Positions 1-35,739 of a stretch of DNA of 35,739 nucleotides are shown piece after piece. Source of the stretch: a virus; IMG/VR virus record IMGVR_UViG_3300020182_000093, positions 1 through 35,739 of that record; one strand, 5' to 3'. The position numbers were made by a program, and so were the translations under genes. The notes beneath the pieces are model-generated. The model did not search any database and had not been told where the DNA came from. It saw only the letters and a list, made by a program, of their open reading frames with translations. Each line of letters opens with the position of its first letter. The stretch's first letter is position 1.

Positions 1-127
1 GCAGAAGTTACAGCAAGAGCGCAAGGCCAACTCTTAACCAAGAAGCCCTGCATAATACACCTCCATAATGAGAATACTCACGGAGTTTAATAATGGCAAC
101 ACTAATAGACGAGCGTCCAGAAGACGT
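1..127. repeat. Left copy of the 127-bp exact terminal repeat
   Basis: These bases are identical to 35359-35485. They contain the end of the zinc-ribbon gene, the scaffold leader and the first 35 bases of the scaffold gene. Directly after base 127 the two copies diverge. The repeat starts at base 1, so its true left limit is unknown. A length of exactly 127 equals a common maximum assembler k-mer, so I read it as a graph overlap showing circularity, not as a measured biological terminal repeat. Confidence 0.9.
2..37 (+). CDS. C-terminal end of the FmdB-like zinc-ribbon protein (partial)
   Basis: The reading frame encodes QKLQQERKANS followed by TAA. It is identical to the last residues of the complete gene at 35165-35395. 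It is cut by the left edge of the window and is the same gene once the unit is closed, not an extra gene. Confidence 0.85.
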   Translation, partial: QKLQQERKANS

Positions 128-884
128 CGAAACTGAACAAGAAGAAATAAGTCAGATTCAAGAGGAACCTCAAGTAGAGGTAACTCCTCAAGGACAACAG
201 GAAGAAGAAGAAATCCCTGAGAAGTACCAAGGAAAGTCAACTGCTGAGATTGTAAGGATGCATCAGGAGGCTGAGAAGTTACTAGGCCGTCAGAGCAGTG
301 AAGTAGGGGAGCTTCGTTCAGTAGTAGATAACTACATACAGACACAACTCGACACAACACCAGCAACCCAAGAACCTGAAGAAGACATAGACTTTTTCTC
401 TGATCCCGACAAGGCAGTCGAAAGAGCGATTAAGAATCATCCTTCAATCAAAGCTGCTGAAGCACAGACTCAGCAGTATAAACAACAAACAGCGCAGTCT
501 CAATTGCAACAACGTCATCCCGACATGCAAGAGATTCTGCAAGATGGTAAGTTTGTTGATTGGATTAAAGGATCAAAGATTCGTACTCAGCTCTTTGCAC
601 AAGCGGATACGCAGTATGACTACGAAGCTGCTGATGAACTCTTCACTACGTGGAAAGAACGTCAACAGATAGTAGGACAGACTGTAGCTAATGAGAAGGC
701 TAGTCGTAAAACCGCAGTTAAAAACGCCTCAGCAGGTAATGCTAAAGGTAGCGGCGAAGCAGCAAGTCGTAAAGTTTATAGACGCTCAGACATTATTAAA
801 CTAATGCAGACCGACCCTGATAGGTATTTGTCTTTGTCTGACGAGATCATGCAAGCGTACCAAGAAGGGAGAGTCAGAAACTAA
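93..884 (+). CDS. Capsid assembly scaffolding protein (putative)
   Basis: The 263-residue protein is rich in Glu and Gln, with an acidic first 60 residues, predicted helices throughout and a basic C-terminus (KVYRRSDIIKLMQTDPDRY). No enzyme motif is visible. A very acidic, helical protein encoded directly before the major capsid gene and after the portal is the usual signature of podovirus scaffold proteins, which fill the procapsid and leave before or during packaging. The ATG at 93 follows a CGGAG ribosome-binding site about 9 bases upstream. A diverged second allele of its first 96 codons lies at 35451-35739. The assignment rests on position and composition, not on a recognised sequence motif. 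Confidence 0.75.
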   Translation: MATLIDERPEDVETEQEEISQIQEEPQVEVTPQGQQEEEEIPEKYQGKSTAEIVRMHQEAEKLLGRQSSEVGELRSVVDNYIQTQLDTTPATQEPEEDIDFFSDPDKAVERAIKNHPSIKAAEAQTQQYKQQTAQSQLQQRHPDMQEILQDGKFVDWIKGSKIRTQLFAQADTQYDYEAADELFTTWKERQQIVGQTVANEKASRKTAVKNASAGNAKGSGEAASRKVYRRSDIIKLMQTDPDRYLSLSDEIMQAYQEGRVRN

Positions 885-906
885 ATCTCTTTAAGGAAGT
901 ATTATC

Positions 907-1848
907 ATGGCTACATCAGTATATCCCAACATGGGCGGAGCAGTAGACAACACTAGCGCCGCTAAGTTTATCCCAGAAATCTGGAGTGACGAAGTAATTG
1001 CTGCATACAAGAGCAATCTTGTAATGGCTAACCTCATCAAGAAGATGAGCATGACTGGCAAGAAAGGTGACACCATTCACGTCCCTAAGCCTACTCGTGG
1101 TTCAGCTCACGCTAAAGTTGCAGAGACTGCCGTAACTATCCAGAACTCTGTTGAGTCAGAAGTCCTGATCAACATCAACAAGCACTTTGAGTTCTCTCGT
1201 CTGATTGAAGACATCACCGAAGTACAGGCTCTCGCTTCTCTGCGTCAGTTCTATACTGGCGACGCTGGCTACGGTCTGGCCAAGCAGGTTGACAACGATC
1301 TGTTTGAACTGGCTAAGTCTTTCGGCGATGGCGATGGCTCTAGCTACGTTAACTCTGGTTCTTTCCAGATCAACACTACCTCTGGCGCTCTTGAAGCATT
1401 TGACGCTGACGGTGCTGCTGACATTGGTGCATTCTCTGACGCTGCGTTCCGTGCGCTGATTCAGAAGATGGACGATGCAGACGTTCCTATGGACGGTCGT
1501 AGCTTCGTTGTACCACCCTCACTGCGTAACGCTATCATGGGTATTGATCGCTACACTTCTACTGACTTTGTTAATGGCAAAGGCGTAGAGACTGGCAAGA
1601 TTGGTAACCTGTACGGTGTTGACGTATATGTTTCTACTAACGTACCTGTCATTGACACTACTGGTGGTGCTTCCATCCGTGGCGCTCAGTTGATCCACAA
1701 GGACACCAATGTTCTTGCAGAGCAGCAGGCTGTACGTTCTCAGACTCAGTACAAGCAGGAATTCCTAGGAACCCTGTACACTGCTGATACGCTTTACGGT
1801 TGTCAAGTAATGCGTCCAGAAGCAGGCTTCACCCTAGCTGTACTTTAA
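907..1848 (+). CDS. Major capsid protein
   Basis: The 313-residue protein begins MATSVYPNMGGAVDN and continues with IPEIWSDEVIAAYKSNLVMANL. This is the usual start of the major capsid proteins of many aquatic podophages (HK97 fold, P22-coat-like group), which form the icosahedral shell. The segment RLIEDITEVQALASLRQFYTG and the late segment LYGVDVYVSTNVPV fit the E-loop, P-domain and A-domain order, though I assign these regions only roughly. It follows the scaffold gene by 22 bases with an AAGGAAG ribosome-binding site near 894. Its codon use is noticeably richer in CTG, GGC and CGT than neighbouring genes, as expected for a very highly expressed gene. A strong terminator follows directly. 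Confidence 0.9.
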   Translation: MATSVYPNMGGAVDNTSAAKFIPEIWSDEVIAAYKSNLVMANLIKKMSMTGKKGDTIHVPKPTRGSAHAKVAETAVTIQNSVESEVLININKHFEFSRLIEDITEVQALASLRQFYTGDAGYGLAKQVDNDLFELAKSFGDGDGSSYVNSGSFQINTTSGALEAFDADGAADIGAFSDAAFRALIQKMDDADVPMDGRSFVVPPSLRNAIMGIDRYTSTDFVNGKGVETGKIGNLYGVDVYVSTNVPVIDTTGGASIRGAQLIHKDTNVLAEQQAVRSQTQYKQEFLGTLYTADTLYGCQVMRPEAGFTLAVL

Positions 1849-1857
1849 AGCTAAACT

Positions 1858-1890
1858 GGGGGATTCTTCGCGGAGTCCCCCTTTCTTTAT
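1858..1890 (+). terminator. Intrinsic terminator after the capsid gene
   Basis: A 10-bp stem (GGGGGATTCT with GGAGTCCCCC, including two G-T pairs) closes a TCGC tetraloop at 1868-1871. The T-rich run CTTTCTTTATT follows. It lies 9 bases after the capsid stop codon and would let capsid mRNA be made in excess over the fibre and tail genes, with partial read-through downstream. Confidence 0.85.
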
Positions 1891-1922
1891 TCTCCCTTTC
1901 TTTTGTTTTCGTAGGAGCTACA

Positions 1923-3431
1923 ATGGCTATATTTAGAGGTGATGGTGGTGCTGGTGACTCCAATACGGATGCCACTATATCTGCTGTTACAGCCCAAGCT
2001 GCGATAGCTACTACGAAAGCAAGTGATGCAGCCGCTAGTGCAGTAGATGCGGCTAACTCTGCTACAACTGCTACAACTAAAGCTGCTGAAGCAAGCACAT
2101 CTGCTACTAATGCGGCCAACAGCGCCACAGGTGTTGCAGCCTACGCAACAGCAGCAGAGAACTCAGCAACTGCCGCAGCAACATCAGAGACTAACGCAGC
2201 CACTAGTGCTACAAACGCTGCTACAAGTGCTACGGCAGCCAGTGCCTCTGAGACAGCCTCAGGAGCCTCTGAGACGGCTTCCGCTGCAAGTGCTACCACT
2301 GCTACTACTAAAGCCTCAGAAGCCGCTACAAGCGCAACCAGTGCGTCTAACAGCGCTTCTACGGCAACGACTAAAGCATCAGAGGCTTCGACTAGCGCCA
2401 GCAATGCCTCAACCTCCGAAAGCAATGCTGCTACATCGGCCTCTAATGCTTCCTCTTCAGCCACTGCTGCTAGTGATTCAGCTACAGCATCTGCTGCTTC
2501 AGCCAGTGGTGCAGCTACTTCAGCCACCAATGCTGCTGCAAGTGCTACAGCGGCTGCTGCTTCAGAGTCCTCTGTATCTGCGGATGCTAGTGCAGCGGCT
2601 ACCTCAGCTACTAATGCAGCCAACAGCGCCACAGCAGCGTCAGGCAGTGCTACAACGGCTACGACCAAGGCTAGTGAGGCAGCTACATCAGCCACTAATG
2701 CAGCGACTAGCGCGTCTACAGCTACTACTAAGGCTGGCGAAGCAAGCACCAGTGCTGCCAATGCAGCAAGCTCTGCTACCAGTGCAGCCTCCAGCGCAAC
2801 TACAGCAACTACCAAGGCTGCTGAAGCAGTAACCTCTGCAAGCAATGCAGCAACCTCTGCAAGCACTGCAACTACCAAGGCATCAGAGGCAAGCACCAGC
2901 GCAACTAACGCAGCTACTAGCGAGACTAACGCAGCATCAAGCGCCACAGCAGCAGCAGGGTCAGCTAGTACAGCGACTACTAAAGCATCTGAGGCAGCTA
3001 CCAGTGCTACTAACGCAGCCTCTAGTGCTTCTACAGCGTCTACACAGGCAAGCAATGCAGCCACTAGCGCTACAGCAGCACAGACAGCAGAGACCAATGC
3101 AGAGACTGCTGAGACTAACGCTGAGACTGCTGAGACTAACGCAGCCTCTAGTGCTACAGCAGCAGCCAGCAGTGCTACAGATGCAGCTAACAGTGCTACA
3201 GCGGCAGCAGCGGAGTTGTCTACAGCAGCTCTAAAGGCTAATAACTTGTCTGACTTGGCTAACGCAGGCACAGCTAGAACTAACTTAGGACTAGGTACTG
3301 CTGCTACTACAGCGGCTACGGACTATGCTACAGCAGCACAAGGCACAAAGGCTGACACAGCTTTACAATCTAACTCAACACTTAACGCAGACAACATGAC
3401 TACTGGTACGCTGAACGGCGGCACATACTAA
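1923..3431 (+). CDS. Ala/Ser/Thr-repeat fibre protein (putative tail fibre)
   Basis: The protein has 502 residues. After a short head (MAIFRGDGGAGDSNTDATIS), residues about 20-435 are a low-complexity array of variants of ATTKASEAATSATNAA and SATAAAS with no Cys and almost no aromatic residues. Such arrays are typical of long coiled or fibrous shafts in phage tail fibres. The last 70 residues (NLSDLANAGTARTNLGLG) match the common short-fibre or fibre-end motif. The ATG at 1923 has a TAGGAGC ribosome-binding site. An upstream in-frame extension to 1800 lies inside the capsid gene and across the terminator, so I did not use it. The C-terminus LNGGTY resembles the TGGSY end of the small protein at 11492. 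The receptor is unknown. Confidence 0.7.
   Translation: MAIFRGDGGAGDSNTDATISAVTAQAAIATTKASDAAASAVDAANSATTATTKAAEASTSATNAANSATGVAAYATAAENSATAAATSETNAATSATNAATSATAASASETASGASETASAASATTATTKASEAATSATSASNSASTATTKASEASTSASNASTSESNAATSASNASSSATAASDSATASAASASGAATSATNAAASATAAAASESSVSADASAAATSATNAANSATAASGSATTATTKASEAATSATNAATSASTATTKAGEASTSAANAASSATSAASSATTATTKAAEAVTSASNAATSASTATTKASEASTSATNAATSETNAASSATAAAGSASTATTKASEAATSATNAASSASTASTQASNAATSATAAQTAETNAETAETNAETAETNAASSATAAASSATDAANSATAAAAELSTAALKANNLSDLANAGTARTNLGLGTAATTAATDYATAAQGTKADTALQSNSTLNADNMTTGTLNGGTY
1985..3235 (+). repeat. Degenerate Ala/Ser/Thr codon repeat tract
   Basis: About 1.25 kb is built from short degenerate units of GCT/GCA/GCC, AGC/TCT and ACT codons, such as GCTACTACTAAAGC and AGTGCTACTAACGCAGC. 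Units differ mainly at synonymous positions. That suggests ancient expansion by unequal recombination followed by drift. The tract is prone to misassembly with short reads, so its true copy number may differ from what is shown. Confidence 0.8.
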
Positions 3432-3443
3432 GGGTATATAACT

Positions 3444-5180
3444 ATGGCAACAAAAATTGTAACAAAGAACAGCTCTACTGCTTCTGCCGTTCCAACAGCA
3501 AGTGATCTTGTACAGGGTGAACTGGCAGTCAACGTAGCTGACAAACGACTATTTACTGAAGATAACGCAGGTGCTATTGTAGAGTTGGGTACTAACCCTA
3601 GTGGCAATGTAACCTTCCAAGACAACGGCAAGGCTATCTTCGGTGCAGGCTCTGACCTACAGATTTATCATGATGGTTCTTCAAGCAGAATTGTTGATGC
3701 TGGTACAGGGTCGTTAAAAATACAGGCAGAAAACTTCGCAGTTAATAATGTTGGTGACACGGAAAACATGATAACTGCTGAACCTGATGGTGCAGTAGCC
3801 TTGTTTCACAACGGCTCTTCCAAACTAGCCACCACCTCCACAGGCATAGACGTTACTGGCACAGCCACGATGGATGGGCTTGTTGTTGATAGTGCTGGTG
3901 ACGGCGTAAAAGCGACTATTGGGAAAACTGGCGGTACAAATCTAAACATTTACGCTGATACAAACACAGTTTATTTGGCAGGTAGTCCTGCTTTAAGTAC
4001 TGCATATATTATTGACCAGACTAATAACAATATGCAGTTCAAGGTCAATGCAGCAGAACGCATGCGCATAGACTCCAGCGGGAATGTGGGTATTGGTACT
4101 GCTCCCGATGGGATTAGCGCTAACGCAACCACGCTGAACATCAAAGGCGGCGTGACTACAAAAGGCGGGGCACTTTTACTAGAATCTGCTGACGAGTCTG
4201 TTAGGACTTATCTCTACGCAAATAGCGTCAGCACAACTCTAGGAACTTTGACTAACCACCCTTTGGCGTTTTCAACCAACAGCGCAGAACGCATGCGCAT
4301 AGACTCCAGCGGTAACTTGCTGGTGGGTAAGACTACTGCAACAGCTACAGATGTAGGCGCTCAAATAGAAAGTGACGGTCAGATTAAAACCACATCTAAC
4401 GGTCAGTCTGCTCTTACACTAAACCGTAAAACGTCTGACGGAAGCATTGCTATCTTCCAAAAAGACGGCACAACCGTAGGTAGTATTGGTAGCCATGTAA
4501 ACGGGCTGCTAATAGGCACTACTGAAGGCAGTGATGCTTTTTTAAAGTTTGAAAGTAATGCCATTAGACCAGCTACCTCCACGGGTGGTTACAGAGATGC
4601 CGCTATTGACTTAGGACACGCATCATCACGCTTCAAAAACCTTTACCTGTCAGGCGGTGTTAAAAACAGTTCTTCTATCTACATGGGGCGCACCGACTTG
4701 AACACCTCAGTTTGGGTTGGTAACTCTACTATTAATGCCGGTGACTCCTCTGGAGCAGTTAGGGATGCCGCTGTAGATTTAGGCTACTCATCAGGGCGCT
4801 GGAAAGACGCTTACCTATCAGGCGGTGTCTACTTAGGCGGCACAGGTGCTGCTAATAAGCTGGATGACTATGAGGAGGGGACTTGGACTCCTGCAAATGG
4901 TGGAAGCTTGGTTATTAACAGCATAGTAAATGCAAGGTACACAAAAGTAGGCGATGTTGTTACGGCCACTGCATGGCTAAAGACTAACCCCGCAAGCACC
5001 TCTTTTATAATAAACGGCCTTCCTTTTAGTTCCGCAGGTAGGGGTGCCGCGTCACTTTCTGATGTTTCAAATGCTATTACAATTTCTAATCAAATAGTTG
5101 GAACGCAAATTTACGGTTATGGAGGAAGCACTTCAGGTACAAATAATGATTTCTTTATTAGTGCAACATATCACGTTTAA
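3444..5180 (+). CDS. Tail fibre / receptor-binding-like structural protein
   Basis: The 578-residue protein starts ATKIVTKNSSTASAVPTASDL, then QGELAVNVADKRLFTEDNAG. This N-terminal module is very common in fibre proteins of marine phages. Beta-rich repeats follow: two copies of AERMRIDSSGN (from bases 4053 and 4284) and two copies of a D-A-A-x-D-L-G unit ending in YLSGGV (near 4600 and 4775). The part from KLDDYEEGTWTPA onward, about the last 110 residues, looks like a globular C-terminal tip of the kind used for receptor contact. No S74 self-cleaving chaperone motif is seen. It sits 12 bases after the repeat fibre, so the two may form one composite fibre. Confidence 0.75.
   Translation: MATKIVTKNSSTASAVPTASDLVQGELAVNVADKRLFTEDNAGAIVELGTNPSGNVTFQDNGKAIFGAGSDLQIYHDGSSSRIVDAGTGSLKIQAENFAVNNVGDTENMITAEPDGAVALFHNGSSKLATTSTGIDVTGTATMDGLVVDSAGDGVKATIGKTGGTNLNIYADTNTVYLAGSPALSTAYIIDQTNNNMQFKVNAAERMRIDSSGNVGIGTAPDGISANATTLNIKGGVTTKGGALLLESADESVRTYLYANSVSTTLGTLTNHPLAFSTNSAERMRIDSSGNLLVGKTTATATDVGAQIESDGQIKTTSNGQSALTLNRKTSDGSIAIFQKDGTTVGSIGSHVNGLLIGTTEGSDAFLKFESNAIRPATSTGGYRDAAIDLGHASSRFKNLYLSGGVKNSSSIYMGRTDLNTSVWVGNSTINAGDSSGAVRDAAVDLGYSSGRWKDAYLSGGVYLGGTGAANKLDDYEEGTWTPANGGSLVINSIVNARYTKVGDVVTATAWLKTNPASTSFIINGLPFSSAGRGAASLSDVSNAITISNQIVGTQIYGYGGSTSGTNNDFFISATYHV
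4053..4081 (+). repeat. 29-bp direct repeat, copy 1 (fibre gene)
   Basis: Identical to 4284-4312. It encodes the AERMRIDSSG motif and contains the palindrome ATGCGCAT. Perfect nucleotide identity within otherwise diverged repeats suggests recent duplication or gene conversion. Confidence 0.9.
4284..4312 (+). repeat. 29-bp direct repeat, copy 2 (fibre gene)
   Basis: Second exact copy of the 29-bp unit at 4053-4081, in the same reading frame of the fibre gene. Recombination between the copies would delete 231 bases (77 codons) in frame, giving a shorter but intact fibre. Confidence 0.9.
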
Positions 5181-5189
5181 CAACCATAC

Positions 5190-5207
5190 GCCTAGTGGAC
5201 TCTAGGC
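5190..5207 (+). other. Small hairpin in the leader of the 82-residue gene
   Basis: GCCTAG and CTAGGC form a 6-bp perfect inverted repeat around a 6-base loop. It lies between the fibre stop codon and the AGGAGCA ribosome-binding site of the next gene. There is no T-run after it, so termination is unlikely. It may protect an mRNA end or separate translation of the two genes. Confidence 0.4.
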
Positions 5208-5225
5208 ACAGACAGGAGCAACACA

Positions 5226-5474
5226 ATGGCATTAGAAAAAGTAATATCAGAAGACAAGATTGAAATCGTAGGCGAGTTCAAAGCAGTACAAGTACGAACC
5301 TGCACCAAAGTAATGGAAGACGGCGTAGAGCTATCCTCTGGCTATCACAGGCACGTTGTAGTCGCAGGTGATGACTACAGCAACGAATCAGCAGAGGTGC
5401 AGGCTATCTGTGCTGCTGTGCATACTGACGCAGTAGTTGCGGCTTATCAGGCATCGCTGGAAGAAGGAGTTTAA
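5226..5474 (+). CDS. Conserved phage protein of unknown function (82 aa)
   Basis: The small acidic protein begins MALEKVISEDKIEIVGEFK and contains QVRTCTKVMEDGVELSSGYH, which suggests a small beta-rich fold. No catalytic motif or membrane span is visible. The gene directly follows the fibre, has an ACAGGAGC ribosome-binding site and sits 2 bases before the next small gene. Similar short proteins occur beside fibre genes in other aquatic phages, so a fibre accessory or virion role is possible but unproven. Confidence 0.7.
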   Translation: MALEKVISEDKIEIVGEFKAVQVRTCTKVMEDGVELSSGYHRHVVVAGDDYSNESAEVQAICAAVHTDAVVAAYQASLEEGV

Positions 5475-5476
5475 TC

Positions 5477-5794
5477 ATGGCAGTAACTTGGACAATCTCA
5501 ACCCTAGAGCGCAACACATCAGATGACGGTGTAGTTGTAGCACACTGGCGCGCATTAGACAGCGAAGTCGTAGGCGATGACACACACTCAGGCAGCAGCT
5601 ATGGCACTTGTGGCTTTACCCCTGACAGCTCTGCTGACGGCTACACAGCCTATGCAGACATCACAGAAGCTCAGGCTATTGGCTGGGTGAAGGACTGCAT
5701 GGGTGAGGAAGCAGTAACAGCACTTGAAGATTCTATCGCTGCACAGATTGCTGACAGCAAAACTCCTGCTGTAGCTACAGGAACACCTTGGTAA
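5477..5794 (+). CDS. Conserved small phage protein (105 aa, DUF7936-like)
   Basis: The protein begins AVTWTISTLERNTSDDGVVV, followed by AHWRALDSEV, an Asp/Ser/Gly-rich middle and ITEAQAIGWVKDCMGEEAV; it ends GTPW. From memory this layout matches a widespread short family found next to phage fibre genes (I believe DUF7936), whose function is unknown. The stop codon overlaps the next start as TAATG, so translation of the following membrane-protein gene is probably coupled. A virion or fibre accessory role is inferred from position only. Confidence 0.65.
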   Translation: MAVTWTISTLERNTSDDGVVVAHWRALDSEVVGDDTHSGSSYGTCGFTPDSSADGYTAYADITEAQAIGWVKDCMGEEAVTALEDSIAAQIADSKTPAVATGTPW

Positions 5795-5988
5795 TGGACA
5801 TTATATTCAAAGCCCTAAAGTCTAAGACTGTACAGTTCTCAATTGCTCTAGCCATCCTCAGCATACTGCAAGGCTATGTAGGCTTCTTGCCTGTATCACC
5901 AGCAGGACAAGCTGTTGTTGGGTGTATCATTGCATCTTGTGTAACTGTGCTGCGCTTTGTGACTGTGGCTCCAATAGCGGAGAAGTAA
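5794..5988 (+). CDS. Small membrane protein, possible holin-like (64 aa)
   Basis: The sequence starts MDIIFKALKSKTVQFSIALA, followed by ILSILQGYVGFLPV, a Pro/Ala/Gly turn and VVGCIIASCVTVLRFVTVAP. This gives two hydrophobic segments, at about residues 13-29 and 36-55. It opens a block of four membrane proteins. The ATG at 5794 overlaps the previous stop codon; a TTG two codons upstream is less likely. The size, two spans and neighbours suit a holin or other lysis helper, but I recognise no family signature. Confidence 0.65.
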   Translation: MDIIFKALKSKTVQFSIALAILSILQGYVGFLPVSPAGQAVVGCIIASCVTVLRFVTVAPIAEK

Positions 5989-6447
5989 ATGATTGCGGAA
6001 ATCTCAGCAGTTGTAGGTGTACTAAAGGCTCTTAACGACGGCATCAAAACCGTCAAAGAGTCTGGAGACCACTTGTCAGGTCTGTCGGGATTGTTCACTA
6101 GCCTCACTGACAGCAAGGTAGCTGTAGAGAGCATTGAAGAGGCTACTAAGGCAGGCGAGCACATACTAACACAGGAAGAGGCTCTGGAGCTTGCATGGGC
6201 TAAGAACGCCATACGCGAGCAGGAGAAGGAGCTAAAGAAGATAACGCCTAAGCTAGTCTGGCGTGACATGTTGATGATACAGAACAAGTCTATTCTAGAC
6301 CACAAGCATAAGCTAGAGAAGGCTAGGCTGGCGAAGCTAAAGAAGCAACGTCAGATAGGTGACGCAGTAAAGAACATAGGTGCTACTATAGTAGTTCTTG
6401 CTGCGTTTGCTGGCTCATACTGGTTATTTACCACAGGAATAATTTAA
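5989..6447 (+). CDS. C-tail-anchored membrane protein of unknown function (152 aa)
   Basis: The first 125 residues are hydrophilic and helical, with a strongly charged stretch (KARLAKLKKQRQIGDAVK) just before one C-terminal hydrophobic span (IGATIVVLAAFAGSYWLF, about residues 129-147). There is no signal peptide. The gene starts immediately after the previous stop and overlaps the next ATG (TAATGG). Its place between small membrane proteins suggests a lysis or envelope role, such as a holin partner. The domain order does not match a classical spanin, so function is unassigned. Confidence 0.7.
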   Translation: MIAEISAVVGVLKALNDGIKTVKESGDHLSGLSGLFTSLTDSKVAVESIEEATKAGEHILTQEEALELAWAKNAIREQEKELKKITPKLVWRDMLMIQNKSILDHKHKLEKARLAKLKKQRQIGDAVKNIGATIVVLAAFAGSYWLFTTGII

Positions 6448-6632
6448 TGGAAGAGTCTACTAAAGACATACTGGACGTTGCCGCTGCATCTACGGCAATA
6501 ATGTCACTAGCTGCTTGGTTGCCACCTACAGCGTCACTGCTGACTATAGTGTGGTTAGGTATTAGGATATATGAGTCAGAGACTGTGCAGAAGGTAGTGC
6601 ATGGCAAGAAACAACTTGACAAACAAGACTAA
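6447..6632 (+). CDS. Small single-span membrane protein, holin-like (61 aa)
   Basis: The protein begins MEESTKDILDVAAASTAIMS. A long hydrophobic helix (about residues 16-42, SLAAWLPPTASLLTIVWLGI) is followed by a charged tail (ETVQKVVHGKKQLDKQD). Acidic N-terminus, one span interrupted by a proline pair and basic C-terminus resemble small phage holins found beside 3-TM holins. The last codons contain the TTGACA element of the promoter at 6616-6644. Confidence 0.65.
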   Translation: MEESTKDILDVAAASTAIMSLAAWLPPTASLLTIVWLGIRIYESETVQKVVHGKKQLDKQD

Positions 6633-6644
6633 ATAGTGTATAAT
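6616..6644 (+). promoter_or_regulatory. Perfect sigma70 consensus promoter inside the lysis block
   Basis: TTGACA at 6616-6621 and TATAAT at 6639-6644 are separated by exactly 17 bases, the full bacterial consensus. The predicted transcription start is near 6651, which is 4 bases inside the following gene. The promoter would therefore serve the collagen-like and tail genes downstream, or a shortened holin. Confidence 0.7.
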
Positions 6645-6646
6645 AT

Positions 6647-7030
6647 ATGAGTATTTTAAATAGTTTTATAGGGCCGGTGACTGGACTTTTAGATAAGTTC
6701 ATAGAAGATAAAGATAAAAAAAATGCTATCGCCTTTGAACTATCTACTATGGCTGAGAAGCATGCTCAAGAACTACTTAAGGGTCAGTTAGAAGTCAACA
6801 AGACTGAGGCTGCACATAAGAGTTTATTTGTGGCGGGATGGCGACCTGCTATAGGATGGATATGTGGACTAGCTCTATTCTATTCTACTATCCTAGCCCC
6901 CATCTTAAGTATCTGGTTTACTGTTCCTCCTGTTGACAGCGCATTACTTACTAGCGTGTTAATGGGTATGTTAGGACTAGGCGCTATGCGTACAGTAGAA
7001 AAGTCTAAAGGCGTACAGAGAGAACGATAA
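6647..7030 (+). CDS. 3-TM holin (GTA-type holin family)
   Basis: The 127-residue protein begins [20 protein letters not shown] and has a Lys/Glu-rich helix to about residue 60. It continues with [20 protein letters not shown] and two further hydrophobic segments ending near residue 115. The phrase [11 protein letters not shown] is the hallmark of the three-span holin family PF11351, which makes holes in the inner membrane so that the endolysin can reach the cell wall. The matching endolysin candidate is the M15 peptidase at 30057, far away in the packaging block. No Shine-Dalgarno sequence precedes the ATG at 6647. Its stop overlaps the next start (TAATGG). Confidence 0.85.
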
Positions 7031-9315
7031 TGGCGAGAGGCCCTAAAGTAAAAGCTGGTAGTGTTCGTATTCCTGTTAGGGAAGAGAAGCGTCCTGTTGT
7101 AACCCCTATACAGCCTGCAGGCTTTAATATTCCTAGAGCGCAGCCTGTTGTAGCTACTGCTGCGCAGCCAGCAGGTTTTGACATGCCTAGAGCGCAGCCT
7201 CCTGTGTTCTCAGACTTTAGCACTTTAGCCGATACTGAGCTTACTAATGCGTTAGCTGCTTTTGAACCAGAAACTTTTGAGACTGAACAAGAGGCTGAAG
7301 AGCTGTTAAACATAGAGGGTTACGAGCCAACTTCTTTGATGACTTATGGCCCAAATGATGAAAAGTACTTTCAAGGTATTAAAGCTCAAGACTATGGCGC
7401 TGCCCCTACTTACGAAACTCCTGACGAAGCGTTAAGTAACTACGGTGCGTTTACTGAAGAAGTAAATAATCAGATGTTGCAGACAGCTTCAAAGTATAAC
7501 TACAATAATTTTGATCCCGGTGATGTTGCTAGAGCAGGTTTTTCAGGGATTAATAGTCCTGCTTCTGAAGCTGCTTCTAATAGAGTATCTGAGTATCTTA
7601 GACAAAACCAAATACCTCCCTCTATAGAAGTAGATGGTCAAACCTTATATTTTACTTCAGGTTTTGGAGAAGATACTTTAGCACAGACACTAGGTGACGA
7701 CTACAGTGCTTCAGGGTCTTACCAGTCTTATGGCCCAGCGGGTACTTACTCTACGGTCTACATACCTTCTGAGAGTGTCTTTGCAGGTATTAACCCCTAT
7801 CTAAGAGCAGCCCTTGGTATGGCCACTGGCGGTGCTTCAGAAGCTTTCATTTCAGCAGCGCGTGGTTTAAGCGGAGAAACGCTACACGCTAGTGACTGGA
7901 TGAACTTAGCTACTACTGGTATGAACATTTACCAAGACCAAGCTGCTCAGGCTGCACAAGTTGCGGGAGGAGGAGCCGCACAAACAACAGCGGGTACTCA
8001 AGCAGGTTTATCTGCAGGAGACATTGCCGTTAATGATGCAATAGCAAGCGGAGCTATAGATGTCAACGACATTAACGCAGCAGCTCAAGCTCAACAAATT
8101 GCTGATGCAGCTAATGCAGCCGCAGCTACTAATGATTTTTTATTAACAGTAGGACAAGTAGGTTTAGATGCTTTTACTGGAGGCCAAGACCCCTTTACTT
8201 TAAACTACGGACAACTAGCATCAGATGTTTTGTCAGACATGGGTACAGGCGTAGACCCTCGTGTTTACTTTGGAGCGCCCACTACTGATGATGGTTTGTT
8301 TGCAGGCACTAACGGCTCTGGTCGGTTTGCGGAAAACTTAGGCACTTTAGGAAATCTTCTTACAGGCTTAGGCGGCTTAGGTGATTTGCCTGAAGGTCGT
8401 AATCTTTCTGATCTAATAGAACTAGCTACAAGCCAAGGCCGTGACGGTGTAGACGGAGCTGCTGGAGCTGCAGGAGCTGATGGGCGTGACGGAGTAGATG
8501 GCGCTACAGGAGCTACGGGCGCTACAGGAGCTACGGGCGCTGCAGGAGCTACGGGCGCTGCAGGAGCTACGGGCGCTGCAGGAGCTGCAGGAAGAGATGG
8601 CACTGATGGACGTGATGGTGTAGACGGAGCAGCAGGACGTGATGGTGTAGACGGCGCTCAAGGTATTCAAGGTGAACGTGGAGCCACAGGAGCTACAGGA
8701 GCTACAGGAGCGCAAGGTGAACGGGGGGAGCGCGGAGAAACAGGAACCTTTGATGCTTCAGCTCTTGAGGGACTAGCTACATCAGAAGAACTCGCTGACC
8801 TGTCTACTCTTAGTAATGAAGATGTTGTTACTGCTTTGGAAACTTATGGCGGTCTTACTACTGCTGACGCTACAGAGTTGTTGGAAGATGTTTCTACTTT
8901 AAGTACCGAAGACTTACAGGATGCTTTTGAAAACTACGGCATGTCAACCGAAGAGTTTACAGGTGCGTTAGGTGAGTTCCAAGAAGCCTTTGGTGAAGGC
9001 TTAGGTGGTATAGCTTCAGGCATTGAAGGTTTAGGTACAGGACTTGAGGGTCTTGGTGAAGCATTTGGTGCAGGTGTAGAAGGATTAGGCCAAGGAATAG
9101 AAGGCTTAGGGGAAGCTCTAGGCACAGGGCTGGGAGGTTTAGGTCAAGGTTTGTTTGGTTTAGGTATAGGCCAAGCACAGACAGCTGAACAACAAAGACT
9201 AGCAGCACTCATGCCTGATAGGACAACCGCTGGTTTGTTTGAACCATTTAGATTTAAAACTCAAGTACAAGACACACAAGAACTTGTTAAATTATTACAA
9301 AGAAGGAATGTCTAA
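7030..9315 (+). CDS. Large virion protein with collagen-like domain
   Basis: The 761-residue protein has four regions. Residues 1-75 are Pro-rich with a repeated unit ([24 protein letters not shown]). Residues about 75-465 are a mixed region with Ala-rich helices. Residues 470-574 are an uninterrupted Gly-X-Y collagen-like stretch of about 35 triplets ([19 protein letters not shown]). Residues about 656-716 are a Gly-Leu-Gly heptad-like repeat ([18 protein letters not shown]). Collagen-like segments in phages form trimeric stalks. The gene lies directly before the tail adaptor and nozzle genes, so a fibre, appendage or head-tail decoration role is likely. The last 45 residues ([20 protein letters not shown]) may be the virion anchor. 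No enzyme motif was recognised. Confidence 0.75.
8509..8580 (+). repeat. Four 18-bp tandem repeats in the collagen-like region
   Basis: Four copies of GGAGCTACGGGCGCTRCA, starting at 8509, 8527, 8545 and 8563, encode GATGAT or GATGAA units. Near identity at synonymous positions shows recent tandem expansion, so stalk length probably varies between strains. Confidence 0.9.
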
Positions 9316-9959
9316 TGACATACTTACAGTTAGTCAATAGCGTACTACGTAGGCTACGTGAAGACGAAGTAACCTCAGTCTCTCAAAACAGCTACTCCAA
9401 ACTTATTGGAGAGTTTGTTAATGACGCTAAACGCTCCGTAGAAGATGCTTATGACTGGACAGCTCTACGTACTACACTGACTGTAACCACAGACGATACA
9501 ACCTTTAACTATGTGTTGACTGGTTCACAGAACAGGATGAAGCTGTTGGATGTTATTAATGACACCTCAGACTTCTTCATGCAGTACCGTCCTTCTCGCT
9601 GGATGGACAACGCTTTCTTGATTGAGACACCGCCTCTAGGCTCTCCACAGTTCTACAGCTTCAACGGTGTTAACGCTGCTGGTGACAACGCTGTCGATGT
9701 GTATCCTAAGCCTGACGGTGTGTATCAGCTACGGTTTAACGTGGTGCTACGTACAGCAGACTTTACAGAAGACACAGAGACTTTGGCAGTACCTTCGTCA
9801 CCCGTTGTACAGCTTGCTACAGCACTGGGTGCTAGAGAGCGTGGAGAGACTGGCGGTACAAGTGCAGCAGAGTTGTTTGGTTTGGCTGACAATACTTTGT
9901 CCGATGCTATTGCTATAGATGCGTCACAACATCCTGAAGAAACTATCTGGTATTCTTAA
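9315..9959 (+). CDS. Tail tubular protein A-like head-tail adaptor
   Basis: The 214-residue protein begins [20 protein letters not shown] and has NSYSKLIGEFVNDAKRSVED followed by an aromatic AYDWTALR. This is the typical N-terminus of T7 gp11-like adaptor proteins, which dock below the portal and hold the nozzle. The middle (QYRPSRWMDNAFL) and the end (ALGARERGETGGTSAAELFGLA) also fit that family. It overlaps both neighbours at TAATG-type junctions. Identity is supported by the following gene being the nozzle protein. Confidence 0.8.
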   Translation: MTYLQLVNSVLRRLREDEVTSVSQNSYSKLIGEFVNDAKRSVEDAYDWTALRTTLTVTTDDTTFNYVLTGSQNRMKLLDVINDTSDFFMQYRPSRWMDNAFLIETPPLGSPQFYSFNGVNAAGDNAVDVYPKPDGVYQLRFNVVLRTADFTEDTETLAVPSSPVVQLATALGARERGETGGTSAAELFGLADNTLSDAIAIDASQHPEETIWYS

Positions 9960-11491
9960 TGGCACAACAACTACAGAACATAACAGTAGCCGCCCCCGGC
10001 TTTGCTGGTCTAAACACACAGGACTCCCCCATAGGGATTGATCCTTCGTTTGCTTCTGTTGCAGACAACTGTGTTATTGATCAGCTAGGCCGTATTGGTG
10101 CGCGTAAAGGCTGGGAAGAAGTCTCTACTAACGGTGCTTCTGTGTTAGGCAGTAGCCGTGGTATAGAGACTGTGTACGAGTTTATTGATAACTCTGGTGA
10201 TAAGTATGTCATATCAGCAGGTAACAATAAATTATTCACAGGCACTACCACGTTAACAGACGCTACTCCTGCCGGGTACACGCCTACAGCTAATAACTGG
10301 AAAGCTGTTACTTTAAACGACCATGTCTACTTATTCCAAAGAGACCACGAGTACGTGCTAGGTACAGACCATGGTGGTTCGTTTGTACTGGAAGAACATT
10401 CAGCACATACTCACGCAACAGGCACACCACCAGAGGCTAATGAAGTCTTAGCAGCATACGGTCGTCTCTGGGCAGCAGACATTACAGGTAACAAGCACAC
10501 TGTCTACTGGTCTGATCTACTAAATGGTCATCATTGGACAGGCGGTACGTCAGGCTCGTTAGACGTTACTACTGTATGGCCTACAGGCTTTGACGAGATA
10601 ACGGCTCTAGCGGCCCACAATGGCTTCCTAATCATCTTTGGCAAGAAGTCTATACTGGTGTACTCAGGAGCCTCCTCCCCTGCCTCTATGACGCTTACAG
10701 ACACCATAGAAGGCGTTGGCTGTATAGCTCGTGACTCAGTACAACATACAGGTACTGATATATTGTTCTTGTCTGAGACAGGTGTACGTAGCTTTGGCAG
10801 GACTATACAAGAAAAGTCCATGCCTATAAACGATATAAGCAAGAATGTACGTACTGACTTGATGGGTTTGGTAAGTTTACAAACTAACGCTATTAAGTCT
10901 TTGTACAGTTCCGACAATGCTTTTTACTTGTTGACACTGCCTGATAGTAATCTTGTGTACTGCTTTGATATGCGCACCGCCTTGCCTGATGGCTCACAAC
11001 GTGCTACTACATGGTCTGGTATTTATCCTCTATCCTTTGCTGTACTTGAGGACGGCGATATATACATAGGCATTTCTTCAGGCATTGTTAAGTACACAGG
11101 CTACATGGACGGTGCTAATAAGTATGAGATGCGTTACTTTAGTAACCCTATGGACTTTGGTAATACATCTAATCTGAAGTTCCTAAAGAAGTTTAACTTG
11201 ACTATCATTGGTGGTCAGAACACACCTACTACTCTGAACTGGGGTTATGACTACACAGCTAACTACACTAAGCAAACCTTTGTATTCGGCTCTAGTAACA
11301 TTGCTGAGTATGGTATAGCAGAGTACAACACCACAGGCGAGTACACCTCTTCTATTCTTATCAACACTCCAAAGGTAAACACCAGTGGTAGTGGTGAAGT
11401 AGTAACTATTGGCCTTGAGGCGGAAGTCAACGGTGCTGCTTTCTCTATTCAAAAAATCGACATACACGCTCTACTAGGGAGACTTATCTAA
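9959..11491 (+). CDS. Tail nozzle protein (T7 gp12-like tail tubular protein B)
   Basis: The 510-residue, beta-rich protein begins AQQLQNITVAAPGFAGLNTQ, then DSPIGIDPSFASVADNCVID and GRIGARKGW. This start is shared by many podovirus nozzle or stabilisation proteins. Repeated aromatic and Asp-rich strands (VYLFQRDHEYVLG, LLNGHHWTG, FLSETGVRSFGR) suggest beta-propeller blades as in T7 gp12, which forms the tip of the short tail and channels DNA. It starts on the last base of the adaptor stop codon. No lysozyme or other enzyme motif is visible. Confidence 0.8.
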   Translation: MAQQLQNITVAAPGFAGLNTQDSPIGIDPSFASVADNCVIDQLGRIGARKGWEEVSTNGASVLGSSRGIETVYEFIDNSGDKYVISAGNNKLFTGTTTLTDATPAGYTPTANNWKAVTLNDHVYLFQRDHEYVLGTDHGGSFVLEEHSAHTHATGTPPEANEVLAAYGRLWAADITGNKHTVYWSDLLNGHHWTGGTSGSLDVTTVWPTGFDEITALAAHNGFLIIFGKKSILVYSGASSPASMTLTDTIEGVGCIARDSVQHTGTDILFLSETGVRSFGRTIQEKSMPINDISKNVRTDLMGLVSLQTNAIKSLYSSDNAFYLLTLPDSNLVYCFDMRTALPDGSQRATTWSGIYPLSFAVLEDGDIYIGISSGIVKYTGYMDGANKYEMRYFSNPMDFGNTSNLKFLKKFNLTIIGGQNTPTTLNWGYDYTANYTKQTFVFGSSNIAEYGIAEYNTTGEYTSSILINTPKVNTSGSGEVVTIGLEAEVNGAAFSIQKIDIHALLGRLI

Positions 11492-11725
11492 ATGTCTAAT
11501 TACACTAAGACAACTAACTTTGCTACAAAGGATTCTCTCCCTTCAGGCAATGCTGCGAAGATTGTGAGAGGAACAGAGATTGACACTGAGTTCAACAACA
11601 TAGCGACAGCCAGTGCTACTAAGGCTAACTCAGCTGATCCTACATTTACTGGTACTGTTACAGCCGCTACCGTAAACGTCACAGGTACACTGACGGCTGA
11701 CACAATTACTGGAGGGTCTTACTAA
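11492..11725 (+). CDS. Small fibre-like virion protein (77 aa)
   Basis: The sequence starts MSNYTKTTNFATKDSLPSGN, followed by AAKIVRGTEIDTEFNNIATA and TFTGTVTAATVNVTG, and ends TADTITGGSY. This is the start module of many marine phage tail fibres, but here it stands alone as a complete short gene. Its last residues resemble the LNGGTY end of the repeat fibre at 1923-3431. It may be a small fibre adaptor or a remnant of a longer fibre. It abuts the nozzle gene and overlaps the next ATG. Confidence 0.7.
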   Translation: MSNYTKTTNFATKDSLPSGNAAKIVRGTEIDTEFNNIATASATKANSADPTFTGTVTAATVNVTGTLTADTITGGSY

Positions 11726-12798
11726 TGGCTAATGGTTTTTTACAAAGCGGTTTTGCAGGAACTACGCCTAACTTTAACCCAGTGCCTAACATACTGACCA
11801 ACACTAGCCCTAACCCTGTAAACGCTAATGCTTTACAACAGCCTATGGGTACTCAAGCTAGCGGCGGTAACTTCTTAGGCAACCTAATGAACTTAGGTGG
11901 TCAGTACTACATGGGCCAAGAGGGTATTAGAAGTGCTGAAGGCATTGGTCGTCAAGGCATGCAGCAAGCTCAGGCGTTAGCACAACAGGCTAGGGCAGAT
12001 ACTGAGTTTAGACCTTTCACTGTAACCACAGGCACAGGCGTATCACAGACAACCCCTACAGGCGGTTTAGACGTAGGACTAGGTACTACAGCAGGTGCAT
12101 TGGAACAGCAGTTACAAGGACAGGCAGGAGGTTTGTTTGGCCGCGTAGGTGTTGACCCTGCTACAGCACAACAGGAATACTTTGAGCAGATCAGAGGTGT
12201 ACAACGTCCTGAAGAGGAGCGTCAGCGTCTTGCTATGGAAGAGCGCCTGTTAGGTCAAGGACGTTTAGGTTTGATGACATCACAATATGGTGGCGCACCT
12301 GAGCAGTTTGCTCTAGCCAAGGCACAGGAAGAAGCACGTAACCAAGCGGCTGTCATGGCTCGTTCACAAGCTCTAGCAGAGCAGCAGCAAGCACTACAGA
12401 TGGGCAGCGGGCTGTTGGGACAAAGCTTTGTACCACAGCAGCAGCAGCTGGATGCACTGACTGCAGCTACTAACATTGCTAACATCGCAGGCACAGGCCA
12501 AAGAACTGGCGCACAACTGGCAGCTCAGTTAGGTTCTCAAGGTTTAGAGAATCTTATTAGAAGCTATGAAAACGTAGGTCTTCTTGAGCAGCAAGAGCAA
12601 GACACCTTGGCTCGTTTGCTGCTAGGTGGTGCAGGTGGTCAGTCAGGAATGCTGTCAAGTTTAGGTGTAGGTGAGAGCAGCACTCCTGATTGGATTAAAG
12701 GCATTGGAGATTACTTTGGTTTTGGTGGTGAATCGGGAAGTAGAGACGTAGCTGCCGCTGGCGGATTGTTTGGTCGTATCTTTGGAGGTGGCTCATAA
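11725..12798 (+). CDS. Putative internal virion protein (357 aa)
   Basis: The protein is Gly-, Gln- and Ala-rich. After a short Pro/Asn-rich head, residues about 60-90 read GIRSAEGIGRQGMQQAQALA. Residues about 145-240 are a Gln/Glu-rich helix (RPEEERQRLAMEERLLGQGR). The C-terminus is Gly-rich (GLFGRIFGGGS). It lies after the nozzle where T7 encodes gp14-gp16, the proteins ejected ahead of DNA to build a channel through the envelope. Size, helical composition and order suit a gp14-like role. No catalytic motif is visible. Confidence 0.6.
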   Translation: MANGFLQSGFAGTTPNFNPVPNILTNTSPNPVNANALQQPMGTQASGGNFLGNLMNLGGQYYMGQEGIRSAEGIGRQGMQQAQALAQQARADTEFRPFTVTTGTGVSQTTPTGGLDVGLGTTAGALEQQLQGQAGGLFGRVGVDPATAQQEYFEQIRGVQRPEEERQRLAMEERLLGQGRLGLMTSQYGGAPEQFALAKAQEEARNQAAVMARSQALAEQQQALQMGSGLLGQSFVPQQQQLDALTAATNIANIAGTGQRTGAQLAAQLGSQGLENLIRSYENVGLLEQQEQDTLARLLLGGAGGQSGMLSSLGVGESSTPDWIKGIGDYFGFGGESGSRDVAAAGGLFGRIFGGGS

Positions 12799-13658
12799 TG
12801 GCTATTGACTATTCAGGATTACTAACGGGTATTTCTAAAGACCCTAAAGCGGAAGCTGCTGAAATGCTAGCTCAGTCCGCCATTGCACAGAACCCTAACC
12901 TATACGCAGGTACACAATACGCTATGGGTCAAGCTCCTAGACGTGAAGCTGCAATGCGTCAGGCTGCTGGTGGTCTGTTGGGTAGAGACTTACGTAGTCC
13001 TGCGGAAAGGGCTAGACAAGAACTACAGCAAATGTCCACGTCTCCTGACTTTAACCCTAGCGAACCTGCACAACAAAAGAAACTACTAGAGTTAGCTCGT
13101 GTTGTCAACCCTGCGGAAGCAGTAAAAGTTGCATCTCAAATAGAACAACAGAATGCTTTGCGTAATTCTTTAATTAAAATAGCAAGAGCGCAAGGTAACA
13201 CAGAGATAGAAGAGTTCTTAAAAGCAGGTGGTGATCCTAGTAAAGCTGCTGAAGTATTGTTCCGTAAGAAAAGTGTTGTAGAGCCTAAAAGCTATGTTAT
13301 GACTGAAGTAAAAAAAGATGAGTATTTAGACAGGTGGGGCCAGCTTACTGACGAACAGAAAGTAGCTTCAGGTGTTGCGGTTCCCGGTAGAATCTATGGA
13401 ATTAATGAAGACTCTACAAAACTTAATCAACTGTTTGCAAGAGCTGAACAAATCTTTGCTACCAAGCCGACTAGAGGTGGTCGTCCTGCTGCCCTAGAGC
13501 AAGCCATGATGGAAGCATCGGGAGCTGCACCAGTTATACCTACTATTGGCGGCGTAGCTGCACTTCCTGAAGGTGGCCCTGCGGCTGTAACTGCTGCCGC
13601 TAATGCAGCCGCTAAAGACCCTTACGTAGACACGGTCAACCTCGTTATAGGAGAGTAA
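12798..13658 (+). CDS. Putative internal virion protein (286 aa)
   Basis: The protein is helical and Ala-rich, beginning MAIDYSGLLTGISKDPKAEA. A long charged middle includes NPAEAVKVASQIEQQNALRN and AEVLFRKKSVVEPKSYVMTE. The end is Pro/Ala-rich (GGVAALPEGGPAAVTAAANA). No membrane span or enzyme motif is seen. The gene overlaps the stop of its neighbour (TAATGG). It stands where the second ejection protein gene is expected, and function is inferred from that order only. Confidence 0.55.
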   Translation: MAIDYSGLLTGISKDPKAEAAEMLAQSAIAQNPNLYAGTQYAMGQAPRREAAMRQAAGGLLGRDLRSPAERARQELQQMSTSPDFNPSEPAQQKKLLELARVVNPAEAVKVASQIEQQNALRNSLIKIARAQGNTEIEEFLKAGGDPSKAAEVLFRKKSVVEPKSYVMTEVKKDEYLDRWGQLTDEQKVASGVAVPGRIYGINEDSTKLNQLFARAEQIFATKPTRGGRPAALEQAMMEASGAAPVIPTIGGVAALPEGGPAAVTAAANAAAKDPYVDTVNLVIGE

Positions 13659-13660
13659 TC

Positions 13661-16600
13661 TTGGCTATAAACTTGCAAGATAGCTTGTTGGATACTGTTA
13701 AGAAAGCCGTAGAAGGTGGTATACTTCTTCCTCAAGATTACAGTTCGGCAATAACTGCATCAAAAGATGACCCTGAAGTTGTGCGGTACTTAGAAGGTTT
13801 AATGCCTAAGACTCCAGAGGCTATCCCTGCGTCTGCTTCTAATAGCAGGAGAGCAGAGGTACAGGCTCAACGTGAGCGTGTTCAAGAGCAGCCCGGTGAA
13901 TCTCCAAAGCCTGCGGATAAAACTAGAAAACCAAAGAAGGAAGCTGAAGTTGTCGAACAAGAGGGTGACATAATTACCCGTGAAGACATTTTAGGTTCTG
14001 AGACTTTACGTAGACATGGTGTCAAGCCCGGTGATCGTTTAATTGACGGTAAGGTTAAGCGTGTGTTCTCTACTAAGGAAGATAGCGTAGAGTTAGGACA
14101 CCGTGTAACAGCGGAGGACTTAGCTGTCTCTCCCCGTCTGCGTGAGCTAGACGCTCAGGTAGGTGATAGGATTGTAAACAAAGCACTGATACCTGTTAGC
14201 CGTGATGATGCTTGGATGCAGCTTCAGTATGGGTTTGACGAGCCTGAAGGCTTTGGACTAACGGAAAGCTTAGGTGTTTTCTTGGAGTCTCGTATCCCTA
14301 TTGGTGAACTAAGCTTTGACTTTACTGTTAATAACTTTAGAGACTTAGTTGCTCTTCCGTCCACAATGGCAAGCTACAGTTCTCCTGACGAACTATATGG
14401 CGAAGGCTTTTCACAAGCTCCTCCTGAGCAGCGTAGGGAAATGATCCTTGCTAAAAAGGAACGAGACCTTGAAGAAGAGTATAGTCAGTACTTTGAACCT
14501 AACCCAGACTCTGCTTATAGGACAGCGGGTAATGTACTAGGCCAGCTTGCAGACCCCACTACTTTACTTCCTGCCGGTAGCAGTTACTTAGGTATGGCAG
14601 GTATAGGAGCAGCAGTAGGGGGAAGCTCTAGTGTTGCACAAGACCTTGCACTTGAGGGTGATGTTGACTGGACAAAAGCAGCTTTAAGTACAGCCGCTGG
14701 TGCTGTATTGGCTCCTGCTACAGGTAAAGTAATTAATGTAGTAGGCGGTAAAGTAGCTGATCGTGGAGCTACAAAACTACAGAACAAGGCACAGGCTGTA
14801 GTTGATGAACACTTTAATTCAGGCGGCACTATTGAAGGAATCAGAGATGCTTGGGCTAACGCAGGTATAAACCCTCAAGCCTTAGAAGCAGCCGCTACAC
14901 GTACTGGTAAAAAGATAAAGATACCTAACAAAGCTTCTCGTGCAGAGCAAGCAGTAGAAGAGTCCATTACTAGAGACAGTGCAGTATCTCGTTTGTATAG
15001 TCCTAAGTTAGATAAATTCTTAGGCTCTATGTCAACGAGAATAGGAAACATTAGTGAGACTATATTAGGAGGCATGCGTAGGTTTGAGTTTGACACGCAC
15101 ACTAAAACTTCTCAAGCATCTAAAGCTGCTGAACCTTTCCTGCGCGAGATGAAAGGGCTGGCTGCTGACACTAAAAAGAACATAGCTAAGTATTTATACA
15201 ATGGTGACTTTAAGGCAGCTAAGAACTTAATGTCAGACACAATGTCAAAAGAGTTTGACAACGTAGTTGTTCCCTTATTAAACGACTTAGGCGAAGAGCT
15301 ACAAGCTGCTGGCCATACCTTTGCTAAAGTAGATAACTATTTCCCGCGCCCTGTGACAGACTATGACGGACTGTCTGTTTCATTGGGTAAAGAAAAGCAA
15401 GGTTACATAAGACAACAGCTGGAAGCCTACGCTCGTAAGAAAAAGACAGAGGTGTCTAACCTGTCCAACCAAGAGCGTAGTGAAATTATTGATTTAGTTA
15501 TGCGTGGTTATCGACAAACTGTTGATGGCAGTAAGTTGCGTTTTGCTAAACAACGTAAGCTAGATGAAGTTACTGAAGACCAGCTACAGTACTACGCCTC
15601 TCCTGAAGAAGCCCTGTCTATGTACTTACGTAACTCTATACATGACATTGAAAAAAGAAAGTTCTTTGGTCGTTTTAAAGCAGACAAAGATGTAGAGGGT
15701 AAGTTTAGTACGTCAAGTTCTATTGGCGAGTTAGTTGATAGAGCTATGAAAGATGGAGACATAGTTCCAGAGAGAGAGCTAGAACTTAAAGAACTATTGT
15801 CATCTCGTTTTGTAGGCGGTGAGCAAACAGCAGGCGCTGTGTCTTCTACTATTAAAGACTTAGGATACATGGGTACTATTGCTAACCCTGTATCCTCTGT
15901 TACGCAGTTAGCTGACGCGGGTATTGCTTCTGCTTTAAAAGGTTTTAGAAACACAATCAGTTCAATGTTTGGAACAAAAGATTTAAAGATAATTGACGTT
16001 GGTTTGGATGAAGTAATTACTAAAGAACTTTCCGTTGGCGATCCCCGTTTATCTGCAAGAGCTTTGGATAAACTGATGGGTGCTGCTGGTTTTAAGTTTA
16101 TGGATAGGCTAGGTAAAGAGACTTTAATTAACGCCTCCTTTAAGAAGGCTCAACAAATGGTTAAGTCTCCTAAAGGAGAAGCAGCATTCCGTAAGCAAAT
16201 AGGAAAGACATACGGTGACGACACAGAAGCACTGATTGCTGACCTAAAAGCAGGAGATATTACTGACAATGTTAAGTTCTATGCTTTTAATGAACTGTCA
16301 GACGTACAGCCAGTTACTATGCTAGAGTTGCCTGAAGCCTACGCTAACATGAAAGGCGGTCGGCTTCTTTACATGCTTAAATCTTTTACTTTAAAGCAGA
16401 TTGATCTTGTTCGTAAAAAAGTAGTACAGCAGTGGAACAAAGGAAATAAAGTAGAGGCAGTTAAAAATGCTGCGGTTCTTGCTGGTTATATTACAACAGC
16501 TAACGTAGCTACTGGTGTTGTTAAAGACATAATGCAGGGTCGTGAAGTTAAACCCGAAGACATACCTGACAAGGCTTTATGGGCGTTGCTGGGTAACTTT

Positions 16601-16870
16601 GGTATGAACGAGTACATGTATAATAAGTACCTCAAACAAGGAAAAGTAATAGAAGGTGCAATTGCTTACGTATCTCCAGCCACTCCTATAGTAGAGGCTG
16701 TCCTTACATTAGGAACTGAACTGCCTAAAGATGATCCACAGCTTGCGTCTACACTTAACGCTGTTCCTTTGTTTGGTAAGCTTGCATATAACTGGCTGGC
16801 TGGAGGTGCTGAGAAATACAACGAGCGTCAAGAAAAGAAACGTAGAGATGAACTACTAGGGAGAGACTAA
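13661..16870 (+). CDS. Large internal virion / DNA-ejection protein (1069 aa)
   Basis: This is the largest protein of the phage. The start is a TTG at 13661 with a strong AGGAGAG ribosome-binding site 5 bases upstream; no closer ATG fits. Residues about 70-110 are charged and low in complexity (RTRKPKKEAEVVEQ-like). Residues about 305-365 carry hydrophobic Gly/Ala segments (YLGMAGIGAAVGGSSSVAQD) that could insert in membranes. The remaining part is mostly helical, ending EKKRRDELLGRD. Length, position and composition match T7 gp16-type ejection proteins. I could not find a convincing transglycosylase or peptidase active site, so a wall-degrading role is not supported. Confidence 0.65.
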   Translation: MAINLQDSLLDTVKKAVEGGILLPQDYSSAITASKDDPEVVRYLEGLMPKTPEAIPASASNSRRAEVQAQRERVQEQPGESPKPADKTRKPKKEAEVVEQEGDIITREDILGSETLRRHGVKPGDRLIDGKVKRVFSTKEDSVELGHRVTAEDLAVSPRLRELDAQVGDRIVNKALIPVSRDDAWMQLQYGFDEPEGFGLTESLGVFLESRIPIGELSFDFTVNNFRDLVALPSTMASYSSPDELYGEGFSQAPPEQRREMILAKKERDLEEEYSQYFEPNPDSAYRTAGNVLGQLADPTTLLPAGSSYLGMAGIGAAVGGSSSVAQDLALEGDVDWTKAALSTAAGAVLAPATGKVINVVGGKVADRGATKLQNKAQAVVDEHFNSGGTIEGIRDAWANAGINPQALEAAATRTGKKIKIPNKASRAEQAVEESITRDSAVSRLYSPKLDKFLGSMSTRIGNISETILGGMRRFEFDTHTKTSQASKAAEPFLREMKGLAADTKKNIAKYLYNGDFKAAKNLMSDTMSKEFDNVVVPLLNDLGEELQAAGHTFAKVDNYFPRPVTDYDGLSVSLGKEKQGYIRQQLEAYARKKKTEVSNLSNQERSEIIDLVMRGYRQTVDGSKLRFAKQRKLDEVTEDQLQYYASPEEALSMYLRNSIHDIEKRKFFGRFKADKDVEGKFSTSSSIGELVDRAMKDGDIVPERELELKELLSSRFVGGEQTAGAVSSTIKDLGYMGTIANPVSSVTQLADAGIASALKGFRNTISSMFGTKDLKIIDVGLDEVITKELSVGDPRLSARALDKLMGAAGFKFMDRLGKETLINASFKKAQQMVKSPKGEAAFRKQIGKTYGDDTEALIADLKAGDITDNVKFYAFNELSDVQPVTMLELPEAYANMKGGRLLYMLKSFTLKQIDLVRKKVVQQWNKGNKVEAVKNAAVLAGYITTANVATGVVKDIMQGREVKPEDIPDKALWALLGNFGMNEYMYNKYLKQGKVIEGAIAYVSPATPIVEAVLTLGTELPKDDPQLASTLNAVPLFGKLAYNWLAGGAEKYNERQEKKRRDELLGRD

Positions 16871-18609
16871 TGGCTGTCAATGAGCAAGCTAGAAGCCAAG
16901 GGTTTGTAAAGAACCTAGCAAGTAGTTTTAAAAAGCGACAGCAGAATGTTGAGGACGTAGCTAAAAGACAGGCGCTTATGAGCGACCCCCGCATACCGGC
17001 GAGGTTCAAGACTCCCGAAGCATTAGCTAGGCTCAACGCTACACTGGCTCCTGAAGAAAGGATTGTGCCTGCTAATGTAGGCGAGGTTGCCTTGTCGGGA
17101 TTAGGTCAAGCCGCTGGCATGGCAGGAGATATTGTAGGCGAAGGCATGGCTGCTCTGACTCCTGATGCTTTAGGTATTGGAGAAGCTGCAGCTAAAGCAA
17201 CTGAAGCAGTAATGTCAACAGCTCCTGCTCAAGCAGCGACAGAGCTAGTGCTTGACTTCTCTGAGGCTAACCCACGTACTGCTGAGAACCTAGCCAACGT
17301 GTTCAACGTAGCAACAGCAGGTGCAGGTGGAGGTTTAGTTAAAGCAGGAGCCAAGGCTAACAAAGGAGCTTGGGCTGCTGGTGTTGAAAACTACATTGAT
17401 AACTTTTATGGTAATGATAAACCCGATGTTGACCCTACGGAACTAGAAAAAACTTTAGGCTCTATAGCTGTAGCTCTTAAAGACGAGAAGATGTCAGACA
17501 AGAACGTAGCGATGGGAGGTAAAAGAGCTTCAGGTTTAATGAAGTGGGGAACAGGAGGCGCAGCCGCAGCTATTGACAGTCTCCTTAATCCTTACTCAAG
17601 GGCGCTCTATAGAGAAACAGGGATTAGCCGTAAAGCTCAAAAAACTGTTGACGATTTACTCTTTAAGAACAAGGGTAAACCTTCTAAAAGAGATAAAGAT
17701 AAAGCGGTTGCTCAGGTTATCTATAATAGGCACATCCTTGAGCAATCAGATCGTCAAGGAGAAATAGGTAAGCCGCTCTTTGAGATAGAAGACTTTGCAG
17801 CTTCTCAGGGTTATAGGTCTGACACCTTAGATAATTTTATTAAAGGGGCTAACTCAACTAAGTTTACAACTCCAGAAGGTAAAACAAAAAGAGTAAGAGA
17901 AAAAGATTTAACTACGGCTTACGCTAAAATTAATGAAGCATGGGGAAACAGACCAGACCCTAAAAGAAAAGTTATCTTTAAAGAACCTAGTGGTGGCAGC
18001 TCAGGAAACCATATGTCAGATGTCGCACAAAAGCAACCTGCGATTAAACACATTCAAAACATACTATCACAACATAAAGGAACCCCAACTCCTAAGAAGT
18101 TCTACGAGAAACTCAAAGAAGTTTCCGAAAAAACAGGAGAGTTCTCAGTTAATAAGTCATGGAAGGACGCGGAAAGAGAAGGCATCTGGGTACAGGCAGG
18201 ACACGGTGGGGGCGCTATTGTTGAGGGAGGTATTAACAGCTTACTTAAAGTAATGCCAAACGGTAAGGCTGTTGCTTTTATGTCAGACAAGCATGACTTT
18301 TTAGAAAAGCTACCCATAGTCGGTAAGATACTTGAGAAGTCTTTACCAAGAGAGCTGATGGCTGTGTCCGGGCCTATGCACATGGACTTGATGGGGCGTA
18401 AAGATGCAGGAAAAAAACTAGAAAAAGCAGGTAAGCAGAGAAGACAACATGAGAAAGCATCTCCAGTTAAAAGACAAGACAGGCTAGATGAAACTCAGAT
18501 ACTTAAAGACTACGTAGACGCTAGACCTACAGTCGGTGGCATGTTACGTGGGGCTGATCCTTTAACAGGGGCTGGTCTCTTAGCAGCTACTGCTGATTCA
18601 GAAGAATAA
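16870..18609 (+). CDS. Last late gene; putative virion protein of unknown function (579 aa)
   Basis: The protein begins MAVNEQARSQGFVKNLASSF with a basic helical head. Residues about 75-160 are small-residue-rich (GLGQAAGMAGDIVGEGMAAL), possibly a membrane-active stretch. Residues about 180-440 are strongly basic and hydrophilic (FKNKGKPSKRDKDKAV). A Gly/His-rich motif, WVQAGHGGGAIVEGGINSLL, follows near residues 440-460. The Lys/Arg-rich tail ends at TADSEE. It starts at the stop codon of the large ejection protein and precedes the bidirectional terminator. The position suggests an additional ejected protein. The GHGGG motif is eye-catching, but I cannot assign an activity. Confidence 0.6.
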   Translation: MAVNEQARSQGFVKNLASSFKKRQQNVEDVAKRQALMSDPRIPARFKTPEALARLNATLAPEERIVPANVGEVALSGLGQAAGMAGDIVGEGMAALTPDALGIGEAAAKATEAVMSTAPAQAATELVLDFSEANPRTAENLANVFNVATAGAGGGLVKAGAKANKGAWAAGVENYIDNFYGNDKPDVDPTELEKTLGSIAVALKDEKMSDKNVAMGGKRASGLMKWGTGGAAAAIDSLLNPYSRALYRETGISRKAQKTVDDLLFKNKGKPSKRDKDKAVAQVIYNRHILEQSDRQGEIGKPLFEIEDFAASQGYRSDTLDNFIKGANSTKFTTPEGKTKRVREKDLTTAYAKINEAWGNRPDPKRKVIFKEPSGGSSGNHMSDVAQKQPAIKHIQNILSQHKGTPTPKKFYEKLKEVSEKTGEFSVNKSWKDAEREGIWVQAGHGGGAIVEGGINSLLKVMPNGKAVAFMSDKHDFLEKLPIVGKILEKSLPRELMAVSGPMHMDLMGRKDAGKKLEKAGKQRRQHEKASPVKRQDRLDETQILKDYVDARPTVGGMLRGADPLTGAGLLAATADSEE

Positions 18610-18638
18610 AAAAGGGGCCATTGCGGCCCCTAAGTTTT
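18608..18638. terminator. Bidirectional terminator between the two arms
   Basis: GGGGCC at 18614-18619 pairs with GGCCCC at 18625-18630 around an ATTGC loop. An A-run (18608-18613) lies on the left and TTTT (18635-18638) on the right, so it can stop transcripts from both directions. It is the only sequence between the convergent late and early operons. Confidence 0.9.
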
Positions 18639-18640
18639 AT

Positions 18641-20521
18641 CTACACTATCTCACACGCACCACCTACACACGCTAACTCTTGACTTCCTGTCGTGTTATC
18701 CTCTTCCTCGTACTTCTCTAGGTCATTCCAATCCACCCCCTGCGGCATAGACGCTACCATCTCATCGTACTTCTCAGCGTTAATGTCCTCATAAGGAGCT
18801 TGTTGATATACATGATCGCTATATGGCAACAAACTAATCCCACTACACAGATCAAAGTTTTCCCATATCCACTGTGCTACTTGCAGGAACTCACTATCCG
18901 TATAGTACACAGTGATACTTGGCTTATGTTCGCACCAGTGATTCTGGTAAGCCTTCCAAAGCTCTAGCTGCTGCATAGCTCCTACCTGCTTAACTGTCAC
19001 AGAGGACTCTGGAGCCTTCACAGGGAAGCTAAAGACTGCTGACGTAGGTGACATCACATCCTGCTCTACAGGGAATCCTGACTGTCCCATGAAGACTGCA
19101 AGCGGGTCTTTGTGGTCGCTACGTACTCTGCGAATGTAATGCTTAGAGAAGCGAGGATGGATACCACTAGCACTATCGACAAGCTGAGATACAGTACCGC
19201 TAGGCTTGACGCATGTAATAGCCGCAGACTGATTAATGCCAAGCTTCGCAGCCCACTCCTTATTCGTATCCAAAGCAACATCTCGTACTTCCTCCAACCA
19301 CTTGCCTAAGTCCTTAGACTCTCCCTTACTCAACAGGTAGTGATCCATAATGCCTGTCATGCTGACACCCAGTAGTGCTTCTTCCTCAGTGTTCTTCTTC
19401 CAGCAGTTACGCAGGTATCTGAAGTCTGTCAAGGTAGCCTGTAGCGTGCCAATGATAGCAGCCATCTCTGCCTTCTTCTTGAGACTAGCCAGTGTGTCAT
19501 CAGGACGTACTACAATCTCTGACAGGTTACAGAACTGGTTGCTACGCAGGATAATCTCAGAGCATGGGTTAGTACCAAAGTCCTGATCAGGGTCACGTCT
19601 ACCGTTACGTGCTGCAATCTTCTGAGCTGCTACACGGCTAAAGATACCACGCTCTCCCGCCTTACTCTCGTACATGTTCTGCATCTCGCCTAAGAAGGAC
19701 TCAAAGTCTGGCTTCTCAGTGTACGCTACGCTGTTGTTAGCAAGCCTACGGTGGCCCTCATGTCTCCACCAGTCTCCTGACTTAGCCTTCGCCATACGTG
19801 GGTCAGACAGGTTAGAGAGGCTGATTAGGGCTGATCTACGCACACCACCGACCACTACAATGTCCGCTATCTTACACACTATATCGTGGCACTCAATGCT
19901 CGTGAGCTTACGTCCTGCGGCCTTCTGGAATATCTCTACGCAGAAGTTGAACAGGTCTAGCAGTGGTTCATGTCCGCTTGCACGTCCGCCAAAGGTTTTC
20001 AGTCTAGCCCCTGCTGGTCGTACCCTGCTCATGTCCCACTCAGGTATCTTACCAGCATACAGCATAGCTATCAGCTCGCGGAATGCAGAGGCCCAGCCTA
20101 TCTTGCTGTCGCTAACAACAATAACACTGTCAGTCTTGTGGAAGGTCTCCGCAACTACTGGAAGCTTAGTAATGAAGTTACGCTCTACGCTGAAGCCCAC
20201 GCCTGTACCGCACATCAACACGTACATCAACTCGTCAAAGCTACGTGGTGAGTCAATGGCTAAGTAACTACAATTAAATCCAGCTACGTTGTCTTTGTCT
20301 AGGGCTTCACCTGCTGTCATCATGCAGCGCATACTAGGCATAACGTCCATGTTATGTATAGCGTCAAACATCTTACTGCTAGTCTGCTGATCTAACTGAC
20401 CTCTGTCAACCCAGAAGGCTACATAGCGGTTCACTGTCTCTGCCCATGTCTCTCTGCGCTTCTGCTCAGGTAGCCATCGTGCGTAGCGGCTCTTGTGTAT
20501 AAACTGTTGGTACTGATCCAT
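18641..20521 (-). CDS. nrdJ: Adenosylcobalamin-dependent ribonucleotide reductase, class II
   Basis: The 626-residue enzyme reduces ribonucleotides to deoxyribonucleotides with a B12-generated thiyl radical, without needing oxygen or a small subunit. Visible residues are C84 (GFNCSYLAID) pairing with C331, and the catalytic NPCSE motif with C320 and E322. A VKPSGTVSQLVDSASGIHPR segment is typical of monomeric NrdJ, and a C-terminal redox pair C618/C623 (CVGGAC) is re-reduced by a thioredoxin. It resembles the monomeric Lactobacillus-type enzyme rather than NrdA. It ends the leftward operon beside the terminator, and its ATG overlaps the upstream stop as TAATG. It would supply dNTPs for replication and makes the phage depend on host or environmental cobalamin. 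No thioredoxin or cobalamin riboswitch was found. Confidence 0.95.
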   Translation of the reverse strand: MDQYQQFIHKSRYARWLPEQKRRETWAETVNRYVAFWVDRGQLDQQTSSKMFDAIHNMDVMPSMRCMMTAGEALDKDNVAGFNCSYLAIDSPRSFDELMYVLMCGTGVGFSVERNFITKLPVVAETFHKTDSVIVVSDSKIGWASAFRELIAMLYAGKIPEWDMSRVRPAGARLKTFGGRASGHEPLLDLFNFCVEIFQKAAGRKLTSIECHDIVCKIADIVVVGGVRRSALISLSNLSDPRMAKAKSGDWWRHEGHRRLANNSVAYTEKPDFESFLGEMQNMYESKAGERGIFSRVAAQKIAARNGRRDPDQDFGTNPCSEIILRSNQFCNLSEIVVRPDDTLASLKKKAEMAAIIGTLQATLTDFRYLRNCWKKNTEEEALLGVSMTGIMDHYLLSKGESKDLGKWLEEVRDVALDTNKEWAAKLGINQSAAITCVKPSGTVSQLVDSASGIHPRFSKHYIRRVRSDHKDPLAVFMGQSGFPVEQDVMSPTSAVFSFPVKAPESSVTVKQVGAMQQLELWKAYQNHWCEHKPSITVYYTDSEFLQVAQWIWENFDLCSGISLLPYSDHVYQQAPYEDINAEKYDEMVASMPQGVDWNDLEKYEEEDNTTGSQELACVGGACEIV

Positions 20522-20709
20522 TATTCTTCCTCATCTAGTGGTACGTGGTAGGAGCATGCTTTTAAGAAGTAATCAAACTGCTCTCTCATGTCAGATAATG
20601 TTAACGGGTCGCTATATATCGTATAGACTATCTTGACTGCTGGGCATATTCTTTCTACTTCTCCGAACTCTGGATAGTGTATCAGCTCAAACTTAGGTTG
20701 TCTGTCCAT
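20521..20709 (-). CDS. Conserved hypothetical protein (62 aa)
   Basis: The sequence begins MDRQPKFELIHYPEFGEVER, continues KIVYTIYSDPLTLSDMREQF and ends with an acidic DEEE. It is a small mixed alpha/beta protein without cysteines in pairs, membrane spans or known motifs. It is locked between DUF3310 and nrdJ by TGATG and TAATG overlaps, so it is probably co-translated with the reductase. A nucleotide-metabolism link is guessed from position only. Confidence 0.7.
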   Translation of the reverse strand: MDRQPKFELIHYPEFGEVERICPAVKIVYTIYSDPLTLSDMREQFDYFLKACSYHVPLDEEE

Positions 20710-21080
20710 CAGCTATTCTCCTCTGTTACCATTGCTGTTAGCTTTCGTAAGTACCAACCAGCTTTCTGTAGGTCTTCTACCTGCTTACCCTTGTAGTCAT
20801 AGCGCCACAAATACTTCATGCAGTTGCCCTTGAGGTAGCCTTTGAATGCATGACTGGACATGGATTCCTCTATTGCATCAATACACTCTATATTCCCTGA
20901 GTTGTAGTGTTTAGGTGCGCCTACCATATCTTCTTCTTCTTCCTCGTCTTCCCAGAGGTCTGCATCTTCATCGTGTGCTGCCTTCATCCATGCCTCTAGT
21001 CCTGTCTTTTTCTCAATAGCAGGTGCTTGCTTTCTCAGGGCATCCCACTGTGCTGGTGTTGCGTCATTGAGTCTCATCAT
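20709..21080 (-). CDS. DUF3310 family protein (putative nucleotide kinase-like)
   Basis: The protein has 123 residues. The C-terminal half has the family pattern: PKHYNSGNIECIDAIEES, FKGYLKGNCMKYLWRYDYKG and EDLQKAGWYLRKL. DUF3310 (PF11753) proteins are common in phages and are often labelled nucleotide kinase from distant relation to T7 gp1.7; direct activity here is not shown. An acidic run (WEDEEEEEDM) separates it from a variable N-terminus. I chose the ATG at 21080 because GAGGA lies 6-7 bases upstream; a TTG at 21083 is also in frame. Its start overlaps the upstream 56-residue gene. Confidence 0.85.
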   Translation of the reverse strand: MMRLNDATPAQWDALRKQAPAIEKKTGLEAWMKAAHDEDADLWEDEEEEEDMVGAPKHYNSGNIECIDAIEESMSSHAFKGYLKGNCMKYLWRYDYKGKQVEDLQKAGWYLRKLTAMVTEENS

Positions 21081-21234
21081 CAAAGTCCTCTGTTATTCTG
21101 TCAAAGTTTCTAATTAGTCTATGTTCAAATGCTTCTACTAAGTCTGTCGTGGTAATGTTTAACAACTCACATATCATCTCTTCGTCACAGAACATTACAA
21201 TCTTTTCTTTAAGTTCCTCCAATGTCATGGCCAT
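21064..21234 (-). CDS. Small conserved acidic protein (56 aa)
   Basis: The reading frame encodes MAMTLEELKEKIVMFCDEEM, then ICELLNITTTDLVEAFEHRL, then an acidic end (DRITEDFDDETQ). The start shares its first base with the endonuclease stop (TAATG) and the end overlaps the DUF3310 start. The helix-turn-helix-like pattern LLNITTTDLVEAFEHRL is common to short phage proteins of unknown role. It could bind DNA or act as an accessory to the nuclease, but there is no direct evidence. Confidence 0.7.
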   Translation of the reverse strand: MAMTLEELKEKIVMFCDEEMICELLNITTTDLVEAFEHRLIRNFDRITEDFDDETQ

Positions 21235-21605
21235 TAGACTTTCTTCCTTTTGATGTACCGTGTCATCTCCTTGGCTGTCTCTACAGTGTAGTGCTGGAAC
21301 CCTTCCTTCTCACACCACTCTCCCATAGTTATCTTACCACCTTTACGTACCTTCTTGTTAGGGTTTGACAACACAAAGATTAACTCCCACTCAGGCATTG
21401 AATCTCTAATGGCTGTGTACTTCTGTGTGTCACCTACCCTGAAGAACCCTTTACACTCTATCAGTATTGCCTTGTCCTCGTGTACGAAGTCCGGTAGATA
21501 CTTCTTGTGTACTGTGTACGGTATGCCATACGGTTCAAACTTGTACTGTCCATCTAACTTCTCTGATAAATCCTTCTCAAGTCCTGACCTAAAAGCCCTC
21601 TTCAT
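21234..21605 (-). CDS. T7 endonuclease I-like Holliday junction resolvase
   Basis: The 123-residue protein carries the T7 gp3 pattern: AFRSGLEKDL (E10), YLPDF (D39) and LIECKGFF (E50, K52), then a C-terminal MGEWCEKEGFQHY. These correspond to the T7 active site E20, D55, E65 and K67. The enzyme cuts branched DNA, helps degrade the host chromosome and resolves junctions before packaging. It is slightly shorter than the T7 enzyme (149 residues). It overlaps the end of the upstream exonuclease by 17 bases and has a GGAGGT ribosome-binding site. Confidence 0.9.
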   Translation of the reverse strand: MKRAFRSGLEKDLSEKLDGQYKFEPYGIPYTVHKKYLPDFVHEDKAILIECKGFFRVGDTQKYTAIRDSMPEWELIFVLSNPNKKVRKGGKITMGEWCEKEGFQHYTVETAKEMTRYIKRKKV

Positions 21606-22476
21606 CTGGCATTACCTCCTGTACCTTGGGTTCCTTTACTACGTCTACTAAGTACTTTGGCCCGTAGGAGTAAGCGAAGACCCGTAAGTTTGGATAGCAG
21701 TGGTCTTTGAATTGACAGTAAGAGCAGCCAATAGATAGCTTTGAGTTTCCTGATTTGCCGTCCGGTACGGGTTGGTAACACCACTCCGCTGGCTCTGGCT
21801 GCTCTACTAGCTTTTTTACATGCTTCACCCTGTCAACTATGTCGCCCTTCAGTACCTCGTAGACAGGAGCCTCTGTGTCCGTGAGGTCATACTTGAGGTA
21901 GGTCAGGTGTCCATTGGCTTTGTCCATTGCAAGCCATCCAAACTCTGTCTGTCCCTCTGAGTGTGCGTAGGCTTTGATCTGATCAATATAACCAAAGGGA
22001 TCGTCGTATGCCAGTGTACCATCCTTAAACTTCTTGAACCCAAAGCTGCTTGCTGACTTGACATCAGTAACAACACCGTCAATCTTGCAGTCCATGTGAC
22101 CCACAATTCCTTCAACATTACATACCTTCTGTTCGTCAGTTACACTGTGGCCAGCCATGCGGGTCAGGAACAGCAACATCTCTTCAATCAAGTGACCGTA
22201 CATAAACTTGATGTAGGTGTGTGGCTGCAGCTCTTCACCTTCTGTACCGTTAAAGTGATTCCAGAGATACTTGTCGGTGCGGCCGATATTGCTGAGGCGT
22301 AGCCTCCGGTTATCCTCTCGCTTCTTCCGACCAAACTCAGTACGCATCAGTGCCTTGACACCTTCTCCGAACTTCTCTATCTCTGCTTCTACATCTACAG
22401 AGGGATCAGCGTCCTTGCTTTCCATCAGTGCGTAGATGTCCGCTACTACATTGTCCGTTGTTTTATTAGTACTCAT
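21589..22476 (-). CDS. PD-(D/E)XK exonuclease (Cas4/RecB-like fold)
   Basis: The 295-residue protein shows a PD-(D/E)XK core: GHLIEE near residues 94-99, VGHMDCKIDG with D129, then VVTDVKSAS with D138 and K140, and YIDQIKAYA with Q166. A C-terminal cysteine group (CSYCQFKDHC) may hold a metal or iron-sulphur cluster as in Cas4 or AddB-like nucleases, but a fourth cysteine is not certain. It probably fills the role of T7 gp6 exonuclease in host DNA breakdown, primer removal and recombination. It sits between polymerase and resolvase genes, and a GGAAGTGAT ribosome-binding site precedes the ATG. Confidence 0.85.
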   Translation of the reverse strand: MSTNKTTDNVVADIYALMESKDADPSVDVEAEIEKFGEGVKALMRTEFGRKKREDNRRLRLSNIGRTDKYLWNHFNGTEGEELQPHTYIKFMYGHLIEEMLLFLTRMAGHSVTDEQKVCNVEGIVGHMDCKIDGVVTDVKSASSFGFKKFKDGTLAYDDPFGYIDQIKAYAHSEGQTEFGWLAMDKANGHLTYLKYDLTDTEAPVYEVLKGDIVDRVKHVKKLVEQPEPAEWCYQPVPDGKSGNSKLSIGCSYCQFKDHCYPNLRVFAYSYGPKYLVDVVKEPKVQEVMPDEEGF

Positions 22477-22969
22477 GTATCACTTCCAGTATTAGTTCGT
22501 TTGCTATCGGAGGTGGCAACCTGAACCACTCGTTGATGTTGTCACATTCCTTTGCTAGTCTTACGTGTGCTGCTGCCTCCGCTGCTCTCCTGTCATCTAC
22601 CTCGTAGGAATAAACCAAGATGTAATCTCTGAACGGTGAGGATGTTTGATAACTCTTAAGCCTATCCTCTGAGTCTACCGCCATCCCTACCTTGACCCAC
22701 TCAGGCCACGCCGGGTTAGTCATTACATATACATACCCTTCCTTGACTTGGTTGTACACTTCCTGTGTCTTCCAGCCGAACAGTTTAGCCAACAGACTGG
22801 GAGACCTTTCCCCTCTCTTAATCCTATTCTCTACTCTGCGTATGTCATAACATGTCTTACATTTGTAATGCTTCTTAGCTACAAAGGACTCATACCAGTT
22901 GTCTTGCGTTAAAGGTACTGAGCAGCTGATACACTCCTTATCAGTGGGTATCTGCCCAGCTGGTTCCAA
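22466..22969 (-). CDS. GIY-YIG-type (T5orf172/MUG113-like) putative homing endonuclease
   Basis: The N-terminal part has a zinc-finger pattern (ECISCSVPL and YKCKTCYDIRR, giving CxxC plus CxxC). The C-terminal part has GYVYVMTNPAWPEWVKVGMA, then DRLKSYQTSSPF and a later RAAEAAAHVRL, the layout of the T5orf172 branch of GIY-YIG nucleases. Such genes are often mobile and insert beside replication genes. I start it at the TTG at 22969, which has a GGAG 9 bases upstream and overlaps the polymerase by 29 bases. A longer form from the ATG at 23092 would read 152 bases of the polymerase gene, including its catalytic HDE motif, out of frame and is unlikely. A regulatory DNA-binding role is the main alternative. 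Confidence 0.75.
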   Translation of the reverse strand: MEPAGQIPTDKECISCSVPLTQDNWYESFVAKKHYKCKTCYDIRRVENRIKRGERSPSLLAKLFGWKTQEVYNQVKEGYVYVMTNPAWPEWVKVGMAVDSEDRLKSYQTSSPFRDYILVYSYEVDDRRAAEAAAHVRLAKECDNINEWFRLPPPIANELILEVIHEY

Positions 22970-24668
22970 CCTTGTAATCTCCGGCGAGAGGGCAGTTGAG
23001 TTTGTAGTGGAGTCCTGCAGCTTCAACACAACTTGCTGCCAGTCCTCCGAAAACCTCTGCTTTCTCTTGTCTGACTTCTGTCTGGATTTCATCGTGGATG
23101 TTCCCTAAAAAGTTAAAGTCTATACCCCATAGTATAGCATATTCATGCAGTAAACACAAGGCTTTCTTCATAACGATGGCCCCGGCTGACTGGAGTAAGC
23201 TATTCAATGCAGCGTGTTCTGATCGTATGGCGATCCTTCTTTTATCCAAGCCATAAACATAGCCTCTTGTAGCCGCCATTCCAACTCGTGTTCGTAACTC
23301 TCCAAGAGCTGGCGTATTTGCGAGGAACTTTTCCTTAAGTCTCTGACCGTCCTTTCTAGTTCCACCAACGATGCTTCCGATTTTGGCATCTCCGGCCCCA
23401 TACAGGAAAGCGTAGATGAAAGTCTTAGCTTGATCTCTAGTGTCAAGGCCCGCAGCCAACTGATTTGCCGTGTGTATATCTCCGTTGAGTATTTCATTTG
23501 TGTATCCTTCATCGTTCATGTAATGTGCCAACATACGTAGCTCAAGACCGCTGGCATCCATACCAACTAGCTTGTATCCTTCCTGTACCGTCCACACATC
23601 ACGACACTGCTTGCCGTAGGGTGAGTAGACCGCTGGTACCTGCCCCATATTGGGACTGGAGTGCGTCATGCGTCCTGTCACTGCTCCGTTGGTGTTCACA
23701 TACCCGTGTACTCTACCGTCATCCTCGACTGCTTCTAGCCAGCTTTGCACCTGTGCGACACGCTTCTGTATCATCAGGTACTCAGCTATCAGGGAAGCCT
23801 GTGGTATTCCTTTCACTGTACTCAGCACCGCCTCGTCTACGATGGCTTGTCCTGTCTCAGTAAATTGCTTAGGCTTCCAGCCAAAGTACTGGAGGTATCG
23901 TCCTATCTGCTGTCGTGAACCCAAGTTAAACTCTGGGTAGTCAAGACGGCTGAAGGGAGCGACTGCGGTAGTCCACTGATCGCCTAAGAACTTAAGTCCA
24001 ACAACAGAGTACGTACCGTCTTTCTTAATCTTGGGGGTAATCTCTTTGACAAATGTCGGTAACGGTTTGAAAGTCTGATGCACTTCGTCTTCAAGGTCAT
24101 TCTTCTTCTCCTTCAGTTCTGCTAGTAATACGAATGCTTTCTCTTGATCTAAGAGCCAGCCTGTTTTAATCTGCTTTGATATAATGCTTTGTACTTGGTG
24201 TTCCAAGCTAATGCTTTCAGCTCCAAAATCTGCAAGGTCAAGAAGTAATCTCTTGTACACCAGCACATTAACATTAACGTCTTGCTTGCAATAGTCCACC
24301 ATATCCTGCGAATAATTATCCCAGTCATCGTGATCTCCTTTAGATTGATTAAGTCTGTCACCCCAGTTACGGAGAGAGTGACCGCCCTCTCGTGAAGGGT
24401 TGGCCAGTCTCGACATGACTAATGTGTCAGTAACCTTGCACTTACTAAAGTCTGTACCCAGCAGCTCCTCAAGGACAGGGATGTCATAGTCAATGATGTT
24501 GTGACCTATGATCTCACACTCTCCAAGACCTGCAATGTAGTCGTTGAACGCTAGTAACGAATCACCTGAGAACGTATGCGTCTCACCGGTGTCCAGTTCC
24601 GTAGCTACAATTACCCAGACCTTTGTAGGCTTAAGGCCGTTAGCTTCTATGTCGAATACGATTTGCAT
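22941..24668 (-). CDS. polA: DNA polymerase I family (family A) with 3'-5' exonuclease
   Basis: The 575-residue replicative polymerase has a proofreading exonuclease at the N-terminus: FDIEANG (D6, E8), GHNIID (N57, D60) and DMVDYCKQD (Y126, D130). The polymerase domain has motif A GMDASGLELRM (D371), motif B RDQAKTFIYAFLYG (R411, K415, Y419) and motif C HDEIQ (D526, E527). It ends in WADTH, much like the T7 enzyme's WAICH. The residue equivalent to E. coli Phe762 is Tyr419, as in T7. At 575 residues it is shorter than T7 gp5 (704), so a full thioredoxin-binding insert is probably absent. It starts on the last base of the helicase stop codon. Confidence 0.95.
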   Translation of the reverse strand: MQIVFDIEANGLKPTKVWVIVATELDTGETHTFSGDSLLAFNDYIAGLGECEIIGHNIIDYDIPVLEELLGTDFSKCKVTDTLVMSRLANPSREGGHSLRNWGDRLNQSKGDHDDWDNYSQDMVDYCKQDVNVNVLVYKRLLLDLADFGAESISLEHQVQSIISKQIKTGWLLDQEKAFVLLAELKEKKNDLEDEVHQTFKPLPTFVKEITPKIKKDGTYSVVGLKFLGDQWTTAVAPFSRLDYPEFNLGSRQQIGRYLQYFGWKPKQFTETGQAIVDEAVLSTVKGIPQASLIAEYLMIQKRVAQVQSWLEAVEDDGRVHGYVNTNGAVTGRMTHSSPNMGQVPAVYSPYGKQCRDVWTVQEGYKLVGMDASGLELRMLAHYMNDEGYTNEILNGDIHTANQLAAGLDTRDQAKTFIYAFLYGAGDAKIGSIVGGTRKDGQRLKEKFLANTPALGELRTRVGMAATRGYVYGLDKRRIAIRSEHAALNSLLQSAGAIVMKKALCLLHEYAILWGIDFNFLGNIHDEIQTEVRQEKAEVFGGLAASCVEAAGLHYKLNCPLAGDYKVGTSWADTH

Positions 24669-26302
24669 TAGAACTCCGCGTTATCTCCTGTAGGACAGGC
24701 TGTCTCAATCATGCGGCCTGACTCCTTATCGTAGTACAGGTAACACGCGGGGCCAGTCAGACCTACAAACCTATTCTTCAATACACGTACCGTGGTGGTG
24801 TTGCGTATCTCAGGGTCAACGTGTTGTTGATCACGCTCCAAGCCAATCACAATATCACTGAGCTGTGCGATGGCCGCAGAACCACGCAGCTCACCTAAGC
24901 TAATCTTACCACCGTCCTCGTGTGCCTTGGCACCGCTGGGTCTGCGAAGGTGTGATACTAGGAATAGCCCTACACCTGTCTCCTGAACCAGCTTGCGGAG
25001 GTTAGTCATAATACTGTCGATAGCCTTACGCTCGTCACCGTTGTCCTGATCGCTGACCACGATGCTCAGGTGATCAAGGATAATCCACTTGCAGTCCAGA
25101 CCTTTAGCCATGTATCGTATACGGCCTAACAGATCGTCCTCGCTTGTGCTACCCCAATGATCTAACAACTGTAACTTATCTAAACCAAACGTCCTTTCCC
25201 AGTAACCACGCTCTTCCTCTATTGATACCCCTGCTCGTACCTCTGGTACGTGAAGTAATTTGTTAGCCTCCATAGACATAATACCTAACGTAGTCTTAGG
25301 TATGTCTTCCTCCAGAGCTAGGATGCCGATGTTGTCTTCCGTGTTCTTCAATAGATAATACTCAAGCTCTCGCATGATCTGGCTCTTACCCATTCCTGAC
25401 CCTGATGTGATGGTCACTAACTCCTGCGGTCTAAAGCCGTAGGTAAAAGCATTCAAGCAGTCCCAAGGATAGGGTATGGACTTGACATCCCTCTTCTCTT
25501 GAAGTAAATCCCAAGTATCTAAACCTGAGACAATACCGTCCGGTCTAAATGTCTTAGCGTTCCACCACTCCTTAACAAACGCCTGCACCTGATTGCTCTT
25601 AAGCATATCGCCTGCATCCTTGGCTGGCAGTGTGACATTCTTGGCCTTGTTGGGGGTGAACAGATTAAGCACCGACTTGGCTGCTTCCTGTCCCGGCTTG
25701 TCGTTGTCAAAGCAGATCACCACATTGTCAAAGGTCTCAAGCCACTCTAGGTTCGCTTTGATGTCTTTGGCTGCTCCGGCTGCACCTGATCTGATGGAGA
25801 CGACTGGCCACTTTCCGTCGAACATCTCGTTGACAGCAAGTGCGTCCGTCTCGCCTTCTGTGATCGTGATGTACTTACCGCCCGTCTTGAAAGCCTGCTG
25901 GCCGAACAGCCCTGCCTCATTGAAATCTCCTGTTGCATAGAATGATTTAGTTTCGGTGATCCGCACCTTGGTTCCTGTCATCGCACCTGTGTCCTTGTTG
26001 TGGTACGGGTAGTGATGCTTGACAATTTGTCCGTCAGTGCCGTACTCCACTGTCACACCGTACCGCTGGCACGTTGACTGTGAGATACGTCTATCAGGGA
26101 TTGCCGCTATGACACCTGTCATCTCTAATGACCTCATTGGTTTACGTTGTGCTGCTTGACCTATCTGACCGTTGCCGTGTTCGTAATGGTTGCAGCCCCC
26201 AGAGAAGCAGACTGCGTGTCCATCACTATAGCGAGCCAGATTGTCCGATGAGCCACACGAAGGGCATGGCTCATGTTGGACGAATGTTGACTCAACCGCC
26301 AC
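24668..26302 (-). CDS. Bifunctional primase-helicase (T7 gp4-like)
   Basis: The 544-residue protein joins a primase and a DnaB-type helicase. The zinc ribbon uses C13, C16, C32 and C37. The TOPRIM core shows ITEGETDAL (E149) and CFDNDKPG (D199, D201). The helicase has Walker A SGSGMGKS (K306), Walker B KWIILDHLS, then VSHLRRPSG and the LRGSAAIAQLSD loop. It unwinds the fork and lays primers for the polymerase encoded next. The start is GTG at 26302, overlapping the SSB stop as TAGTG; no nearby ATG keeps the zinc ribbon. Confidence 0.95.
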   Translation of the reverse strand: MAVESTFVQHEPCPSCGSSDNLARYSDGHAVCFSGGCNHYEHGNGQIGQAAQRKPMRSLEMTGVIAAIPDRRISQSTCQRYGVTVEYGTDGQIVKHHYPYHNKDTGAMTGTKVRITETKSFYATGDFNEAGLFGQQAFKTGGKYITITEGETDALAVNEMFDGKWPVVSIRSGAAGAAKDIKANLEWLETFDNVVICFDNDKPGQEAAKSVLNLFTPNKAKNVTLPAKDAGDMLKSNQVQAFVKEWWNAKTFRPDGIVSGLDTWDLLQEKRDVKSIPYPWDCLNAFTYGFRPQELVTITSGSGMGKSQIMRELEYYLLKNTEDNIGILALEEDIPKTTLGIMSMEANKLLHVPEVRAGVSIEEERGYWERTFGLDKLQLLDHWGSTSEDDLLGRIRYMAKGLDCKWIILDHLSIVVSDQDNGDERKAIDSIMTNLRKLVQETGVGLFLVSHLRRPSGAKAHEDGGKISLGELRGSAAIAQLSDIVIGLERDQQHVDPEIRNTTTVRVLKNRFVGLTGPACYLYYDKESGRMIETACPTGDNAEF

Positions 26303-26667
26303 TAGAAGTCCTCTCCGCCTTCCTGTTCAGCTACCTCAAGCACCTTGATCTTATTCAGGTACGTGCTGGTGCCGTGTACAGGGTGTGGCTGGCCTTCTGC
26401 GTACATGATACGCACCTTAGAGCCTCGACCAATGCGACCCTTGAACGGGTTGCCCTCTGCATCCATCACCGGGACATCGTACTTGGTGCTGAACTTGCGC
26501 TGCTTGACTCCCTCGTACTCGCGGAGCTTGACACCAGCTTCGGACAGAGTGCCCGCTGTTGGTTCATCCAAGCTGAGAACCAGAGAGAACTTCCCGGTGG
26601 ACTGACCCTGATACATCTCATGCTCGTCTAGGTTTTCAAATGCTACTAAGCCTTCTAATACTGCCAT
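26302..26667 (-). CDS. Single-stranded DNA-binding protein (gp2.5-like)
   Basis: The 121-residue protein has the pattern GKFSLVLSLDEPTAGTLSEA, followed by GVKLREYEGVKQRKFSTKYD, a basic RGSKVRIMY, then HGTSTYLNKIKVLEVAE. It ends with an acidic tail and a final Phe (EGGEDF). Beta strands of an OB fold with an acidic, aromatic-ended tail are what T7 gp2.5 uses to bind ssDNA and contact the polymerase and helicase. It is about half the T7 length, so only the core is kept. It is the first gene after the promoter at 26755-26783 and has a strong AGAGGT ribosome-binding site. Confidence 0.8.
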   Translation of the reverse strand: MAVLEGLVAFENLDEHEMYQGQSTGKFSLVLSLDEPTAGTLSEAGVKLREYEGVKQRKFSTKYDVPVMDAEGNPFKGRIGRGSKVRIMYAEGQPHPVHGTSTYLNKIKVLEVAEQEGGEDF

Positions 26668-26754
26668 GGTTACTACCTCTATGTTATGACCCCTAAGGAT
26701 CGTTTGGTTAATACTTTAAAGATTAATAATTAATTTATCCCTTACTACCTGAGT

Positions 26755-26783
26755 ATTATATCAAGTATTGAAGAGTACGTCAA
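26755..26783 (-). promoter_or_regulatory. Sigma70-type promoter for the SSB-helicase-polymerase operon
   Basis: On the minus strand TTGACG (26783-26778) and TATAAT (26760-26755) are 17 bases apart. The predicted start is near 26748, giving an AT-rich leader of about 80 bases before the SSB gene. The promoter overlaps the 3' end of the upstream 59-residue gene, so it adds replication transcripts independent of the micro-gene operon. Confidence 0.85.
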
Positions 26784-26940
26784 ACTCTTTCTCACTTAAT
26801 TGCCCTATGCTGTCATACATGGCCTCATCGCTATGAGACAGGCAGACATTACACAGGTCTAAATGTATCCCGGTCTCCTTGTCTACCTTCTTAAGTTCAT
26901 ACTCGTTCAGGATAACGTCACACGCTTTGCATCTACTCAT
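26761..26940 (-). CDS. Small zinc-finger-like protein (59 aa)
   Basis: The reading frame encodes MSRCKACDVILNEYELKKVD, then KETGIHLDLCNVCLSHSDEA, ending EFDVLFNT. Two CxxC pairs (C4/C7 and C30/C33) are spaced as in a single treble-clef or zinc-ribbon knuckle. The start overlaps the upstream stop by 8 bases. The last codons include the TTGACG of the next promoter. Such small zinc proteins in early phage operons may bind host factors, but this one has no known target. Confidence 0.75.
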   Translation of the reverse strand: MSRCKACDVILNEYELKKVDKETGIHLDLCNVCLSHSDEAMYDSIGQLSEKEFDVLFNT

Positions 26941-27157
26941 CTTGGAATGCCTCTCTGTATTGTCTAGTCATATCGTCATAGGGATTGCTATAGTACTCAT
27001 CACGCATCTGCTTGGTGACTCTCTGTGTTAGCTCTGAGAGCGTCATGCAGTATACCTGATACTCGACTAGCTCGTCGACCATAACGTGCGCCTGTGGCTC
27101 AATCCAGTCATTCTGGGTGTACTCATAGCCCAGCATCTCCTCTTTTATTCTACTCAT
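26933..27157 (-). CDS. Hypothetical early protein (74 aa)
   Basis: The protein begins MSRIKEEMLGYEYTQNDWIE, then PQAHVMVDELVEYQVYCMTL, and ends in a charged helix rich in Tyr, Asp and Arg. There is no membrane span or metal motif. I chose the ATG at 27157 because a GAGG site lies 9 bases upstream and it overlaps the stop of the previous micro-gene. In-frame starts at 27166 (ATG) and 27172 (TTG) also exist. Function unknown. Confidence 0.65.
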   Translation of the reverse strand: MSRIKEEMLGYEYTQNDWIEPQAHVMVDELVEYQVYCMTLSELTQRVTKQMRDEYYSNPYDDMTRQYREAFQDE

Positions 27158-27272
27158 AGTAGTCATCCTCAATTGTGTTGTCTAGTGCCGGGTCTTCCAG
27201 CGTCAGTGCAGTATACACCAGCCAAGCCACAAAGGAAACAAATAAAGCACCAGCTATTGTAAATAAAATCAT
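27150..27272 (-). CDS. Single-span membrane micropeptide (40 aa)
   Basis: The frame encodes MILFTIAGALFVSFVAWLVY followed by an acidic tail (LEDPALDNTIEDDYYE). The first 22 residues form one clear hydrophobic span and the tail would be cytoplasmic or periplasmic depending on topology. It overlaps the genes on both sides, as expected for a real member of the operon. The upstream leader carries AGGAAGTTTACGA. Confidence 0.6.
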   Translation of the reverse strand: MILFTIAGALFVSFVAWLVYTALTLEDPALDNTIEDDYYE

Positions 27273-27469
27273 TCGTAAACTTCCTCATAAACCCGACCGT
27301 ATGATACCAGACACAGGGGCAGATGTAAAATGACACCCTGAAAGGGCATGGTCTCTGTATTGCCTGTGTTTGTATTGTAGACCCAAACCGGGCGGCTGTC
27401 TGGGAACTCAAGATCAAAACCTACACCCAGTCTGTACTCTACACTCAATACCCTATTAAATATTATCAT
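27269..27469 (-). CDS. Hypothetical early protein (66 aa)
   Basis: The protein begins MIIFNRVLSVEYRLGVGFDL, continues EFPDSRPVWVYNTNTGNTET and ends SYGRVYEEVYE. It looks like a small beta-rich soluble protein. The ATG at 27469 has AGGCG about 7 bases upstream and overlaps the previous gene's end by 14 bases. A longer form from 27505 or 27508 would overlap that gene by about 50 bases. Confidence 0.6.
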   Translation of the reverse strand: MIIFNRVLSVEYRLGVGFDLEFPDSRPVWVYNTNTGNTETMPFQGVILHLPLCLVSYGRVYEEVYE

Positions 27470-27614
27470 TGGTTTTCGCCTGTTGTTTTTCCAGCCATTT
27501 GTCATCACCTATTATATCCGCCAGTGCCTCATCAATCTCCCATTGCTGCATGGGTGGATACTCATGGTCATCCAATAGATGCTCGTCGCCATGATACTCG
27601 TTGTTTCTAGTCAT
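27456..27614 (-). CDS. Acidic hypothetical early protein (52 aa)
   Basis: The frame encodes MTRNNEYHGDEHLLDDHEYP, then PMQQWEIDEALADIIGDDKW and a Lys/Asn end. It is strongly acidic with several His, and has no Cys and no membrane span. It overlaps the stop of the 38-residue gene (ATATGA) and the start of the next. Acidic early phage proteins can mimic DNA or inhibit host enzymes, but nothing specific supports that here. Confidence 0.6.
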   Translation of the reverse strand: MTRNNEYHGDEHLLDDHEYPPMQQWEIDEALADIIGDDKWLEKQQAKTNDNI

Positions 27615-27727
27615 ATAAAATACTCCAGTATGTTGTTAGTCATTAGCCAGAACACGCCTTTGTGTGCTGCTATTACAATGGCTGTCAGTGTAGACCAGCC
27701 CACTACCTCCGCTATGATATTATCCAT
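27611..27727 (-). CDS. Small hydrophobic micropeptide (38 aa)
   Basis: The frame encodes MDNIIAEVVGWSTLTAIVIA, then AHKGVFWLMTNNILEYFI. Residues 4-30 form one amphipathic to hydrophobic helix that could lie in or on the membrane. A GGGGTGA site lies just upstream. Start and stop both overlap neighbours, which supports it as a gene despite its size. Confidence 0.5.
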   Translation of the reverse strand: MDNIIAEVVGWSTLTAIVIAAHKGVFWLMTNNILEYFI

Positions 27728-27807
27728 GATGTCACCCCGTAGCCTATAAAGAAACCCACAGTGAAACCGATTGTACACCACTTGGCGTACCAGTACAAGT
27801 CATTCAT
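27712..27807 (-). CDS. Single-span membrane micropeptide (31 aa)
   Basis: The frame encodes MNDLYWYAKWCTIGFTVGFF, then IGYGVTSWIIS. Aromatic residues cluster at the N-terminal membrane interface and a Gly-rich hydrophobic span follows. GAGGGCC lies about 8 bases upstream of the ATG. It starts inside the last codons of the 84-residue gene and ends inside the start of the 38-residue gene. Confidence 0.5.
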   Translation of the reverse strand: MNDLYWYAKWCTIGFTVGFFIGYGVTSWIIS

Positions 27808-28054
27808 GGTCTGGCCCTCGCTCTACCATTAGCTGCAGCGCAGCTGCCCGGTCATCGTCCAGACTGCGGATCAAATCCTGCAGCACCTGCGTTTTGACCT
27901 CATTAAATACATTATCAGAGCTGACCATATTATCCAACTGTGCCTGCAGCTCTTCTATCCAATCACCTGCCCGTTGAAAAAACTCAGGGGCATCGCCATT
28001 GTGTAGTGCCGTTCTGGTGGTACTTATCTCCACCCAATCGTCCCATTTGCTCAT
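27800..28054 (-). CDS. Hypothetical early protein (84 aa)
   Basis: The protein begins MSKWDDWVEISTTRTALHNG, contains a helix DWIEELQAQLDNMVSSDNVF and ends RGPDHE. It is acidic, soluble and helical, with no recognised motif. Its ATG overlaps the stop of the 66-residue gene (TAATG) and an AGGAGG site lies upstream. Confidence 0.7.
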   Translation of the reverse strand: MSKWDDWVEISTTRTALHNGDAPEFFQRAGDWIEELQAQLDNMVSSDNVFNEVKTQVLQDLIRSLDDDRAAALQLMVERGPDHE

Positions 28055-28254
28055 TACGCTGCCTCCTTTTTTGGTGGAAAACCCAAAGCTTCTCGCGTGT
28101 ATCTATCACCGTATTCTGGATAGTCTACGCGTACCTGTCGCATCATATCGCGCCACGGTTGTGCGGCTTTATGGCCGTCCTGTCTATATGAGTTTCTATA
28201 CATTCTTGAGAGTTTAGACAGTGTTTCCCTATATCCTGCATAACTTAATTCCAT
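28054..28254 (-). CDS. Hypothetical early protein (66 aa)
   Basis: The protein begins MELSYAGYRETLSKLSRMYR, then NSYRQDGHKAAQPWRDMMRQ, and ends PPKKEAA. It is basic, with many Arg and Tyr, and helical; nucleic-acid binding is conceivable but there is no motif to prove it. Translation is coupled at both ends (TAATG upstream and downstream), and GGAGGCGG stands before its start. Confidence 0.7.
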   Translation of the reverse strand: MELSYAGYRETLSKLSRMYRNSYRQDGHKAAQPWRDMMRQVRVDYPEYGDRYTREALGFPPKKEAA

Positions 28255-28406
28255 TACTCCGCCTCCTTTGGCATTTGTTCCGTGATTGTATCACATAAAT
28301 CTAGCGCCTGCTGCATTAATTCCTGTGCCTGATCCTCGCGTCCAGACACCAGCATAACCGCCATTAGTTCAAGTTTAAATCGGATTACTTCGCCTTTGGT
28401 TTTCAT
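28254..28406 (-). CDS. Hypothetical early helical protein (50 aa)
   Basis: The frame encodes MKTKGEVIRFKLELMAVMLV, then SGREDQAQELMQQALDLCDT and ITEQMPKEAE. It is a two-helix protein with a leucine/methionine face, suited to dimer formation. A near-perfect ribosome-binding site (GGAGGTGACACA then ATG) suggests strong translation. It ends overlapping the next start. Confidence 0.7.
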   Translation of the reverse strand: MKTKGEVIRFKLELMAVMLVSGREDQAQELMQQALDLCDTITEQMPKEAE

Positions 28407-28636
28407 TGTGTCACCTCCAATAACTCATTAATCACTGACTGGGGCACTTCCACTGCGTCACAACCCTGTAGCCATTTGTTGATATGCTTGGTGGTGGTGA
28501 CACTGTACTTGGTTGCTGTGCGTACCAGCGCACCCATATCTGTACGTGCAGCCACTGGGGTCTCATAGCTAAAGAATACCTGTACCTCGCCCATGTCCAG
28601 CTCAGTCATGTTACTTCCTAATTGCTTAAGTTTCAT
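28403..28636 (-). CDS. Conserved small phage protein (77 aa)
   Basis: The protein begins MKLKQLGSNMTELDMGEVQV, then FFSYETPVAARTDMGALVRT and TKYSVTTTKHINKWLQG. The segments GSNxTEL, FFSYxTPVAA and KYSVTTTKHINKWL recur in small proteins of many podophages of aquatic bacteria, whose role is unknown; they are often found in early regions. AGAGGTAACACAAG precedes the ATG. Confidence 0.8.
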   Translation of the reverse strand: MKLKQLGSNMTELDMGEVQVFFSYETPVAARTDMGALVRTATKYSVTTTKHINKWLQGCDAVEVPQSVINELLEVTQ

Positions 28637-28711
28637 CTTGTGTTACCTCTATTGGTTTAGTTGGTTTAATAATGCCCACTGTACGCCAATGGACATGATA
28701 AATCAACTACT
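28637..28711 (-). other. Short non-coding gap in the micro-gene operon
   Basis: These 75 bases hold only the ribosome-binding site of the downstream gene (AGAGGT). I found no convincing promoter hexamers or hairpin on the minus strand. Confidence 0.5.
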
Positions 28712-28852
28712 TTAAAAATCTTCCTTGAGTATACGTCTAGCTTCAACCGCATCGCGAGATCGTAGGGCCTCGCATAGTTCCTCGCTTTCAAGTGCTATTT
28801 GTGGGTCTATGGAATAAAAACCGCATAGCTCTATAAATTCTGATTTACTCAT
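28712..28852 (-). CDS. Hypothetical early protein (46 aa)
   Basis: The frame encodes MSKSEFIELCGFYSIDPQIA, then LESEELCEALRSRDAVEARR and ILKEDF. It is acidic and helical. GGGAGTAATTTAAA precedes the ATG, which begins one base after the stop codon of the upstream 28-residue frame. Function unknown. Confidence 0.65.
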   Translation of the reverse strand: MSKSEFIELCGFYSIDPQIALESEELCEALRSRDAVEARRILKEDF

Positions 28853-28853
28853 T

Positions 28854-28940
28854 TTAAATTACTCCCATCATTTTAAGATTCATCCAAAGGAGTGCCACGA
28901 ATACCAGTATTGCAATCTGTACGCCATCTTGTGCTGTCAT
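28854..28940 (-). CDS. First leftward gene: membrane micropeptide (28 aa)
   Basis: The frame encodes MTAQDGVQIAILVFVALLWM, then NLKMMGVI. One hydrophobic span covers residues 7-20 with a Lys behind it. AGAGG stands about 8-12 bases upstream of the ATG. Only its size makes it doubtful; its place at the head of an overlapping gene ladder and good ribosome-binding site support it. Confidence 0.5.
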   Translation of the reverse strand: MTAQDGVQIAILVFVALLWMNLKMMGVI

Positions 28941-29069
28941 CTTGTATGCCTCTGTGTGTTTGTTGTCTTGATGGGGCCATTGTACCGGGATTACCAACGT
29001 TGTAAAATTTATTTAAACTATAATGCTTTGGACTATTATTGATCTGGTGAATACCTTACTGCCTACCTT

Positions 29070-29089
29070 TATACATACGCGTGCGCGCG
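29070..29089. other. 20-bp alternating purine-pyrimidine tract
   Basis: TATACATACGCGTGCGCGCG alternates strictly, ending in a CG-rich half. Such DNA can adopt the left-handed Z form under negative supercoiling. It also contains an ACGCGT site and overlapping GCGC sites. Confidence 0.7.
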
Positions 29090-29144
29090 AGTACCATAGT
29101 TCAAGACTTGTGTCAACCTGTGTATTCATACAGTGGTGGTTGCT

Positions 29145-29161
29145 CCATAGGTATCCTATGG
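29145..29161. repeat. Perfect 7-bp inverted repeat in the origin region
   Basis: CCATAGG and CCTATGG flank TAT, making a 17-bp dyad. It could be a dimeric repressor site or a small hairpin. Confidence 0.7.
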
Positions 29162-29218
29162 CATACCCACACTTAACCCTGTGGAATCCCATGCAATACC
29201 CGTGCCAACGTGGCAGCC

Positions 29219-29259
29219 TGTGGATAACTTGTGGATGCTTGTGTATAACCTGTGGATAA
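29219..29259 (-). promoter_or_regulatory. Phased array of four DnaA-box-like nonamers
   Basis: Read on the minus strand: TTATCCACA (29227-29219), GCATCCACA (29238-29230), TTATACACA (29248-29240) and TTATCCACA (29259-29251). Three of the four fit the DnaA consensus TTWTNCACA exactly. Start-to-start distances of 11, 10 and 11 bases place all boxes on one face of the helix. Confidence 0.8.
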
Positions 29260-29312
29260 ATAGACCCCCGGGGGGGCCTGACGTGGCCAGCAGCTTGTCT
29301 TAGTACCCGCAG

Positions 29313-29368
29313 GTATACAAAATAGTAGCAATTTGGAAAAAAGAGTGTATAATTACATTTACTTATGA
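29313..29368. other. AT-rich stretch, candidate DNA unwinding element
   Basis: This AT-rich block, including ATTTGGAAAAAAGAG and TATAATTACATTTACTTATG, begins about 55 bases to the right of the DnaA-box array. That is the relative position of unwinding elements in bacterial origins. Confidence 0.5.
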
Positions 29369-29492
29369 CTACCTGTGCATGCCATAACTCCTTGTAATAC
29401 CTGTGTATTCCTAAACTGACACCAGTATAGCCAAAAGCTATTAAAGGGACGGCCCTTATGTATAAATATGTAGACATTAGTGAAGAAAAGAC

Positions 29493-29521
29493 TTGACTTT
29501 TGGTTAAAAATATGGTATAAT
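29493..29521 (+). promoter_or_regulatory. Main late promoter (sigma70 type)
   Basis: TTGACT at 29493-29498 and TATAAT at 29516-29521 have a 17-base spacer. Transcription would start near 29528 and read into small terminase, leaving a leader of about 130 bases that contains two CTTAAGTATCCTTAAG copies. Confidence 0.9.
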
Positions 29522-29559
29522 TTATAGTATACTAAAGAAGATAAAGATTACCCCGCGCC

Positions 29560-29575
29560 CTTAAGTATCCTTAAG
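29560..29575 (+). repeat. 16-bp leader repeat, copy 1
   Basis: CTTAAGTATCCTTAAG, identical to 29628-29643. It lies downstream of the predicted late transcription start, so it would be present in the mRNA leader. Confidence 0.9.
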
Positions 29576-29625
29576 CATCGTTAGGATTGATCTTTTAATA
29601 ATAATTAAAGAAACTAACTAAAGTA

Positions 29626-29645
29626 TACTTAAGTATCCTTAAGTA
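29626..29645 (+). repeat. 16-bp leader repeat copy 2 within a perfect 8-bp inverted repeat
   Basis: TACTTAAG and CTTAAGTA flank TATC. The hairpin loop would be TATC, and the dyad lies 14 bases before the small terminase start, where it could affect ribosome access or bind a regulator. Confidence 0.85.
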
Positions 29646-29659
29646 CTAAGGGAAATACA

Positions 29660-30064
29660 ATGAATACTAAAGAACCTAAGGGTAGTCAGCCCGCAAAGCG
29701 GGTGGGCAGACCAAAGAAAACAGCAGTTGTGTCAAAAACTAAGGGCAAACGTAACTCAGTAGGGCGGCCCAAGGGTGACGCAGCGGTCATTAACGAATAC
29801 AAGGCTAGAATGCTGGCATCTCCTAAGAGTAGGAAGGTGCTAGATAGTATATTGTCAGCAGCCTTGGACGATGACCACAAGAATCAAGCAGCAGCATGGA
29901 AGCTTTGCATGGACAGGTTGTTGCCTGTTAGTTATTTTGAGAAGGATAAGGCCAGCGGAGGCAAGAGTGCCATCAACATCTCTATTACAGGTGTTGGCGG
30001 AGAGACTACAGTCATATCCGGCGGCCAAGAAGAACCCATTGAAGGGGACTATACAGATGTATGA
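29660..30064 (+). CDS. Putative small terminase subunit
   Basis: The 134-residue protein carries two AT-hook-like motifs at the basic N-terminus (RVGRPKK and SVGRPKG). A helical middle (INEYKARMLASPKSRKVLDS, then ALDDDHKNQAAAWKLCMDRL) and a Gly/Glu-rich tail follow. The middle is the usual pattern of phage small terminases that bind the packaging site and regulate the large subunit. It is the first late gene, two genes before the large terminase. AAGGGAAATACA precedes the ATG. Assignment is from motif and order, not full-length recognition. Confidence 0.7.
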   Translation: MNTKEPKGSQPAKRVGRPKKTAVVSKTKGKRNSVGRPKGDAAVINEYKARMLASPKSRKVLDSILSAALDDDHKNQAAAWKLCMDRLLPVSYFEKDKASGGKSAINISITGVGGETTVISGGQEEPIEGDYTDV

Positions 30065-30431
30065 TATAAATCAAGACTTAGATTACTTTACTAGGGAAGA
30101 GTTTGCTTGTCAGTACACTGGCGAGAATGAGATTAGTGACAGGCTGTTGCTGAAGTTAGATTTGTTACGTGCTAGATGTGGTTTCCCCTTCGTTATTACA
30201 AGTGGCTACAGATCAGTAGACCACCCCATAGAAGCAAAGAAGGAGACACCCGGAACTCATGCCCAAGGCATCGCAGCAGATATTAAAGTCAATGACGGTA
30301 CACAACGGTTTAGGATTGTTCAAGAGGCTATCTCGATGGGCTTTTCAGGAATTGGAGTTGCTAGTAGCTTTGTGCATGTTGACATCCGCGACCTTGACGG
30401 TAATGAGCCTCCTGTAATGTGGACGTACTAG
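30057..30431 (+). CDS. Peptidase M15 family endolysin
   Basis: The 124-residue protein has the M15 zinc-peptidase residues in order: SGYRSVDHPIEA, then GTHAQGIAADI with H68 and D75, and FVHVDIR with H107. These enzymes cut peptidoglycan cross-link peptides (D,D- or L,D-carboxypeptidase or endopeptidase) and serve as compact phage endolysins. No signal peptide is present, so release depends on the holin at 6647. The ATG at 30057 overlaps the terminase small-subunit stop by 8 bases; an upstream extension from 29871 runs in the wrong frame of that gene. Placement between the two terminase genes is uncommon. Confidence 0.85.
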   Translation: MYDINQDLDYFTREEFACQYTGENEISDRLLLKLDLLRARCGFPFVITSGYRSVDHPIEAKKETPGTHAQGIAADIKVNDGTQRFRIVQEAISMGFSGIGVASSFVHVDIRDLDGNEPPVMWTY

Positions 30432-30432
30432 C

Positions 30433-31686
30433 TTGACTGATCTTAATGTCTCGCTATTACCTTGGCAGCAGGAAGTCTGGGAAGACGCTACACGCTTTAA
30501 AGTAGTGGCTGCGGGTAGACGTACAGGGAAAAGTAGACTAGCTGCTTGGCGGCTGATCATCAGTGCGTTGTCCGACAAGAAAGGTCAGGTGTTCTACGTT
30601 GCCCCTACACAGGGTCAGGCTAGAGACATTATGTGGCAGTTGTTGCTGGAGCTAGCTCACAACGTCATCTCTACAGCCCACGTTAACAACCTACAGATTA
30701 AGCTGATCAATGGCTGCACCATCTCTCTAAAGGGTGCTGATAGACCAGAGACCATGCGTGGTGTTAGTCTAAAGTTCCTGTGTATGGATGAGTACGCAGA
30801 CATGAAGCCAGAGGTGTGGGAGCAAATCCTACGTCCTGCATTGGCGGATCAGAAGGGTGATGCGCTCTTTATTGGTACACCTATGGGTCGTAACCACTTC
30901 TACGATCTATACCAGTACGCTAGTATCTCTGAAGACCCTACGTTCAAGGGGTATCACTTTACTAGCTACGATAACCCGTTACTTGATCCTGAAGAGATTG
31001 AAGCAGCTAAAGGCTCTATGTCAGCCTTCTCTTTCCGTCAGGAGTTTATGGCATCCTTTGAGGCGCACGGCAGTGAACTCTTTAAAGAAGAAGATGTTAG
31101 ATTTAGTGAGGAAGAACCTACTGATGGTAATTATTACATTGCTGTCGATTTGGCAGGATTTGCAGATGTACAGAAAGTCACGACTAAAACCAAACGACTT
31201 GACCAGACGGCAATTGCTGTGGTTAAAGCGGGCGTCGAAGGCTGGTGGGTTGCTAATATCATACATGGCCGTTGGGGCGTCGAAGAGACTGCCAGACGAA
31301 TCTTTGAAGCAGTCAGAGACTACCAACCAGTCGCAGTAGGTATTGAGAAGGGTGCGTTAAAGAATGCTGTCTACCCCTACCTGAACGACATAATGAAGAA
31401 GAACCAGAGATTCTTTAAAATAGAAGAGCTGACACACGGCAACAAGAAGAAAACAGACAGGATCGTGTGGGCGCTGCAAGGCCGTTTAGAACACGGTAAC
31501 TTAGTATTAAACAAGGGTAAGTGGAATGCTCAGTTCCTAGACGAGTTGTTCCAGTTCCCTAACCAATTAGTCCACGATGACTTGATAGATGCTCTTGCAT
31601 ACATTGACCAGTTAGCTAAGGTCTCGTATGCTTTTGACTATGAAGAAGAGGACTACGAATTCCTAGACAAATACGCAGGCTACTAA
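30433..31686 (+). CDS. terL: Terminase large subunit
   Basis: The 417-residue packaging motor and nuclease has Walker A AAGRRTGKS (K33), Walker B FLCMDEY (D119, E120), coupling motif IGTPMG, and the RNase H-like nuclease core AVDLAG (D239), GIEKG (E305) and HDDLIDALAY (D382, D386). The start appears to be TTG at 30433, one base after the endolysin stop, because no in-frame ATG occurs before Walker A; no strong ribosome-binding site is visible, so translational coupling is likely. It has the compact length seen in many aquatic podophages. Its type (headful or site-specific cutting) needs a tree. Confidence 0.95.
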   Translation: MTDLNVSLLPWQQEVWEDATRFKVVAAGRRTGKSRLAAWRLIISALSDKKGQVFYVAPTQGQARDIMWQLLLELAHNVISTAHVNNLQIKLINGCTISLKGADRPETMRGVSLKFLCMDEYADMKPEVWEQILRPALADQKGDALFIGTPMGRNHFYDLYQYASISEDPTFKGYHFTSYDNPLLDPEEIEAAKGSMSAFSFRQEFMASFEAHGSELFKEEDVRFSEEEPTDGNYYIAVDLAGFADVQKVTTKTKRLDQTAIAVVKAGVEGWWVANIIHGRWGVEETARRIFEAVRDYQPVAVGIEKGALKNAVYPYLNDIMKKNQRFFKIEELTHGNKKKTDRIVWALQGRLEHGNLVLNKGKWNAQFLDELFQFPNQLVHDDLIDALAYIDQLAKVSYAFDYEEEDYEFLDKYAGY

Positions 31687-31688
31687 CT

Positions 31689-33662
31689 ATGGAACTAGAA
31701 GGCAACGACAACTTCGCTACAGAGCAGCACCTAGAGAACTGGGTAATTGAAAAGTGTGACTCATGGCGCGACCACTTTGAAGCTAACTACTCACAACGCT
31801 TTGAAGAATACTACCGTCTCTGGCGTGGTCAGTGGTCTCCACAGGATCGCACACGAGACACTGAACGCTCTAAGATTATATCTCCTGCGCTACAGCAGGC
31901 TGTTGAGTCTTCAGTAGCAGAGCTAGAGGAAGCTACCTTTGGCCGTGGTAAGTGGTTTGACATTAAAGATGACATCTACGACCAAGACCCTAACGACATT
32001 GCTTTGCTGCGTAACGCACTAGAGCAAGACTTTAAAAAGAACAAGGTACGTAAGGGTGTGGCAGAGTGTCTGATCAACGCTGCTGTGTTTGGTACAGGTA
32101 TTGCTGAGATTGTTCTTGAAGAAGAAAAAGAAATGAAACCTGCCACACAGCCTGTAATGGGCGGTGAGCTTACAGCGGTAGGTGTCAACATACAGGATCG
32201 TACATGCGTTAAGCTACGCCCTGTCATGCCACAGAACTTCCTGATTGACCCAGTAGCTACAGACATTGACTCTGCCCTTGGTTGTGCAGTAGATGAGTTT
32301 GTGTCAGCTCACTCAGTAGAGCAGCTACAGGAAAGCGGTGTGTACCGTGACGTAGACATACAGCTTGCTTCTCCTGACTTTAACATTGAACCTGATCAGG
32401 ACTTGACACGCTTTGATGAAGACAAAGTACGACTGACTAAGTACTATGGACTTGTTCCTCGCCACCTGCTAGACAAGGCAATGGAAGAGAAGGACGCAGA
32501 GGAAGCAGGAGAAGAGATTGTTACCTTTGAAGACGAAGATGATTCCTACTATGTAGAGGCTGTTGTTGTAGTAGCTAACGGCGGTGTACTGCTAAAGGCT
32601 TCTAAAAACCCCTACATGATGGAAGATCGTCCTGTCGTTGCATTCCCATGGGATGTCGTTCCTAGCCGCTTCTGGGGCAGAGGAGTATGTGAGAAAGGGT
32701 ATAACAGTCAGAAGGCGTTAGACACAGAACTACGCGCTCGTATTGACGCTCTAGCACTGACTATACACCCAATGATGGCTATGGATGCTTCCCGTATGCC
32801 TCGTGGTGCTAAACCTAGCATACAGCCCGGTAAGACCATCCTAACCAACGGCAACCCTGCTGAGATACTACAGCCATTTAACTTTGGTAACGTAAACCAG
32901 ATTACCTTTGCACAGGCTCAGTCACTACAGACTATGGTACAGACTGCTACAGGCGCTATCGACAGTGCTGGTATTGCCGGTTCCATTAATGGTGAGTCTA
33001 CCGCTGCCGGTGTCTCTATGTCACTGGGTGCTATCATTAAGCGTCACAAGCGTACCTTGATCAACTTCCAAGAAGCATTCCTTATCCCTTTTGTACAGAA
33101 GGCTGCTTATCGTTACATGCAGTTTGAACCTGAGTTGTATCCAGTAGCTGACTACAAGTTCCACACCTCTAGCTCACTAGGCATCATTGCTCGTGAGTAC
33201 GAAGTAACACAGCTTGTACAGTTGCTACAAACCATGTCACCAGACACGCCGATGTATCCTAAGCTGGTTATGTCCATCATTGACAACATGAACCTGTCCA
33301 ACCGTGAGGAGCTTATTGCTACTCTTGAGCAGGCTAACCAGCCTAATCCAGAAGCTCAACAGGCTCAACAGGCAGCACAACAGGCACAGCTACAGTTCCA
33401 AGCTTCGCAGACTGCTGCACTACAAGGACAGGCTACGGAAGCACAAGCTAGGGCACAAAAACTTATAATGGAAGCTCAAGTTATTCCACAGGAATTGGAG
33501 ATTGATCGTATCAAGGCAATCACTACTAACTTAGAAGTAGGAGATGCTGACGATAAAGAGTTTGAACGACGCATTAAAATGTCTAAGGAAATGCTTAAGG
33601 AACGTGAGATAGCTATTAAAGAAAGAGAAGCTGTAGCAAGACCTCAAGGAGGAATGCAGTAA
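31689..33662 (+). CDS. Portal (head-tail connector) protein
   Basis: The 657-residue protein begins MELEGNDNFATEQHLENWVI and has FEEYYRLWRGQWSPQDRTRD, a frequent portal start. The middle contains YYVEAVVVVANGGVLLKASK and ENRPVVAFPWDVVP-like segments, with WGRGVCEKGYNSQKALDTEL typical of the portal core near the clip and stem. Residues about 550-620 are a Gln/Ala-rich helix (QQAQQAAQQAQLQFQASQTA) that fits the barrel crown. It forms the dodecameric gate for DNA at one vertex. It follows terminase by 2 bases and its stop overlaps the next ATG. Confidence 0.9.
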   Translation: MELEGNDNFATEQHLENWVIEKCDSWRDHFEANYSQRFEEYYRLWRGQWSPQDRTRDTERSKIISPALQQAVESSVAELEEATFGRGKWFDIKDDIYDQDPNDIALLRNALEQDFKKNKVRKGVAECLINAAVFGTGIAEIVLEEEKEMKPATQPVMGGELTAVGVNIQDRTCVKLRPVMPQNFLIDPVATDIDSALGCAVDEFVSAHSVEQLQESGVYRDVDIQLASPDFNIEPDQDLTRFDEDKVRLTKYYGLVPRHLLDKAMEEKDAEEAGEEIVTFEDEDDSYYVEAVVVVANGGVLLKASKNPYMMEDRPVVAFPWDVVPSRFWGRGVCEKGYNSQKALDTELRARIDALALTIHPMMAMDASRMPRGAKPSIQPGKTILTNGNPAEILQPFNFGNVNQITFAQAQSLQTMVQTATGAIDSAGIAGSINGESTAAGVSMSLGAIIKRHKRTLINFQEAFLIPFVQKAAYRYMQFEPELYPVADYKFHTSSSLGIIAREYEVTQLVQLLQTMSPDTPMYPKLVMSIIDNMNLSNREELIATLEQANQPNPEAQQAQQAAQQAQLQFQASQTAALQGQATEAQARAQKLIMEAQVIPQELEIDRIKAITTNLEVGDADDKEFERRIKMSKEMLKEREIAIKEREAVARPQGGMQ

Positions 33663-33802
33663 TGGTTACAACCAGAGAGCTTGAACATGTGGTTGAGCAA
33701 GTAAATGTAAAGTTTGAGGAACTGTTTAAGAAGGTTGCACAACTTGAGAAACAAATGGAGGCTAAGAATGCCAGCAAAAAAACCAGACCCAAGACTAGCT
33801 AG
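33662..33802 (+). CDS. Small coiled-coil protein (46 aa)
   Basis: The frame encodes MVTTRELEHVVEQVNVKFEE, then LFKKVAQLEKQMEAKNASKK and TRPKTS. Residues 5-34 have a heptad pattern of V/L residues that predicts a coiled coil, and the tail is basic. The start uses the last A of the portal stop. It overlaps the next gene by 35 bases in another frame. Short coiled-coil proteins after the portal occur in other podophages, role unknown. Confidence 0.65.
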   Translation: MVTTRELEHVVEQVNVKFEELFKKVAQLEKQMEAKNASKKTRPKTS

Positions 33803-34061
33803 AGCTGGTGTCACTGGATACAATAAGCCGAAGCGTACCCCCAATCACCCAAAGAAAAGCCATGTTGTTGTGGCAAAGGAAGGTGACAAAATCAAGACGA
33901 TTAGGTATGGAGAACAGGGGGCAAGCACAGCAGGAAAACCCAAGGCGGGTGAATCTGCTCGTATGAAAGCCAAGAGAGCCAGCTTCAAAGCAAGACACGG
34001 TAAGAACATAGCAAAAGGTAAAATGTCAGCAGCTTATTGGGCTGATAAATCTAAGTGGTAG
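33768..34061 (+). CDS. Basic conserved phage protein (97 aa)
   Basis: The protein begins MPAKKPDPRLARAGVTGYNK, then PKRTPNHPKKSHVVVAKEGD and KIKTIRYGEQGAS. It ends FKARHGKNIAKGKMSAAYWADKSKW (split here at about residue 80). Very similar small basic proteins with the ending SAAYWADKxKW are widespread in cyanophages and other aquatic phages (I believe DUF6321), function unknown. The ATG at 33768 has a GGAGG site 6 bases upstream; an in-frame extension to 33714 is not supported. Confidence 0.8.
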   Translation: MPAKKPDPRLARAGVTGYNKPKRTPNHPKKSHVVVAKEGDKIKTIRYGEQGASTAGKPKAGESARMKAKRASFKARHGKNIAKGKMSAAYWADKSKW

Positions 34062-34069
34062 TACACTTA

Positions 34070-34135
34070 TAGGTACATAAAAGTGCAACAAATGTACACT
34101 TAAATGTACACTACAGTATACATTGTACATTATAT
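34070..34135. other. TGTACA palindrome cluster in the intergenic gap
   Basis: Three TGTACA palindromes start at 34093, 34105 and 34124. The first two lie in tandem 11-mers (AAATGTACACT at 34090 and 34102). They occupy most of the 95-base gap before the 33-residue gene, an operator-like arrangement with no clear promoter hexamers. Confidence 0.6.
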
Positions 34136-34156
34136 GAAACATAACAGGAGATTATT

Positions 34157-34258
34157 ATGCCATACGGTAAAGGTACATACGGTAGTAAAGTAGGTCGTCC
34201 ACCTAAGAAAAAGACAGCGGTAAAGCCTAAGAAGAAGCCAGTTAAAAAAGGTAAGTAA
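34157..34258 (+). CDS. Lysine-rich micropeptide with AT-hook-like core (33 aa)
   Basis: The frame encodes MPYGKGTYGSKVGRPPKKKT, then AVKPKKKPVKKGK. Thirteen of 33 residues are Lys or Arg, and VGRPPKKK resembles an AT-hook, as in the small terminase. ACAGGAG lies 6 bases before the ATG. It probably binds DNA, either packaged or host. Start and stop are well placed relative to the next gene (1 base gap). Confidence 0.7.
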   Translation: MPYGKGTYGSKVGRPPKKKTAVKPKKKPVKKGK

Positions 34259-34259
34259 C

Positions 34260-34439
34260 ATGCCAGCCAAGAAGTCTACAGTAAACAAAGCAGGGAACTA
34301 CACTAAGCCCACCATGCGGAAGAACTTGTTTAACAAGATCAAAGCAGGAACTAAAGGTGGTAACGCTGGTCAATGGTCTGCTAGGAAAGCTCAGATGTTA
34401 GCCAAGGAGTACAAGGCAAAAGGCGGAGGTTATAAGTAA
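34260..34439 (+). CDS. Basic conserved phage protein (59 aa)
   Basis: The frame encodes MPAKKSTVNKAGNYTKPTMR, then KNLFNKIKAGTKGGNAGQWS and ARKAQMLAKEYKAKGGGYK. The phrase KAGxKGGxxGQWSARKAQMLAKxYKxxGGGYK is a frequent small protein in marine phages; no function is established. Its stop overlaps the next ATG. Confidence 0.8.
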   Translation: MPAKKSTVNKAGNYTKPTMRKNLFNKIKAGTKGGNAGQWSARKAQMLAKEYKAKGGGYK

Positions 34440-34681
34440 TGGCTTTAAAAGAATCACAGAAATCTTTAAAGAAGTGGACAAAGCAGAAGTGGCGTACACC
34501 TAGCGGCAAAAAGTCTTCAGAAACTGGCGAAGTATACGCACCTTCTAAGACTATTAGTAAGCTAAAGTCCACAGCAGCAGGTAAAAAGAAACTAGCCGCT
34601 GCTAATGTAAAGAAGAAAGCAGCTACCGCTAAAGGCAAGCAACACGCCAAGCATGGCCTACATAAGGGTAAGAAACGATGA
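34439..34681 (+). CDS. Basic DUF5872-like protein (80 aa)
   Basis: The protein begins MALKESQKSLKKWTKQKWRT, then PSGKKSSETGEVYAPSKTIS, and ends with repeated Lys/Ala and HAKHGLHKGKKR. The motif WxTxSGKKSSETGExYxP is that of DUF5872-type proteins found in phages and large viruses. It is lysine-rich and probably nucleic-acid-associated, though this is inference. ATGA overlap couples it to the next gene. Confidence 0.75.
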   Translation: MALKESQKSLKKWTKQKWRTPSGKKSSETGEVYAPSKTISKLKSTAAGKKKLAAANVKKKAATAKGKQHAKHGLHKGKKR

Positions 34682-34803
34682 AGGGTCAGACTCACGGTGG
34701 TAAAGGAAGTGCCCAGCGCAAGACAGATCAGAAGAAGTTTGCAGCTAACTGGGATGCTATATACAACAAAAATACTACAAAGTCAAGTAAAAAGAAGAAA
34801 TAA
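34678..34803 (+). CDS. Lysine-rich micropeptide (41 aa)
   Basis: The frame encodes MKGQTHGGKGSAQRKTDQKK, then FAANWDAIYNKNTTKSSKKK and K. The ATG overlaps the upstream stop (ATGA). Twelve of 41 residues are basic. The stop lies 3 bases before the TTGACT promoter element, so it closes this sub-operon. Confidence 0.65.
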   Translation: MKGQTHGGKGSAQRKTDQKKFAANWDAIYNKNTTKSSKKKK

Positions 34804-34806
34804 CGC

Positions 34807-34835
34807 TTGACTTTCTTATTCATTTATGATATAAT
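34807..34835 (+). promoter_or_regulatory. Sigma70-type promoter for the capsid sub-operon
   Basis: TTGACT at 34807-34812 and TATAAT at 34830-34835 have a 17-base spacer, the same hexamers as the late promoter at 29493. The predicted start is near 34842, upstream of the 86-residue gene, zinc-ribbon, scaffold and capsid genes; its transcript would end at the terminator after the capsid gene once the unit is closed. Confidence 0.9.
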
Positions 34836-34904
34836 AAGTAGTATATGAGGTGTTTATATCTCATTAATGATAACTTAACTTAACTGTCCTTAGGGAGAAA
34901 CAGT

Positions 34905-35165
34905 ATGATTGATAAAGACCTTGAGCTATATTACCGTAACATTAGAGATATGTTTGGAACAGACGGCTGGAAGCAGCTAATGGAAGACCTTAAGTCTAAT
35001 GCGATGGTGATCAACTCAGTAGAAGCTGCAAAAGATAATGAAGACCTTTACTTTCGTAAGGGCCAACTTTCTATCATAGCTAACCTACTAAACCTAGAAG
35101 CTCAGATTGACTTAGCAGAAGAACAAGCAATGCAAGAGGAAGAAGAAGTAGAAGAAGCTGCCTAA
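34905..35165 (+). CDS. Hypothetical acidic protein before the capsid genes (86 aa)
   Basis: The protein begins MIDKDLELYYRNIRDMFGTD, then GWKQLMEDLKSNAMVINSVE, and ends with an acidic run (EEEEVEEAA). It is all-helical, with DLYFRKGQLSIIANLLNLEA in the middle. The leader has AGGGAGAAACAG before the ATG and the stop overlaps the next start. Similar small proteins occur between portal and capsid genes in other podophages. A head-assembly role is possible. Confidence 0.7.
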   Translation: MIDKDLELYYRNIRDMFGTDGWKQLMEDLKSNAMVINSVEAAKDNEDLYFRKGQLSIIANLLNLEAQIDLAEEQAMQEEEEVEEAA

Positions 35166-35395
35166 TGAAAGCTATCTACGAGTATCGTTGCGAGGATGGA
35201 CACACGAATGAACGCTACACAGATTCTGAGTGTACCCACATCCCCTGCTTAGACTGCGATAAGATTGCAAGAAGAATTGTAAGTGCTGTGCGAAGTAAGC
35301 TAGACCCTATCTCTGGTGATTTTATGGGTGCTACCAGACAGTGGGAAAAAAACAGAGCGCAGAAGTTACAGCAAGAGCGCAAGGCCAACTCTTAA
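35165..35395 (+). CDS. FmdB-like zinc-ribbon protein (76 aa)
   Basis: The protein begins MKAIYEYRCEDGHTNERYTD, then SECTHIPCLDCDKIARRIVS, with cysteines at 9, 23, 28 and 31 and a His at 13 able to bind zinc. The remaining part (KLDPISGDFMGATRQWEKNR) is a basic helix. This Y-x-Y-x-C start and CxxC knuckle match the FmdB-type zinc ribbon found in many marine phages beside capsid genes. Its role in phages is unknown. Its 3' end is repeated at 2-37. Confidence 0.8.
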   Translation: MKAIYEYRCEDGHTNERYTDSECTHIPCLDCDKIARRIVSAVRSKLDPISGDFMGATRQWEKNRAQKLQQERKANS

Positions 35396-35485
35396 CCAAG
35401 AAGCCCTGCATAATACACCTCCATAATGAGAATACTCACGGAGTTTAATAATGGCAACACTAATAGACGAGCGTCCAGAAGACGT
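35359..35485. repeat. Right copy of the 127-bp exact terminal repeat
   Basis: Identical to 1-127; see the left copy. The unit length between copies is 35,358 bases. Sequence continues for 254 bases past this copy, where it matches 128 onward only approximately. Confidence 0.9.
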
Positions 35486-35739
35486 AGAAGACAACGAACA
35501 AGAAGTAAGTCAAATTCAAGAGGAACCTCAAGTAGAGGACACTCCTCAAGAACAAGAAGAAATCCCTGAAAAGTATCAAGGTAAGTCTACCGCAGAGATA
35601 GTAAGGATGCATCAAGAAGCTGAGAAGCTTTTAGGTCGTCAAAGCTCAGAGGTAGGGGAACTTCGGTCAGTCGTTGATAACTACATTCAGACACAACTCG
35701 ACACAACACAAGCAACCCAAGAACCTGAAGAAGATATAG
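35451..35739 (+). CDS. Scaffold protein, second allele (5' partial)
   Basis: The open frame runs off the window and encodes 96 residues. From IPEKYQGKSTAEIV onward the protein is identical to the copy at 93-884 except for one Pro-to-Gln change, while many codons differ silently. The acidic stretch before it (residues 14-39) carries substitutions and small in-frame deletions. The pattern is that of a related strain's allele under purifying selection, not of a second gene or a pseudogene. Confidence 0.85.
   Translation, partial: MATLIDERPEDVEDNEQEVSQIQEEPQVEDTPQEQEEIPEKYQGKSTAEIVRMHQEAEKLLGRQSSEVGELRSVVDNYIQTQLDTTQATQEPEEDI

Follow-up and report, generated by a model that had tools for sequence, protein, structure and literature searches.

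A ladder of thirteen small genes before the replication genes of a podovirus-like phage, probably an early accessory operon

Thirteen tiny, mostly overlapping reading frames lie between positions 28940 and 26761 on the minus strand of a 35.7-kb viral record, possibly a fragment, the whole of which (35,739 nucleotides) we analysed and call here the window. Are these frames genes and, if so, what kind of block do they form? We consider it probable that the ladder serves an uncultured, podovirus-like tailed phage, probably a marine one, as its early accessory operon, made of coupled small proteins that combine a core with swapped, host-directed genes. The frames measure, in order from 28940, 28, 46, 77, 50, 66, 84, 31, 38, 52, 66, 40, 74 and 59 codons, and are named g01 to g13.

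28940-26761, minus strand, ladder of 13 small frames, 2.2 kb
28854..28940, minus strand, g01, 28 aa, predicted single-pass membrane micropeptide MTAQDGVQIAILVFVALLWMNLKMMGVI
28712..28852, minus strand, g02, 46 aa, charged, rare
28403..28636, minus strand, g03, 77 aa, phrog_5643 member
28254..28406, minus strand, g04, 50 aa, predicted soluble
28054..28254, minus strand, g05, 66 aa, predicted soluble
27800..28054, minus strand, g06, 84 aa, acidic
27712..27807, minus strand, g07, 31 aa, predicted membrane micropeptide with a conserved GxxxGxxxG glycine zipper
27611..27727, minus strand, g08, 38 aa, predicted membrane micropeptide, 16-nt overlap with g07
27456..27614, minus strand, g09, 52 aa, acidic
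27269..27469, minus strand, g10, 66 aa (not 79), predicted all-beta, start corrected by comparison
27150..27272, minus strand, g11, 40 aa, predicted N-terminal membrane segment and acidic tail
26933..27157, minus strand, g12, 74 aa, near-universal core protein
26761..26940, minus strand, g13, 59 aa, near-universal, four cysteines (CxxC...CxxC)

Leftward of the ladder are genes for a single-stranded DNA-binding protein (SSB, gp2.5-like), a primase/helicase, a DNA polymerase, an exonuclease, an endonuclease and a ribonucleotide reductase, while endolysin, terminase and portal genes lie rightward on the opposite strand. A probable lysis cassette at 5788-7030, consisting of a small transmembrane (TM) protein, a second protein whose C-terminal segment is hydrophobic and, at 6647-7030, a GTA_holin_3TM member, is far from the endolysin gene (29871-30431).

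The sequence-only reading had held that overlapping micro-genes almost fill the minus strand here, and about 96% of the bases are indeed covered. The overlaps of 1-20 bases that it described are found at 10 of the 12 junctions (1, 1, 4, 4, 4, 8, 8, 8, 14 and 16 nt); one other junction is a 1-nt separation, and the last is the sole real gap (28637-28711, 75 nt). SD-like GGAG, GAGG or AGGA motifs are located 5' of most starts. When both a start codon and an SD-like motif were required, tiling of 26761-28940 covered 84% of the region with seven overlaps of 1-20 nt, against 21% ± 9% (maximum 49%) and a mean of 0.1 overlaps in dinucleotide-preserving shuffles, and 8% coverage on the antisense strand. 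All thirteen frames exist as first listed except that g10, initially taken as a 79-codon frame with a GTG start (27269-27508), is really 66 codons long and begins at the ATG at 27469. We rejected the longer frame, whose N-terminal extension is unconserved, is broken in relatives and holds internal stops in four copies; homologous copies are intact in 31 of 31 cases from the ATG, versus 16 of 19 for the 79-codon version.

Relatives were retrieved from public viral contigs via the adjoining SSB and primase/helicase genes; up to 112 of them entered the comparison of selection and intactness, and tblastn copies were sought in 114 non-redundant loci. Every ladder frame has copies in these loci, all in the expected orientation, and internal stops were confined to the four copies of the 79-codon g10. 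Copies that align at the nucleotide level over at least 90% of a gene are intact as well (55 of 55 for g12), barring the false g10 extension and single-base indels near gene ends at the junctions, shown for g06 and g09; in g06 the indels are confined to the final codons, where the gene overlaps g07. We found no interrupted aligned copy of any correctly delimited frame, the few indels being located at gene ends.

Pooled dN/dS of the ladder genes among the viral-contig relatives is 0.06-0.27, whereas in the other two frames of the same strand the ratio is at least about 0.7 and stops are numerous, g02 excepted (two distinct sequences only). One antisense frame shows a low ratio yet holds stops, and this low ratio is a shadow that third-position changes commonly cast. 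Selection was assessed by a binomial test, with an assumed transition/transversion ratio of 2, on disjoint pairs of sequences to avoid counting relatedness more than once. The synonymous excess was significant in 12 of the 13 genes, from P=3e-4 (the 28-codon g01) to P<1e-100 (g12), with omega between 0.11 and 0.31: about 0.3 for g01, 0.14 for g03, 0.31 for g04 (P=1e-5), 0.20 for g05 (P=7e-9), 0.12 for g06 (P=1e-16), 0.20 for g07 (P=2e-9), 0.19 for g08 (P=4e-15), 0.11 for g09 and 0.18 for g11 (P=3e-6). The 46-codon g02 gave P=0.17, with too few relatives. The Ka/Ks check proposed with the original claim, run on each frame, thus places 12 of 13 under purifying selection, those of 28, 31, 38 and 40 codons included, and neither disrupted frames nor an absence of codon-level selection was found. 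Since relatives keep every frame intact and protein-level selection acts on nearly all of them, the ladder is a block of genuine genes, of the already familiar early accessory kind.

The presence of each gene was counted in 50 complete loci, each with both control-region and SSB matches; these counts are approximate because a few of the loci are near-identical. The genes g12 and g13 (49 of 50 loci each) and g10 (48 of 50) are near-universal. Intermediate presence was recorded for g09 (36), g03 (34), g07 (31), g08 (26) and g01 (17), and the remaining genes (g02, g04, g05, g06 and g11) occur in 2-11 of the 50 loci, with g11 in nine; g02 was seen in only 2-3 relatives, with its frame intact in them. 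Gene order is collinear in all loci but one, and single genes are gained or lost while their neighbours are retained. A uniform gene call on 49 loci gave about 12 genes per locus, with a median of 65 aa; these genes fall into 103 families, of which 51 are singletons. By this comparison the ladder appears as a conserved 3' end (g10, g12 and g13) preceded by an exchangeable mosaic cassette. Looking at two families, F25 and F15, we observed that in some relatives the cassette includes a gene of the Gp88 family (E=2e-19) and that another cassette family of relatives is MazG-like by eye, though it has no Pfam match.

None of the ladder proteins could be assigned to a family with known function by Pfam, PHROG or fold searches. 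The Pfam scan of ten of them (all but g01, g02 and g08) returned only sub-threshold chance matches, and PHROG scans of g10 and g12 relatives gave nothing convincing. The g03 protein belongs to phrog_5643, a family without known function, aligning over almost its whole length (residues 1-74 on profile positions 1-75 of 79, E=2.4e-26); its relatives occur in 58 annotated phage records, including phages of Prochlorococcus, Pectobacterium and Cronobacter, and its model is a confident small beta/alpha fold (pLDDT 91). The AlphaFold2 model of g10 is all-beta (pLDDT 84.5). Fold searches of g10 (PDB and viral) and g03 (PDB) produced no match with E <= 0.001; the names ranked highest are chance. All four cysteines of g13 are invariant in 36 sequences, and because of this pair of CxxC motifs the protein probably binds zinc.

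The peptides of 28, 31, 38 and 40 residues (g01, g07, g08 and g11) had been described as hydrophobic with one likely membrane segment each, and by hydropathy these properties are retained in relatives; we infer membrane insertion from this hydropathy. The hydrophobic core of g01 is retained, as is the GxxxGxxxG spacing of g07 in most variants; such a pattern favours helix packing. In the uniform gene call, only 0.28 of the g07 family passed a simple TM filter. By analogy, modulation of the host at the membrane by these peptides is plausible; the host takeover, superinfection exclusion or altered membrane enzymes suggested by the sequence-only reading would be candidate functions. A bolder proposal, that the four micropeptides and those of relatives are lineage-specific early membrane modulators, including an oligomerising 31-aa glycine-zipper peptide, which target inner-membrane proteins of the host or block rival phages, we put forward only tentatively. 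A literature search for small membrane exclusion proteins gave nothing useful.

Could one or more of the micropeptides instead be a lysis protein, that is, a holin, pinholin or antiholin? Pinholins are reported to have a glycine zipper, as g07 does, the peptides are suitably short and hydrophobic, and the nearby endolysin is of the M15 type. That gene, however, is on the opposite strand from the ladder; the GTA_holin_3TM member (E=2.7e-16) sits together with another small TM protein in the distant cassette; and the micropeptides lie ahead of the replication genes and are missing in many relatives. They neither lie in the lysis cassette nor are the sole holin candidates. A lysis role is unlikely because a holin-family member and the endolysin are found elsewhere.

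Less probable still is that the small frames serve mainly as translated leaders or couplers, which would hold ribosomes on the mRNA while the peptides themselves do little. The tight junctions, with their overlaps of 1-16 nt, are what such couplers would show, but selection acts at the amino-acid level in 12 of the 13 genes, hydrophobic cores are conserved and residues invariant, and individual genes come and go while neighbours remain. That the ladder is a set of chance open frames in a compact region can practically be dismissed: several frames do fall under 50 codons, below common annotation cut-offs, but shuffles and the antisense strand tile poorly, and intact frames with strong codon-level constraint contradict this for 12 of 13.

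The preferred reading, an early accessory operon, also draws on promoter-like sequences at both ends of the ladder.

28941..29655, no strand, divergent control region, apparently non-coding, between the ladder and the rightward terminase, lysis and structural genes
28979..29006, minus strand, putative early promoter TTTACA-16-TACAAT just 5' of g01 (10/12 match)
29493-29521, rightward, promoter-like TTGACT-17-TATAAT in the control region
26755..26783, minus strand, sigma70-like promoter TTGACG-17-TATAAT within the end of g13, into the SSB and replication genes (11/12 consensus)

In 27 relatives, column identity in the control region is about 0.7-0.95 over the terminase-proximal two thirds and 0.2-0.45 beside g01. 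Of 107 relatives, 88 have a motif similar to the g13 promoter no more than 260 nt 5' of SSB. For the candidate early promoter, the match in this genome is weak and the position varies among relatives, several of which have a 12/12 site in this region; a second candidate for the ladder, at about 29116, has a conserved TTGACA and, 17 nt on, TAC/TAT after TGG. An early operon is consistent with these promoter-like sites and with the ladder's location ahead of the replication genes. On the rightward side, a conserved motif around CTTAAGGATACTTAAG occurs twice (29553-29575 and 29625-29651), 3' of the promoter at 29493-29521 and before a small gene at 29660; this pair could possibly be an operator for a regulator. 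The control region also holds three DnaA-box sequences TTATNCACA at 29219-29259, in the same orientation and 11 and 21 nt apart. Most relatives with this region covered have 2-7 DnaA boxes at the corresponding place, often spaced by multiples of about 11 nt, and HTVC104P and HMO-2011 have no such cluster in the parts scanned. Such a cluster would not be expected in a phage that encodes its own primase/helicase and polymerase; it could reflect a host-DnaA origin, DnaA titration or regulation. Our literature search on DnaA-dependent podovirus origins gave nothing useful, and a search for the host with the primase in bacterial and archaeal genomes found none.

In the mechanism that we propose, host sigma70 RNA polymerase would transcribe the ladder leftward from the divergent control region, and the thirteen small proteins would be translated separately with translational coupling, as suggested by the overlapping start and stop codons. 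The near-universal core (66, 74 and 59 aa) would probably aid the switch to replication and transcription, whereas the remaining genes, swapped between lineages, would most likely be directed at host targets. For the four single-pass micropeptides, the most likely location is the inner membrane, where they would bind membrane proteins, and g07 probably self-associates via its glycine zipper. Early timing, coupling, membrane insertion and host-directed function are what we infer for the operon; this functional reading is plausible, resting on position and analogy.

The nearest annotated relative by primase (51% identical) is the Pelagibacter phage HTVC104P (MN698243). Its primase gene is preceded by about 37 genes, most of them small, so that the ladder's layout is not unusual: in both phages tightly packed or overlapping small genes directly precede SSB, primase and DNA polymerase, and the structural genes occupy the opposite strand. 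We also found that gaps left between the annotated early genes of HTVC104P contain hydrophobic ORFs of 43, 35 and 32 codons that its annotation lacks (151-282, 3112-3219 and 9284-9382, in the numbering of its sequence, L129). With a primase identity of 51% and a portal only about 25% identical over a third of its length, our phage is at most a distant relative. Core replication genes of the HMO-2011 type are present (PHROG matches for the primase/helicase and the Pol A-type DNA polymerase), whereas the portal shares 21-26% identity with HMO-2011-type phages over 33-62% of its length. The best reading of these comparisons is a phage lineage with HMO-2011-type traits, in which primase and gene order agree and the portal is very distant. 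The small-gene region differs from the early region of HMO-2011-type phages in that g12 and g13 have no relative in the annotated phage collection by tblastn; blastn of the ladder region against annotated phages likewise gave no match.

Since HTVC104P has such a gene run and unannotated micro-ORFs, the ladder's kind is already known, and its classical functional example is the host takeover module of SPO1. That module comprises 26 genes (37-60), mostly small, that act early on host processes, and eight of those tested in the host attenuate growth (PMC6873191). The ladder resembles it as a cluster of small genes before the replication genes, with no homology claimed; the SPO1 genes were tested in the host, while the ladder is known here from its sequence. 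The ladder is thus a known kind of module whose members are mostly undescribed. Its codon-level evidence shows that phage genes down to 28 codons are real and conserved, and easily missed by length cut-offs, and it yields a concrete set of small protein families, mostly with no function described so far, that can be taken directly to expression tests.
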